A stretch of DNA of 48,030 bases from a virus: the IMG/VR virus record IMGVR_UViG_3300022074_000079, positions 1 to 48,030 of that record; one strand, 5' to 3'. The notes under the pieces are model-generated. The model had not been told where the DNA came from. It searched no databases and worked only from the letters and a program-made list of their open reading frames with translations. How positions within the stretch are numbered: position 1 is the stretch's first letter; each line of letters starts with the position of its first letter. The position numbers and the translations under genes were made by a program. Positions 1 through 48,030 of the stretch are shown here, one piece after another.

Positions 1-300
1 GTACCACACGATTGTGGCAAGCTTGTGGCTTGCTGCTTGAAGCTTGCAGCTTGAAGCTTTGGCCAAGAGCCACGGGGGGCCGGCGCATCTTCTGATTAGC
101 CGTCTCGCTGGTGATCAATCCAGTAATGCTCACGCCCTGTTCTAGTGTTTATACTCACAGTCGCTTGACCCCAGATCCAAAGGGACGCGATTTCAGTCAA
201 CCAACTTTGGATCAGGGCTCAAGGCCCGAGCAGTTATTATCAAGGCTCATGCTCAGGAGCCTGAAAGGACAACCTATGCGTGTATTAGATTATGTTTGGC
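1..300. other. GC-rich structured leader or intergenic segment
   Basis: This stretch is far richer in G+C than the rest (about 38 of 60 bases in 61-120 by hand count). It holds no convincing long gene. It holds several inverted repeats: CCACA/TGTGG at 4-17, a long pair GATCCAAAG (174-182) with CTTTGGATC (205-213) extended by CCC (170-172) and GGG (215-217) after one mismatch, and AGGCTC (243-248) with GAGCCT (257-262). An open frame at 111-314 exists but only its last 13 codons have a ribosome site. It may be a structured RNA, a long 5' leader, or a packaging or replication site. I recognise no known RNA family. Confidence 0.5.
21..62. repeat. Heptamer tandem repeat GCTTGNN
   Basis: Six consecutive 7-base units: GCTTGTG, GCTTGCT, GCTTGAA, GCTTGCA, GCTTGAA and the degenerate GCTTTGG. 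The first five keep GCTTG exactly. The phasing places palindromic AAGCTT at 19-24, 40-45 and 54-59, that is at multiples of 7. Function unknown. Tandem short repeats of this kind can be protein-binding iterons or replication-slippage products. Confidence 0.75.
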
Positions 301-314
301 ATATTCTCACATAG
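276..314 (+). CDS. 12-codon leader peptide ORF (MRVLDYVWHILT)
   Basis: A short frame preceded by GAAAGGAC (263-270), the same ribosome-site core and near-identical spacing used by the genes at 402 and 1417. Its ATG lies in AACCTATG (271-278) and its TAG stop lies in CATAGGTT (310-317); the two octamers are exact reverse complements. An RNA hairpin would therefore hold both ends of the frame. This suggests a regulatory leader peptide for the gene at 402, but that is inference. It is in frame with a longer ORF from 111 that lacks a ribosome site and probably is not translated. Confidence 0.4.
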   Translation: MRVLDYVWHILT

Positions 315-338
315 GTTAATCCTAACTTAATATAATGA

Positions 339-367
339 TTGACAAACTCTTTGTCAAGGGATAATGT
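339..367 (+). promoter_or_regulatory. Candidate sigma70-type promoter with operator-like palindrome
   Basis: TTGACA at 339-344 is followed after 17 bases by the weak -10 TAATGT (362-367); GATAAT hexamers at 360-365 and 370-375 are alternatives. The -35 sits in a perfect inverted repeat TTGACAAA (339-346) / TTTGTCAA (350-357) with loop CTC, a typical operator geometry. It precedes the gene at 402. Confidence 0.45.
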
Positions 368-401
368 GGGATAATTATAAACACTAACAGAAAGGACATA
401 T

Positions 402-1361
402 ATGTCAAAAATAAGAATGAACACCGAGTATCGAAACAAGCTCTTTAATAAAATTAAAGATGTATTCGAAAAAGAAGATACTCAGGAACGTCAAGCATTT
501 ATGGAAAGTAGAGAGAACTTTAACATAGCTCAACAATCAGCTCATACACTTGCCAAGCAAGTAGTGGAAAGGTCTTACCCTACTGATGATGTAGCCACAC
601 TAAGAACTTTCAAGAAAAAGTATGGCAATCCGTGTGATGTAGTGGCAAAAGATAAATGCTTTTACTTCTCACACAATGAAGATGTTGATGATGATGGCGA
701 AAGCAAAGATACTTCATCACACTTTGACTTTGGATTGTATGGCAATCTAAATGGTAATGAGTATGGTGGTGGTGAGGAGAACGATCATTTTGCCCATGCC
801 TATTATCGTGAGGAACTAAAAGAGGGTGGTTGCAATCCAGATATTATAGCTCAACAATCTGGTAAAGATAACAACCCACATAAGACCAAACACCTTGACG
901 CTAACAATAAGTTTCTAGGTAAAGGTCGTTATGATGAACATAGTGGTATGACTTCAAAGTTTGATAAACAATTTGAACTTGATGTCATTGGAACTAGCCA
1001 TTGTAGAAGTAGAGCAATAGCTTGTACAAAAAAAGAATATGAAATCTTTTTAATGTGGCGAGAGGCGAAAGCTAATGTTGTTTCCAAACACCAAACTTGG
1101 ATAGATAGTTTGCAAAAACAAACAGACCAATTAAAGATTGGTTTGAAAGCATACAGATATCTAAGCGAGGGTATTGAGTTAGCAACTGAACTTGGTATCA
1201 AGGTTGATGAGGCAGAATTAGTTAGAACTAACTCTACTGGTTTAACAATCTACAATCCAAGCAATCTTGCAAACTTAATCAAAGGTATGAAAAACAAAAA
1301 TCAAACTAGAGAGGATAAAATTAAGGCAAGAATACAATACGAAAAACAAAGCGTTAATTAA
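402..1361 (+). CDS. Conserved hypothetical phage protein, 319 aa
   Basis: I do not recognise the function. The protein has a charged helical N-terminus (residues about 1-55, rich in Lys/Glu/Arg), a middle part rich in Asp, Gly and His (about 90-165), and a helical C-terminal half with a likely coiled coil around 225-260 ahead of a basic tail. No membrane segment or signal peptide is visible. The ATG follows AGAAAGGAC with good spacing. It is the first full-length gene behind the TTGACA promoter at 339, so early expression is likely. The helical-start layout loosely recalls phage nucleotide-modification-associated proteins (Nmad families), but I cannot support that assignment. Confidence 0.85.
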   Translation: MSKIRMNTEYRNKLFNKIKDVFEKEDTQERQAFMESRENFNIAQQSAHTLAKQVVERSYPTDDVATLRTFKKKYGNPCDVVAKDKCFYFSHNEDVDDDGESKDTSSHFDFGLYGNLNGNEYGGGEENDHFAHAYYREELKEGGCNPDIIAQQSGKDNNPHKTKHLDANNKFLGKGRYDEHSGMTSKFDKQFELDVIGTSHCRSRAIACTKKEYEIFLMWREAKANVVSKHQTWIDSLQKQTDQLKIGLKAYRYLSEGIELATELGIKVDEAELVRTNSTGLTIYNPSNLANLIKGMKNKNQTREDKIKARIQYEKQSVN

Positions 1362-1364
1362 CAC

Positions 1365-1398
1365 TTGACAACCTATCCTATTTATTGTAGGATAGGTT
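1365..1398 (+). promoter_or_regulatory. Promoter TTGACA-17-TAGGAT with 11-bp inverted repeat
   Basis: TTGACA (1365-1370), a 17-base spacer and TAGGAT (1388-1393) form a near-consensus host-type promoter. AACCTATCCTA (1370-1380) and TAGGATAGGTT (1388-1398) are perfect reverse complements with a 7-base loop, covering spacer and -10. A bound repressor would block the promoter, or the repeat could form an RNA hairpin if read from upstream. It lies 19 bases before the gene at 1417. Confidence 0.65.
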
Positions 1399-1416
1399 AA
1401 CAACAGAAAGGACGAA

Positions 1417-1653
1417 ATGTTTTATATAACTTACTTCGCAAAAAAACACGCAAAGTTTATCACACGTAAAGGTCAGTTGGATAAACCAGACGGAACTAAA
1501 GGCAAAAGTTTCGTGTCAAAAAAAGGCGACCAATGTTTAGTCTATTGGGATTTAGACGCAAATGGTTGGAGAAACGCAACGGGACAAAGAAAAATTAAAT
1601 TCCCATCTATTGCTCTTAAAGATTATGCAAAGATTAGAGAGAGGTTAGCATGA
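1417..1653 (+). CDS. Small conserved hypothetical protein, 78 aa
   Basis: A basic protein (many Lys near the N-terminus) with a compact core around YWDLDANGWRNATG (residues about 46-59), which looks like a small beta-sheet fold. I recall similar short proteins in uncultured marine phages but know no function. The ATG follows AGAAAGGACGAA, the same ribosome site as the gene at 402, and the gene sits directly behind the promoter/operator at 1365. Its TGA stop overlaps the ATG of the next tiny ORF (ATGA), suggesting translational coupling. Confidence 0.8.
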   Translation: MFYITYFAKKHAKFITRKGQLDKPDGTKGKSFVSKKGDQCLVYWDLDANGWRNATGQRKIKFPSIALKDYAKIRERLA

Positions 1654-1715
1654 CTTGGATTATAATAATGTCTTTGGCATTTATCTTTGGAATGTGGAGT
1701 ATATACAATGGTTGA
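1650..1715 (+). CDS. Micropeptide, 21 aa, single membrane span
   Basis: The frame starts inside the stop of the previous gene (ATGA overlap at 1650-1653) and encodes MTWIIIMSLAFIFGMWSIYN plus a final Gly, almost wholly hydrophobic, so one membrane helix is likely. Purine-rich GAGAGG lies just upstream. It is the first of three overlapping membrane micropeptide frames (1650, 1708, 1812). Chance cannot be excluded for any one frame, but three in sequence with linked ends are hard to dismiss. Confidence 0.5.
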   Translation: MTWIIIMSLAFIFGMWSIYNG

Positions 1716-1815
1716 ATTATTATCTTTAATATTTATGGAAAGCCCTATCGGGCTTTCCGTTATTCTTATAGCGGGTATCATTGCTATTGGAATAGAGGGG
1801 TATAGGTCATCATGA
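1708..1815 (+). CDS. Micropeptide, 35 aa, membrane protein
   Basis: It overlaps the previous micro-ORF by 8 bases and has GGAG (1696-1699) 8 bases ahead of its ATG. It begins MVELLSLIF and contains the hydrophobic stretch GLSVILIAGIIAIGI (residues about 15-29), a probable membrane helix. Its TGA overlaps the next ATG as ATGA. A perfect 9-bp hairpin, GGAAAGCCC (1737-1745) / GGGCTTTCC (1750-1758) with loop TATC, lies inside the frame and could instead be a transcript-end or pausing element; it is not followed by a clear T run. Confidence 0.45.
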   Translation: MVELLSLIFMESPIGLSVILIAGIIAIGIEGYRSS

Positions 1816-1877
1816 TTGAATTTACTTTTATGATAACAATAATCGTACTTGTCTTAATAAGTGTGAGGGCTAAATGA
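1812..1877 (+). CDS. Micropeptide, 21 aa, single membrane span
   Basis: The sequence MIEFTFMITIIVLVLISVRA ends with Lys: a classic one-helix membrane peptide with a short positive end. The ATG overlaps the previous stop (ATGA) and the stop overlaps the ATG of the zinc-binding protein gene at 1874 (ATGA). GAGGGG lies upstream at 1795-1800. Role unknown; small phage membrane peptides often act in lysis timing, superinfection exclusion or host membrane interference, but nothing here decides. Confidence 0.45.
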   Translation: MIEFTFMITIIVLVLISVRAK

Positions 1878-2170
1878 AATATCCTTGTCAGGGTCCGAAT
1901 TGTCATACACGACCGACCAAGGACCGATTTAATAAATCAACTAAAAGGCTCAAAGGACGTAACGCATATTTTTCCATGGACCATGGTAATGGAACATTTG
2001 CAATCTTTTGTACTACTGGTTGTCAGAATGATTGGATTAATGCTAACATACAAAATATCGTGGCTCAACGACCAATAACATTTAATCGTGAGCGTAAGCT
2101 TAGTGAGCAGACGTATCATTTAACTGAGGGGAACTGGTTAAGGTCAGATGAACATTTGACAAACGATTAA
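1874..2170 (+). CDS. Small zinc-binding hypothetical protein, 98 aa
   Basis: It has paired cysteines suited to metal binding: C5 and C10 with His11 near the start, and CTTGC (about residues 46-50) in the middle. This resembles a treble-clef or TRASH-type zinc finger. The C-terminal half is polar with no other motif. It closes a chain of genes coupled by ATGA overlaps from 1417 on, so it is probably translated with them. DNA, RNA or protein binding are all possible. A new promoter lies over its 3' end (2156-2184). Confidence 0.75.
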   Translation: MKYPCQGPNCHTRPTKDRFNKSTKRLKGRNAYFSMDHGNGTFAIFCTTGCQNDWINANIQNIVAQRPITFNRERKLSEQTYHLTEGNWLRSDEHLTND

Positions 2171-2184
2171 TAGTAGGATAGTAT
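2156..2184 (+). promoter_or_regulatory. Promoter TTGACA-17-TAGTAT, start codon at the predicted transcript start
   Basis: TTGACA (2156-2161), a 17-base spacer and TAGTAT (2179-2184) match the host sigma70 pattern. The next gene's ATG is at 2191, only 6 bases after the -10 box, so transcription would begin at or next to the start codon. A transcript from here would be leaderless or nearly so. AGGA at 2185-2188 is too close to the ATG to be a normal ribosome site. Confidence 0.5.
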
Positions 2185-2190
2185 AGGACT

Positions 2191-2367
2191 ATGATTAAAA
2201 CAACTAACCCATTCTCAGGACAAAGTATTGACCTAACTGAGGACGAACACAAAGTATATATGCAAGTTAAACAAGATGAGATCGACAAGAAGTATGACGC
2301 TATGCAAAAGGGATTAAGTAAGTTTAGTAAGATGAATGCTAAAGCTTATATGGTATTACTAGACTAA
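2191..2367 (+). CDS. Small hypothetical protein, 58 aa
   Basis: The frame begins MIKTTNPFSGQSIDLTEDEH and continues as a charged helix ending AYMVLLD. Short proteins opening with NPFSG or a variant are, as I recall, frequent in marine phages; function unknown. It has no membrane segment. It follows a promoter whose predicted transcript start coincides with this ATG. It ends the early gene cluster; a GC-rich hairpin region follows directly. Confidence 0.7.
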   Translation: MIKTTNPFSGQSIDLTEDEHKVYMQVKQDEIDKKYDAMQKGLSKFSKMNAKAYMVLLD

Positions 2368-2371
2368 CAAC

Positions 2372-2459
2372 CATAGGTTGTGGCGCGCCCTGCGGGCGCG
2401 CCATGGTCCTCGGCCCTTCGGGCCTCGGGGCCCCATATCGGAACTCAATCATAGGTTGT
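2372..2459. promoter_or_regulatory. GC-rich hairpin block flanked by direct repeats
   Basis: Between the early genes and the HNH/terminase operon, CATAGGTTGT occurs at 2372-2381 and 2450-2459. Between the copies lie a perfect 10-bp hairpin TGGCGCGCCC (2381-2390) / GGGCGCGCCA (2394-2403), then GGCCC (2412-2416) / GGGCC (2420-2424), which competes with GGGCC (2420-2424) / GGCCC (2429-2433). Each direct repeat can also form a small hairpin with a nearby CAACC. No T run follows, so a classical terminator is unlikely; a factor-dependent terminator, RNA-processing site or packaging/replication site fits. The rest of 2460-2566 is AT-rich with no visible gene. Confidence 0.6.
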
Positions 2460-2566
2460 ATCGCAACCACCCCCAAGAAACACAAAAAAAGGGGTCCCAC
2501 TACTTTGCTATATATGCCTTGATTTAGAAAGACAGCCTTGATAAAAACGTTTTGATTAATAAAGTT

Positions 2567-3742
2567 ATGAAAGCCAAGAAATATTTATATAAAATAAATG
2601 GTAAGTACGTTTATCCAAATGGTCGTCATAAAAAATATTATACTCCTGTAGAACCAGGACCTTTGTTTTCTTCTGGTAAAAGGAAGAAGATGGTTTTGAT
2701 TAGAGGAAAATATATACATATAGATAAACTAGAATTTTATGGTCCACCTACTGCCCCTCTCTTATTGCCTGCTCCTGCAAAAATATTATTATTACCTAGA
2801 TGGCCTAAAGGAAAACATAGAAAAGAGGTTATGGTCCATACATGTAGATATTGTCTTGTCACTTACAAAACTAAAAAACAAATAAGAAGAAAGCGTAGCT
2901 ATTGTAGTTATGGCTGTGGTGAAAAATATAGACTATATGAAAAAAGATTTTTACCAATGTGGTGGTGGCGTTTCTACTCTGAGAATCAGATTTACCTATG
3001 GGTTCATAGTTATCCCCGTAAATATAAAAAAATGATTTTAAAAACAGGTCCAAAAAATTTTATAAATTTTTTTTTCAAAATTTTTAAACTTTGCAGAAAA
3101 ATAAGAACTTATTTTAAGTACCATAAATTTTATCTTGAAAAAACTAAAGTATGCGAGCATTGGACTTTTTACATTACTAAAAATTCTGATGTCAGAATTT
3201 CAAATAACAGAAGAAATTTTTGTAATGATAAATGTAAAAAAACACATGAGGCAAATCAAGCAGAAGCTTTGAGACAAAGAAATCTTGCAGCGTGGGGCAC
3301 GGAACATAGACCAGATGCTGAGACAAGGAGAATTATTAATAATAGAAAACATGTTGAGTGGGATACAAAAAGAAAAAAAGATGACCCTGCATATAAACTA
3401 ATAAGGAGAATGAGACTTAGAACTAAAAAAGTTTTGGGTGCAAGCTATAGAAGAAGCACACACATGACCGATGTGTATACTCGTTTAGGTGTTGAAAACG
3501 GAAAAGAACTTAAACAGCATTTAGAGTCTCTATGGAAACCTGGAATGTCTTGGGATAACTATGGGGTTTTAGATGGCTGGGTTATTGACCATGTTATTCC
3601 TCTAAAATACTATAAAGATAATTTTGATCTTGCAAATGACTTAGAAATACAAAAGAAAGCTTTTGGAAAGCATAATCTGCAGCCACTTTGGTGGATGGAA
3701 AATGCTAAAAAAAGTGCTAAAATGAATTATGAATTTGAATAA
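2567..3742 (+). CDS. HNH endonuclease with N-terminal zinc-finger-like Cys pairs
   Basis: The C-terminal part carries an HNH/ββα-metal motif: W-VIDHVIPL (about residue 337-345), then KHNLQPLWWMENAKKS (about 368-383), matching the DH...HNLQPL...N pattern. The upstream half has two pairs of Cys clusters (C-R-Y-C near 93 with CSYGC near 113; C near 195 with C-x3-C near 218) that look like zinc fingers, between very basic, aromatic-rich segments. The stop overlaps the terminase start by 14 bases. HNH proteins beside terminases are known partners in DNA packaging for some phages, so a packaging role is plausible; a free-standing homing nuclease is the alternative. Neither the ATG at 2567 nor an in-frame TTG at 2552 has a clear ribosome site. 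Confidence 0.85.
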   Translation: MKAKKYLYKINGKYVYPNGRHKKYYTPVEPGPLFSSGKRKKMVLIRGKYIHIDKLEFYGPPTAPLLLPAPAKILLLPRWPKGKHRKEVMVHTCRYCLVTYKTKKQIRRKRSYCSYGCGEKYRLYEKRFLPMWWWRFYSENQIYLWVHSYPRKYKKMILKTGPKNFINFFFKIFKLCRKIRTYFKYHKFYLEKTKVCEHWTFYITKNSDVRISNNRRNFCNDKCKKTHEANQAEALRQRNLAAWGTEHRPDAETRRIINNRKHVEWDTKRKKDDPAYKLIRRMRLRTKKVLGASYRRSTHMTDVYTRLGVENGKELKQHLESLWKPGMSWDNYGVLDGWVIDHVIPLKYYKDNFDLANDLEIQKKAFGKHNLQPLWWMENAKKSAKMNYEFE

Positions 3743-5195
3743 CGTCAATATAGAGAAACTACCCGCAGACGTACGAAAGGCTTTTAAAAGACTTCAACTG
3801 CTACACGCTGAGAAAAAGATACAGAACAAAGCTAAGAGTGATTTTCTATCTTTTGTAAAATGTATGTGGCCTGATTTTGTTGAAGGCTCACATCACAGAC
3901 ACATTGCAGAAAAATTTAATAAACTAGCTACAGGTGAAATAACTAGATTAATAGTTAACATGCCACCAAGGCACACGAAGTCTGAGTTTGCTTCTTATCT
4001 CTTGCCATCGTGGATGGTGGGCCGTAATCCAAAATTAAAAATTATACAAGCCACGCACACTGGCGAACTAGCCGTACGGTTCGGCCGTAAGGCAAAACAT
4101 CTTATCGACTCAGAAGATTATAGAAAAATTTTTAGTACAACTTTACAAGAAGATTCGAAAGCCGCAGGTCGTTGGGAGACGGCACAAGGTGGTGAATATT
4201 TTGCTGCTGGTGTTGGCGGAGCTATCACGGGCCGTGGTGCGGACTTATTGATTATTGACGATCCACACTCGGAACAAGATGCATTGTCTCCAACAGCATT
4301 AGAGTCTGCCTATGAATGGTATACATCAGGACCACGTCAGCGTTTACAACCAGGTGGTAAAATTGTTTTAGTAATGACACGTTGGTCAACCAAAGATCTA
4401 ACAGCTAAGTTAGTTGCTTCTCAGAAAGAGGCAAAGTCTGATCAGTGGCACGTGGTCGAGTTTCCGGCGATCATGGAACACGGACCAGTGTGGCCAGAGT
4501 ATTGGAACTTAGAAGAGTTAGAGAAAGTTAAAGCTTCACTACCTGTTGGCAAATGGAACGCACAATGGATGCAATCACCAACAAGTGAAGAAGGAGCTAT
4601 ATTAAAACGAGAATGGTGGAGAGTTTATAACAAAGATACTATTCCACCTCTTCATCACGTTATACAATCTTACGATACAGCATTCCTTAAAAAGGAGTCT
4701 GCTGATTATTCAGCTATTACAACATGGGGTATATTTTATCCAAATGAAGATAGTCCAGCTAATCTTATATTATTAGACGCCATCAAAGGCAGGTACGAGT
4801 TTCCAGAGCTTAGACGTTTAGCTTTACAGCAATATGAGTATTGGAAGCCTGAGTCTGTAATTGTTGAGGCAAAAGCATCTGGACTTCCCTTAACTTATGA
4901 GTTAAGACAGATGGATATACCAGTGATTAATTTCACGCCTAGTAGAGGTAACGATAAACACGCTAGGGTAAATGCCGTTGCACCGCTTTTCGAGTCTGGA
5001 ATGATATGGGCGCCAGATCAGAAATTTGCAGAGGAGGTGATCGAGGAATGTGCAGCATTCCCCAATGGCGATCACGACGACCTTGTGGACTCTACAACAC
5101 AAGCTATCATGCGCTTCAGGCAGGGCGGATTGATTCAGCACCCTGAAGATTATATCGATGAAAAGAAAGACCCTAGACCTAAGAGGTATTATTAA
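3729..5195 (+). CDS. terL: Terminase large subunit
   Basis: The packaging motor ATPase and nuclease, 488 aa, normal length. The N-terminal ATPase has a Walker A-like PPRHTKS (79-85) and Walker B LLIIDDPH (173-180), followed by MTRWSTKDL. The C-terminal RNase H-like nuclease shows DTAFLKKESADYSA (about 315), VEAKASG (about 378) and the acidic DHDDLVDS (about 448). It starts within the HNH gene and its last base is the first base of the next gene (TAATG). No small terminase subunit was recognised; one of the upstream small proteins could serve. GC content is higher in the conserved motif regions than in neighbouring genes. Confidence 0.97.
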   Translation: MNLNNVNIEKLPADVRKAFKRLQLLHAEKKIQNKAKSDFLSFVKCMWPDFVEGSHHRHIAEKFNKLATGEITRLIVNMPPRHTKSEFASYLLPSWMVGRNPKLKIIQATHTGELAVRFGRKAKHLIDSEDYRKIFSTTLQEDSKAAGRWETAQGGEYFAAGVGGAITGRGADLLIIDDPHSEQDALSPTALESAYEWYTSGPRQRLQPGGKIVLVMTRWSTKDLTAKLVASQKEAKSDQWHVVEFPAIMEHGPVWPEYWNLEELEKVKASLPVGKWNAQWMQSPTSEEGAILKREWWRVYNKDTIPPLHHVIQSYDTAFLKKESADYSAITTWGIFYPNEDSPANLILLDAIKGRYEFPELRRLALQQYEYWKPESVIVEAKASGLPLTYELRQMDIPVINFTPSRGNDKHARVNAVAPLFESGMIWAPDQKFAEEVIEECAAFPNGDHDDLVDSTTQAIMRFRQGGLIQHPEDYIDEKKDPRPKRYY

Positions 5196-6253
5196 TGGCA
5201 AGCAAAGTTCCAATTATTATTTATGACTACGTTCGTAGAGCGTTAGTTAAAAGTTCAGAAGGCATCGCCTCGCTTCCAAATAAACAAGCTATCGTAAGTT
5301 CTATGCAAGATATTTTTAACCGACTCAAGTCTGGTGGGTACAATGCTGTTACAGCAGAAAAAGCTATTAAGAATCAAGATGATCTAAGAAAAGTTTTAAA
5401 CACCATTGATTCAAAAGAGATTGCAGATATTAAAAAAAGAAAAGAAAACTCCGAACGTCTTGCAAGAGTTATGGATAAAATGGAAAAAGGCATACCCCTA
5501 AATCCTAGCGATCAATACGACAAGTCAGGAGGTGTCTTAGATGCATTTCAAGGTTTTAAACCTAAAGTTATTCAAGGCGGTAAAAGCGAAAAAGAACTTT
5601 TAGAAAAAATGAATAAACAGAATAAAGAAGGCATTGAAAGAATTAAAAAGAGAAAAGAAACAGATCCTGATAAAAAAGCAGAAGGTGGTTTGATGAGATT
5701 AGGTTTTGAAAAAGGCAGCCCGCCTAGTAAGGATAGAAGAAATTTCTTAAAACTTATGGGTGGACTAGCAGCACTACCTGTTGTTGGTAAATTTTTTAAA
5801 TTTGCAAAACCTGCGTCAAAAGCTGTTGAAGCTGCAAAAGAAGCTACAGGTATTCCATCGTACTTTCCAAAACTTGTAGAAAAGATTAAGTTGCTTGGTG
5901 ATGATATTACTGACACTGCCGCTACGGCTGAAAGACAAAAAGTTACTCAATACCAAGGCTATCAATTAACCGAAGAGATAGATACAGGGAGGAAAGAAAT
6001 TAAACTTGGTGATGCTGATTACGGCGCAGAAGAATATATGACCTATGATCCACCAGAAACAATCATAGGTAAAAATAATAAACCTGTTGAGGTTGCTGCA
6101 AAGTATGATGAAGTAACTGTCAGACCTGATATGGACGGTAAGATGAAAGATGTAGAAGACGGTTTAGATTCTTATGATGATATTTTAAAAGAGGTTGGCG
6201 AAGATAAAATTAAAAAAGCAGGCGGTGGTCTTGCTTACATGCTAGGAGAATAA
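5195..6253 (+). CDS. Hypothetical diglycine-motif protein with internal twin-arginine motif
   Basis: 352 aa, no family I can name. The first 160 residues are helical and very Lys/Glu-rich. At about 162-172 there is AEGGLMRLGFEKG, then SKDRRNFLK (178-186) followed by a hydrophobic run to residue 200, which matches a Tat signal core although it is internal. The C-terminus is acidic and ends AGGGLAYMLGE. The AxGG motifs recur in other proteins of this genome. It overlaps terL by one base and abuts the next gene by one (TAATG). Position between terminase and portal suggests a virion or packaging-associated protein; function unknown. Confidence 0.85.
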   Translation: MASKVPIIIYDYVRRALVKSSEGIASLPNKQAIVSSMQDIFNRLKSGGYNAVTAEKAIKNQDDLRKVLNTIDSKEIADIKKRKENSERLARVMDKMEKGIPLNPSDQYDKSGGVLDAFQGFKPKVIQGGKSEKELLEKMNKQNKEGIERIKKRKETDPDKKAEGGLMRLGFEKGSPPSKDRRNFLKLMGGLAALPVVGKFFKFAKPASKAVEAAKEATGIPSYFPKLVEKIKLLGDDITDTAATAERQKVTQYQGYQLTEEIDTGRKEIKLGDADYGAEEYMTYDPPETIIGKNNKPVEVAAKYDEVTVRPDMDGKMKDVEDGLDSYDDILKEVGEDKIKKAGGGLAYMLGE

Positions 6254-8655
6254 TGAAGATAACACAATATCAACAGATGATGGCGTATCTCATGCGTCCT
6301 AAGTTTAACGGCGGTGGTTCTGTTGGTGGTAATTTTGTAAAGCCAAAAAAGAAACCAGAGAAAGAAGTCAAGAAAAGAAAAAAAGAAAACTTTGAAAAAG
6401 TAAAAGATGCATTAGAGAATCCTGATGAGGTTAGAGAAATGTTTAACACAGGAGGTTCACCTGATTATGCTTTACGTTCATCTTTAAAAAGTAGAAACCC
6501 ATCACTTTACAATAAAATACTAGATCTTGCTAAAGACGGAGACATGAGACTATCTGATATTAGAAGACATCCAGAAGTTCTTAAATTAAATAAAGGAAAG
6601 CCTGTTATGTTTGAAACAGTAAAAAATTCTGTTGAACGAGGACTTGGAAAAAGAACTTTAAATAAAATTAAAAATATATCAGAAAAAGGAAAGTTTAAAA
6701 GTGAGACTAGAAAATTTGTAGAAGACAATATTGATAAAATTAAAAAAGATTATTTAAAAGGAACAAGCACAACTGATTTAAGTAAAAAATATTTAAACGC
6801 GGATAAAAGTAACACTACACTTGAAAACGTTTTAAAAGAAAATTTAACAAAAACTGAAAAAGCTAAACGTCCTGATATTGCAGGTCGGGGTCAGTTTGCA
6901 CCGGTTAAAAAAGATCCTAAAAAACTTAAAGCTATATTAGAAGACATACCTAAGATGGCTAATAAAGAAGTTTTAGAAAAACATAAAATTAGTACCACAA
7001 CTTTAAATGAAATAAAAAACGAGTACGGTTTAAAGTTTGGTAAAATGCTTAAGAAACCAATAGATCCTAAAGTAACAACAAGATTACAAAAAACTGTGGA
7101 TGCAATAGAATCCATAGAATTACCAGAGGGACAACTTGATGGTAATAAGACAGTTATAAAAAACTTAGCCGCAAAATTAAATAAAACTATTCCTGAGTTT
7201 TTAGGAGATGTTAGTAGAATAAGAACACAGCCAGATAGATTTAAAATTTCTAAACAACTTAGAAAAGATTTAGGTAGATTTCCTGATCCTAAATTTTTTA
7301 GAGAATCTTTGAAAGCACAGGGTTTTGGAAAAAAAACTATAGATACTGTAACAGCTGTAGAAAAAGCAGCTAAACAAGCTGTATCCTCTGGATCAAATTT
7401 AGAACACGCTTTACCTCAAAGTTTAATTAAAGAATTTAAATTACCTAAAAAATATTTATTGACAGCAGAAAGAACATCTAGATTTTTAAATCAATTTAAA
7501 AAACAGTTTGATAATCAATTATTAAAAGCAGCAAAGGAATATTCTGCAGGAAATATAAGTTATCCCGATTATAAAAAAGAAGTAGCAAGAATTAGTAAAA
7601 TAGTTTCTGATAAGACCGGTGGATATAAAATAGGTTACGTAGATTTTGTTGATGGTAAAGCCACGGCTGTTACACCACAAGAATCTTTGTTAAAAGGAGA
7701 AGGTGACTTAGGTAAAAAAACAAAAGGTTTAAAAAACTTTTTTAAAAATGCAGTTTATCACAATACACTTTTTGATAATTTTAATTCTAATCCAAACGAT
7801 CCTGCGTTTGCAACTTTACGAGATGAAATAAAAAAAAGACCCGATCAATTTATAAGAGAAAACGACGCTGAAAAAACAGCAAAAGCAATAAATAATTTTA
7901 CAAGACCAGAACAGTTCTACGATTTTTATAAAAAAAATCCTGATAATATATTTTTTAAAGCTTTGACAAGAACAGCTAGTTTAGCTGGAGGAAAAGGCAC
8001 TATGCTTTTAGCGGGGGGAGCCAGTTTACCTTTTTTAGCTACTGCTCTTGCAGCAGACACAGGGAATGAAATTAAAGAAGCAACAAGCGTGTTACCAACT
8101 GCAGCGGCAGCAGGCACAGGCGCGGCGGCTGTTGGAACAAAAACAGGTAGATCACTTTTAGGAAAAGCATTTAGAACTCTAGGAACTCCACTTGCAGGAA
8201 CAGCTTTAGCTGGCACACAAGTAGCTAGTAATATAGGCAAAGGTGAAAATATTGCTGATGCGGTGGTTGATCCTTTGGTTGGTTTAGAATTATCTTTTCC
8301 AGGATTATTTAGAGAGAATATATCTAAAATTACTAGTAACCCAAGAGTTCAACAATTATTAACTCTAGGTAAGTTTGGCAGAGCTTTAACTCCAGTTGGT
8401 TTAGGAATTACTGCTGCTGGAGCTGGTGTTGATTTAGCTAAATTTACTAAAGATAGAATAAATCAATTAAGATCTATGAGCCCAGTTGAAAGAGACAGGC
8501 TTAGACAAGAAAGTGATGCTTTTTCTTTTAATGAGTTTTCAGCAGCAGGTGGCGGTATAGCAAAACTAGCTGGTAAATCATCAGGCAGACCACCAGAATC
8601 AGGACCCACACCACAGGGCTTGGATTTTTTATTAAAACGTGGTAGAAAATACTAG
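6253..8655 (+). CDS. Large hypothetical protein: repeated helical/HTH-like segments and hydrophobic C-terminal region
   Basis: 800 aa, not assigned. The N-terminus has RPKFNGGGSVGG (about 16-27) and FNTGG, diglycine motifs shared with other proteins here. Residues about 60-340 are Lys-rich with HTH-like stretches such as NKEVLEKHKISTTTLNEIKN. Around 385 lies NLEHALPQS, faintly like the first HNH half-motif. Residues about 575-660 are rich in Ala/Gly/Leu (LLAGGASLPFLATALAA) and could insert in membrane. The C-terminus contains AAGGGIAKLAGK. A DNA-binding front plus membrane-active rear would suit a protein ejected with the DNA, but this is inference. Ribosome site GGAG precedes the ATG. Confidence 0.85.
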   Translation: MKITQYQQMMAYLMRPKFNGGGSVGGNFVKPKKKPEKEVKKRKKENFEKVKDALENPDEVREMFNTGGSPDYALRSSLKSRNPSLYNKILDLAKDGDMRLSDIRRHPEVLKLNKGKPVMFETVKNSVERGLGKRTLNKIKNISEKGKFKSETRKFVEDNIDKIKKDYLKGTSTTDLSKKYLNADKSNTTLENVLKENLTKTEKAKRPDIAGRGQFAPVKKDPKKLKAILEDIPKMANKEVLEKHKISTTTLNEIKNEYGLKFGKMLKKPIDPKVTTRLQKTVDAIESIELPEGQLDGNKTVIKNLAAKLNKTIPEFLGDVSRIRTQPDRFKISKQLRKDLGRFPDPKFFRESLKAQGFGKKTIDTVTAVEKAAKQAVSSGSNLEHALPQSLIKEFKLPKKYLLTAERTSRFLNQFKKQFDNQLLKAAKEYSAGNISYPDYKKEVARISKIVSDKTGGYKIGYVDFVDGKATAVTPQESLLKGEGDLGKKTKGLKNFFKNAVYHNTLFDNFNSNPNDPAFATLRDEIKKRPDQFIRENDAEKTAKAINNFTRPEQFYDFYKKNPDNIFFKALTRTASLAGGKGTMLLAGGASLPFLATALAADTGNEIKEATSVLPTAAAAGTGAAAVGTKTGRSLLGKAFRTLGTPLAGTALAGTQVASNIGKGENIADAVVDPLVGLELSFPGLFRENISKITSNPRVQQLLTLGKFGRALTPVGLGITAAGAGVDLAKFTKDRINQLRSMSPVERDRLRQESDAFSFNEFSAAGGGIAKLAGKSSGRPPESGPTPQGLDFLLKRGRKY

Positions 8656-8663
8656 GAGTTTAA

Positions 8664-11105
8664 ATGGCAGATATAGATAAAGGACTTCCTAACACTCGTA
8701 CTCAGATTAAAGTTCCGGGCGAAGAGGTCGAGATAAAGGAAGAGATTAAAGAACAGCAACCTGTTGAAATTTTACCCGAAGAAGATGGTGGTGCAACAAT
8801 TGACTTTGATCCAAGTGCAGTAAATGTACCTGGCACAGAATCTCATTTTGATAATCTTGGAGATATTTTACCTGACGATGTTTTAAATCCTCTAGGTTCT
8901 GAATTAAAAAATAATTACATGGACTATAAGATGTCCAGAAAAGAATGGGAAAAAGCATACACTGAGGGACTTGATCTATTAGGCTTTAAATACGAAAATA
9001 GAACAGAGCCTTTCCAAGGTGCTTCGGGTGCCACGCACCCTGTACTAGCAGAAGCTGTCACACAGTTTCAAGCCACAGCATACAAAGAATTATTACCAAG
9101 TGACGGTCCAGTAAGAACACAAGTTCTTGGAGTTAAAACTCCACAGAAAGATCAACAAGCACATAGAGTAAAAGATTTCATGAATTATTTAATTATGGAT
9201 CAGATGAAAGAGTACGAACCAGAATTTGATTCGATGTTATTTCATTTACCTTTAGCTGGATCTACATTTAAAAAAGTTTATTACGATGATTTATTAGGCA
9301 GAGCAGTTTCTAAGTTTGTTCCTGCTGATGATTTAATTGTACCTTACACAGCGAACAGTTTAGCAGAAGCTGAATCAATTATTCACGTTGTGAAAATGTC
9401 AGAAAACGATTTAAGAAAACAACAAGTGGCAGGATTTTATTCTGATGTAGAATTATCACCGCCAGGTATGACTGTTAATGACGACGTTTCAAAAAAAGAA
9501 AAAGAATTAGAAGGCACTAAAAAATCTGGAAAACAAATTCCTATGTACACTTTGTTAGAGTGTCATGTAGATTTAGATTTAGAAGGCTTCGAAGATCTTG
9601 GTCCAGAAGGGGAACCGACTGGCATCAAGCTACCTTACATCGTTACAATCGAAGAAGGTAGTGGAACGGTTCTTTCGATAAGAAGGAACTATGCGCCCAA
9701 CGATCCAAAAAAACAAAGAGTCCAATATTTTGTCCACTTTAAATTTCTGCCAGGACTAGGATTCTACGGATTTGGATTGATACACATGATTGGCGGATTG
9801 AGTAGAACTGCAACAGTCGCTCTCCGCCAATTATTAGATGCAGGAACGTTATCGAATTTACCTGCAGGATTTAAACAAAGAGGTGTTAGAGTTAGAGACG
9901 AAGCATCACCAATACAACCAGGTGAGTTTAAAGATGTAGATGCACCAGGCGGTAATTTACGTGAAGCTTTCTTCCCTCTACCATACAAAGAACCATCAGG
10001 AACTTTATTACAATTAATGGGTATTGTGGTTCAAGCAGGTCAAAGATTTGCGGCTATATCCGAATTACAAATGGGTGAAGGCCAACAAAACGCAGCTGTA
10101 GGAACAACGATAGCTCTTTTAGAGAGAGGATCTAAAGTTATGTCGGCTATCCATAAAAGATTATACAGCTCAATGAGAGGTGAGTTTAAACTATTATCTA
10201 AAATTATATCTACATATTTACCACCAGAATATCCTTATGATGTTGTAGGTGGTGCAAGAGTTATTAAGCAAACAGACTTTGATGACAGGATAGATATCTT
10301 ACCAGTAGCAGATCCAAATATATTTTCTATGTCACAAAGAATTACTTTGGCTCAAACACAGTTACAACTTGCTACATCAAACCCACAAATACATAATTTG
10401 TATGCAGCGTATAGAACAATGTATGAAGCGATTGGTGTTAAAAATATTGATGGTATTTTACCACCACCACAACCTGTGCAGCCAATGGATCCAAGTCAGG
10501 AACACATTATGGCTATGTCAGGTAAATCTTTTCAAGCTTTTCCTGGTCAGGATCATAGAGCACACATCACAGCTCACTTAAATTTTATGTCTACTAACAT
10601 GGTTAGAAACAATCCTGCGATTATGGGTCTAATTCAAAAAAATATTTTAGAGCATATTAGTTTAATGGCTCAAGAACAGATACAATTAGAGTTCAGAGAG
10701 CAGTTAATGCAGATTCAAATGATGCAACAACAAGCTCCAGTCAACCCACAGGTCGCACAACAGCTACAAATGTTAACTCAAGAGATAGAAGCTAGGAAAG
10801 CTGTGTTGATTGCAGAGATGACAGAAGACTTTATGAGAGAAGAGAAAAAAATTACATCACAATTTGACTCTGATCCGCTTTTAAAACTAAAAGCAAGAGA
10901 AGTTGACCTTAGAGCTATGGAAAATGAACGTAAAAAAGAGGCAGATCAAGATAAAAATGACCTTGCAAGAGCAAAATTAATGCAAGCCAAGGATATTTCG
11001 GAAGAAAAGATGGATCAAAACGAAAAATTAGCTAAATTAAGAGCTGGAGTATCGCTTGCAAAGGCTGATAAACCAGGTATAACTGCTATTGAGGTAGAAG
11101 AGTAA
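8664..11105 (+). CDS. Portal protein (P22-type)
   Basis: 813 aa, the length of large podovirus-type portals; it forms the DNA-entry ring at the unique capsid vertex and partners TerL. Recognisable features are the N-terminal FKYENRTEPFQGASGATHPV segment (about 110-128), the following helical AEAVTQFQATAYKELLP stretch, an acidic leader, and a long C-terminal Gln/Met-rich helical barrel (about 640-800: MQIQMMQQQAP, then Lys/Glu coiled coil). It lies downstream of terminase and upstream of scaffold and capsid, the usual order. The ATG is 8 bases after the preceding stop with GGAG in between. Confidence 0.92.
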   Translation: MADIDKGLPNTRTQIKVPGEEVEIKEEIKEQQPVEILPEEDGGATIDFDPSAVNVPGTESHFDNLGDILPDDVLNPLGSELKNNYMDYKMSRKEWEKAYTEGLDLLGFKYENRTEPFQGASGATHPVLAEAVTQFQATAYKELLPSDGPVRTQVLGVKTPQKDQQAHRVKDFMNYLIMDQMKEYEPEFDSMLFHLPLAGSTFKKVYYDDLLGRAVSKFVPADDLIVPYTANSLAEAESIIHVVKMSENDLRKQQVAGFYSDVELSPPGMTVNDDVSKKEKELEGTKKSGKQIPMYTLLECHVDLDLEGFEDLGPEGEPTGIKLPYIVTIEEGSGTVLSIRRNYAPNDPKKQRVQYFVHFKFLPGLGFYGFGLIHMIGGLSRTATVALRQLLDAGTLSNLPAGFKQRGVRVRDEASPIQPGEFKDVDAPGGNLREAFFPLPYKEPSGTLLQLMGIVVQAGQRFAAISELQMGEGQQNAAVGTTIALLERGSKVMSAIHKRLYSSMRGEFKLLSKIISTYLPPEYPYDVVGGARVIKQTDFDDRIDILPVADPNIFSMSQRITLAQTQLQLATSNPQIHNLYAAYRTMYEAIGVKNIDGILPPPQPVQPMDPSQEHIMAMSGKSFQAFPGQDHRAHITAHLNFMSTNMVRNNPAIMGLIQKNILEHISLMAQEQIQLEFREQLMQIQMMQQQAPVNPQVAQQLQMLTQEIEARKAVLIAEMTEDFMREEKKITSQFDSDPLLKLKAREVDLRAMENERKKEADQDKNDLARAKLMQAKDISEEKMDQNEKLAKLRAGVSLAKADKPGITAIEVEE

Positions 11106-11121
11106 TAAAAAAGGAGTAAAA

Positions 11122-11304
11122 ATGGAAAAATTAGATAAAATTAAACCAGTTACAGTGCAAGACCAAGAAGTTGAAATAGATCCTAGATCTAAAACAACGG
11201 CTGACGCTGCATTTAACTATATTGGTACAGGCGGACCTGAACTTGAAGTACAAGGTCAAGGCGCTGTTAGACCTGACAAGAAAAGAAAATCAAAGGCGTA
11301 CTAA
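11122..11304 (+). CDS. Small hypothetical protein, 60 aa
   Basis: A polar protein with an acidic front, TGGPE in the middle and a basic C-terminus (PDKKRKSKAY). It has a strong ribosome site (AAAAAAGGAG before the ATG) and its stop shares a base with the ATG of the holin-like gene (TAATG). Function unknown; no motif recognised. Confidence 0.8.
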   Translation: MEKLDKIKPVTVQDQEVEIDPRSKTTADAAFNYIGTGGPELEVQGQGAVRPDKKRKSKAY

Positions 11305-11693
11305 TGGCTTGGTTCAGTTTAGCAAAAATAGCTTTGCAGGCTGGTTCAAAAATTTATTCGAACCGCCAAAAGACAAAGATGGCTATGTCTGATGCACAAT
11401 TGATGCATGCAGAGAAAATGGCTCGGGGTGAAGAGCAATACCAGGGCAAATTGCTAGAAGCTAGGCAAAACGACTATAAGGACGAATTTGTACTCGTGAT
11501 TATATCGGCGCCCATCATTGTGTTAATGTGGGCAGTCATGTCAGATGACCCTGCAGCGATGGAAAAGGTAAAATTATTCTTTGAATACTTTCAATCTCTA
11601 CCATCTTGGTTTACTAACTTATGGATACTTGTAGTTGCCTCAATTTTTGGTATAAAGGGTACACAAGTATTTAGAAACGGAGGCAAAAAATAA
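11304..11693 (+). CDS. Holin-like membrane protein, 129 aa
   Basis: The first 60 residues form a charged amphipathic helix. Two membrane helices follow: FVLVIISAPIIVLMWAVM (62-79) and about 103-119 (TNLWILVVASIFGIKG), then a short tail RNGGKK. This resembles the 3TM-type holin family of gene transfer agents and many marine phages, which permeabilises the inner membrane for lysis. It is embedded between portal and capsid genes rather than beside an endolysin, and no endolysin is recognised, so a structural membrane protein remains possible. TAATG overlaps tie it to both neighbours. Confidence 0.6.
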   Translation: MAWFSLAKIALQAGSKIYSNRQKTKMAMSDAQLMHAEKMARGEEQYQGKLLEARQNDYKDEFVLVIISAPIIVLMWAVMSDDPAAMEKVKLFFEYFQSLPSWFTNLWILVVASIFGIKGTQVFRNGGKK

Positions 11694-12151
11694 TGTTTAA
11701 CAAAATTAGAACTATTGGAAAAATAGCAAAAACTGTTTCATCGCCAATTACGCATGCAAGAAATATAATTAAATCAAAGTTTTCAAAAACAGGACCTACA
11801 ATTAAAAGTGTCAAACCTAAAGCTACATCTGATGCGAGTAAAAGATTTAAAGCCAGAGTTGCTGGAGTAAAATCAGGGGTTAAAGAAGGAACTGATCAAT
11901 TTCAAAAGCAAAACCCTAAATCTTTAGTAACAGATAAGCAAATTAAAAAAGTTCAAAAAGACACATCAGAAAAACATATGAAAAAAGTTAGAAAAGAATA
12001 TCTAAGAGCACCTAAAAGAACAGGTGGAAGAATAGGTTTAAAAGGCGGTGGATTTCCTGATCACTCTGGTGACGGCAAAATTACTCAAAAAGATATTTTA
12101 ATGGCAAAAGGCGTAATACCTAAACCAAAATCTAAAAAGAAGGTCATCTAA
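11693..12151 (+). CDS. Basic protein with EF-hand/dockerin-like calcium loop
   Basis: 152 aa, strongly Lys-rich and helical over 1-110. The C-terminus has TGGRIGLKGGG (110-120) followed by D123-H-S125-G-D127-G128-K-I130-T-Q-K-D134, which fits the DxSxDGxIxxxD calcium-binding loop of EF hands and dockerins. A single loop rather than a pair suggests a structural metal site or docking peptide. I recall similar tails in other marine phage proteins. Stop and start are linked by TAATG overlaps to neighbours. Function unknown; a virion protein is likely from position. Confidence 0.8.
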   Translation: MFNKIRTIGKIAKTVSSPITHARNIIKSKFSKTGPTIKSVKPKATSDASKRFKARVAGVKSGVKEGTDQFQKQNPKSLVTDKQIKKVQKDTSEKHMKKVRKEYLRAPKRTGGRIGLKGGGFPDHSGDGKITQKDILMAKGVIPKPKSKKKVI

Positions 12152-12387
12152 TGGCAAAACTTTGTCCAAAAGGAAAAGCAGCTGCTAAAAGAAAATTTAA
12201 GGTATACCCAAGCGCATATGCAAACATGTACGCATCAGGTGTATGTTCTGGTAAAATTACACCAGGCGGTAAAAAAAATAGAGCCAAGAAGATGGGTGGT
12301 GGTATGATGGAAATGCCAAGAGCCATGTATAGAGGCGGAGGAATCTGTAAGAAAGGTAAAGGAAGAGCTTACGGAAAGAATTCGTAA
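12151..12387 (+). CDS. Small very basic Cys/Gly protein (LCPKGKAAAKRKF family)
   Basis: 78 aa. The first half, LCPKGKAAAKRKFKVYPSAY (4-23), is a strongly conserved phage motif that I recall from many marine and T4-like phages without known function. A second Cys follows at about 32 and a third near 71. Residues 48-66 hold the glycine motifs MGGGMM and RGGGI. The net charge is highly positive. It is the first of four adjacent basic proteins. Likely roles are binding nucleic acid or packing into the capsid interior; unproven. Confidence 0.85.
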   Translation: MAKLCPKGKAAAKRKFKVYPSAYANMYASGVCSGKITPGGKKNRAKKMGGGMMEMPRAMYRGGGICKKGKGRAYGKNS

Positions 12388-12803
12388 TGGCTAAAAAAGG
12401 ATTACGTTCATGGGTGAAGGAAAACTGGGTAGATATTGCCAACAAAAAATCAGATGGCTCATACCCGAAGTGTGGACGAAGTGGTGGAGAAAAAAGAAAA
12501 AATTATCCAAAATGCGTGCCCATTGCAAAAGCAAGAGCGATGTCCAAAGGGCAACGTGCGGGTGCCGTAGCAAGAAAACAAGCTAAAGCTAATCAAGGTC
12601 CAACACCAGATAGAGCAGCAACTTTTGCAAAAAGAAAAAGAGCATCAAGCGGTGGATCAATCGGTAATGATATGATTCGTCAAGCGCAAAAAAATTATAT
12701 TGGAAGTTATGTTTCAGGTGATTTAGGTGGAGTTAAAGTAGGAAACAAATCATATAAAAAATATTATTCTAACCCTGGTTTTAAAATGCCAAAAATATCA
12801 TGA
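12387..12803 (+). CDS. Small basic Cys-containing protein, DUF5872-like
   Basis: 138 aa. The N-terminus KGLRSWVKENWVDI then KCGRSGGEKRKNYPKCVP (about 30-47) matches a family I remember as DUF5872, with two conserved Cys and many Lys/Arg. A lysine/alanine-rich middle (RAGAVARKQAKAN) and ASSGGSI follow. The C-terminal part, NYIGSYVSGDLGG onward, is more neutral. The family name is from memory. The start shares one base with the previous stop (TAATG), and its stop overlaps the next start by 4 bases (ATGA). Nucleic-acid binding is the natural guess. Confidence 0.82.
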   Translation: MAKKGLRSWVKENWVDIANKKSDGSYPKCGRSGGEKRKNYPKCVPIAKARAMSKGQRAGAVARKQAKANQGPTPDRAATFAKRKRASSGGSIGNDMIRQAQKNYIGSYVSGDLGGVKVGNKSYKKYYSNPGFKMPKIS

Positions 12804-13162
12804 GCAGAAACGACTACGGATTAAAATTTGGTGAAACACAACAATACTATGGTAACGTACCTGATGGTAGACAAGCTCTAGCTAGAGGTGGTGACGTAAT
12901 GCCAAAAAGAAATAAAAAGAATTTTCGTCCAACGAAAAAAGGTGCAGGCATGACAAGAGCCGGTGTGGCTGCATATCGAAGAGCAAATCCCGGTTCAAAA
13001 CTAAAAACAGCCGTGACTGGAAAAGTGAAGCCAGGATCAAAAGCTGCTAAACGTAGAAAATCATTCTGCGCAAGATCACTAGGACAAATGAAAAAATTTC
13101 CTAAAGCAGCGAAAGATCCAAACTCAAGACTTAGACAGGCACGGAGAAGATGGAAGTGCTAA
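12800..13162 (+). CDS. Small basic protein, DUF6321-like
   Basis: 120 aa. After a variable N-terminus with LARGGDVM (about 29-36), it carries GAGMTRAGVAAYRRANPGSK, then KAAKRRKSFCARSLGQMKK and the ending RRRWKC. This order matches a phage family I remember as DUF6321. It has two Cys and extreme positive charge over the last 80 residues. No enzyme signature. It is the third member of the basic cassette and likely nucleic-acid binding. It overlaps the previous gene by ATGA and abuts the next with no gap. Confidence 0.82.
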   Translation: MSRNDYGLKFGETQQYYGNVPDGRQALARGGDVMPKRNKKNFRPTKKGAGMTRAGVAAYRRANPGSKLKTAVTGKVKPGSKAAKRRKSFCARSLGQMKKFPKAAKDPNSRLRQARRRWKC

Positions 13163-13438
13163 ATGAAAGATCCAAAAACAGGAACAGGTAAGAAACCGAA
13201 AGGTTCAGGTAGAAGATTGTATACGGATGAGAATCCTAGAGATACAGTTAAAATAAAATTTGCAACACCTGCAGATGCAAGAGCAACTGTTGCAAAAGTA
13301 AAAAGAGTAAACAAACCATTTGCGCGAAAGATACAAATACTCACAGTCATGGAACAAAGAGCTAAGGTTATGGGTAAAAGTAAAGTTGTGCAGATAGCAA
13401 AGAAAGGTAAAAATGCAATTAGAAACAGCAATAAATAG
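13163..13438 (+). CDS. Small basic conserved phage protein, 91 aa
   Basis: It opens MKDPKTGTGKKPKGSGRRLY followed by TDENPRDTVKIKFATPADA, a conserved block that I recall from marine phages and always near similar basic proteins. The C-terminal half is a charged helix. Function unknown. It starts directly after the previous stop and overlaps the next gene by 26 bases in another frame. It completes the run of four basic proteins between the lysis-like and head genes. Confidence 0.82.
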   Translation: MKDPKTGTGKKPKGSGRRLYTDENPRDTVKIKFATPADARATVAKVKRVNKPFARKIQILTVMEQRAKVMGKSKVVQIAKKGKNAIRNSNK

Positions 13439-13637
13439 ACTACTTAGATACATTGATAAACGCACAGAAGAGTTATCAATAGCCGTAACGTCCGGAGGCA
13501 TTGACAATATGGAAAAATATAACTATATAATAGGACAGATAACAGCCCTAGAGGCAACTAAACAGGAACTCTCTAACCTGCTAGAAGATAAGGAGCAACA
13601 TGGAACAGTCATCGAAATCAATAAAACTACCGAATAA
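13413..13637 (+). CDS. Short coiled-coil protein, 74 aa
   Basis: A small helical protein: residues 1-25 and 33-65 form amphipathic helices (IIGQITALEATKQELSNLLE), probably a helical hairpin or coiled coil. It overlaps the preceding gene by 26 bases and the GroES-like gene by 38 bases, both in other frames; AAGAAAGG lies upstream of the start. Role unknown; it may regulate or accompany the co-chaperonin or scaffold. Confidence 0.75.
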   Translation: MQLETAINRLLRYIDKRTEELSIAVTSGGIDNMEKYNYIIGQITALEATKQELSNLLEDKEQHGTVIEINKTTE

Positions 13638-14019
13638 AAAACTGGTAGGAGTCAAAAAAGAAAAAGATCTAACAAAAGAAGATTCAACTAAACTACCACA
13701 GCCAACTGGTTGGAGGATGTTAGTTTTACCTTTCAAAATGAAAGAGAAAACTAAGGGCGGGTTAATACTTGCCGAAGCAGCCTTAGAGAGACAACAAGTT
13801 GCGTCGCAATGTGGTTTAGTTTTAAGAATGGGTCCAGATTGTTACAAGGACAAAGAGCGTTACGCCGAAGGTCCTTGGTGCAAGGAAGGGGAATGGGTAA
13901 TGTTTGCCCGTTATGCTGGATCAAGAATAAAGATAGAAGGTGGAGAAATACGTCTGCTAAACGATGACGAAGTTTTAGCAACCATCAAGAATCCAGAGGA
14001 TATCTTGCATGAATATTAA
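13600..14019 (+). CDS. GroES-like co-chaperonin (Cpn10 fold)
   Basis: 139 aa. After about 30 variable residues the Cpn10 pattern appears: PTGWRMLVLPFKMKEKTKGG (strand, then mobile-loop region with KGGLILAE), then GLVLRMGPDCY, EGEWVMFARYAGSRIKIEG and DDEVLAT. This corresponds to GroES PLxDRVxV, GGI, VGxG, KVGDxVLFxKYAGTEI and ILAxI. Phage co-chaperonins, such as T4 gp31, replace host GroES so that host GroEL can fold the capsid protein. Its place just before scaffold and capsid genes fits that role. AAGGAG precedes the ATG. No GroEL gene is present, so host GroEL is the expected partner. Confidence 0.88.
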   Translation: MEQSSKSIKLPNKKLVGVKKEKDLTKEDSTKLPQPTGWRMLVLPFKMKEKTKGGLILAEAALERQQVASQCGLVLRMGPDCYKDKERYAEGPWCKEGEWVMFARYAGSRIKIEGGEIRLLNDDEVLATIKNPEDILHEY

Positions 14020-14038
14020 ATCATAGAAGGAGTAAACT

Positions 14039-14998
14039 ATGCCAAATGAAGAAAAAGAAAAAGAAAAAACAGTAGATATAGATACATCAGGTCCTGATGC
14101 AGAAGTATCTATTGAAGAGGTAAAAGACGAGTCGGTTATAGAAACCGAAGCGCCTAAAAAAGAAACCGTTAGCGAAGAACCAGTAGAGACGAAAGAAGAA
14201 GTAAAAGAAGAACCAAAAAAAGACGACGAAAAACTAGAGGACTACAGTAAAGGTGTTCAAAGTAGAATTGCAAAACTTACACGTAAAATGCGTGAAGCTG
14301 AAAGGCAAAGAGATGCAGCTACTGAATATGCAAAATCTGTAGAAGAAAAAAGAAAAGCCTTAGAAACAAGGTTTGAAAAAACTGATGCTCAATATCTCAA
14401 AAAATTTGAGACAAGTATCTCAACTGGTTTAGAGGCTGCACAAAAAGAATTAGCTGTAGCTATTGAAGCTGGTGATGCAAAAGCACAAGTTGATGCACAG
14501 AAGAGAATCTCTACACTTGCATTTGAAAATGCAAAATTAGAGCAGAGTAAAGAAGCTAGAACAACAGCTTCTACTGGAGGAGAAATATCAAAACCTTCAG
14601 AAGCTCCTAGTCAGCCAACAATACCGGCTGAACCTAGTGATCCGATGGCAGAAGCTTGGGCTGGTAAAAACTCATGGTTTGGTAAAGATAGAGCTATGAC
14701 ATATACAGCGTTCGAAATTCATAAGGATTTAGTCGAAAAAGAAGGTTACGACTCTAATTCAGATGAATATTATGCAGAAATCGATAAAAGAATCCGTGTT
14801 GACTTTCCGCATAAATTTGCTACAACTGATGTTAGAAACACGACCGACCCCGTTCAGACGGTGGCTTCAGCAAAAAGAAGCGTAAGACCTGGTCGCAAAA
14901 CTGTGAAACTCACATCTTCACAAGTAGCAATCGCTAAAAAATTAGGTGTGCCACTCGAAGAGTACGCAAAACAATTAAAAAACACGGGAGGAGCGTAA
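14039..14998 (+). CDS. Capsid scaffolding protein
   Basis: 319 aa. The first 75 residues are almost all acidic with Lys/Pro (EEPVETKEEVKEEPKK). A long coiled coil follows (about 75-180). A middle with DPMAEAWAGKNSWFG leads to a basic C-terminus ending KLGVPLEEYAKQLKNTGGA, the usual capsid-binding tail of scaffolds. This composition, and its position two genes before the head proteins, identify an internal scaffold that guides procapsid assembly and then leaves. GAAGGAGTAAACT precedes the ATG. Confidence 0.88.
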   Translation: MPNEEKEKEKTVDIDTSGPDAEVSIEEVKDESVIETEAPKKETVSEEPVETKEEVKEEPKKDDEKLEDYSKGVQSRIAKLTRKMREAERQRDAATEYAKSVEEKRKALETRFEKTDAQYLKKFETSISTGLEAAQKELAVAIEAGDAKAQVDAQKRISTLAFENAKLEQSKEARTTASTGGEISKPSEAPSQPTIPAEPSDPMAEAWAGKNSWFGKDRAMTYTAFEIHKDLVEKEGYDSNSDEYYAEIDKRIRVDFPHKFATTDVRNTTDPVQTVASAKRSVRPGRKTVKLTSSQVAIAKKLGVPLEEYAKQLKNTGGA

Positions 14999-14999
14999 A

Positions 15000-15458
15000 A
15001 TGGAAAAAGAAAAAAATACATCTCGTGCGAGCCAAACACGGTCAAAGTCTGAAAGACCAAAAGTGTGGGTTCCACCATCATCTCTAGATGCACCCCCTGC
15101 GCCTGATGGATTCAGGTACAGATGGATAAGAGCCGAAGTAGGAGGCTTTCAAGATACGAAAAACGTAACTGGACGATTAAGAGAAGGTTATGAATTAGTT
15201 CGTGCCGAGGAAGTTGAAAATGCAGGTGACTATCCAGTTCTCGAAGACGGGAAATACAAGGGAGTGATTGGGGTTGGCGGCCTTCTACTTGCGAAGGTAC
15301 CGATCGAGATCGCGCAGCAACGTCAAGACTATATGACTAATCGTCATAAAGACAGAAGCGAAGCAGTAGCAAACGATCTTATGAAGGAGCAGGATAGTAG
15401 AATGCCTATCAACGTTGATAGACAATCTCGTGTAACCTTCGGTGGTACAAAGAAATAA
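15000..15458 (+). CDS. Head-region protein of unknown function, 152 aa
   Basis: A conserved core begins PDGFRYRWIRAEVGGFQDTK (about 35-54), then LREGYELVRAEE and GVIGVGGLLLAKVPIEI; the C-terminus is charged and helical. I recall this gene between scaffold and capsid genes in many phages, without assigned function; a minor head or assembly protein is likely. GC content is higher than in flanking genes. The start lies 2 bases after the scaffold stop, with GGAGG just inside the scaffold end. Confidence 0.85.
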   Translation: MEKEKNTSRASQTRSKSERPKVWVPPSSLDAPPAPDGFRYRWIRAEVGGFQDTKNVTGRLREGYELVRAEEVENAGDYPVLEDGKYKGVIGVGGLLLAKVPIEIAQQRQDYMTNRHKDRSEAVANDLMKEQDSRMPINVDRQSRVTFGGTKK

Positions 15459-15503
15459 AATTATTTCGTGGGTTAATCCCTATCATCGATTTAACGTTAA
15501 TCA

Positions 15504-15521
15504 GTCTATGGCAACATAGAC
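15504..15521 (+). promoter_or_regulatory. GNRA-loop hairpin ahead of a head gene
   Basis: GTCTATG (15504-15510) and CATAGAC (15515-15521) are exact reverse complements closed by a GCAA tetraloop, ending 2-3 bases before AAGGAG, the ribosome site for the gene at 15537. A stable tetraloop hairpin just upstream of a strongly expressed structural gene could protect the transcript or mark a processing point. It has no T run, so it is not a terminator. Confidence 0.5.
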
Positions 15522-15536
15522 ACAAGGAGAAACAAC

Positions 15537-16100
15537 ATGGCAAATAAAAACGGACAAGGTTTTGGACTTATTCCTGCTGGTATGCTCGGACAAACTCCGG
15601 CTACTCAAGGCTTAGGTAAATACAAAATCGATGCTGGTTATGCTACTACGATCTACAATGGTGGAGCTGTAGCTTCTGCTGCTGGTTATATTGTTGACGG
15701 TCAAACGACCGATGCGCCTATCATAGGTGTATTAAATGGAATCTTCTACAACGCGGCGACAACTTTGAAGCCGACGTTCGCGAATTTCTATACACAAGTA
15801 ACTCCAGCGAACTCAGAAGATATAGACGCTTTTGTATTCGATAGCCCAACACAGCAATATGTTGTAGCAACGGACGACGCAGTAACCCAAGCGGGTTTTC
15901 TAGAAACGTACGACATGAACACTTCAGCTGGTAGCGATATCACTGGTAAGTCTTCAGCTACATTAGATATCGGTGATACAAGTGCGGACTCAGCCACTTT
16001 CAGACTCTTAAGAGTTGCAGAAGATCCAGAGAACGAGGATATTACTGCAGCAAGATGTTCTGTGGTCGTTGTTCCAAACTTGATTGAACTACAATCATAA
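15537..16100 (+). CDS. Head decoration/structural protein candidate, 187 aa
   Basis: A beta-rich, Ala/Thr/Asp-rich protein opening MANKNGQGFGLIPAGMLGQ. It has VDGQTTDAPIIGVLNGIFY in the middle and few charged helices. I recall this opening from proteins encoded just before the major capsid protein in marine phages, where they are probably cement or decoration proteins. Strong ribosome site AAGGAG. It lies 21 bases before the capsid gene and probably shares its transcript. Codon use is more GC-rich than average here, as expected for a highly expressed gene. Confidence 0.82.
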   Translation: MANKNGQGFGLIPAGMLGQTPATQGLGKYKIDAGYATTIYNGGAVASAAGYIVDGQTTDAPIIGVLNGIFYNAATTLKPTFANFYTQVTPANSEDIDAFVFDSPTQQYVVATDDAVTQAGFLETYDMNTSAGSDITGKSSATLDIGDTSADSATFRLLRVAEDPENEDITAARCSVVVVPNLIELQS

Positions 16101-16121
16101 TAGGAGAATAGGAGATAAATT

Positions 16122-17024
16122 ATGGCAATATCAAGAAGTCAACTAGTTAAAGAACTAGAGCCAGGATTGAATGCACTATTCGGCCTGGAATACAAAAGGT
16201 ATGAAAATCAGCATGCTGAGATTTATACTGCAGAAAACAGTGACAGAGCTTTTGAAGAAGAAGTAATGTTATCTGGTTTCGCAAACGCGCAAGTAAAAGC
16301 AGAAGGTAGCGGAGTCTCTTTTGACGAAGCACAAGAAACTTTTACAGCGAGATACACTCACGAGACCGTAGCTCTAGCGTTCGCTATCACAGAAGAAGCT
16401 ATCGAAGATAATCTCTACGATAGACTAGCTTCTAGATACACGAAAGCTTTAGCAAGATCTATGAGTAACGCTAAACAAGTAAAAGCAGTTGAACCTTTAA
16501 TCAACGGTTTTGGAACTTTCAAAACTGGAGATGGAGTTGCTTTATTTAGTGGTTCTCACCCGACAGTAGCAGGAACGTTTTCAAACACGTTAGCTACAGC
16601 GGCGGATCTTAACGAAACTTCATTAGAACAGTCGATGATTGACATCGCGGCTATGACTGATGAAAGAGGTCTAAGAGTTGCAGCAAGAGGAGTAAAAATG
16701 ATTATTCCTTCGAAGCTTCAGTTTACAGCTGAGAGATTGATGAAATCTCAAGGTAGAACTGGAACAGCTGACAATGATATCAATGCAATCGTATCAATGG
16801 GTATGGTTCCTCAAGGTTATAGAGTGAACAACTACCTAACAGATGACGATGCGTTCTATATCTTGACAGACGTGCCAAATGGCATGAAAATGTTCAACAG
16901 AGCTCCATTAAACACTGCAATGGAAGGTGATTTCGACACTGGCAACGTAAGATACAAAGCTAGAGAAAGATACTCATTTGGAGTATCAGACCCTAGAGGT
17001 ATTTTCGCGTCACCAGGTGCGTAA
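16122..17024 (+). CDS. Major capsid protein (HK97 fold, Mu gpT-like)
   Basis: 300 aa. Features include an E-loop region around FEEEVMLSGFANAQVK, a central FSGSHPTVAGTFSN (about 147-160), KMIIPSKLQFTAERLMKS, YILTDVPNGMKMF and the C-terminal ERYSFGVSDPRGIFASPGA. This layout matches the Mu gpT-like branch of HK97-fold capsid proteins. There is no N-terminal delta-domain extension, consistent with a separate scaffold gene. Ribosome site AGGAG, followed directly by a strong terminator, as expected for the most abundant late product. Confidence 0.9.
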   Translation: MAISRSQLVKELEPGLNALFGLEYKRYENQHAEIYTAENSDRAFEEEVMLSGFANAQVKAEGSGVSFDEAQETFTARYTHETVALAFAITEEAIEDNLYDRLASRYTKALARSMSNAKQVKAVEPLINGFGTFKTGDGVALFSGSHPTVAGTFSNTLATAADLNETSLEQSMIDIAAMTDERGLRVAARGVKMIIPSKLQFTAERLMKSQGRTGTADNDINAIVSMGMVPQGYRVNNYLTDDDAFYILTDVPNGMKMFNRAPLNTAMEGDFDTGNVRYKARERYSFGVSDPRGIFASPGA

Positions 17025-17036
17025 TAACTAATTAAG

Positions 17037-17063
17037 AAGGGGGCTTTCGGGCCCCCTTTTTTT
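17037..17063 (+). terminator. Rho-independent terminator after the capsid gene
   Basis: AAGGGGGC (17037-17044) pairs perfectly with GCCCCCTT (17051-17058) around loop TTTCGG, and the right arm runs into seven T residues (17057-17063). It lies 12 bases after the capsid stop. This is the strongest terminator seen in the window. Confidence 0.92.
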
Positions 17064-17083
17064 ATGGTAGAAAGAAGAGAATC

Positions 17084-17344
17084 ATGAAAACATTTCGCGT
17101 ACAGATAAGAGCATATGGTTACTATGCTGACTTCGAGCTTGCATCCGAAGACAGTTCAGAAGCCTTTGAAAATGCACTAGTTGACAAGCTAGGAAAAAAT
17201 GCTATAAAATGGGAGAAAGATGGATTTATAAGTAAATCTAAATTATGGCTAACTTATGAGGAGATCATAAATGCAAACGCAAGTAAGGGACCTTTACAAA
17301 GCGAAGAGAGGTCTGGAGACAGAATGGGCGGTGCACCAGCGTGA
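17084..17344 (+). CDS. Small hypothetical protein, 86 aa
   Basis: It opens MKTFRVQIRAYGYYADFELA, a likely beta hairpin, then a helix SSEAFENALVDKL and a more polar tail. GAAAGAAGAG precedes the ATG. The last 24 codons overlap the next gene in a different frame (74 bases), and that gene has its own strong ribosome site within this one. Role unknown. Confidence 0.75.
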   Translation: MKTFRVQIRAYGYYADFELASEDSSEAFENALVDKLGKNAIKWEKDGFISKSKLWLTYEEIINANASKGPLQSEERSGDRMGGAPA

Positions 17345-17489
17345 TAACCAAAGATACACTTTGGATATGGTCAGGATTGACAATAAAATTAGAGAAGTTG
17401 TCAATCAGATTAAACAAGAAGAAGCTAAAGTAGCTAATCTTGTCAATAAAATCGAAGACGCTGCACCCGAAGTTTCAGTAGCTACTTAG
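17271..17489 (+). CDS. Small coiled-coil protein, 72 aa
   Basis: Starts after GAGGAGATCATAA, an excellent ribosome site, inside the preceding gene. Residues 20-60 form one long helix with regular hydrophobic spacing (MVRIDNKIREVVNQIKQEEA), so a coiled coil is likely. Function unknown. It is followed by a 157-base region with a promoter and hairpin. Confidence 0.8.
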   Translation: MQTQVRDLYKAKRGLETEWAVHQRDNQRYTLDMVRIDNKIREVVNQIKQEEAKVANLVNKIEDAAPEVSVAT

Positions 17490-17532
17490 TCAAAGCTACA
17501 TCGCTGAAAACGTACTTTCACTACGCAATCTC

Positions 17533-17561
17533 TTGCACTCTACTATAATCTACTATATAAA
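17533..17561 (+). promoter_or_regulatory. Late-region promoter TTGCAC-17-TATAAA
   Basis: TTGCAC (17533-17538), 17 bases, TATAAA (17556-17561) is a good host-type promoter in the only gene-free stretch between capsid and decoration genes. It would drive the gene at 17647 and perhaps those beyond. Confidence 0.55.
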
Positions 17562-17582
17562 ATACCCACTATACAATTTAAA

Positions 17583-17623
17583 GATCATAGACGCGTATAG
17601 TCGACGGCCTAGAGACTATGATC
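17583..17623 (+). promoter_or_regulatory. 5' leader with mutually exclusive hairpins
   Basis: GATCATAG (17583-17590) pairs with CTATGATC (17616-17623). Inside, ATAGTC (17597-17602) can instead pair with GACTAT (17614-17619), so the two stems exclude each other. The ribosome site AGGAGGA (17633-17639) follows within 10 bases. A leader that switches or protects the mRNA of the gene at 17647 is plausible. The remaining bases of 17490-17646 are AT-rich with no gene seen. Confidence 0.45.
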
Positions 17624-17646
17624 GTATAAACTAGGAGGATATAAAT

Positions 17647-18165
17647 ATGGCAAAAACAACGTTTTCAGGACCGGTGATTTCCAAAAATGGATTTCAAAAC
17701 TTCGGACCTGGCATGACAGTTAGCTTAACAGCTGACACAACTTTGACAGTTGCTACACACGCAGGTAAGATCTTACTTACAAATGATGCTGACGGTAAAT
17801 TTACTTTACCAAGTATCAATGTAAATAGTAACGGTGCTACTGCAGGTGATACCGACTTCAATAACTTAAACAACATTGGTGCAACTTTTCACTTTTTTGT
17901 GGAAACAGCTGCAACTGATATGGACATCTTAACAGATGGTACTGACAAATTTAAAGGCGGTATCATGATAGCTGTAGATGATGGCTCTAAAAAAGCTTTC
18001 ATACCAGGTGCATCTAACGATGTTATAACTATGAATGGTTCTACAAAAGGTGGAATCGTTGGTAGTGTCGTATCTTTCACAGCGATTGATACAGCTACAT
18101 ATTTGGTTCACAATTCTTTATTGCTTGGATCAGGTACAATAGTAACACCATACGCAGACGCGTAA
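17647..18165 (+). CDS. Structural (decoration-like) protein, 172 aa
   Basis: A beta-rich protein starting MAKTTFSGPVISKNGFQNFG and filled with Thr, Asp, Gly and Ala; no helices or membrane spans of note. I recall the KTTFSGPV opening in head or tail structural proteins of marine phages. It has its own promoter, a hairpin leader, an excellent ribosome site (AGGAGGA) and a terminator-like hairpin after it, so it looks like a separately controlled, highly made virion protein. Confidence 0.8.
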   Translation: MAKTTFSGPVISKNGFQNFGPGMTVSLTADTTLTVATHAGKILLTNDADGKFTLPSINVNSNGATAGDTDFNNLNNIGATFHFFVETAATDMDILTDGTDKFKGGIMIAVDDGSKKAFIPGASNDVITMNGSTKGGIVGSVVSFTAIDTATYLVHNSLLLGSGTIVTPYADA

Positions 18166-18179
18166 TAATAAATAACTCG

Positions 18180-18206
18180 GAGCGCCTGGTAATGCAGGCG
18201 CTCTTT
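18180..18206 (+). terminator. Terminator-like hairpin
   Basis: GAGCGCCTG (18180-18188) pairs perfectly with CAGGCGCTC (18195-18203), loop GTAATG, followed by only three T residues and AAAA. It separates the gene at 17647 from that at 18227. The short T run suggests partial termination or an mRNA 3'-end stabiliser. Confidence 0.7.
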
Positions 18207-18226
18207 AAAATGAGGAGGAAAAACAC

Positions 18227-18634
18227 ATGGCGGATACAGTATTAAATACTACAGTATTTGACGGAGCAAAAAGACTTATAACTCACTACAACGTAGTTTC
18301 TGATAGTTCAGGAGGCACAACTAAAATTGTTGATGTTTCTGGATTATCTACAAACCCAGCAACAGGCGCAGCTTGTTCTAAAGTTAGACTTGTAAAAGTT
18401 AGTTGTAACGTTTCAGTAACAGCACCAGTTGATGCACTCAGAATGCAATGGGATGCTGACACAGATGTTGTATTTCAAACTTTAAATGGCGAAATGGAAT
18501 ATGACTATTCTAGTTTTGGTGGTTTAAAAAATACTGATGCTACCGGAGTAACTGGAGATGTAAATATAGTTCTACCTGCTTGTACCGACGGAGATAGTGG
18601 TACAGTAGTTTGTGAGTGGTTAAAGATTTACTAG
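18227..18634 (+). CDS. Structural protein, beta-rich, 135 aa
   Basis: Opens MADTVLNTTVFDGAKRLITH; the rest alternates hydrophobic and Thr/Asp/Ser residues, typical of small virion beta-sandwich proteins. Two Cys near the end (LPACTDGDSGTVVCEW). Strong ribosome site GAGGAGGAAAAACAC. It lies between a terminator-like hairpin and the adaptor genes. I recall such proteins as unassigned virion components. Confidence 0.8.
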   Translation: MADTVLNTTVFDGAKRLITHYNVVSDSSGGTTKIVDVSGLSTNPATGAACSKVRLVKVSCNVSVTAPVDALRMQWDADTDVVFQTLNGEMEYDYSSFGGLKNTDATGVTGDVNIVLPACTDGDSGTVVCEWLKIY

Positions 18635-18642
18635 GAGTTTAA

Positions 18643-19395
18643 ATGGCTAATACTACTTCAGGAACAGCTACGTTCGACAAAACTTTTGCTATTGATGAAA
18701 TAGTAGAGGAATCTTTTGAACGTATTGGATTACAGAACGTAGCCGGTTACCAATTAAAATCAGCAAGAAGATCTCTTAATATTTTGTTTCAAGAATGGGG
18801 AAACAGAGGTATTCACTATTGGGAAATAGATGAGACTAATATAGATCTGATAGAAGGACAATCAGACTATGATTTTTTTAGATCTAGCGATGATGGCACA
18901 AGTGCAACAACTACGCCTTCAAACGGTGTCTACGGAATGTCTGATGTTTTAGAAGCACAACTAAGAGCAAATAGAACACAAACAACACAAGCAGATTCAC
19001 CTATGACAAAAGTAGATAGATCTACTTATGCTGCTTTTTCAAACAAGCTATCAAAAGGAACACCTAATCAATATTGGGTAGAGAGGTTTATAGACAAAGT
19101 TAGAATACATATTTATCCAACACCAGATTCAACGAATGCATCAAAAGATATGCACTTTTATTACATTAAAAGAATACAAGATGTAGGTGACTATACAAAT
19201 GCAACAGACGTACCATTTAGATTCGTGCCTTGCATGGTATCAGGACTATCTTATTATTTAGCACAAAAATATAAACCAGAATTAATTCAAGCTATGAAAC
19301 TAGTTTATGAAGATGAATTAGCTAGAGCATTAGCGGAGGATGGGTCAGCTTCAAGCACATATATTACGCCTAAAGCTTATTACCCAGGAACATAA
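18643..19395 (+). CDS. Head-tail adaptor protein, P22 gp4-like
   Basis: 250 aa. The helical front AIDEIVEESFERIGLQNVAG then LKSARRSLNILFQEWGNRGI (about 40-60) is the signature of the P22 gp4-type tail accessory/adaptor family, which binds below the portal and closes the head after packaging. A beta-rich middle and the C-terminal helix LVYEDELARALAEDG fit the family. GGAG precedes the ATG and its last base starts the next gene (TAATG). This protein argues for a short-tailed virion. Confidence 0.85.
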   Translation: MANTTSGTATFDKTFAIDEIVEESFERIGLQNVAGYQLKSARRSLNILFQEWGNRGIHYWEIDETNIDLIEGQSDYDFFRSSDDGTSATTTPSNGVYGMSDVLEAQLRANRTQTTQADSPMTKVDRSTYAAFSNKLSKGTPNQYWVERFIDKVRIHIYPTPDSTNASKDMHFYYIKRIQDVGDYTNATDVPFRFVPCMVSGLSYYLAQKYKPELIQAMKLVYEDELARALAEDGSASSTYITPKAYYPGT

Positions 19396-20021
19396 TGGCA
19401 AAATTTGCAACAGGTAAATATGCAAGAGCTATATCAGATAGATCAGGATTAGAGTTTCCATATACAGAAATGGTTAGAGAATGGAATGGTTCTTTTGTTC
19501 ATGTATCTGAATTTGAACCAAAACAGCCACAATTAGAACCAAAACCAATGAACGGAGACGCTATTTCTTTAAGAAATATTAGACCAGATAGAGAGGCTCC
19601 TGCAGTTTTAGGTATGATACCAGAAAATGGTTTTGAAACTTATGCATCAGGATCTAGAGTTATTAATGTTTCTTTTCCTGGACACGGTTTAACAAACGGA
19701 ACAACATATAGATTCAGAGGTCAACCCACTACAGCTCCAGGAACAGGAACGCCTCCTGATCCGGTAACAGGTGTTAATGGTAACTCTGTTTTTGCGTTTT
19801 CAAATCCACAAGATTTTGATGGCATAACAGGATCTAACATAGCTAAGGCAGTAGGCTACGCTATAACAACAGGTCTGTATGTTGATGATGCTAGAAACAC
19901 AAGTGACTATTCCGTTGCTAATTTTTTTCATTTTACAGTCGATACAGATACTGCTACAAAGGGTGGAGTATCAGGAGGAGGAATAGGATGTTCAGTTGGA
20001 CCCATTACATTGAGTGCATAA
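19395..20021 (+). CDS. Virion structural protein with conserved FATGKYA start, 208 aa
   Basis: The N-terminal 55 residues (FATGKYARAISDRSGLEFPY, then MVREWNGSFVH) are a recurring module I recall from marine phage genes placed next to gp4-like adaptors. The rest is a Gly/Thr/Pro-rich beta region with NVSFPGHGLTNGTTYRF. It could be a head-tail connection or fibre-attachment protein; no catalytic motif. A hidden small gene starts within its 3' end (19988). Confidence 0.82.
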   Translation: MAKFATGKYARAISDRSGLEFPYTEMVREWNGSFVHVSEFEPKQPQLEPKPMNGDAISLRNIRPDREAPAVLGMIPENGFETYASGSRVINVSFPGHGLTNGTTYRFRGQPTTAPGTGTPPDPVTGVNGNSVFAFSNPQDFDGITGSNIAKAVGYAITTGLYVDDARNTSDYSVANFFHFTVDTDTATKGGVSGGGIGCSVGPITLSA

Positions 20022-20107
20022 AAATTTTTTGGTTTAGATTAAGAAAAAAACAACATTGTTGGATTCACGATAGCTACACTGTTAGCTGTGAGTTCTGTAA
20101 AAGGATA
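19988..20107 (+). CDS. Small Cys-rich protein, 39 aa
   Basis: The ATG has AGGAGG (19973-19978) 9 bases upstream, a textbook ribosome site, although this lies inside the previous gene. The peptide has a basic aromatic centre (KIFWFRLRKK) and then HCWIHDSYTVSCEFCKG, with three Cys and two His that could hold a zinc ion. It fills most of the gap between 20021 and 20116. I think it is a real gene; its role is unknown. Confidence 0.55.
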
Positions 20108-20115
20108 GCAGCATA

Positions 20116-20829
20116 ATGGCAGGAATAAGTTATTCAGGATTAGTTACACAAATTAGAAATTACACAGAAACAGATTCTAATGTGTTAACGACAGATATTT
20201 TAGAAAATATTATTTTAAATGCGCAATATAGAATTATGCGAGATATTCCTATCGATGCTGATAGGCAACAACAAGTTGCTAATTTTGTTGCCGGTCAAGA
20301 ATCAATAAATACACCCGCTGGAGCTCTTTTTATAAGAGGAATACAAGTTTACGATACAGCTGGAACAGAACTTACTGGAGCTAGCAGATGGTTAGAAAAA
20401 AAAGATTTTACATATTTACAAGAATATCAAGATGTTACGGGCACATCAGCTGCTCAAGGAAAACCTAAGTATTATGCTATGTATGGTGGAGCTACTGGAG
20501 ACGCTGAAACTAACTCTGGAAGAATTATAGTTGCTCCTGTGCCTAACACTACTTATAGATTCAAAGTGCATTTTAATAAGATGCCGGCTACTTTGGCCTC
20601 AGATAATACTACTAATTATATTAGTATGAACTTCCCAAATGGCTTATTATATTGCTGTTTAGCAGAGACTTATGGCTTTTTAAAAGGCCCCGCAGATATG
20701 TTGACATTATACGAGCAAAAGTATAAACAAGAAGTACAGAAGTTTGCTAATGAGCAAGTTGGAAGACGAAGAAGAGACGACTATACTGACGGCACAGTTA
20801 GAATACCAATTAACTCAGCAAACCCATAG
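20116..20829 (+). CDS. Second adaptor/tail-connector protein, 237 aa
   Basis: The front half, SYSGLVTQIRNYTETDSNVL then DILENIILNAQYRIMRDIPI (about 25-45), matches a phage adaptor-type family with helices that recognise N-terminal beta-lined aggregates of tail proteins. A beta region (YYAMYGG, RIIVAPVPNTTYRFKVHF) and a C-terminal helical part (YEQKYKQEVQKFANEQVGRR) follow. I recall similar proteins as SU10-type adaptors. AAGGA precedes the ATG. It most likely continues the head-tail junction begun by the gp4-like protein. Confidence 0.8.
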   Translation: MAGISYSGLVTQIRNYTETDSNVLTTDILENIILNAQYRIMRDIPIDADRQQQVANFVAGQESINTPAGALFIRGIQVYDTAGTELTGASRWLEKKDFTYLQEYQDVTGTSAAQGKPKYYAMYGGATGDAETNSGRIIVAPVPNTTYRFKVHFNKMPATLASDNTTNYISMNFPNGLLYCCLAETYGFLKGPADMLTLYEQKYKQEVQKFANEQVGRRRRDDYTDGTVRIPINSANP

Positions 20830-20839
20830 GAGATAAAAA

Positions 20840-21292
20840 ATGGCAATTACATCGGCAATATGTTCAACTTTTAAAAGAGATCTGTTAAAAGGAAAACACA
20901 GTTTTGAATCATCTGGTGGACATACTTTTAAAATAGCTTTATTTACTAGCTCAGCATCTTTAGGTGCGGCTACTACAGATTATTCTACTTCTAATGAAAT
21001 AACTAATTCATCAGGAACTGCTTACACAGCAGGTGGAGCTGCTTTAACAAATTCTGGAGTTTCTTTATCTTCAACAACAGCATTCACAGATTTTTCTGAT
21101 GTATCATTTACATCAGCTTCTTTCACAGCTAATGGTGCAATGATATACAACACGACAACAGATGGTGGTTCAAGTACTACTGACTCTGTTGCAATAATTG
21201 CATTTGGTGCTGATAAAACTGTAACCAGTGGGACTTTTACAATTCAATTTCCTACAGCAGACGCTTCTAACGCGATCATAAGACTAGCATAA
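20840..21292 (+). CDS. Virion structural protein, 150 aa
   Basis: It opens MAITSAICSTFKRDLLKGKH and consists mainly of Ser/Thr/Ala-rich beta strands (FKIALFTSSASLGAATTDYS; FTDFSDVSFTSASFTANGAM). This is a widespread phage virion family of unknown exact role, which I recall near tail fibre genes. Ribosome site AGGAG. It lies just before the repeat-built fibre protein. Confidence 0.82.
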   Translation: MAITSAICSTFKRDLLKGKHSFESSGGHTFKIALFTSSASLGAATTDYSTSNEITNSSGTAYTAGGAALTNSGVSLSSTTAFTDFSDVSFTSASFTANGAMIYNTTTDGGSSTTDSVAIIAFGADKTVTSGTFTIQFPTADASNAIIRLA

Positions 21293-21305
21293 GGAGGCCT
21301 TCCTT

Positions 21306-22898
21306 ATGGCATCAACCTGGGGCAATAATACTTGGGGCGCCAATACATGGCAATCTGAAGTAATAGCTGTTTCTTTAACAGGTCAATCTATAACATCATC
21401 AGTTGGTTCTGTAGACGCTTTTAACGAAGCTGGATGGGGATCAGATGGTTGGGGTGAAGACGGTTGGAGTGGAACTTTTACAGTAACTTTATCAGGTATT
21501 TCTTTTAGTGCATCTGTTGGAGAGTTAGGAGCTTTTGCAGAACAAGGCTGGGGTAGAGATGCATGGGGTGAAGAACCATGGGGTGAGAGTAATGATCCTG
21601 CTATTAACGTAACTGGTTTTGAAATTACATCTTCTTTAGGAACAGCAGACGGATTTAATATATCAGGTTGGGGTAGACAAGCATGGAATAACTCAGGATG
21701 GGGTGTTCAATATGCTCAAGAACTTGATGGAATATCCATGTCATCTTCCGTTGGATCTGTAGACGCTTTTGATACTACAACTGTTGAAGTTTCAATGCCT
21801 CAACAAATGGATGCACTACAAGGAAGTGCAACAGGTAATGCAGAAACTATAATTACTACAACAGGATTCTCCATAACTTCTTCACTTGGAAATGCTGACG
21901 GATTTAACTTTGCTGGTTGGGGTAGACAAGCTTGGGGTAATTCAGGATGGGGTGTTGCTTACACTGTAGAGGTTGGTGGAATATCTATATCATCATCTTT
22001 AGGCACTGTTGATGCAGGTGATATTCAACAAGTAGAATTAACAGGTCAATCTATAACTTCATCACTTGGAGAGATTTCTCCAGCGGATGCAATTGGTATA
22101 TCTTCACCTGGTGAAATAACATCAACTTTAGGTGAGATAACAAGTGTTGGAACTTTAGTTGGTTGGGGTAGAAATGGATGGGGTGAGGAACCTTATGGTT
22201 CATCTGTAAACAGTCTAGTAACTCCTACAGGTGTAAGTTCTAGCTTTAGTGTTGGATCAATAACTCCTGCGGATGTAATGGGTTTAACTGGTCAAGAAGC
22301 TACACCTAGTGTTGGTTCTTTAGTGCCTGGAGATGTGATGGGAGTAACTGGTCAAGAGTTTACGGTTAGTGTTGGCTCTTTAACAGTTGCTGATGCTGTA
22401 GTAGGACTAACTGGTCAAGAATCTACATCTAGTGTTGGATCTTTTGCTACAATACCTGATCAAGCTGTAGGTTTGGAATCTCAATCTATCTCATCTAGTC
22501 TAGGATCTGCTGTAATAACATCTAATCCTGTAATAATACCTACAGGTATATCTTCTACAATGTCTGTGGGATCAATAACTCCTGCTGATGTTATAGGAAT
22601 ATCAGGACAATCTATATCCTCTGCTGTAGGATCAATAACTCCTGCTGATACAATAATAGGTTTAGAGGGTCTATCTGGCACACTAACTCTTGGAAATATA
22701 ACAACAATTCCTATTTACTCAAATGTTGACACCGGCTCAAATAATACTTATAGTACACCGTCAACTGGATCGAATAATAGTTATTCTACTCCAAGTACAG
22801 GATCGAATGCTTCTTATAGCAATGTTTCCACTGGATCGAATGATACTTATTCTGATGTTGCAACGGGATCAAATACAAGTTATACTGACGCGGCATAG
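21306..22898 (+). CDS. Repeat-built tail fibre/adhesin-like protein, 530 aa
   Basis: Two repeat systems make up almost the whole protein. The first, of about 17-25 residues, centres on VTGQSITSSVGS/LTGQEATPSVGS and, in the first 300 residues, carries Trp-Gly modules (GWGRQAWGNSGWGV). The second is five exact-length 11-residue repeats of TGSNxxYSxxx at the C-terminus. No enzyme motif. The Gly/Ser/Thr/Trp content suits a beta-solenoid or extended fibre exposed on the virion. GGAGG precedes the start. It lies in the tail module, before another fibre-like protein. Confidence 0.85.
   Translation: MASTWGNNTWGANTWQSEVIAVSLTGQSITSSVGSVDAFNEAGWGSDGWGEDGWSGTFTVTLSGISFSASVGELGAFAEQGWGRDAWGEEPWGESNDPAINVTGFEITSSLGTADGFNISGWGRQAWNNSGWGVQYAQELDGISMSSSVGSVDAFDTTTVEVSMPQQMDALQGSATGNAETIITTTGFSITSSLGNADGFNFAGWGRQAWGNSGWGVAYTVEVGGISISSSLGTVDAGDIQQVELTGQSITSSLGEISPADAIGISSPGEITSTLGEITSVGTLVGWGRNGWGEEPYGSSVNSLVTPTGVSSSFSVGSITPADVMGLTGQEATPSVGSLVPGDVMGVTGQEFTVSVGSLTVADAVVGLTGQESTSSVGSFATIPDQAVGLESQSISSSLGSAVITSNPVIIPTGISSTMSVGSITPADVIGISGQSISSAVGSITPADTIIGLEGLSGTLTLGNITTIPIYSNVDTGSNNTYSTPSTGSNNSYSTPSTGSNASYSNVSTGSNDTYSDVATGSNTSYTDAA
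22731..22895 (+). repeat. Five 33-base tandem repeats coding TGSNxxYSxxx
   Basis: The last 55 codons of the fibre-like gene are five in-frame units of 11 residues: TGSNNTYSTPS, TGSNNSYSTPS, TGSNASYSNVS, TGSNDTYSDVA and TGSNTSYTDAA. The sequences drift from unit to unit, so the array is old or under diversifying selection, yet length is exact. Confidence 0.9.
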
Positions 22899-22907
22899 GA
22901 GAAAAAT

Positions 22908-23696
22908 ATGGCATCAACATACACCCCTCTGGGTATAGAAAAACAAGCAACAGGTGAAAACGCTGGTACTTGGGGCACGAAAACTAATACCAATTTAGAA
23001 ATTATAGAACAAATATCTGGTGGATTTATTCAAAAATCTATTGCTGGTGGTGCACAAACAACTGCTCTGTCAGTATCAGATGGATCAACTGGTGCAGAAC
23101 TTGCACACAGAATGATAGAATTTACTGGTACGATTACAGGTAATCAAATTGTAACTATTCCATTAGATGTTCAAACTTTTTATATTTTAAGAAATTCAAC
23201 TTCAGGATCTTATACAGTTCAATTTAAATATGTGTCAGGATCAGGTAGTTCTTTCACTTTCTCAGCATCAGACAAAGGCGATAAAATGGTTTTTGCTTCT
23301 GCAGATGATGGAACTAATCCAAAAATTTTAACGCTTGCAATCGGAACAGGTATTTCTGATGTAGTCGATGATACAACACCACAATTAGGTGGTAATCTAG
23401 ACACTAATTCTTTCATGGTTGATTTTGACGATGACCATGGAATTAGAGACGAAAACGGTAACGAACAATTACAATTTCAAACAACAGCCTCTGCAGTTAA
23501 CCATTTTGACATAACTAATGCGGCAACTGGTAATAGTCCTACTATTTCAGCAGTTGGTGGGGATACTAATATTGACCTTACTTTGGTGCCAAAAGGCTCA
23601 GGAGTTGGTAAATTAACTAATGCTAATGGCACTAGTTCAACACAAAAAATAACAACTGATGGAAAAGGTATTGTCTTTTCCATGGTTTTCGGGTAG
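22908..23696 (+). CDS. Tail fibre-like protein, 262 aa
   Basis: It opens STYTPLGIEKQATGENAGTW followed by GTKTNTNLEIIEQISGG, a conserved N-terminal module of marine phage tail fibre proteins. A beta-rich middle and DDTTPQLGGNLDTNSF (about 152-170) follow; the latter phrase is common in fibre proteins that trimerise. The C-terminus carries LTLVPKGSGVGKLTNANGT. A structural fibre or fibre adaptor is likely. Ribosome site AGGAGAAAAAT. Confidence 0.85.
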   Translation: MASTYTPLGIEKQATGENAGTWGTKTNTNLEIIEQISGGFIQKSIAGGAQTTALSVSDGSTGAELAHRMIEFTGTITGNQIVTIPLDVQTFYILRNSTSGSYTVQFKYVSGSGSSFTFSASDKGDKMVFASADDGTNPKILTLAIGTGISDVVDDTTPQLGGNLDTNSFMVDFDDDHGIRDENGNEQLQFQTTASAVNHFDITNAATGNSPTISAVGGDTNIDLTLVPKGSGVGKLTNANGTSSTQKITTDGKGIVFSMVFG

Positions 23697-23716
23697 AAAA
23701 CAAATAGGAGAAAAAT

Positions 23717-24076
23717 ATGGCTACACCAAATCTTGTTAATATAGCAACCATCACACCCAAAAATGCTATGGGTACTTTGGGCGATACTAACAGAACAACT
23801 ATGATCGATGTTCCTGCAGATACTGCAGTTAGAATCGATACAATACTTTTAGCGAATGATGATGGAACAAACGCTGTTGATGCTACTGTAGAAATCAGTA
23901 ACGACAACGGTTCAACTTACTTTAAAATTTTAAGTACAGTTTCTATTCCAGCAGATTCAACTTTAAGCCTTATTGATACTCCGATTTATTTAGACGAGAC
24001 TGATTTAATAGCCGTTACAGCGGGAGCTGCCAGCGATTTAGACTATCATGTTTCGTATGTTGAATTAGTGGATTAA
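23717..24076 (+). CDS. Small beta-sandwich virion protein, 119 aa
   Basis: The protein alternates strands (RIDTILLANDDGTNAVDATV; STLSLIDTPIYLDETDLIAV) like CARD-B or fibronectin-type folds. It can be aligned along most of its length with the protein at 29867 (VPA-TAV-ILLxxDDG-IxxVNSxG; EDxIxV), so the two are probable paralogues. AGGAG precedes the ATG. Probably a small tail or fibre component. Confidence 0.8.
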   Translation: MATPNLVNIATITPKNAMGTLGDTNRTTMIDVPADTAVRIDTILLANDDGTNAVDATVEISNDNGSTYFKILSTVSIPADSTLSLIDTPIYLDETDLIAVTAGAASDLDYHVSYVELVD

Positions 24077-24088
24077 TGGAGGATTTAA

Positions 24089-24808
24089 ATGCCAAAAATA
24101 ATTAAACCAGCAACAGGTGCATTCACAGTAGCATCTTTAAGTATTGACTCTTCAGGTAGAGTTTTTTCTGCTTCATCTGGAACTGCAGGTGGTGGAAACA
24201 TGGTTCCTACTTTTGCAGAATATGGTCCAGGAACTGGAACTTACACTGCAGGAAATAATGCTAACTTCGTTGGTGCCTACATAACAGGTGCTGGAGGTGG
24301 CGGACAAGGACCAGCAAATGGTCAGGGTGGTGCTGGAGGTTTTGGATATTTTACAGCTCCAATTAGTCCACCTTTTTCAGGCCCTTATACTATCGGTGAA
24401 GCTGGAAATAGTACAAACGGAAACGGTACAGCAGGCACTGCAACTAATTTAACAAACATAGGAACTGGTAATGGAGGCGGCGGAGGAACTCAGCCAGCGA
24501 CTGGATCTATTGGTAACGCTGTGGCAGGACCTATAGGAACTTTACACGCAATATCATACCAATCAAACACAGGTGGAGGTTTCGATGCTCCTAGTGGACC
24601 TGACATTAATAATAGTGGTTTTGGTTACGGTATGCTTTCGACTGGAATGTCGAAAACCCCGGCTACTAGTGGTAATGGTAATCCTAGGGTCTCAGAAAAT
24701 GGTATGCGTTTTATGGGTTCAGGATCAAGTAAAGGAAACCCTAGAGGTGGACACCTTGGTGAAGGTATGCACGGAGCAATCTTAATTTACGAAAACACAG
24801 GAAGTTAA
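24089..24808 (+). CDS. Glycine-rich tail fibre tip/adhesin, 239 aa
   Basis: After a short conserved front (FTVASLSIDSSGRVFSASSG) the protein is dominated by glycine runs: TGAGGGGQGPANGQGGAGG (about 70-88) and GTGNGGGGG (about 130). Such glycine-rich domains resemble the polyglycine type II receptor-binding tips of phage adhesins. The C-terminus GEGMHGAILIYENTG is also typical of glycine-rich phage tail tips. It lies directly before a probable fibre chaperone. Host receptor recognition is the likely job. Confidence 0.78.
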   Translation: MPKIIKPATGAFTVASLSIDSSGRVFSASSGTAGGGNMVPTFAEYGPGTGTYTAGNNANFVGAYITGAGGGGQGPANGQGGAGGFGYFTAPISPPFSGPYTIGEAGNSTNGNGTAGTATNLTNIGTGNGGGGGTQPATGSIGNAVAGPIGTLHAISYQSNTGGGFDAPSGPDINNSGFGYGMLSTGMSKTPATSGNGNPRVSENGMRFMGSGSSKGNPRGGHLGEGMHGAILIYENTGS

Positions 24809-24810
24809 TC

Positions 24811-25311
24811 ATGGCTAAATACGCAATTTGTTTACCAGAAAATTTCAATAACGAGGGAGTATTATGTAAAGTAGTAGATGGCGGAAACACAGAAATATTA
24901 GCTATGATGGGAGATAATGGTTTAAATCCAGAAACTTACAATAGAATTGAAATTACAGATGCAGAGTATGCAGGAATAGTAAAAGAAACACATACTTTTG
25001 GTTACATTAATCCAGATAACTCTTATGTAGTGCACGATAATTCTTCAGATGATAATGATCACGTTGGAACTTTCACAAGAGCACAAATAGAAGATTGGAT
25101 AGAAGGTGACATAAGTATTATTGATAGATGGCTTAGCAACAGAAAAGCAGATCACAGCGAAAGACCAGTTTGGACAGCTTATAAACAAACTTTACAAAAC
25201 ATTGATTTAGACGCGTTAAATTTAACATACCCTACTAATAAAACACCAGGACAATTAGTTGAAGACGCTGGTGGAACACCTAGAAACCCTGGTTTACAGG
25301 TTCCAAAATAA
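24811..25311 (+). CDS. Probable tail fibre assembly chaperone, 166 aa
   Basis: A mixed protein ending in a helical segment: RPVWTAYKQTLQNIDLDALN followed by LTYPTNKTPGQLVEDAGGTP. The arrangement of an acidic body and a C-terminal helix with W-x2-Y-K/R-Q-x-L resembles small tail fibre assembly chaperones, and it starts 2 bases after the adhesin gene, the usual place for its chaperone. The match is not strong; an accessory tip protein is the alternative. Confidence 0.6.
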   Translation: MAKYAICLPENFNNEGVLCKVVDGGNTEILAMMGDNGLNPETYNRIEITDAEYAGIVKETHTFGYINPDNSYVVHDNSSDDNDHVGTFTRAQIEDWIEGDISIIDRWLSNRKADHSERPVWTAYKQTLQNIDLDALNLTYPTNKTPGQLVEDAGGTPRNPGLQVPK

Positions 25312-25352
25312 TAGTACTTTACTTTTAATTACAAATTAGTATATTTACCTCT

Positions 25353-26141
25353 ATGTTTAGAAAGCAAATAGAGTTCATATGTCATGAAGATTACGCTCAT
25401 ACAGATTTAGAAAAACCTGAGCCTGTCAGATTACATATTCCAGATTGGTACAAAAAATTAGAACATACTATAAAAGAAGTAACTATTAAAGGTTGTATGC
25501 CTTTTCTAGACACATTAACAGCTGGTTATGTTTTAAAAATGCCTCAAGATCTACATATTGAATTTAACGTAGACAAGATTGATCCTGAAACAGGTAAAGT
25601 AATGGTGAATGAAGAGACAGGAAAGAAAATGAAAGACTATAAATTTAGATATGGTCTTTGCAATGAAGATAATATGATGCAGGTTAGAATGATGAATTTA
25701 AATGGAAAAAAACCTCAATATCATCACAGATTTCAATTAGAAGGATCTTCTTTTGTTAAAAAAAATAAAGATTTTGATATTTTAAAAATATTAAACCCTT
25801 GGGTTATAAAAACACCTCCTGGATATTCTTGTTTGTTTGTGCCACCTTTAAATAACGCTGATGATAGGTTTGAAATTATTTCTGGCATAGTGGAGACAGA
25901 TAAATGGAATTTACAAGTTAATTTCCCATTTGTTGTAAATGGCGATAAATACGAAACTCTAACTACTACAATTAAAAGAGGAACTCCTTATGTTCAAGTT
26001 ATACCTTTTAAAAGAGATGATTGGAAAATGAAATTTGGGACTACAAATGCAAAAGGAATATTTAGAGATTGGATTGGTCATCAACTTCAAATAATAAGAT
26101 CATACAAAGATAGGATATGGAGTAAAAAAACATGGAACTAA
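25353..26141 (+). CDS. DUF6065-like protein, 262 aa
   Basis: It carries the ordered motifs PEPVRLHIPDWYKKL, IKGCMPFLDTLTAGYVLKMP (about 45-64), FKILNPW-type sequence (LKILNPWVIKTPPGYSCLF, about 145-163) and GIVETDKWNLQVNFPF. I remember this family, DUF6065, from marine phages and cyanophages, frequently beside 2OG oxygenases; function is not established. The shape suggests a double-stranded beta-helix (cupin-type) core, but the standard metal triad is not obvious. Its 3' end overlaps the next gene by 10 bases. Confidence 0.8.
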   Translation: MFRKQIEFICHEDYAHTDLEKPEPVRLHIPDWYKKLEHTIKEVTIKGCMPFLDTLTAGYVLKMPQDLHIEFNVDKIDPETGKVMVNEETGKKMKDYKFRYGLCNEDNMMQVRMMNLNGKKPQYHHRFQLEGSSFVKKNKDFDILKILNPWVIKTPPGYSCLFVPPLNNADDRFEIISGIVETDKWNLQVNFPFVVNGDKYETLTTTIKRGTPYVQVIPFKRDDWKMKFGTTNAKGIFRDWIGHQLQIIRSYKDRIWSKKTWN

Positions 26142-26692
26142 GAAAGTATTTAAAAGTTTATGACGATGTTCTACCAAATGAAACAATGGGTAATATGATT
26201 AGGTGGTTTAATACCTGTGGGTTTACACCGGGTTCAGTGGGACAAGGTGTTCTCGATAAAAATATAAGAAATGTTCAAACTAAACCATTAGTTAATCTTG
26301 GAGATAGTTTAACTGAAGCGCATTGGTGTAATTTATTAAATAATTATTTTTCTGAATCTATTAGGACGTATGCAAAAGATACAAAGATAAAAGATTTAGG
26401 AGCTGAAAGAGTAAATACAATAGAGGTTTTAAAATATGAAATAGGCGGTCACTATGATTTACACGTAGATCATTTTGCTGCACAACCAAGAACTATGAGT
26501 ATGATACTTCTTTGTAACAATGATTATGAGGGCGGAGATTTGGGTTTTGCAAATCCCGATTACACGGATGAATTAATAGTGCCAGTGAGAGCTAATAGAT
26601 TAATAGTGTGGCCAAGTAATTTTTTATTTCCACACGGTGTAAAACCAATAACAAAAGGAACGAGGTATTCAGTAGTAGGATGGGCTCTTTAA
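26132..26692 (+). CDS. Fe(II)/2-oxoglutarate oxygenase, prolyl-hydroxylase type
   Basis: 186 aa. The iron triad is visible: H111 and D113 in HYDLHVDHF, H168 in FPHGV, and R178 in KGTRYSVVGWAL for 2-oxoglutarate binding. MSMILLCNNDYEGGDL and NRLIVWPSNFLFPHGV are the usual core strands of this fold. Substrate not predictable; phage members may hydroxylate proteins or modify DNA bases. It overlaps its neighbours at both ends (10 and 13 bases), so it is likely translated together with the DUF6065-like gene and the second oxygenase. Confidence 0.9.
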   Translation: MELRKYLKVYDDVLPNETMGNMIRWFNTCGFTPGSVGQGVLDKNIRNVQTKPLVNLGDSLTEAHWCNLLNNYFSESIRTYAKDTKIKDLGAERVNTIEVLKYEIGGHYDLHVDHFAAQPRTMSMILLCNNDYEGGDLGFANPDYTDELIVPVRANRLIVWPSNFLFPHGVKPITKGTRYSVVGWAL

Positions 26693-27255
26693 AAAACAAA
26701 AAATATTGTTTAGTTGAAAAGTTTTTAACAATAGAGGAAACAAAACTTCTTACCGACTATTGTAGATTAAAGCATAGATTTAATATGACAGATTTTGCCA
26801 GTCCAAAAGCTCAAAATAATAATATGGATTCTCATTTTTATGCAGATTACCTAATGGAGTCTTTAATGTTAAATAAAGTTAACACGATGGAAAAAATAAC
26901 TGGTGTTAAATTATTACCAACTTATTCTTTTTGGAGAATGTACACTAAATTTGCAGACCTTAAAGCTCACAAAGATAGACCATCATGTGAGTATAGTGTT
27001 ACGGTTTGCATAGGTTCTTGTGGAACTGAGTGGCCTATTTATATGGACAAAAAACCTATAAATTTAAAACCAGGTCAAGCTGTGGTGTACAAAGGTTGTG
27101 ATATAACACACTCTAGAAAAGAGTTTCAAGGAGACTGGCAGGCTCAGGTTTTCTTGCATTACGTTAATAAAAATGGACCAAACAGAGATTTTGTTAGAGA
27201 CAAAAGACCTTTTTATGGAATGCCTTCAGCGATAGGGAAAAGTCAATTAAGATGA
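26680..27255 (+). CDS. Second Fe(II)/2-oxoglutarate oxygenase-like protein
   Basis: 191 aa. LKAHKDRPSCEYSVTVCIG gives H97 and D99; GCDITHSR gives H144; the C-terminal part QAQVFLHYVNKNGPNRDF is a known ending of marine phage 2OG oxygenases. INLKPGQAVVYKG is the strand before the distal His. The 2-oxoglutarate-binding Arg is not at the usual place; R146 lies two residues after H144. It differs clearly in sequence from the neighbouring oxygenase, so this is not a recent duplication. Confidence 0.85.
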   Translation: MGSLKNKKYCLVEKFLTIEETKLLTDYCRLKHRFNMTDFASPKAQNNNMDSHFYADYLMESLMLNKVNTMEKITGVKLLPTYSFWRMYTKFADLKAHKDRPSCEYSVTVCIGSCGTEWPIYMDKKPINLKPGQAVVYKGCDITHSRKEFQGDWQAQVFLHYVNKNGPNRDFVRDKRPFYGMPSAIGKSQLR

Positions 27256-27470
27256 TATTTAGACAAAAAGAAGATGGATCATGTAATATAGAGTTTTCTT
27301 GGAAAGAGAGATGGTCTCTGTTTATAAAAGGTAAAATAATATTTGATTCTGCTGGATTAAAACACTTTTCAAACATGTTGGTTAAAATGGTCAGCGATTG
27401 GCATAAAAGATTTGACGATAAAACTAAACAAATACAGACCCACGATTCATCAGAACCGCCTAAAAAATAG
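27252..27470 (+). CDS. Small conserved hypothetical protein, 72 aa
   Basis: The core GSCNIEFSWKERWSLFIKGK then LKHFSNMLVKMVSDW is a recurring marine phage protein as I recall it; a small alpha/beta domain of unknown function. The ATG overlaps the previous stop by 4 bases (ATGA), so it belongs to the oxygenase operon. No metal-binding motif. Confidence 0.8.
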   Translation: MIFRQKEDGSCNIEFSWKERWSLFIKGKIIFDSAGLKHFSNMLVKMVSDWHKRFDDKTKQIQTHDSSEPPKK

Positions 27471-27476
27471 GCTTTT
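27458..27476 (+). terminator. Weak terminator-like hairpin
   Basis: GCCTA (27458-27462) / TAGGC (27468-27472) with loop AAAAA, followed by TTTT, across the stop codon of the gene ending at 27470. The stem is short, so termination would be partial at best. TATAAT boxes at 27489-27494 and 27496-27501 follow, without a good -35, and could start transcription of the gene at 27529. Confidence 0.35.
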
Positions 27477-27528
27477 AATCAAAAAAATTATAATATATAA
27501 TCCTTTCGTCTAAATAGGATAACACAGC

Positions 27529-29703
27529 ATGCTACAAAAAATAGGATTTGCACCTGGAATCAACAAACAAATTACAGCTACTACCGCTGAAGGACAGTGG
27601 ATAGATTGTGATAATGTTCGTTTTAGATATGGTAGCCCTGAAAAAATAGGCGGTTGGAGTCAATTAGGGACAAACCATTTAACTGGTGCAGGCAGAGGGT
27701 TACATCATTTCGTAAACAGTCTGGGTAGAAAGTATGCTATTATAGGGACCAACAGAATTTTATACGCATATTCAGGAGGTGTGTTTTATGACATACACCC
27801 TATCAAATCTACAACAACTCTTACAAGTGCATTCAGTACAACTAATGGATCAGCAATTGTTACAATAACTTTTTCATCGAGTCACAATATTAATCCTGGG
27901 GACATTATATTATTAGATAACTTCTCTACGATTACAGATTCTAATTTTTCGTCATCTGATTTTGATGACAAGAAATTTATGGTGACTACAACACCAACAA
28001 CTACAACTTTAACTATAACAATGCCTTCAAACGAAACGGGCTCAGGAGCCACTACATCTGGTGGTATAAGAGTACAACACTACTATCCTGTAGGCTCTGC
28101 TGTCCAAGAGAGAGGTTTTGGGTGGGGTCTAGGCTCTTGGGGTGGTGAAGCAGCCGGAGCTATCACAACAACGCTAAACGGGGCTATAAATGACTCCACG
28201 ACTACAATTGTATTAACTGATGCTAGTTTATTTCCAAGCACAGGAACAAACTTTATAAAGATAGGCACAGAAGAAATGTCTTACACTGGTGTATCAACTA
28301 ATACTTTAACAGGTGTAACAAGAGGAGTTAGAAACACAACAGCTGCATCTCACAGTGATGGTGCTACCATAACCAATACAACTGATTTTGTTGCTTGGGG
28401 TGAAGCAGCATCTGGTGACTTAGTATTAGAACCTGGTATGTGGTCGTTAGATAATTTAGGTGATAAAGCTATTTGTTTAATTCACAACAACGCATGTTTT
28501 TCTTGGGACTCATCTTTGTCCAATGCAACTACAACTAGAGCAGCTATTATTACAAATGCACCAACTGCATCAAGACACATGCTCGTATCTACACCGGATA
28601 GACACTTAGTGTTCTTTGGTACAGAAACCACGATAGGTGATATCGATACACAAGATGATATGTTTATAAGATTCTCTGCTATTGAAGATATTAATACGTA
28701 TACACCTACAGCAACCAATGACGCTGGTACACAGAGACTGGCCGACGGATCACGGATCATGGGAGCTATTAGAGGTAGAGATGCAATTTATGTTTACACA
28801 GATACAGCATTATTCTTAATGCGTTTTGTTGGTCAACCTTTTACATTTGCTTTTACACAAGCAGGCACTAACTGTGGGCTAGCTGGACAAAATGCAGTAG
28901 TCGAAGTAGATGGAGCTGCTTACTGGTTTTCTGAAAATGGTTTCTTTAAATACTCTGGTAATTTAGAATCACTACCTTGTTTAGTAGAAGATCATGTGTT
29001 TGACGATATTAACTTAGACTCTGGTAATCAAATGATATCAGCAGGTTTAAATAACTTGTTTGGTGAAATATCTTGGTTCTATCCAACAACTAATTCAGCA
29101 GTTGTTAATAGAGTTGTTACATATAATTATTTTGATTCATCGCCACAAAGACCAGTTTGGACTATCGGCACATTATCTAGAACAATGTGGAAAGACTCTG
29201 CAGTATTTGGTAAACCCCATGCATTAGAGTATGACGCTGACACTGATACTTCTTTTGATGTTGTTGGTAATACAGAAGGTAGAACAACATATTACGAACA
29301 CGAAACAGGAACTGATCAAGTTAAAGACGCTACGACTACAGCTGTTACCGCATCTATAACATCTGGAGATTTTGATATTACACAAAGAACTATTAGAGGC
29401 ACTCAAACAGGTGTGGCTGATTTTAGGGGTGATGGTGAATTTTTAATGAAGATAAGAAGATTTATACCAGACTTTTTATCTCAAACAGGTGACGCAAGAG
29501 TAACTTTAAATTTAAGAAATTTCTCTAATGATGCAGCAGCAAGCTCATCACTTGGTCCCTTTACAATAACATCATCAACTAGTAAGGTGGACACTAGAGC
29601 AAGAGCAAGAGCCATAGCATTAAAAGTAGAAAATACAGGATCTGGTCAAAATTGGAAGTTAGGAACTTTTAGATTAGATACACAACCAGATGGAAGAAGA
29701 TAA
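27529..29703 (+). CDS. Tail stabilisation/hub protein, P22 gp10-like
   Basis: 724 aa, beta-rich. The start, FAPGINKQITATTAEGQWID then DNVRFRYGSPEKIGGWSQ (about 30-47), is the hallmark of P22 gp10-type packaged-DNA stabilisation proteins, which attach beneath gp4 and carry tailspikes. The C-terminal half has the repeated propeller-like pattern RHLVFFGT, IRFSAIEDINTYTP and YWFSENGFFKYSGNLE of the family. A domain near residues 90-180 looks like an inserted Thr-rich Ig-like module. It starts the second structural operon. Confidence 0.9.
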   Translation: MLQKIGFAPGINKQITATTAEGQWIDCDNVRFRYGSPEKIGGWSQLGTNHLTGAGRGLHHFVNSLGRKYAIIGTNRILYAYSGGVFYDIHPIKSTTTLTSAFSTTNGSAIVTITFSSSHNINPGDIILLDNFSTITDSNFSSSDFDDKKFMVTTTPTTTTLTITMPSNETGSGATTSGGIRVQHYYPVGSAVQERGFGWGLGSWGGEAAGAITTTLNGAINDSTTTIVLTDASLFPSTGTNFIKIGTEEMSYTGVSTNTLTGVTRGVRNTTAASHSDGATITNTTDFVAWGEAASGDLVLEPGMWSLDNLGDKAICLIHNNACFSWDSSLSNATTTRAAIITNAPTASRHMLVSTPDRHLVFFGTETTIGDIDTQDDMFIRFSAIEDINTYTPTATNDAGTQRLADGSRIMGAIRGRDAIYVYTDTALFLMRFVGQPFTFAFTQAGTNCGLAGQNAVVEVDGAAYWFSENGFFKYSGNLESLPCLVEDHVFDDINLDSGNQMISAGLNNLFGEISWFYPTTNSAVVNRVVTYNYFDSSPQRPVWTIGTLSRTMWKDSAVFGKPHALEYDADTDTSFDVVGNTEGRTTYYEHETGTDQVKDATTTAVTASITSGDFDITQRTIRGTQTGVADFRGDGEFLMKIRRFIPDFLSQTGDARVTLNLRNFSNDAAASSSLGPFTITSSTSKVDTRARARAIALKVENTGSGQNWKLGTFRLDTQPDGRR

Positions 29704-29867
29704 TGGCAAAAATAGTTCAGTCACTTACCAGACCTTCTAAAGTATATAATCAAGCTGTAGCTGACTCACAAGTCAGAGATCTTGATGGTGTGATAGAAAA
29801 ATTAAATACAACGTTTCAACAAGAACTTAAGGATGAAGTAGAAGCATTTAACTTCTTTTTACAATAA
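29703..29867 (+). CDS. Small hypothetical protein, 54 aa
   Basis: MAKIVQSLTRPSKVYNQAVA opens the peptide, followed by a helical, acidic part ending FNFFLQ. Its ATG shares one base with the previous stop and its stop shares one base with the next ATG (TAATG at both ends), which strongly supports it as a real, coupled gene. A helical phage structural or assembly peptide is likely; role unknown. Confidence 0.8.
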   Translation: MAKIVQSLTRPSKVYNQAVADSQVRDLDGVIEKLNTTFQQELKDEVEAFNFFLQ

Positions 29868-30208
29868 TGGCTAATAGTTTTATTAATAAAAAAGTAGACT
29901 TAACTACAACAGATTTAACAACTCTGTACACAGTTCCAACGGCTACTACGGCTGTAGTCAAATCAATTTTAGTATCTGAAGATGCAGGATCAGGAGCGAA
30001 TATAACTATAACTTTAGTTAACTCATCTGGCACTATTTTTAGTTTATTTAAAACTAAGGCTATATCTTCAAATACTACTACTGAACTTTTAACTCAACCT
30101 CTTGTAGTTCAAGAAAGTGAAATAATAAAAGTTCAAGCTTCTGACGCGAATGAGCTGCACGTCATAGCCTCAATACTAGAAATACAGCCAAGAGAGGTAA
30201 CAACATAA
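29867..30208 (+). CDS. Small beta-sandwich virion protein, 113 aa
   Basis: Thr/Ser/Val-rich strands (TAVVKSILVSEDAGSGANIT; TTELLTQPLVVQESEIIKVQ) that align with the protein at 23717, suggesting duplicated small fibre or tail components. It is coupled to both neighbours by TAATG overlaps. No catalytic motif. Confidence 0.8.
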   Translation: MANSFINKKVDLTTTDLTTLYTVPTATTAVVKSILVSEDAGSGANITITLVNSSGTIFSLFKTKAISSNTTTELLTQPLVVQESEIIKVQASDANELHVIASILEIQPREVTT

Positions 30209-30378
30209 TGCAAACAATAAAACCAGAGAAAATAATAACAACTATATCCAACTTGAAAACAGGAGAAAAATATAATACAGAGGACGAATGGAAGGCTAAA
30301 GGAATCCCAGAATCAGAGATTAGAAGGGATATTAAGGTAATTATGCCTTCGCTTGATTTGTTCCCTAAAACAAAGTAG
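30208..30378 (+). CDS. Small hypothetical protein, 56 aa
   Basis: It opens MQTIKPEKIITTISNLKTGE and ends PSLDLFPKTK. The ATG overlaps the preceding stop (TAATG), and the frame fills the gap before the gene at 30388. Charged, helical and soluble; no motif recognised. Confidence 0.75.
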   Translation: MQTIKPEKIITTISNLKTGEKYNTEDEWKAKGIPESEIRRDIKVIMPSLDLFPKTK

Positions 30379-30387
30379 TGTAATAAA

Positions 30388-32274
30388 ATGGCAATAACTA
30401 GATCACAAATAGCGAGACAATTACTTCAGCAAGGTGGAGTTAGTATAGATGAGAGACCTACAGCAAGCCTTATAGATCCTAGAATGAATCTGTCTTATAA
30501 TGAAAACCGTGCTAGAAATGAAATTCAAAGAGAGATGGGTGAGGCTCGTAGAGGTGGTAACTTTAGAGATTTTTTAATAGAAAATATAGGAGTAGGTGGA
30601 GCGACATCATATGGAGGTCTGTATGGTGATGAGTTAAATCCACAAGGTCCATTTGTAGGAACTAGGCGAGCTATGAAAGACAGTGTAATAGATCAAATAT
30701 ATAGACAAAGACAGGGTCAACTAGCACAACAAAGATATCTCCAATCTGAAGCTGGATTAAGAGCTGCACGAGAAAAACAAGAAGCATTAGATTTACAAAG
30801 AAATGCTCCTCTTGTTAAATTACCAAGTGGTCCTGAAGGTATTGCAGAACTAGATGCTGTTAGAAATAGAGTTTTAGCAGAACAAGAAGCACAACAAAGA
30901 GCAGATGGTTTAGAGGATCCAATTACTGGTAAAAGATATATGTCACAACAAGAAGCTATAGATGATTTAGGAATAGTGCTTTACAATCAAAGATTTGCAG
31001 AGGGTGGAGAAGTATCTAGAATACCTTTTAGATCAGGTGATTTAGCTGCAAGAGATGACTCTTACGGCACTTTATCTGGTGTAGAATCTTCTGCATCTAC
31101 AGGAGGAGATAACGCTCCCGATGCAGTTACTATTGGTCAACCCATGCAAAGAAAATCAACTTTAGCTAGAGATGTAATTACAAGCGCTGCTGATGTAGCT
31201 GCAAGATTAGCTTTTCCTCCATATAATCTTTTAAGAAGTGCTCAAGGTATTGGAAATGCTTTACAGAATCAGGGATTTATAGATAGGAATCCTTTTGCTT
31301 TTGACCCTAATGCTAAAGGTCCTAAAAATCGTAATGATGACGATGGTGATAATGATGATCAAATTGTAAGACCTATTATACCAATGGCGCCCATGGCTCC
31401 AAAACTACCAACAGACATAGAACCTGAAAAAAGTGATTATGAAGAATTTGTACAAAGATTTACATTACCTGAAAGATTTCAATTAGCAGACGGCGGACCA
31501 ATTAGACAAGCATATAGTTTAGGAAGTATAGTTAAAAGTATTACAAAACCAGTTAAGAAAGTTTTAAAAAGCGATGTAGGTAAAGCTGCGTTAGCAGCAG
31601 CTGCTATATATTACACTGGTGGTGGAGCAATAGGGCCATTTCAAAGAGCAGGTTTAGGTACAAAAGGTTTTGCTTTAGGTAATTTACCAGGAGCAAGTTT
31701 TTTTGGCCCAGGAAGTTTTAATCCATTAAAAACAGCAGTTATGGATTCAGGGTTTCAAGGATTCGGTCCAAGTAGATTTGCACAATTTTTAGGAACAGGT
31801 AAAGGTAAAGCAGCTGTAGGTATATTAGGAACATCTGCACTAGCAGGAGTACTAACACCTGAACAAGAACAAGAAGTAGAAAGTTTAACCGGTAGAATAT
31901 CTAATCAAACAGGTATTGATGTAGAAGCAATTAGAAAAGAAGTTCAAGCAGCTTATGCCTCTGGTGATTTATCAGGATTAAGATCTAAGTATCCATTCTT
32001 AATACCCGAAGAAGCAGCAAAAGCTGAGGGTGGTAGAATAGGTGCTGAAGAAGGTGGTCTTATGAATCTAGGTGGTAATGAAATGGATCTTAGAGGTGGT
32101 GGATTTGTACCATTAGGAGAATATGAGAAAAAAGACGATGTACCTGCAAGATTATCTAAAAATGAGTTTGTTTTCACAGCTGATGCCGTTAGGGCAGCAG
32201 GTGGAGGAAGTGTTGATAGAGGAGCAGATTTAATGTATAAAACAATGAAACAACTGGAGAATAAGGTAGCATAA
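30388..32274 (+). CDS. Internal virion protein with several diglycine motifs, 628 aa
   Basis: The protein has a helical Arg/Gln-rich front, then FAEGGEVSRIPFRSGD (about 205), an Asp/Asn-rich linker (NRNDDDGDNDDQ, about 311-325), QLADGGPIRQAYSLGS (about 366), a Gly/Ala hydrophobic middle, and a C-terminal module AEGGRIGAEEGGLMNLGG (about 545) plus DDVPARLSKNEFVFTADAVR and AAGGGSVDRGADLMY (about 583-620). That last module is widespread in phage virion proteins of unknown function. It starts the set of probable ejection proteins; the next gene shares one base with its stop. Confidence 0.85.
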   Translation: MAITRSQIARQLLQQGGVSIDERPTASLIDPRMNLSYNENRARNEIQREMGEARRGGNFRDFLIENIGVGGATSYGGLYGDELNPQGPFVGTRRAMKDSVIDQIYRQRQGQLAQQRYLQSEAGLRAAREKQEALDLQRNAPLVKLPSGPEGIAELDAVRNRVLAEQEAQQRADGLEDPITGKRYMSQQEAIDDLGIVLYNQRFAEGGEVSRIPFRSGDLAARDDSYGTLSGVESSASTGGDNAPDAVTIGQPMQRKSTLARDVITSAADVAARLAFPPYNLLRSAQGIGNALQNQGFIDRNPFAFDPNAKGPKNRNDDDGDNDDQIVRPIIPMAPMAPKLPTDIEPEKSDYEEFVQRFTLPERFQLADGGPIRQAYSLGSIVKSITKPVKKVLKSDVGKAALAAAAIYYTGGGAIGPFQRAGLGTKGFALGNLPGASFFGPGSFNPLKTAVMDSGFQGFGPSRFAQFLGTGKGKAAVGILGTSALAGVLTPEQEQEVESLTGRISNQTGIDVEAIRKEVQAAYASGDLSGLRSKYPFLIPEEAAKAEGGRIGAEEGGLMNLGGNEMDLRGGGFVPLGEYEKKDDVPARLSKNEFVFTADAVRAAGGGSVDRGADLMYKTMKQLENKVA

Positions 32275-33191
32275 TGGCAATAACAGAATCACGAGTATTA
32301 CCAGCACAATTTATAGAAGATCTTGGTAAAGATTATGGAACGCAGTTAGCAGCGTTAACGGCTCAACCTATTGATACATCTAGAATTGCACCTTCAGTTG
32401 CAGCACAAGACCCATTACAAACACAAGCAGCTACATTAGCTCAACAAGGTATAGGTTCTTATCAACCATTTGTAACAGGAGCACAGCAAGCAGCTACAGA
32501 TTTTGGCACTGGTATTGCGCAAGCACAAGCATTAACAGGCACCGGAGCAGGAACAGGTGCAGGATCTATTGCATCTTATATGTCTCCATATCAATCACAA
32601 GTTATAGATGCTTCGTTAGGAGAATTTGACAGACAACAACAGATACAAGAACAAAGAATAAAAGATCAACAAGCACAACTTGGTGCTCTTGGTGCAGGTA
32701 GAGCAGGCGTTCAGCTTTCCGAGTTCGGAACGGGAGCGGCAAGAGAGCGTGCATTACTACAAGCTGGATTATTACAACAAGGTTTTCAACAAGGTCAATC
32801 TGCTAGACAACAAGATTTATTAAATCAAAGAGCTTTAGCTGGTGATCAGTTAAGAGGTGGACAATTTCAAACAGGATTGGCTTCATTAGTTCCAGGTTTA
32901 CAATCTTCTGACATACGTACTTTAGGATCAGTGGGCGCTGTCCAACAAGCACAGAATCAAGCGGTACTAGATGCACAAAGAGAAGCGAATAGATTAGAAG
33001 CGTTTGAACCGTACGAAAGATTAGGAACATTTGGATCTGGTGTTACATCACTAATTAGTGGTTATCCTGGAAGACAACAGTTTTCTTCTGTTCCAAATCC
33101 AACGCCGTTACAATCATCGTTAGGTGTGCTTTCAACGTTATCTGGAATTTACGGTAACGTCATGGGACCAGTAAGGGTTAAAAATATATAA
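32274..33191 (+). CDS. Ala/Gln/Gly-rich internal virion (ejection) protein, 305 aa
   Basis: Residues about 20-230 are almost entirely Ala, Gln, Gly, Leu and Thr, with helical stretches such as FDRQQQIQEQRIKDQQAQLG and LLQQGFQQGQSARQQDLLNQ. This composition is typical of P22-type DNA ejection proteins, which leave the virion with the genome and line a channel through the envelope. No cysteine. The start overlaps the previous stop by one base and the end is joined to the next gene the same way. Confidence 0.75.
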   Translation: MAITESRVLPAQFIEDLGKDYGTQLAALTAQPIDTSRIAPSVAAQDPLQTQAATLAQQGIGSYQPFVTGAQQAATDFGTGIAQAQALTGTGAGTGAGSIASYMSPYQSQVIDASLGEFDRQQQIQEQRIKDQQAQLGALGAGRAGVQLSEFGTGAARERALLQAGLLQQGFQQGQSARQQDLLNQRALAGDQLRGGQFQTGLASLVPGLQSSDIRTLGSVGAVQQAQNQAVLDAQREANRLEAFEPYERLGTFGSGVTSLISGYPGRQQFSSVPNPTPLQSSLGVLSTLSGIYGNVMGPVRVKNI

Positions 33192-33934
33192 TGAAAAGTA
33201 GAATATTAAAAAGACCAATGTTTAGAATGGGTGGCGACGTTGAAAACGTTGGCATCATGGACGGTATGCGTCAGAGATATAAAAATTCTGACCCACAGGG
33301 TGTACAACCTAAAAGAGATCCTATGTTATTTAGACCAAGTATGAATGATTTTTTAATTAACTTTGGTTTAAATCTAGCGTCGCAAACACCAGGTGCAAAT
33401 ATATTTCAAACAGCTGCAACTGCAGCAAAAGAACCTTTTCAAATAATGCAAGCTAAAAAAGCTCAAGAGGAACAGCTTCAAAGCGAAAGAGAATTTCAAA
33501 TTAAATTAAAATCATTAGATAGAAGTGACGCTGAAGAAGTTGCAAAACTTATGAGTGAAACAGAAGGTAATGAATTTTTTGGTAACTATGAAGGTGCTTT
33601 AAATAAAGTTCTTGATGCTAGAATGAAAGATGCAAGTCCTTTCTTAAAAGAAAGAAACCCTATCAGAGCAGCTAAAGATCAATTAATAGATGACAATGTT
33701 CCTGCAACCATTGCAGAGTTTGCAGCGCCTTATCAAGCAAAGATAGTTCAAATTATAGAAGACAACCCTGATGTTCCTTTTGATATCTCACAACCTTATG
33801 CATATAAAGGTAGATCAAAATATGCAGATGGAGCTGTTTACATTGAACCTGTAAAAGGTAAAGTAAAAAGATACGACGCTAAAACTAAACAATTTATAGA
33901 TATAACAGATACGGTTAAACTACCTAGTCTGTAG
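33191..33934 (+). CDS. Probable internal virion protein, 247 aa
   Basis: The N-terminus has RMGGDVENVGIMDGMRQRY (about 12-30), again a diglycine motif, followed by helical segments rich in Lys/Glu (AKKAQEEQLQSEREFQIKLK). The second half is acidic and ends in a charged beta region (YIEPVKGKVKRYDAKTKQFI). It lies between the Gln-rich ejection protein and the giant internal protein, coupled to the former by a one-base overlap. Role unknown; an ejected component or its partner. Confidence 0.78.
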   Translation: MKSRILKRPMFRMGGDVENVGIMDGMRQRYKNSDPQGVQPKRDPMLFRPSMNDFLINFGLNLASQTPGANIFQTAATAAKEPFQIMQAKKAQEEQLQSEREFQIKLKSLDRSDAEEVAKLMSETEGNEFFGNYEGALNKVLDARMKDASPFLKERNPIRAAKDQLIDDNVPATIAEFAAPYQAKIVQIIEDNPDVPFDISQPYAYKGRSKYADGAVYIEPVKGKVKRYDAKTKQFIDITDTVKLPSL

Positions 33935-33943
33935 GAGTAAACC

Positions 33944-36900
33944 ATGGCTGTAAAGAAATACGACCCTTACGATCTTGCACAACCCGAAAAAGAAAACGAC
34001 ACAAATTTAGCTGTATCTATAGCTGCAGGTATTGGATCAGGATTAGTAAAAATACCTTTAGGTCTAACATCTGTTGCAGCAGAAGTTTATGATGCTGTGC
34101 AGGGAGAAAACTTACAAATAGAAGATAGTGCTGTTGCAAGACTAGAGCAATTTTTAGATGACTCTGTTGTAGGTGATGTTGTTCAAGGATTAGAAGACAA
34201 AGCAAGAGACACTGCTGCAGGTAGAATTACAGAAGCACTTGTTCAAGTTGGTATACCCGCTTCTGCTGGTGCAAGAATAGCTGCAGGCATAGCTTCTAAA
34301 GCTGTAAAAGCAATTCAAACTGGTAAAAGAGTTTCATTAAAAAATAAAAATATATCTAAGGCTGCTAAAAGAGCATCTCAAGTAGGAAGATTTGCAACTG
34401 TAGCTGCAGGTGGATCAGCAGGAGCTGCACTGGTATATGATATAGAAGATATAGGAACATTTGGAGACATCTCTGCTTTACCTACAGAATTAGATAGAGA
34501 TGAAAGAGCATCTAGTTCAGATGATGCTATTCGTAGATTAGAAAATAGAGCTAAATTTTTTTATGAAGGTATACTAATTTCACCTTTTGCATACGGTGCA
34601 GGTAAGGCTGCAAGTCTTATTGCAAAAAAAGGTAAAGAACTAGCTTACAGTAACTCTGTATTTGAAAGAATAGTTGACAAATATTTAGGTGCACCTTTTA
34701 GACCAAGAGGTAAAAAGACACAAGAATTGTTTGAGGCATCTATGAAAGTTCAAGGTAGAGAAGGATCTTCTGCAATTGTGGCTAAAGATTTATTAAGAGA
34801 TACCGACGAAGTATTAAAAACAGTTTATGATAAAACCGTGGATGTTGCTAGCAAAGTTAAGAACACTGATAAAATAGTTGAAGCAATGGATGATGTTTTA
34901 AAATCAGGAAAAGACTCGATAAAGAATAATAAATTTGAGTTTCAATACTTTAATAAGAAAAAATTAAATGACTTTAATAAATCATTAGATAATATTGGTG
35001 TTAAAAAACAACAAAGAGAATCTTTAATAGGAACGCTTACAGACGCAAGAAATAGTTTTAATGTTTTAAAATCATCAATACTACAAGGAAAAAATATAAG
35101 TGTAGGTGAGAACGAACTAAATAAATTTTTTAGTAATAGATTAAAATACACGTTAAGTAATGACTATAAAATATTTGAAAACAAAAAATTATTTAAAGTA
35201 AATAAATATATTCCTACCAAAGACGCTAAAGATAAAGTTGTTGATCTCTTCATGAACTATGCAAGAGCTAACAAAAGACCATACACTAATAAACAAGAAG
35301 CAGTTTTAGAGGTTGATCAAATGTTAGAAAATGTAAAAATGGATAAGGTTACAAGAGCACCAGTATTTAGATTTGAAAATAAAAGCGCTCTTTCTGATAA
35401 TGCAGTTCAAGAAATAAATATGGCAGAAGCTATAAGTCAAAACAAATTTGATCCAAAAGATTTAGTTAAGTCACAAAAAGATGTTAAAGCATTTAGAGAA
35501 TTATTTGGTGAGATAAAAGACGCCAGAAGAACTGTAGTAAACAATATGCAAGCTTTGGCTGGAGTGTCTGCACGAGATGAATTCTATAATACAATATTAA
35601 AGAACGGTAAATTAGTTTTTGATACACCAGGAGCTGCAAGAAATGCACTACCAAACAGAGAAATAATGAGAGGTAGAAATGGTTTACAAATTAAATCACC
35701 GTTAGGTGAACAAGTTTACACTAATCCACTAAACGGTAAATTCACATCACAAGAGTTTGCAGATGCCATACAGTTTGCTGAACAACTTCCTCTTGAGGGT
35801 TTAATGAAAAGTGCTTTGTATAGATATTTAATTGCTATACCCAAAGGTTTAGCGCAAGTTGCAAAGACAGTATTAAGTCCTTTTACACACATGCGTAACT
35901 TTACAAGTGCCGTAGCATTTAGTTTAGGCACAGGTAACATGTTTAAAAATCCTAAGTTTATTTTAGATAACTTTAAAAAATCTTTTAACACAATACAACC
36001 ACAGCTGTTGTACAGAAACTTACCAGAGGACCAAGCTTTCTACAGATTTTTGTTAGATGAAGGTGTTGTTAATTCAAGTTCTACATTTCAAGATGTTCAA
36101 GGATTATTAAAAGATATTGCAAAAGGTGGTGATGTTATTGAAAGAACGTTCGGTAAACTTGGTAAACGAATGAATAAAACTTTTAAAGGTGCACAAGATC
36201 TATATGTTGCAGAAGATGACTTCTATAAAATATATAATTATTTTGCTGAGTATGATAATTTAATTAATGCGTTTCCAACAGCAAATAAAACTAAATTAGC
36301 CAAAGACGCAGCAAGTATTGTTAGAAATACAGTTCCAAACTATTCTTATGTTTCTGATTTTATAAAAGGTTTAAGAAGATCTCCACTAGGTAATTTCGTA
36401 TCTTTCCCTGCAGAGATTATTAGAACATCACACAATATTGTGCAACAAGGTATCAAAGAATTAAAAAATCCTGCAACACGAAGTATTGGAGCAAGAAGAT
36501 TGATAGGTTATGGAACTGCTGTTTCCATTATACCACCGACAGTTGTTGAAGCATTTAGGGGTATGTATGGTGTATCCAGAGAACAATTAGCAGCTATCAG
36601 AAGATTTTTACCAGAGTGGTCTAGAGAGTCTACAATTATACCAAACAAAGACAAAGAGGGTAATTTATATTACACAGATTTTAGTCATGGTTTTGCATAC
36701 GATACTGTAATCAATCCTGTGCAATCAGTTATAGCAAACGTAGAAGCGTTTGATGAAGAACCTTTAATCAAAGGTTTGTTTGAAGGCACAACCAAAGGTA
36801 TATCTAGATTAGTTGAACCATTTATAAGTGAGTCTATTTATTTTGAAGCTTTACAGGACATCTTTTCAAGAGGTGGTGTCACTGATACAGGACAAAGACT

Positions 36901-37708
36901 TTACAATGATGAAGAACCTGCAGGTAATAAATACTACAAAGCTTTAAAACATGTAACAGAAGCTCTGTTACCGGGTTCTATTCCTCAGTTTACAAGAATA
37001 GCACAAGCTGCAATATTTGGTGAAGATCCTAAATCAGGTAGAGATTTAGATCTTACTGGTGAAATTGGAGGATTCTTTGGTTTTAGAAATATTAAATTAG
37101 ACATACCACAATCTCTTGGTTACAAAATTACAGACTATAATAAGAATCTTAGAGACTCTAGAGCATTTTTACCAAGACCAGCCGGTAATGTAAAACCAGA
37201 AGAGATCATAGATGGTTTTTTAAAAGGTAATAAAGCAAGATTAAGAGGTATGAAAGAAATGAAAAAAGATATTGAGGCTATGGAAGAACTTGGTTATGAC
37301 ACAAGAGAGATAGCTGAGATATTTGAAAGACGTAATTTAAAAAGTGAGTTTAGAGCTTTAACACAAAACAGATTTAAACCTTTTAATATTCCAGAAGGAT
37401 TAGAAGAAGCATACATAAGAAATGCTAATGAAAATGATTATGACAATCCTTTTGATAGTAATACAGCTATTCAAATAGGAGAGATATTAAGAGAATTAAG
37501 AAATTTAGATCTTGACGATGACTTTCCATCATTTGATCTTAATGAAGAAGGCCCAGACCCAATGGCCTCTTTACCTCAACAAGTAACATCAGCTCAACCA
37601 ATAGTACAACCAACTGCCCAAGTGCTGCCACAAAAAGGATTGACACCAACTGAAACAGCGTTATTGTCTCCTGAAGAACAAATTATAAGACAAAGGACTA
37701 GAACTTAA
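33944..37708 (+). CDS. Giant internal virion/ejection protein, 1254 aa
   Basis: By far the longest gene. It begins with a hydrophobic Gly/Ala helix (LAVSIAAGIGSGLVKIPLGL, about 24-43), has further Ala/Gly hydrophobic patches near 145-165 and 205-225, long Lys-rich helices over 250-560, and a conserved part NYSYVSDFIKGLRRSPLGNF (about 800-820). The C-terminus is helical and ends in a Pro/Gln linker. No peptidoglycan-cleaving motif stands out. Large size, helical content and place at the end of the structural genes suggest the main ejection protein, like P22 gp16 or T7 gp16 by role rather than sequence. Confidence 0.8.
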   Translation: MAVKKYDPYDLAQPEKENDTNLAVSIAAGIGSGLVKIPLGLTSVAAEVYDAVQGENLQIEDSAVARLEQFLDDSVVGDVVQGLEDKARDTAAGRITEALVQVGIPASAGARIAAGIASKAVKAIQTGKRVSLKNKNISKAAKRASQVGRFATVAAGGSAGAALVYDIEDIGTFGDISALPTELDRDERASSSDDAIRRLENRAKFFYEGILISPFAYGAGKAASLIAKKGKELAYSNSVFERIVDKYLGAPFRPRGKKTQELFEASMKVQGREGSSAIVAKDLLRDTDEVLKTVYDKTVDVASKVKNTDKIVEAMDDVLKSGKDSIKNNKFEFQYFNKKKLNDFNKSLDNIGVKKQQRESLIGTLTDARNSFNVLKSSILQGKNISVGENELNKFFSNRLKYTLSNDYKIFENKKLFKVNKYIPTKDAKDKVVDLFMNYARANKRPYTNKQEAVLEVDQMLENVKMDKVTRAPVFRFENKSALSDNAVQEINMAEAISQNKFDPKDLVKSQKDVKAFRELFGEIKDARRTVVNNMQALAGVSARDEFYNTILKNGKLVFDTPGAARNALPNREIMRGRNGLQIKSPLGEQVYTNPLNGKFTSQEFADAIQFAEQLPLEGLMKSALYRYLIAIPKGLAQVAKTVLSPFTHMRNFTSAVAFSLGTGNMFKNPKFILDNFKKSFNTIQPQLLYRNLPEDQAFYRFLLDEGVVNSSSTFQDVQGLLKDIAKGGDVIERTFGKLGKRMNKTFKGAQDLYVAEDDFYKIYNYFAEYDNLINAFPTANKTKLAKDAASIVRNTVPNYSYVSDFIKGLRRSPLGNFVSFPAEIIRTSHNIVQQGIKELKNPATRSIGARRLIGYGTAVSIIPPTVVEAFRGMYGVSREQLAAIRRFLPEWSRESTIIPNKDKEGNLYYTDFSHGFAYDTVINPVQSVIANVEAFDEEPLIKGLFEGTTKGISRLVEPFISESIYFEALQDIFSRGGVTDTGQRLYNDEEPAGNKYYKALKHVTEALLPGSIPQFTRIAQAAIFGEDPKSGRDLDLTGEIGGFFGFRNIKLDIPQSLGYKITDYNKNLRDSRAFLPRPAGNVKPEEIIDGFLKGNKARLRGMKEMKKDIEAMEELGYDTREIAEIFERRNLKSEFRALTQNRFKPFNIPEGLEEAYIRNANENDYDNPFDSNTAIQIGEILRELRNLDLDDDFPSFDLNEEGPDPMASLPQQVTSAQPIVQPTAQVLPQKGLTPTETALLSPEEQIIRQRTRT

Positions 37709-37902
37709 TGGCGATAGACCCAAAAACAACTAGAGAACATATTGTATCCCTTTACGGACATGTTAAGGGAGTTAAAAAAGATATTGCTCACATGCATAAT
37801 GGTATTCACAAATTGGGTGGTAAAGTAGATAAAATCTACTGGGTTCTTTTAGCTGCGGTGGGGACCGTGGCCATAATTCTATTAGAAAGATTTATAACTT
37901 AG
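37708..37902 (+). CDS. XhlA-like membrane protein, 64 aa
   Basis: An amphipathic helix (YGHVKGVKKDIAHMHNGIHK, about 15-34) precedes KVDKIYWVLLAAVGTVAIIL, a single C-terminal membrane helix, and a short tail. This is the layout of XhlA/haemolysin-type holin accessory proteins, which act with holins in lysis. It overlaps the upstream stop by one base and converges with the minus-strand operon: the two stop codons overlap by 4 bases at 37899-37902. Confidence 0.65.
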   Translation: MAIDPKTTREHIVSLYGHVKGVKKDIAHMHNGIHKLGGKVDKIYWVLLAAVGTVAIILLERFIT

Positions 37903-38102
37903 TCTTCGCGATCATCGTGCCAACGCTCGTTGATCTTACTAGCCATCCAGTAAGCTACCGGAATACATAGTATAAATGTTATTTCTGCGGCTCTAAGAAC
38001 ACTAACATCCCAAAGTTTATACACAATGTGATGAATTCCTATTGGTGCAAAGGCACCCACACACAGTAAGATTGCTATTCTTATATAATAAGGATATCTC
38101 AT
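37899..38102 (-). CDS. Two-span membrane protein, 67 aa
   Basis: The ATG (38102-38100) overlaps the helicase stop as ATGA; an in-frame TTG at 38108 is a worse start. Two hydrophobic helices, IAILLCVGAFAPIGIHHIVY (about 9-28) and EITFILCIPVAYWMASKI (about 41-58), are followed by a charged tail RWHDDRED. Two spans with a short loop suit a holin or antiholin, but a small inner-membrane protein of other function is possible. It is translated after the helicase in the only minus-strand operon. Confidence 0.65.
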   Translation of the reverse strand: MRYPYYIRIAILLCVGAFAPIGIHHIVYKLWDVSVLRAAEITFILCIPVAYWMASKINERWHDDRED

Positions 38103-39529
38103 ATCCAAGACTTTAACTCTTCTCCCATAACTTTGGAAGCTATATTTATCTTTTTACGTAAAGATTTTACAATCTTTGTGTCTACAGTTTCTTCTGCTAT
38201 AATATCTACGTATGTCACTGTTTTCTTTTGCCCTATTCTGTGTGCTCTGTCTTCTGATTGCATTCTTTTTTCAAGATCATATCCATTAGAATAATAAATA
38301 ACTGTGCTAGCCTGTGTTAACGTAATACCATAACCACCTGTAGCAGGAGTACCTATAAAGAATCTAACCTTATCATTTGTCTTAAAGTTCTTGATTGCAT
38401 AGTCCCGTTCTTCAGGTAACGTCTTTCCATAATAATGAACCGCGGAACCCGGACCATACTTTTCTTCCAATAGTTTAAATATATTTTTAACATCGTGTTG
38501 ATAGTGTGCCCAGATAATAGCTTTACCTTCTGTTTCTTCTAACACATCTAACAGTTCTGCTAGTCTATTGTTTTTCACTTCTTGAACGCTGCCATCATCA
38601 GCAGAAAAATGACCACAAGTTATTTGATGTAGTCTCATCAACTGTGTAAGAGCTGTCATAGTTGTAACTGTTTTACCATTTAATGTAGCTAAAGCTTCTT
38701 GTCTCATTTGTTTGTATAGTTTCTGCTGTTCTGGTGTAAGTTGTATTTCTCTTTTTATGTAAACTTTGTCTGGTAAATCTAAACAATCTTCTTTTAACAC
38801 TCTGTAAGAAAAAGGTTTTAATTTGTCAGATAGTTCTGGTAAATTTTTAAAACCGGCAACTAGTTGTATAGCTCTGCCAGATATGTGAGCTGTTTTCATT
38901 ACAGCGTATCTCATTCTAAAAGAATAATAAGACTCGTGATTTAAATGAAAAGGATCTAAAAAATAACATTGTGTAAAAAGATCTAATGGATTTTTAGTTA
39001 CAGGAGAACCTGTCATTATTCTTCTGTACTTACATAAGTCTGTTAAGTCTAATATGTTTTTAGTTCTTTTAGCTTTTGGATTTTTTATTGTAGTAGACTC
39101 ATCTATAGCCATCATAGCTTTATGAGACCTTAAAAATTTCTTAGCAAAATTTAAACCTTTTTCTGTGCTAAAAGCCTCTACATTCATAATTAATATGTGC
39201 AGTTCATGACCTGTTTTGAATAATTGATCTAGTTTATCTTGTTGTTTTTTATTTATGTTTGATTGCCACAAAACGGTCACATTCTCTATATGGTCTGGTA
39301 AATGCGCAGGCAACTCCTGGTTGTACCAAGTGCCTACTACACCTTTAGGTGCAACAATTAAGGCACCATCTACCATACCTTTGTCATAAAGCATAGCAAG
39401 ATTATCAATTAACACTTTTGTTTTACCAGTACCCATTTCCATAAAATATGCAAATGTATCTCTATTCCAAGATTTTTCTAACGCAGTTAACTGATGCGCA
39501 TACGGCTTCATTTTAAATTTATATTTCAT
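38099..39529 (-). CDS. SNF2/DEAD-like superfamily 2 helicase
   Basis: 476 aa, two RecA-like domains. Walker A MGTGKT (32-37); Walker B AIDESTTIKN (D143-E144); motif III MTGSPVTKNPLDLFTQCYFL; motif VI SEDRAHRIGQKKTV (about 425-438), characteristic of SNF2-type proteins. Phage members are thought to remodel DNA-protein complexes or assist replication and recombination; the exact role is unknown. It is transcribed away from the replication operon, with divergent starts 45 bases apart. Confidence 0.93.
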   Translation of the reverse strand: MKYKFKMKPYAHQLTALEKSWNRDTFAYFMEMGTGKTKVLIDNLAMLYDKGMVDGALIVAPKGVVGTWYNQELPAHLPDHIENVTVLWQSNINKKQQDKLDQLFKTGHELHILIMNVEAFSTEKGLNFAKKFLRSHKAMMAIDESTTIKNPKAKRTKNILDLTDLCKYRRIMTGSPVTKNPLDLFTQCYFLDPFHLNHESYYSFRMRYAVMKTAHISGRAIQLVAGFKNLPELSDKLKPFSYRVLKEDCLDLPDKVYIKREIQLTPEQQKLYKQMRQEALATLNGKTVTTMTALTQLMRLHQITCGHFSADDGSVQEVKNNRLAELLDVLEETEGKAIIWAHYQHDVKNIFKLLEEKYGPGSAVHYYGKTLPEERDYAIKNFKTNDKVRFFIGTPATGGYGITLTQASTVIYYSNGYDLEKRMQSEDRAHRIGQKKTVTYVDIIAEETVDTKIVKSLRKKINIASKVMGEELKSWI

Positions 39530-39574
39530 AACTTTCTATTGACATAGATATAGGATTATAATAAAAAGTCAAGT
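39530..39574. promoter_or_regulatory. Divergent promoter region between helicase and replication operons
   Basis: The 45 bases separate two divergent start codons. TTGACA (39539-39544) reads on the plus strand and TTGACT (39573-39568) on the minus strand, forming TTGAC/GTCAA arms around the palindrome ATTATAAT (39555-39562), which provides a TATAAT box on both strands. The spacings to those boxes are too short (12 and 7 bases) for standard promoters, so other -10 boxes or an operator function must be considered. AGAAAG serves the minus gene as ribosome site. Confidence 0.4.
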
Positions 39575-39976
39575 ATGAAAGATAAAGAAAGTATAAATTA
39601 TTCAGAGGCAAAAAAAGATAGAGTGCCTAAAGTTTATGTCGTGCAAGAAATTGCAGGCACAAGAGAAGGCCGCCCTAAATTTAATATTATAGGTGCAGCC
39701 GAATATGGCGATCTAGAATTTTTGTTAGATGAAAGATCACAAATGATTTTTTCACCTGGACCACTGATAATGAAACTGAAAAATCTTATAAGAGATTTCA
39801 GACCAACAGACTACTTGTTATTAACAGGTGATCCTGCTATAATAGGTGTAGTCTGCTGTTTGATATCAGAAACAACAAACGGTAGATTCAATCTCTTGAA
39901 GTGGGATAGACAAGAAAAAAGATACTACCCAATAGAGATTGATGTTTACGGAACAGGAGCAAAGAATGACGATTGA
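39575..39976 (+). CDS. Conserved hypothetical protein, 133 aa, first of the replication operon
   Basis: It contains KVYVVQEIAGTREGRPKFNI, then FRPTDYLLLTGDPAIIGVVC and GRFNLLKWDRQEKRYYPIEI. I recall this as a very common marine phage protein beside replication genes with no known function. A compact alpha/beta protein is likely. The next gene overlaps it by 11 bases. Expression probably comes from the divergent region just upstream. Confidence 0.82.
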   Translation: MKDKESINYSEAKKDRVPKVYVVQEIAGTREGRPKFNIIGAAEYGDLEFLLDERSQMIFSPGPLIMKLKNLIRDFRPTDYLLLTGDPAIIGVVCCLISETTNGRFNLLKWDRQEKRYYPIEIDVYGTGAKNDD

Positions 39977-40517
39977 TTTTGAGAAAGATCAGGAACAAGT
40001 ATTGGATAAAACAACCAATATTAATAAACTTGCAGACAAAATTAAAGAGATGCAAGCTAAACAAACACAACTAGAACTTCAAGAAGATTCTGTAAAGAAA
40101 ACTAAAAAAGACATAGAACATTTGTCTGGTGAAATTATACCTACAATGTTGTCTGAAATGGGTTTATCTTTTTTAAAACTACAGGATGGATCATCAATAG
40201 AAGTTAAAACAAATTACAGCGCCACTATTACTCAAGCAAATAAAGAGAAGGCGTTTAACTGGCTTCGTGAGAATGGCCTGGGCGACATAATCAAAAATGA
40301 GATATCCGTGTCGTTCGGTCGTAACGAGGATAACAAGGCGGCTGATTATGCCGAACTTGCGAAGGGTCAGGGTCTCGAACCGATGCAAAAGCTGAAAGTC
40401 GAGCCCATGACTCTGAAAGCGCTAGTCCGTGAGCGTATGGAGGCGGGTAAAGAAATGCCAACGGAAATTTTCAACATTTATGTTGGAAATAAAACAACAA
40501 TAAAAAGGAAACAATAA
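39966..40517 (+). CDS. Conserved phage protein with N-terminal coiled coil, 183 aa
   Basis: The ATG at 39966 has AGGAG (39956-39960) at good spacing; an upstream in-frame ATG at 39939 lies too far inside the previous gene. Residues 1-55 form a coiled coil; the rest has MLSEMGLSFLKLQDGSSIEV, KEKAFNWLRENGLGDIIKNE and VSFGRNEDNKA, a set I recall from replication regions of many phages, possibly Gam-like, without proof. The second half of the gene is much richer in G+C (about 52% in 40261-40440 by hand count) than the first half. Confidence 0.82.
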   Translation: MTIDFEKDQEQVLDKTTNINKLADKIKEMQAKQTQLELQEDSVKKTKKDIEHLSGEIIPTMLSEMGLSFLKLQDGSSIEVKTNYSATITQANKEKAFNWLRENGLGDIIKNEISVSFGRNEDNKAADYAELAKGQGLEPMQKLKVEPMTLKALVRERMEAGKEMPTEIFNIYVGNKTTIKRKQ

Positions 40518-40519
40518 CC

Positions 40520-41272
40520 ATGAGTGAAGTACAAACAAAAAAGAAAAACGAGATCAGCACAAATTTATTTGAAGCTGATGCAGGTCAAGGTTTGAACATG
40601 ACGCAAGAAGATCTTGCGTTACCGTTCTTAAAAGTTCTTGGCCAACTATCTCCTGAATGCAATAAGCGAGATGCTAAACATGTCGAGGGGGCAGAACCAG
40701 GCATGATTATAAACACCGTTACAGGCGAGGTTTATGATGGCGTTAAAGGGATAGATGTCGTGCCAGTGCACTATAAAAGACAGCACATCGAATGGCAGGA
40801 TAGAGGTGAGAGTCAAGGTGCTCCAGTAAAAATATATGATGCTGGAGATGACTTACCGTCAACTACAAGAGACAAGTTTAATAAAGATAGATTATCTAAT
40901 GGTAACTATCTTGAAAACACAGCTAGTCACTTCGTAGTTATACTTGGTGATAGTCCAACTACAGCGTTGATATCTATGAAAGCTACTCAATTAAAAGTTA
41001 GTAGAAAATGGAATTCAATGATGATGGGTTTGAAGATGCAAGGTAAAAACGGTATGTTCACACCGCCAACATATAGCCACATTTATAAACTAAAAACAGT
41101 GCAACAGTCTAACGACAAGGGCACTTGGTTTGGTTGGGATGTAGCGAGAGTTGGTCCTATTAGTGATCCGGGTATTTACAAAATAGCAAAAGACTTTGGA
41201 GCAAACGTTTCAAAGGGTGATGTTAAAGTAAAACACGGAGAGCAAGAATCCAAATCCGATTCACCGTACTAA
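40520..41272 (+). CDS. Putative single-stranded DNA-binding protein, 250 aa
   Basis: It carries ALPFLKVLGQLSPECNKRDA (about 33-52), EGAEPGMIINTVTGEVYDG and VVPVHYKRQHIEWQDRGESQ, a set found in phage proteins usually annotated as ssDNA-binding (gp2.5-like by role). The middle is a beta-rich probable OB fold with GTWFGWDVARVGP. The C-terminal tail is short and only mildly acidic, which is weaker than in typical SSBs. It sits just before primase, where an SSB would be expected. A ribosome site (AAAGGAAACAATAACC) precedes the start. Confidence 0.7.
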   Translation: MSEVQTKKKNEISTNLFEADAGQGLNMTQEDLALPFLKVLGQLSPECNKRDAKHVEGAEPGMIINTVTGEVYDGVKGIDVVPVHYKRQHIEWQDRGESQGAPVKIYDAGDDLPSTTRDKFNKDRLSNGNYLENTASHFVVILGDSPTTALISMKATQLKVSRKWNSMMMGLKMQGKNGMFTPPTYSHIYKLKTVQQSNDKGTWFGWDVARVGPISDPGIYKIAKDFGANVSKGDVKVKHGEQESKSDSPY

Positions 41273-41275
41273 TAA

Positions 41276-41322
41276 CTTCCTAGGAAGATAGGGGCCGGTG
41301 ATGGGAGACTGGAGCCGGCTCC
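41276..41322 (+). promoter_or_regulatory. Palindromes and hairpin upstream of primase
   Basis: CTTCCTAGGAAG (41276-41287) and GGAGCCGGCTCC (41311-41322) are both perfect 12-base palindromes. GGGGCCGG (41291-41298) can pair with CCGGCTCC (41315-41322, one G-T pair) across a 16-base loop. The patch is GC-rich in an AT-rich setting and sits between the SSB-like stop and the primase start. It could be a transcription signal, a translational control hairpin, or part of a replication origin. Confidence 0.55.
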
Positions 41323-41333
41323 GCAAAATAATT

Positions 41334-42824
41334 ATGGAAGATTTTAGAAAGATATTTAAAGGATTAGAGCGAGCACATGGTTGCACCTATGTGGACAAGA
41401 AAGGTGCCGATGGACTTAAAATAAAAGGCAAGTCCTTTGTAAAAAGAGAACCAGTAACAGAAGAGCTTTGGCAAAATCATTTAAACGGTATTGAACCTAG
41501 TTTAGGTATTATACCTATTGATGAAGAAAATAAATGTAGATGGGGTTGTATCGATGTAGACAAGTACACTCTTGATCATAAAGAAATAATTAAAAAGATA
41601 AACACATACAAACTACCTTTAATGACATGTAGATCAAAAAGTGGTGGTGCACATATATTTTTATTTACAACAGAATCTGTACCTGCAAAATTAATGCGAG
41701 ATAAATTAATTTCTGTCAGTGCTATACTTGGGTTTGGTAATGCTGAAGTTTTTCCGAAACAAATTGAATTAAAATCGCAAGATGATACAGGAAATTTCTT
41801 AAACTTACCATACTTTAATTGCAAGAACACAACAAGATATGCTTATGACACTTCAGGTAAAGCTGTTACAATTTCAGATTTTTTAGAAAACATAGTAAAG
41901 ATATCTCCAAAAGAATTACAAGACTTAAAAATACAAAGACCACCATCAGAATTTGATGATGGACCACCTTGTTTAGAATCTTTGACAAGGGAAAAATTAG
42001 AAGATGGTAGAGACAGAGTTTTATTTCAGTACATGGTCTATGCTAAAAAGAAATGGCCAGAAGAGTGGCGTAACAAATTAAGCACATTCAACCATAAATA
42101 TTTTACAACACCACTTACAGACGACATCATAGAGAGAAAAAAGAAAGATAATAAAGATTATGGTTTTAAATGCACAGAAGAACCTATGTGTAATCATTGT
42201 GATAAACAATTATGTAAGACGAGAAAGTTTGGTATTGGCTCACAGTTACTATTTCCACAACTTAGTGATTTACAAATTGTAAAATTAGATCCACCTATTT
42301 ACAGATTAAATGTGGATGGAGAAAGAGTAGAATTAAAATCAGAACAATTACAAGAACAGAGATTGTTTGTTAGAGCGTGTATGGATCAAATACATAAGTA
42401 TCCACCTAAACTAAAACCAAAAGACTATGATATTATGGTGACAGCTTTGATGGCTAACCCTGAGTTAGTAGAAGCTCCAGCAGGTGCATCAAAACTAGAT
42501 CAACTATCACAGCACTTAGAGAACTATTGTACAAGTAGGACTGCAGAGGGTTCGACTAAAGAAGATATGGAATCTGGTAATGTATGGAATAAAGGCGGTT
42601 ATCATCACTTTATATTTGGTGAGTTCTTTCATAAATTTTTACACCGACACAAGTGGTCAGAAAAATATGATGTTACAAATTTTTTACTTACCGAACATTG
42701 TAATTGTGAGGTTGCAAGGATGACAATAGGTAAAAAGAAAATATCTGTTATCAAGTTAAAAGAATTTGAAAAAGAAGATATTAAAATAAAAGAAAGAGTA
42801 TTTAAAAAGGAGGATGCATTTTGA
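41334..42824 (+). CDS. Archaeo-eukaryotic-type primase (PrimPol-like)
   Basis: 496 aa from ATG 41334 (MEDFRKIFKGLERAHG); a start at GTG 41298 or ATG 41301 is possible but would sit in a hairpin. WGCIDVDKY gives the catalytic D74-x-D76; SKSGGAHIFLF (101-111) is the basic/His motif of AEP primases of the TOTE or phage type; a cluster CTEEPMCNHCDKQLC (about 280-295) is a Cys4 metal site (C-x5-C-x2-C-x4-C). The C-terminal half (about 340-490) is likely the helical primase domain. It makes primers for the family A polymerase encoded downstream. Confidence 0.85.
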   Translation: MEDFRKIFKGLERAHGCTYVDKKGADGLKIKGKSFVKREPVTEELWQNHLNGIEPSLGIIPIDEENKCRWGCIDVDKYTLDHKEIIKKINTYKLPLMTCRSKSGGAHIFLFTTESVPAKLMRDKLISVSAILGFGNAEVFPKQIELKSQDDTGNFLNLPYFNCKNTTRYAYDTSGKAVTISDFLENIVKISPKELQDLKIQRPPSEFDDGPPCLESLTREKLEDGRDRVLFQYMVYAKKKWPEEWRNKLSTFNHKYFTTPLTDDIIERKKKDNKDYGFKCTEEPMCNHCDKQLCKTRKFGIGSQLLFPQLSDLQIVKLDPPIYRLNVDGERVELKSEQLQEQRLFVRACMDQIHKYPPKLKPKDYDIMVTALMANPELVEAPAGASKLDQLSQHLENYCTSRTAEGSTKEDMESGNVWNKGGYHHFIFGEFFHKFLHRHKWSEKYDVTNFLLTEHCNCEVARMTIGKKKISVIKLKEFEKEDIKIKERVFKKEDAF

Positions 42825-42907
42825 GGAGAAGACCATCATTCAAAAGCGATATTTCAATCATTACTGTGATTTGTATTGCTACTATCTTGATGACACATTT
42901 ATTATGA
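42821..42907 (+). CDS. Membrane micropeptide, 28 aa, TTG start
   Basis: AAGGAGG (42807-42813) lies 7 bases before TTG 42821. The peptide starts (M)RRRPSFKSDISIITVICIA and ends TILMTHLL, a basic head plus one membrane helix. Its start overlaps the primase stop and its TGA overlaps the ATG of the next gene (ATGA at 42904-42907). The perfect ribosome site would otherwise have no suitable start: ATG 42814 touches it directly. Role unknown. Confidence 0.55.
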   Translation: MRRRPSFKSDISIITVICIATILMTHLL

Positions 42908-43365
42908 AAACAAAAATAATTGATAACTGGTTAGAGCCTGATTTAGCAGAATTTCTTTCTGTTCATTTAACAAAAAATATTTTATATAGTTTAGATCACA
43001 GCAGTAGACCTGACACAACAGAGTCTAGTTTTTTAATGTCTCATTTATCTATTCACGATCCTATTATTCTTTTTTTGCATTCTAAAATTAATAAAGTTAA
43101 AAAAGTAAATCTATTAAGAAGTTATGTAAATTGTCATTACTCTTGTCATGGAGGAAGCTTTCATCAAGATGATGGAGACACTACTTTTCTTTATATGCCT
43201 TCAAAAAACGTAGAAGGTGGAGAGTTTGAAATATTTAATCAACCAAGAGTAGAATATAAATTTAACAGATTAATTTATTTTAACGCTTTAGATTTTCATA
43301 AAGGAAATCCACCCACTAATAATACCACTAGATTAACTTTAGCTTTTAAAACTAAGAATATATGA
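42904..43365 (+). CDS. Third Fe(II)/2-oxoglutarate oxygenase, prolyl-hydroxylase type
   Basis: 153 aa from ATG 42904, chosen because it overlaps the micropeptide stop (ATGA); an upstream in-frame ATG at 42814 gives 30 additional residues unlike the family and no ribosome site. FHQDDGDTTFLYMP gives H87 and D89; NALDFHKGNPPTNNTTRLTL gives H132 and R143. The length is at the lower end for this fold. It lies among replication genes, unlike the other two oxygenases in the tail region, so it may act on DNA, nucleotides or host proteins early in infection. The stop overlaps the helicase start (ATGA). Confidence 0.85.
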   Translation: MKTKIIDNWLEPDLAEFLSVHLTKNILYSLDHSSRPDTTESSFLMSHLSIHDPIILFLHSKINKVKKVNLLRSYVNCHYSCHGGSFHQDDGDTTFLYMPSKNVEGGEFEIFNQPRVEYKFNRLIYFNALDFHKGNPPTNNTTRLTLAFKTKNI

Positions 43366-44852
43366 AAACAATAGTATTAGGACCACCAGGTACAGGTAAA
43401 ACAACTACATTACTTAATGAAGTGGATAAGTATTTAAAACAAACTGATCCAGATAAGATTGGTTACTTTTCTTTTACACAGAAAGCTGCACACGAAGCAA
43501 GAGACAGAGCTATGTCAAAATTTAATTTTACTGAAGGTGACTTACCTTATTTCAGAACACTACACTCATTAGCATTTAAAAGACTTGGTATTAAGAAAGA
43601 AGATGTAATGCAACGTAGACACTACGAAGATCTAGGTAAAAAAACTAAATACAATTTAGATTATCATGAATACGATAATGAACACACTGGATTGTTTACA
43701 ACTAAAAGTGATTTACTTCGTATAGTGCAGATGGCTAAACTACGGGGTATTACTCCAGAGAGACAATACAATTTAAAAGAACACACACAAGATATTTCAG
43801 TCAACGATTTAAAACAGTTTATATATGATCTTAATAAATACAAAAAAGATTATAGTTTAATTGATTTTGCTGACATGATTACAGAATTTATTAAATTAGA
43901 TAAGTCTCCAAAATTTGATGTTGTTTTTATAGATGAGGCTCAAGATTTATCTACATCACAATGGCAGATGGCAAAATCTATATGGGATAAGACTCAAGAT
44001 ACATTTATTGCAGGCGATGATGATCAAGCTATATTTAGATGGGCTGGTGCAGACGTAGATAGTTTTATTGCACAGAAGGGTAAGGTGATGCAATTAACAC
44101 AGTCATACCGAATACCACAGGTTGTGCATGATGTTGCTTCAAAGATAGTAAGCAAAATACAACATAGATTACCAAAAGAGTGGAGACCAAAAACGCAAAG
44201 AGGTTTACTTTCATATTATGATGACTTTGAACAAGTTAACATGAAAAAAGGTAATTGGCTAGTGTTAGCTAGAACTAGATTTATGTTAAATGATATTGAA
44301 GATAAATTACACTCGCAAGGATTGTATTTTGAGAACAAATTTAAAACAAATAAAGAACAAGATTTGTACAAAGCAATTACAGATTGGGAAGATGTTCGTA
44401 AAGGTGTGGATATAAATTATGATCAACTTGTAAGGATAGCTTCGTATATGTCCGAAAATAATTTTGATAAGAATTCTTTAAAATATATGGACAAGGATGC
44501 GATGTATCAATTGTCTGGACTTAGAGAAAGACTATGGTTGAAGACAGATAAGGTTTGGTATGAAGCTTTTGATAGTGCACCTAGAAAAAAAATAAGATAT
44601 ATAAGAAGAATGAGGGAGAATGATGAGAAATTAAATTCTACTCCACGTATTATTTTATCAACGATACACGGAGTAAAAGGTGGTGAGCAGGATAACGTAG
44701 TTCTCCTGACAGATCTATCAAGAAACACGATAAGAAACTACGAACAAAATCCTGATGATGAGAACAGACTATTCTATGTTGGTGCAACTAGAACTAAAAC
44801 TCATTTACATATCATCAGACCAAAAGATAATTATAAAGGATACAAAATATGA
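43362..44852 (+). CDS. UvrD/Rep-like superfamily 1 helicase
   Basis: 496 aa. Motif I GPPGTGKTT (7-15); motif II IDEAQDLS (about 190-197); motif III GDDDQAIFRWAGA (218-230); motif IV region QSYRIP; motif V/VI TIHGVKGGEQDNV and LFYVGATRTKTHLH. A complete SF1A helicase of short (Dda-like) size without a large 2B domain. Expected to unwind DNA in replication or recombination. ATGA overlaps on both sides tie it to the oxygenase and the next gene. Confidence 0.95.
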   Translation: MKTIVLGPPGTGKTTTLLNEVDKYLKQTDPDKIGYFSFTQKAAHEARDRAMSKFNFTEGDLPYFRTLHSLAFKRLGIKKEDVMQRRHYEDLGKKTKYNLDYHEYDNEHTGLFTTKSDLLRIVQMAKLRGITPERQYNLKEHTQDISVNDLKQFIYDLNKYKKDYSLIDFADMITEFIKLDKSPKFDVVFIDEAQDLSTSQWQMAKSIWDKTQDTFIAGDDDQAIFRWAGADVDSFIAQKGKVMQLTQSYRIPQVVHDVASKIVSKIQHRLPKEWRPKTQRGLLSYYDDFEQVNMKKGNWLVLARTRFMLNDIEDKLHSQGLYFENKFKTNKEQDLYKAITDWEDVRKGVDINYDQLVRIASYMSENNFDKNSLKYMDKDAMYQLSGLRERLWLKTDKVWYEAFDSAPRKKIRYIRRMRENDEKLNSTPRIILSTIHGVKGGEQDNVVLLTDLSRNTIRNYEQNPDDENRLFYVGATRTKTHLHIIRPKDNYKGYKI

Positions 44853-45136
44853 AAACAGAAGATGCGTTAAAGTTAGCGAGAGAACTTATCATAGGACCTA
44901 GAGCAAAAACTTATGGTGATAAAATAATAAACCATGCAAACATAGCAAAACTATGGACGGCATATTTAGATAAAGAGATAACGGCACACGATGCTGCTGT
45001 GATGATGGCTTTGTTAAAAGTAGCTAGAACAAAATTTGGTCAACCAACATCAGACACCTATGTAGATGCAGCTGCGTACATGGCAATAGCCGGTGAATGT
45101 AAACACGAGGGCGATGATGCAGATACCGATCTTTAA
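44849..45136 (+). CDS. DUF6378-like protein, 95 aa
   Basis: A helical protein with AKTYGDKIINHANIAKLWTA then YLDKEITAHDAAVMMALLKV and DTYVDAAAYMAIAGE (about 70-84). This TYGD-NH-LW-HD-MM-LLK-YVDAAAY pattern matches a family I remember as DUF6378, common in phages next to replication genes. The spaced Glu/Asp/His residues and all-helical plan recall MazG-type nucleotide pyrophosphatases, but this is only a resemblance. The start overlaps the helicase stop; the polymerase starts within its 3' end. Confidence 0.85.
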   Translation: MKTEDALKLARELIIGPRAKTYGDKIINHANIAKLWTAYLDKEITAHDAAVMMALLKVARTKFGQPTSDTYVDAAAYMAIAGECKHEGDDADTDL

Positions 45137-46970
45137 ACCACAGACAGAGTGGATACCACCAACAGACTTTCCTGATCTAGGTAAATATGACGAGATTGCT
45201 ATCGACTTAGAAACAAAAGATCCAAACTTAAATAAAAGAATGGGATCTGGTTCTGTTGTAGGCGAAGGTGATGTTGTAGGTGTATCATTAGCAACACACG
45301 ATTGGTGTGCATACTATCCAATAGCTCACGAAGGTGGTGGTAATATGGATCGTAAAGTAGTTTTAAAATGGTTGCAAGATCAGCTTAATACACCAGCTAC
45401 AAAAATATTTCACAACGCAATGTATGACGTATGTTGGTTAAGAGCATTGGGTTTAAAAATAAACGGAACGATTGTAGATACAATGATAGCTGCATCGTTG
45501 ATAGATGAGAATAGATTTAGATATGATTTAAATGGTTGCGGTAGAGATTACGTTGGTAAAGGTAAAGATGAATCTGCATTATATGAAGCTGCAAAGTCTT
45601 GGGGTGTAGATCCAAAAGCAGAGATGTATAAGCTGCCAGCTATGTACGTTGGTGCTTACGCAGAGCGTGACGCCCAACTGACATTGGAGCTATGGCAGGA
45701 GTTAAAAAAAGAAATAATGCATCAAGATATTGGAAACATTTTTGAAATGGAAACTAAGTTGTTTCCTGTTCTTGTTGATATGAGATTTTTAGGAGTACGT
45801 GTAGATGTTGAACGTGCAGCAGAAGAGAAAAAACAAATGGTTGAAGAAGAGAATAGACTGTTGGGTGGTATATATGCAGAAACTGGACAAGAAGTACAAA
45901 TATGGGCTGCAAGATCTATTGCTAAAGTATTTGATAAATTAGGTTTACCTTATGATAGAACAGAGAAAACAGGTGCACCAAGTTTTACTAAAAACTTTTT
46001 AGCTAATCATCCACATAATATTGTGCAAGCGATTGCAAAAGCAAGAGAGATTAACAAAGCACACACTACGTTCTTGGATACGATACTAAAGTATTCTGGC
46101 AAAGGTAGAATACATGCAGAGATAAACCAGTTACGTGGTGACAGTGGTGGTACAGTTACAGGTAGATTCAGTATGAACAATCCAAACCTACAGCAGATAC
46201 CAGCAAGAAACAAAGACCTTGGACCACGGATCAGAAGTTTATTTATACCTGAAGAAGGATGCAAGTGGGGTTGTTTTGATTACAATCAACAAGAACCTAG
46301 ACTAGTTGTGCACTACGCAGCGTTACAAGGATTCTATTCTGTAGAAGATGTTGTCGATGCTTATAAAGATGGTGATGCAGACTTTCACAAAATTGTAGCA
46401 GATATGGCCAACATACCTAGAACGCAAGCTAAAACAATCAATCTTGGTTTGTTTTACGGTATGGGTAAAAATAAATTACAAGCAGAGCTAGGTGTAAACA
46501 AATTACAAGCTGAAGAATTGTTTAAACAATATCACAGTAAAGTGCCTTTTGTTAAACAACTTATGGATGCTGTGATGAATAGAGCACAACGTAAGGGTAA
46601 GGTAAGAACTCTTCTTGGTAGGTTATGCAGGTTCCATTTGTGGGAGCCCAATCAGTTCGGTATTCACAAGCCATTGTCTCACGATGATGCGCTCGCGGAA
46701 CACGGACCAGGGATAAAAAGAGCATACACATACAAAGCTTTAAATAGATTGATACAAGGGTCTGCAGCCGACATGACAAAGAAGGCTATGATAGATTTAC
46801 ATGCTGAAGGCATACTGCCTCATCTACAAGTTCACGATGAGTTAGATATATCTATACAAAATAAAAAAGAAGCTGATAAGATCAAAGAAATAATGGAGTC
46901 AACAGTATCACTTGAAGTTCCTAATAAAGTAGATTATGAAGAAGGTGACAACTGGGGCAGTATCAAATGA
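45114..46970 (+). CDS. DNA polymerase, family A, with 3'-5' exonuclease domain
   Basis: 618 aa from ATG 45114 (GAGGGC just before; in-frame ATGs at 45093 and 45117 are alternatives). Exonuclease: IDLETKD (D31, E33), FHNAMYDVCW, YAERDAQLTLELW. Polymerase: motif A CFDYNQQEPR (D389), motif B AKTINLGLFYGMG (K440-L444), motif C QVHDELD (H574, D575). No 5'-nuclease domain, as usual in phages. The residue equivalent to E. coli Pol I Phe762 is Leu (L444). It overlaps the DUF6378-like gene by 23 bases. Likely the replicative polymerase. Confidence 0.95.
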   Translation: MMQIPIFKPQTEWIPPTDFPDLGKYDEIAIDLETKDPNLNKRMGSGSVVGEGDVVGVSLATHDWCAYYPIAHEGGGNMDRKVVLKWLQDQLNTPATKIFHNAMYDVCWLRALGLKINGTIVDTMIAASLIDENRFRYDLNGCGRDYVGKGKDESALYEAAKSWGVDPKAEMYKLPAMYVGAYAERDAQLTLELWQELKKEIMHQDIGNIFEMETKLFPVLVDMRFLGVRVDVERAAEEKKQMVEEENRLLGGIYAETGQEVQIWAARSIAKVFDKLGLPYDRTEKTGAPSFTKNFLANHPHNIVQAIAKAREINKAHTTFLDTILKYSGKGRIHAEINQLRGDSGGTVTGRFSMNNPNLQQIPARNKDLGPRIRSLFIPEEGCKWGCFDYNQQEPRLVVHYAALQGFYSVEDVVDAYKDGDADFHKIVADMANIPRTQAKTINLGLFYGMGKNKLQAELGVNKLQAEELFKQYHSKVPFVKQLMDAVMNRAQRKGKVRTLLGRLCRFHLWEPNQFGIHKPLSHDDALAEHGPGIKRAYTYKALNRLIQGSAADMTKKAMIDLHAEGILPHLQVHDELDISIQNKKEADKIKEIMESTVSLEVPNKVDYEEGDNWGSIK

Positions 46971-46979
46971 GGATTTATT

Positions 46980-47630
46980 ATGGCTTACTTAAATGCAAAC
47001 ATACCACCGGAATACGCACAAATAAAAAAAGAGTATCTTTATGACCTTAAGAAACATGTTGGTGAAGTTGAAGACTGTATTATATTTGGTCTTTCGGCTA
47101 TTACAGGCCGTGCCATCCTTTTTCATTGTATTATGGAAAATGGAGCTGTCTACTATCGTCTACCGATATCTGCGTTTATTCAAAGAGGCTTTGATCCAGA
47201 AAAAGTTCCTAGACGCAGACTTGATGAGCTTCAGTTATGGAATTGTTTCAGCTATTATCCTGCTGTTCATTCTTGGGATATTTTAGAAGCACAAGCTGGT
47301 AAATACATAGGAAAAGATAAAAAATGGCACCACGGTAAGTACTTATTTACGGTTGACTTTGCTCATCCTGAAAGTAATATACTTGACACGGACCATTCAG
47401 AGATTCCGCATGAGCACAAATGTGCTCACATCATAGCCCTTGACGACGGGAACTATGCAGCACAACCTAACAATAGATGCATTTGGGATATACCTTCGTT
47501 TACAGTAAAAGATAATATTCCAGACTGGAAAGTGCAAACTTCTGAGTGGAATGTAGAAAACACAAGTCAATGGAAAACAGAAGATACTGATAAGTTCTTC
47601 TACGAAATTGAGGAGAAAAAACATGATTAA
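46980..47630 (+). CDS. Conserved hypothetical protein next to the polymerase, 216 aa
   Basis: Ordered motifs include ANIPPEYAQIKKEYLYDLKK (about 6-25), EDCIIFGLSAITGRAILFHC and MENGAVYYRLPISAF (about 52-66), then WHHGKYLFTVDFAHPESNIL and the tail NNRCIWDIPSFTV. I recall this protein from many marine phages, always near DNA polymerase; function unknown. Many aromatic residues and several His (HEHKCAH) might bind metal. GAGGATTT precedes the start. Confidence 0.83.
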   Translation: MAYLNANIPPEYAQIKKEYLYDLKKHVGEVEDCIIFGLSAITGRAILFHCIMENGAVYYRLPISAFIQRGFDPEKVPRRRLDELQLWNCFSYYPAVHSWDILEAQAGKYIGKDKKWHHGKYLFTVDFAHPESNILDTDHSEIPHEHKCAHIIALDDGNYAAQPNNRCIWDIPSFTVKDNIPDWKVQTSEWNVENTSQWKTEDTDKFFYEIEEKKHD

Positions 47631-47703
47631 AAAAATTTGGGATAAAATTAAAAGTCTATGGGACAAGTATGTTAAATGGATTTTTAAAGGTTTTTATAAG
47701 TAA
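47623..47703 (+). CDS. Cationic amphipathic micropeptide, 26 aa
   Basis: Residues MIKKIWDKIKSLWDKYVKWI then FKGFYK form one amphipathic helix: Ile/Trp/Leu/Val/Phe on one face, Lys on the other, net charge strongly positive. The ATG overlaps the previous gene's end and follows GAGGAG (a strong ribosome site); the stop shares one base with the next ATG (TAATG). Such helices bind or perturb membranes. A lysis or membrane-targeting peptide is a good guess, unproven. Confidence 0.65.
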   Translation: MIKKIWDKIKSLWDKYVKWIFKGFYK

Positions 47704-48029
47704 TGGCAAAGAAACAACTTAAAAGTAAATTATCCAGATTTGAATGGGTAAAAAAGAATATTGTAATTGTTCCTGTTGTAGCAGCTATATTAGCAGGAAC
47801 ATTTACATCTGTAAGATATGTTCTTAATCTTACGGATACAATAGAAGCAAACAAATCAACTCTTGTAAATATTGAAAGAGATTTAAAAGTAGCAGAAGAT
47901 AAACTAACCGAAATTGCTACAAGATTATCTGCAGCAGAAGCAACGTGGGATATGGCAGAAAATTTATATAGACAACTAGCAGACCAGGTAAGGGAACATG
48001 CATACGATATCAAAGATCTTAACAGGTAA
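47703..48029 (+). CDS. Membrane-anchored coiled-coil protein, 108 aa
   Basis: A basic head (KKQLKSKLSRFEWVKK) precedes one membrane helix, about residues 19-41 (NIVIVPVVAAILAGTFTSVR), and a long outside coiled coil (about 45-105; LVNIERDLKVAEDKLTEIAT). This topology is that of an inner-membrane spanin or holin accessory protein in Gram-negative phages, yet no outer-membrane partner is recognised. It is coupled to the amphipathic peptide. The window ends one base after its stop, so downstream partners may be missing. Confidence 0.7.
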   Translation: MAKKQLKSKLSRFEWVKKNIVIVPVVAAILAGTFTSVRYVLNLTDTIEANKSTLVNIERDLKVAEDKLTEIATRLSAAEATWDMAENLYRQLADQVREHAYDIKDLNR

Positions 48030-48030
48030 T

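What the first reader, a model, noticed from the sequence alone, without database searches (positions are those of the whole stretch)
1650..1877. Chain of three overlapping membrane micropeptide genes
ORFs of 21, 35 and 21 residues are linked to each other and to flanking genes by overlaps of 4, 8, 4 and 4 bases (mostly ATGA). Each encodes a hydrophobic helix and each has an upstream purine-rich site. Standard gene finders omit frames this short. Possible roles are membrane stress, superinfection exclusion or lysis control.
Basis: partly seen in the sequence, partly recalled or inferred. Interest (0 to 1): 0.6.

Follow-up and report, generated by a model that had tools for sequence, protein, structure and literature searches.

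The report
Shuffled tiny membrane genes in pelagiphages
In ocean viruses related to phages of the SAR11 bacterium Pelagibacter, a fixed gap between two conserved genes carries an ever-changing set of zero to three tiny, head-to-tail overlapping genes for membrane peptides, apparently swapped whole between viruses like interchangeable modules.

Summary
ORFs of 21, 35 and 21 codons (A, B, C) lie between a 78-aa gene (p78) and a 98-aa gene (p98), with overlaps of 4, 8, 4 and 4 nt. In uncultivated relatives the same slot holds zero to three micro-ORFs from about 26 clusters. It is empty in 42 of 178 distinct slots. There are about 35 arrangements, and order can be permuted (A-B-C here, C-B-A in L066). 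Neighbours join almost always by start/stop overlap, and empty sites are clean at ATGA. Of 136 filled gaps, 133 are tiled by overlapping ATG ORFs, against 7.7 expected. The coding frame is the most hydrophobic in 94%. A sigma70-like promoter before p78 is conserved in 132 of 167. B carries an 11-pair RNA hairpin inside its frame, kept at synonymous sites; perfect stems of 8 bp or more are about 14-fold enriched in modules. Most likely this is an early, host-RNAP-driven operon whose coupled micro-membrane proteins are exchangeable accessory effectors, for superinfection exclusion or counter-defence. The architecture is well supported, the function is inferred, and lysis is unlikely. It is a new variant of a known kind.

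The parts
1365..1393 (+). sigma70-type promoter TTGACA-N17-TAGGAT upstream of p78
   Evidence: strong consensus match here; an equivalent promoter found in 132 of 167 relatives upstream of p78
1370..1398 (.). 11-bp inverted repeat AACCTATCCTA..TAGGATAGGTT covering the promoter spacer and -10; operator-like
   Evidence: one of six perfect stems of at least 9 bp in the 48 kb window; operator role is inference
1417..1653 (+). p78, 78 aa, conserved phage gene, predicted small five-stranded beta barrel, weak WYL_2 (Sm-like) match
   Evidence: 281 relatives in viral contigs; no relative found in the prokaryote genome collection; Pfam PF10902 E 5e-5, below the gathering cut-off
1650..1715 (+). micro-ORF A, 21 aa, one hydrophobic helix; overlaps p78 by ATGA
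   Evidence: six loci, dN/dS 0.26, position permuted in L066
1708..1815 (+). micro-ORF B, 35 aa, ESPxGLSII core and one hydrophobic helix; overlaps A by 8 nt
   Evidence: 26 distinct full-length copies, all open
1735..1760 (+). RNA hairpin inside B (perfect 9-bp stem at 1737-1758, 11 pairs counting one G-U; loop of 4), modest T-rich tail
   Evidence: all 11 pairs kept in 26 of 26 distinct 108-nt copies with compensation at the outer pair 30-51; MFE z about -4 against synonymous recoding
1812..1877 (+). micro-ORF C, 21 aa, one hydrophobic helix; overlaps B by ATGA and p98 by ATGA
   Evidence: 8 distinct sequences in several different neighbour contexts, always intact
1874..2170 (+). p98, 98 aa, conserved Cys/His protein (C5, C10-H11, C46, C50 invariant), zinc-finger-like by pattern only
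   Evidence: AlphaFold model poor (pLDDT 53.9)
2156..2184 (+). second sigma70-type promoter TTGACA-N17-TAGTAT before the next gene
2191..2367 (+). 58-aa conserved gene that follows p98; E-type modules sit before its homologues in some relatives

Best explanation
This is a hypervariable accessory slot inside an operon transcribed by host sigma70 RNA polymerase, probably early. The micro-ORFs are real genes for small membrane proteins (20-69 aa for the clearly hydrophobic families). They are translated by termination-reinitiation coupling from p78 and from each other through ATGA-type overlaps. Because each module begins at its own start codon and ends at its own stop codon, often within a 4-nt ATGA, whole modules can be added, lost, replaced or reordered by recombination without damaging neighbours. 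Shown: the chain, its overlaps, the module turnover, clean empty sites and promoter conservation. Inferred: translation, membrane insertion, early timing, and function. The most likely function is that of exchangeable early accessory effectors at the host inner membrane, first of all superinfection exclusion or counter-defence. The hairpin within B, and similar ones in other modules, is a separate conserved RNA-level feature, perhaps an attenuator, processing or stability element.
For: Slot and modules: 178 distinct p78-to-p98 slots with 42 empty, 101 with one, 28 with two and 6 with three micro-ORFs; junctions -4 (166), -1 (89), -8 (41), -10 to -14 (40), few without overlap. Tiling 133/136 against 7.7 expected, coding frame most hydrophobic in 94% of 165 distinct modules. 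SD-like sites at 143 of 151 module starts against 91 expected. Purifying selection in most families: A 0.26, E 0.36, I 0.36, J 0.23, K 0.42, G 0.49. Turnover with similar flanks: L004 empty against L015 A-B-C at 94.1% and 91.5% flank identity; L106 B-D against L109 E at 96.2% and 87.2%; clean ATGA joints. Promoter conserved 132/167; the cultured relative HTVC027P encodes no RNA polymerase and relies on the host's (PMC12753301). Modules also occur at other joints of the same operon. Model for function: phage genes in highly variable regions are a known source of counter-defence and exclusion proteins, Imm and Cor among them (PMC12373910); Imm is a membrane protein of a lytic phage (PMC6832632).
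Against: No expression, translation or phenotype data exist for any module. None was found in 50,697 cultured phage records (B, E and G tested). No module has a convincing family match. C shows only weak purifying selection. Timing of the p78 and p98 homologues in the HTVC027P transcriptome is in a table I could not read. Empty slots show that the modules are dispensable, which fits accessory effectors but does not identify their task. Small sequence counts and relatedness limit the statistics.
Confidence: 0.5

Rival explanations
1. The modules are regulators of host inner-membrane complexes (transporters, respiratory or secretion complexes), in the manner of bacterial small membrane proteins such as AcrZ, MgtS, KdpF or CydX, retuning the host for phage production rather than excluding other phages.
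For: Size, single hydrophobic helix and frequent basic C-terminus fit bitopic small regulators (the comparison is from general knowledge). Whole-module turnover could follow host diversity.
Against: No sequence match to such families. Extreme turnover and the many empty slots are easier to explain by arms-race selection than by a constant host target.
Confidence: 0.22
2. The primary element is RNA: a hairpin or leader between p78 and p98 that attenuates transcription or sets mRNA processing, with the peptides being secondary.
For: B keeps its stem at synonymous sites in 26 of 26 copies; perfect stems of at least 8 bp in 54 of 165 modules against 3.7 expected after synonymous recoding, 2.97 per kb in modules against 0.26-0.35 per kb in p78 and p98; the B hairpin scores as a terminator-like site.
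Against: 80 of 136 filled slots have no such stem; A, C, D, F and several other families are unstructured; the frames, start/stop overlaps, SD sites and hydropathy are conserved regardless of hairpins.
Confidence: 0.13
3. The modules are lysis proteins: micro-holins, antiholins or lysis timers.
For: Small hydrophobic proteins; exchange of lysis genes is common in phages (general knowledge).
Against: Host-type promoter conserved before p78; slot empty in about a quarter of relatives, which an essential lysis gene would not be unless duplicated; a separate holin-like membrane ORF lies among the virion genes at 11304-11693.
Confidence: 0.07
4. The chain is a chance by-product of AT-rich sequence: hydrophobic short ORFs without function.
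For: AT-rich DNA gives hydrophobic codons easily; the window alone reaches about 1% in shuffles; C has weak synonymous bias.
Against: 133/136 tiled against 7.7 expected; module boundaries coincide with start and stop codons in many contexts; dN/dS well below 1 in most families.
Confidence: 0.02

Closest known systems
Hypervariable accessory-gene regions of lytic phages (source of counter-defence and exclusion genes, such as the accessory genes screened in PMC12373910; hyperplastic regions of T4-like phages)
   Same: A fixed position between conserved genes, dispensable content, high turnover among close relatives, small genes of unknown function.
   Different: Content here is almost wholly membrane micro-ORFs, mostly 20-55 aa, joined by start/stop overlaps inside one operon, with permuted order and scarless ATGA joints.
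Superinfection-exclusion membrane proteins of phages (T4 Imm; lambdoid Cor)
   Same: Small, membrane-associated or surface-acting, accessory, in some cases from lytic phages.
   Different: No sequence relation detected; most modules are far smaller; no exclusion phenotype tested.
Small bitopic membrane regulators of bacteria (AcrZ, MgtS, KdpF, CydX; from general knowledge)
   Same: Length and single hydrophobic helix, often with charged ends.
   Different: Phage-encoded, exchanged as modules in a chain; no family match.
Pelagibacter phages HTVC027P and HTVC023P
   Same: HTVC027P shares the terminase region (72% DNA identity in aligned pieces) and has p78 and p98 homologues adjacent.
   Different: In HTVC027P the slot is empty; the modules tested were not found in any cultured phage record.

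Membership tests
Hypervariable phage accessory locus | Content differs between close relatives while both flanking genes are conserved | tested here: met
   for example L004 (empty) and L015 (A-B-C), flanks 94.1% and 91.5% identical
Hypervariable phage accessory locus | Content dispensable (empty sites exist) | tested here: met
   42 of 178 distinct slots empty, clean ATGA joint in L004 and L009
Hypervariable phage accessory locus | Genes act on host or on competing phages | not testable with these tools
   no phenotype data
Superinfection-exclusion membrane protein (T4 Imm, Cor type) | Sequence or profile match to a known member | tested here: not met
   no module matches a Pfam, PHROGs or PADLOC family convincingly
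Superinfection-exclusion membrane protein (T4 Imm, Cor type) | Membrane-located | tested here: inconclusive
   94% of 165 modules have a TM-like hydropathy peak; location itself not shown
Superinfection-exclusion membrane protein (T4 Imm, Cor type) | Early expression in infection | tested here: inconclusive
   conserved sigma70-like promoter; transcription timing not measured
Superinfection-exclusion membrane protein (T4 Imm, Cor type) | Blocks DNA entry of a second phage | not testable with these tools
   needs an experiment
WYL_2 / Sm-like (p78) | Profile match above the curated cut-off | tested here: not met
   23.9 bits against 26.7, E 5e-5
WYL_2 / Sm-like (p78) | Small beta-barrel fold | tested here: inconclusive
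   five strands, pLDDT 79.5; no solved structure matched, one weak viral match
Intrinsic terminator or attenuator (hairpin in B) | GC-rich stem followed at once by a T-run | tested here: inconclusive
   scored as terminator-like, but two such sites are found where 2.4 are expected by chance; tail only modestly T-rich

The most novel reading that the evidence does not exclude
A combinatorial micro-gene system: phages assemble a chain from a shared pool of membrane micropeptide modules, using the ATGA start/stop overlap (and conserved hairpin cores such as that in B) as recurrent recombination joints, so that each phage carries its own combination of coupled peptides that may act together at the host membrane.
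Probability: 0.15. Interest if true: 0.8.

Novelty: new variant of a known kind. Interest (0 to 1): 0.6.

Why it matters
Phages of SAR11 are among the most abundant viruses in the sea, and all early genes of the closest cultured relative have unknown function (PMC12753301). The slot gives a compact, testable set of about 26 clusters of mostly membrane micropeptides under rapid exchange, below the size that gene finders and protein-family libraries usually hold. It is also a clear natural case of whole-gene modules joined by start/stop overlaps with scarless empty sites, useful for studying how overlaps guide recombination and coupled translation, and it raises the question of why many modules also conserve an RNA hairpin inside their frame.

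Tried and rejected
Scans of viral contigs with the 35-aa B protein (too short) and with the p98 profile (no conserved stretch) failed; B was reached by a DNA pattern instead, which requires the stem and so biases six of the B copies towards having it. Prokaryote genomes gave no p78 relative. The 50,697 phage records gave no match to B, E or G. Rfam had no family for the window or two relatives. Fold comparison of p78 gave no usable solved relative, and p98 did not model well. Literature searches for such a slot returned nothing; one review on phage small proteins was read for context; the large survey of small phage genes it cites was not held. One parser run failed for a wrong program option and was repeated. 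Chance ORFs, lysis genes and a purely RNA element were considered and are listed as rivals. An early pN/pS of 0.83 for E came from unaligned sequences and was replaced by a dN/dS of 0.36 after alignment.

Full report
What is there. The window is a 48,030-base virus record. Its closest named relatives are Pelagibacter phages HTVC027P and HTVC023P and the uncultured phage 023Pt_psg01, by DNA similarity in the terminase region. Each start has a purine-rich site upstream.

Is it more than chance? From the window alone, an end-to-end tiling by overlapping ATG ORFs appears in about 1% of dinucleotide shuffles. Relatives settle it. I fetched loci by p78 and p98 relatives and by the B hairpin pattern and parsed the slot between p78 and p98. 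Of 178 distinct slots, 42 are empty, 101 hold one micro-ORF, 28 two and 6 three; the remaining one did not parse. Junctions are nearly all overlaps: -4 in 166, -1 in 89, -8 in 41, -10 to -14 in 40. Of 136 gaps of at least 50 nt, 133 are tiled by overlapping ATG ORFs against 7.7 expected. The coding frame has the highest hydropathy of the three forward frames in 94% of 165 distinct modules, and 94% have a TM-like peak. SD-like sites precede 143 of 151 module starts against about 91 expected. These slots are related, so the counts are not independent trials, but the size of the effect leaves little doubt that the frames are genes.

Modules and turnover. Clustering gives 26 clusters, half of them singletons, and about 35 arrangements. 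The window and L001 carry A-B-C; L066 carries C-B-A; L002 carries B-D-C; L026 carries C-E-F. Close pairs differ by whole modules while both flanks stay similar: L004 (empty) and L015 (A-B-C) at 94.1% and 91.5%; L106 (B-D) and L109 (E) at 96.2% and 87.2%. Empty sites are clean: L009 reads GGTTAGCATGAAATAT where the window reads GGTTAGCATGACTTGG...GCTAAATGAAATAT. C is identical in nucleotide sequence in the window and L002, although their B modules differ. B and C both begin ATGATTGAA in many copies, so short shared starts may help recombination; that is inference. B copies also combine different N- and C-terminal halves on either side of the conserved ESPxGLSII core, consistent with recombination there, again inference. 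Modules are not confined to one joint: E-type modules sit between p98 and the 58-aa gene in L286, L012 and L063, and a C-B pair follows a diverged p78-like gene in L308, L293, L314, L279 and L309.

Selection. dN/dS is 0.26 for A, 0.36 for E and I, 0.23 for J, 0.42 for K, 0.49 for G and 0.54 for the cluster that merges B, F and H (some families are near saturation). C is weak: 0.63 as pN/pS with 8 sequences.

The hairpin. B contains a stem-loop within its coding frame (1735-1760). In 26 distinct full-length copies all 11 pairs are kept; the pair 30-51 is G-C in 14, A-T in 9 and G-T in 3; the stem codons AGC, GGG and CTT never change although the loop codon has nine forms. Six of the copies were found by a pattern that requires the stem, and one longer copy (L124) lacks it. 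Folding energy is about 4 sd below synonymous recodings for B, 3.4 for G, 2.0 for H, 1.7 for E and near zero or above for A, C, D and F. Perfect stems of at least 8 bp occur in 54 of 165 modules against 3.7 expected. Their density is 2.97 per kb in modules and 0.26-0.35 per kb in p78 and p98. So an RNA-level constraint exists in some module families, not all; 80 of 136 filled slots have no such stem. Its role is not known. Attenuation, processing or stability are candidates.

Expression. TTGACA-N17-TAGGAT lies just upstream of p78, and a comparable promoter precedes p78 in 132 of 167 relatives. A perfect 11-bp inverted repeat covers its spacer and -10, operator-like by position. HTVC027P has no RNA polymerase gene and relies on the host's; all of its early genes have unknown function (PMC12753301). 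Early expression of this operon is therefore likely but not shown: the per-gene table was not readable here.

Flanking proteins. p78 has 281 relatives in viral contigs and none found in prokaryote genomes. It matches Pfam WYL_2 below the cut-off and models as a five-stranded small barrel (pLDDT 79.5) without a convincing solved relative. p98 has invariant C5, C10, H11, C46 and C50 and looks zinc-binding, but its model is poor.

How it most likely works. Host RNA polymerase transcribes the operon; ribosomes finishing p78 re-initiate at the overlapping start of the first module, and so on to p98. Each module makes a small inner-membrane protein. Because joints are start/stop overlaps, modules can be exchanged whole. 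Rapid turnover, dispensability and membrane character together point to accessory effectors in phage-phage or phage-host conflict, superinfection exclusion first, counter-defence second. Steps shown: sequence architecture, conservation, turnover. Steps inferred: translation, membrane insertion, timing, function.

Comparison with what is known. It works like a hypervariable accessory locus and meets that definition where tested. It is not filed as a superinfection-exclusion family because sequence membership was tested and not met and no phenotype is known; that lowers the claim of membership, not the claim that it may work that way. I found no description of such a chain in the library, and the modules tested were not found in cultured phages or convincingly in family libraries. 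The papers searched are open-access only, so prior description elsewhere is possible.

Verdict. New variant of a known kind; interest 0.6.

Noticed in passing
window 164-223; L017 about 1773-2200; L024 about 1221-1411: A repeated stem-loop-like element with arms CTTGAGCCCTGATC and GATCTGGGGTCAAG and a variable middle; several copies follow p78 or the modules in relatives where no p98 was found. No Rfam match.
   Followed up: partly
window 18-62; L017 3084-3183; L024 1649-1721 and 2480-2586: Degenerate heptamer arrays of the form GCTTGNN (CAAGCNN on the other strand) in apparently non-coding stretches.
   Followed up: no
window 2381-2430: Two adjacent G+C-rich palindromes in an otherwise AT-rich stretch, between the 58-aa gene and the next ORF.
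   Followed up: no
window 2552-3742: ORF between the 58-aa gene and the large terminase with HNH-like C-terminal motifs and Cys pairs; only weak family matches. HTVC027P has no ORF of that size there.
   Followed up: no
window 351-390 and relatives' p78 promoters: GGGATAAT or GGGATTATC motifs recur in promoter spacers of this operon and near the start of the 319-aa gene, possibly a shared operator.
   Followed up: no
L020 1831-1992 (module G): Two-helix module with weak matches to a cyanobacterial TRADD-associated TM domain (E 0.003) and to a SLATT-type model (E 0.008), both too weak to rely on.
   Followed up: no
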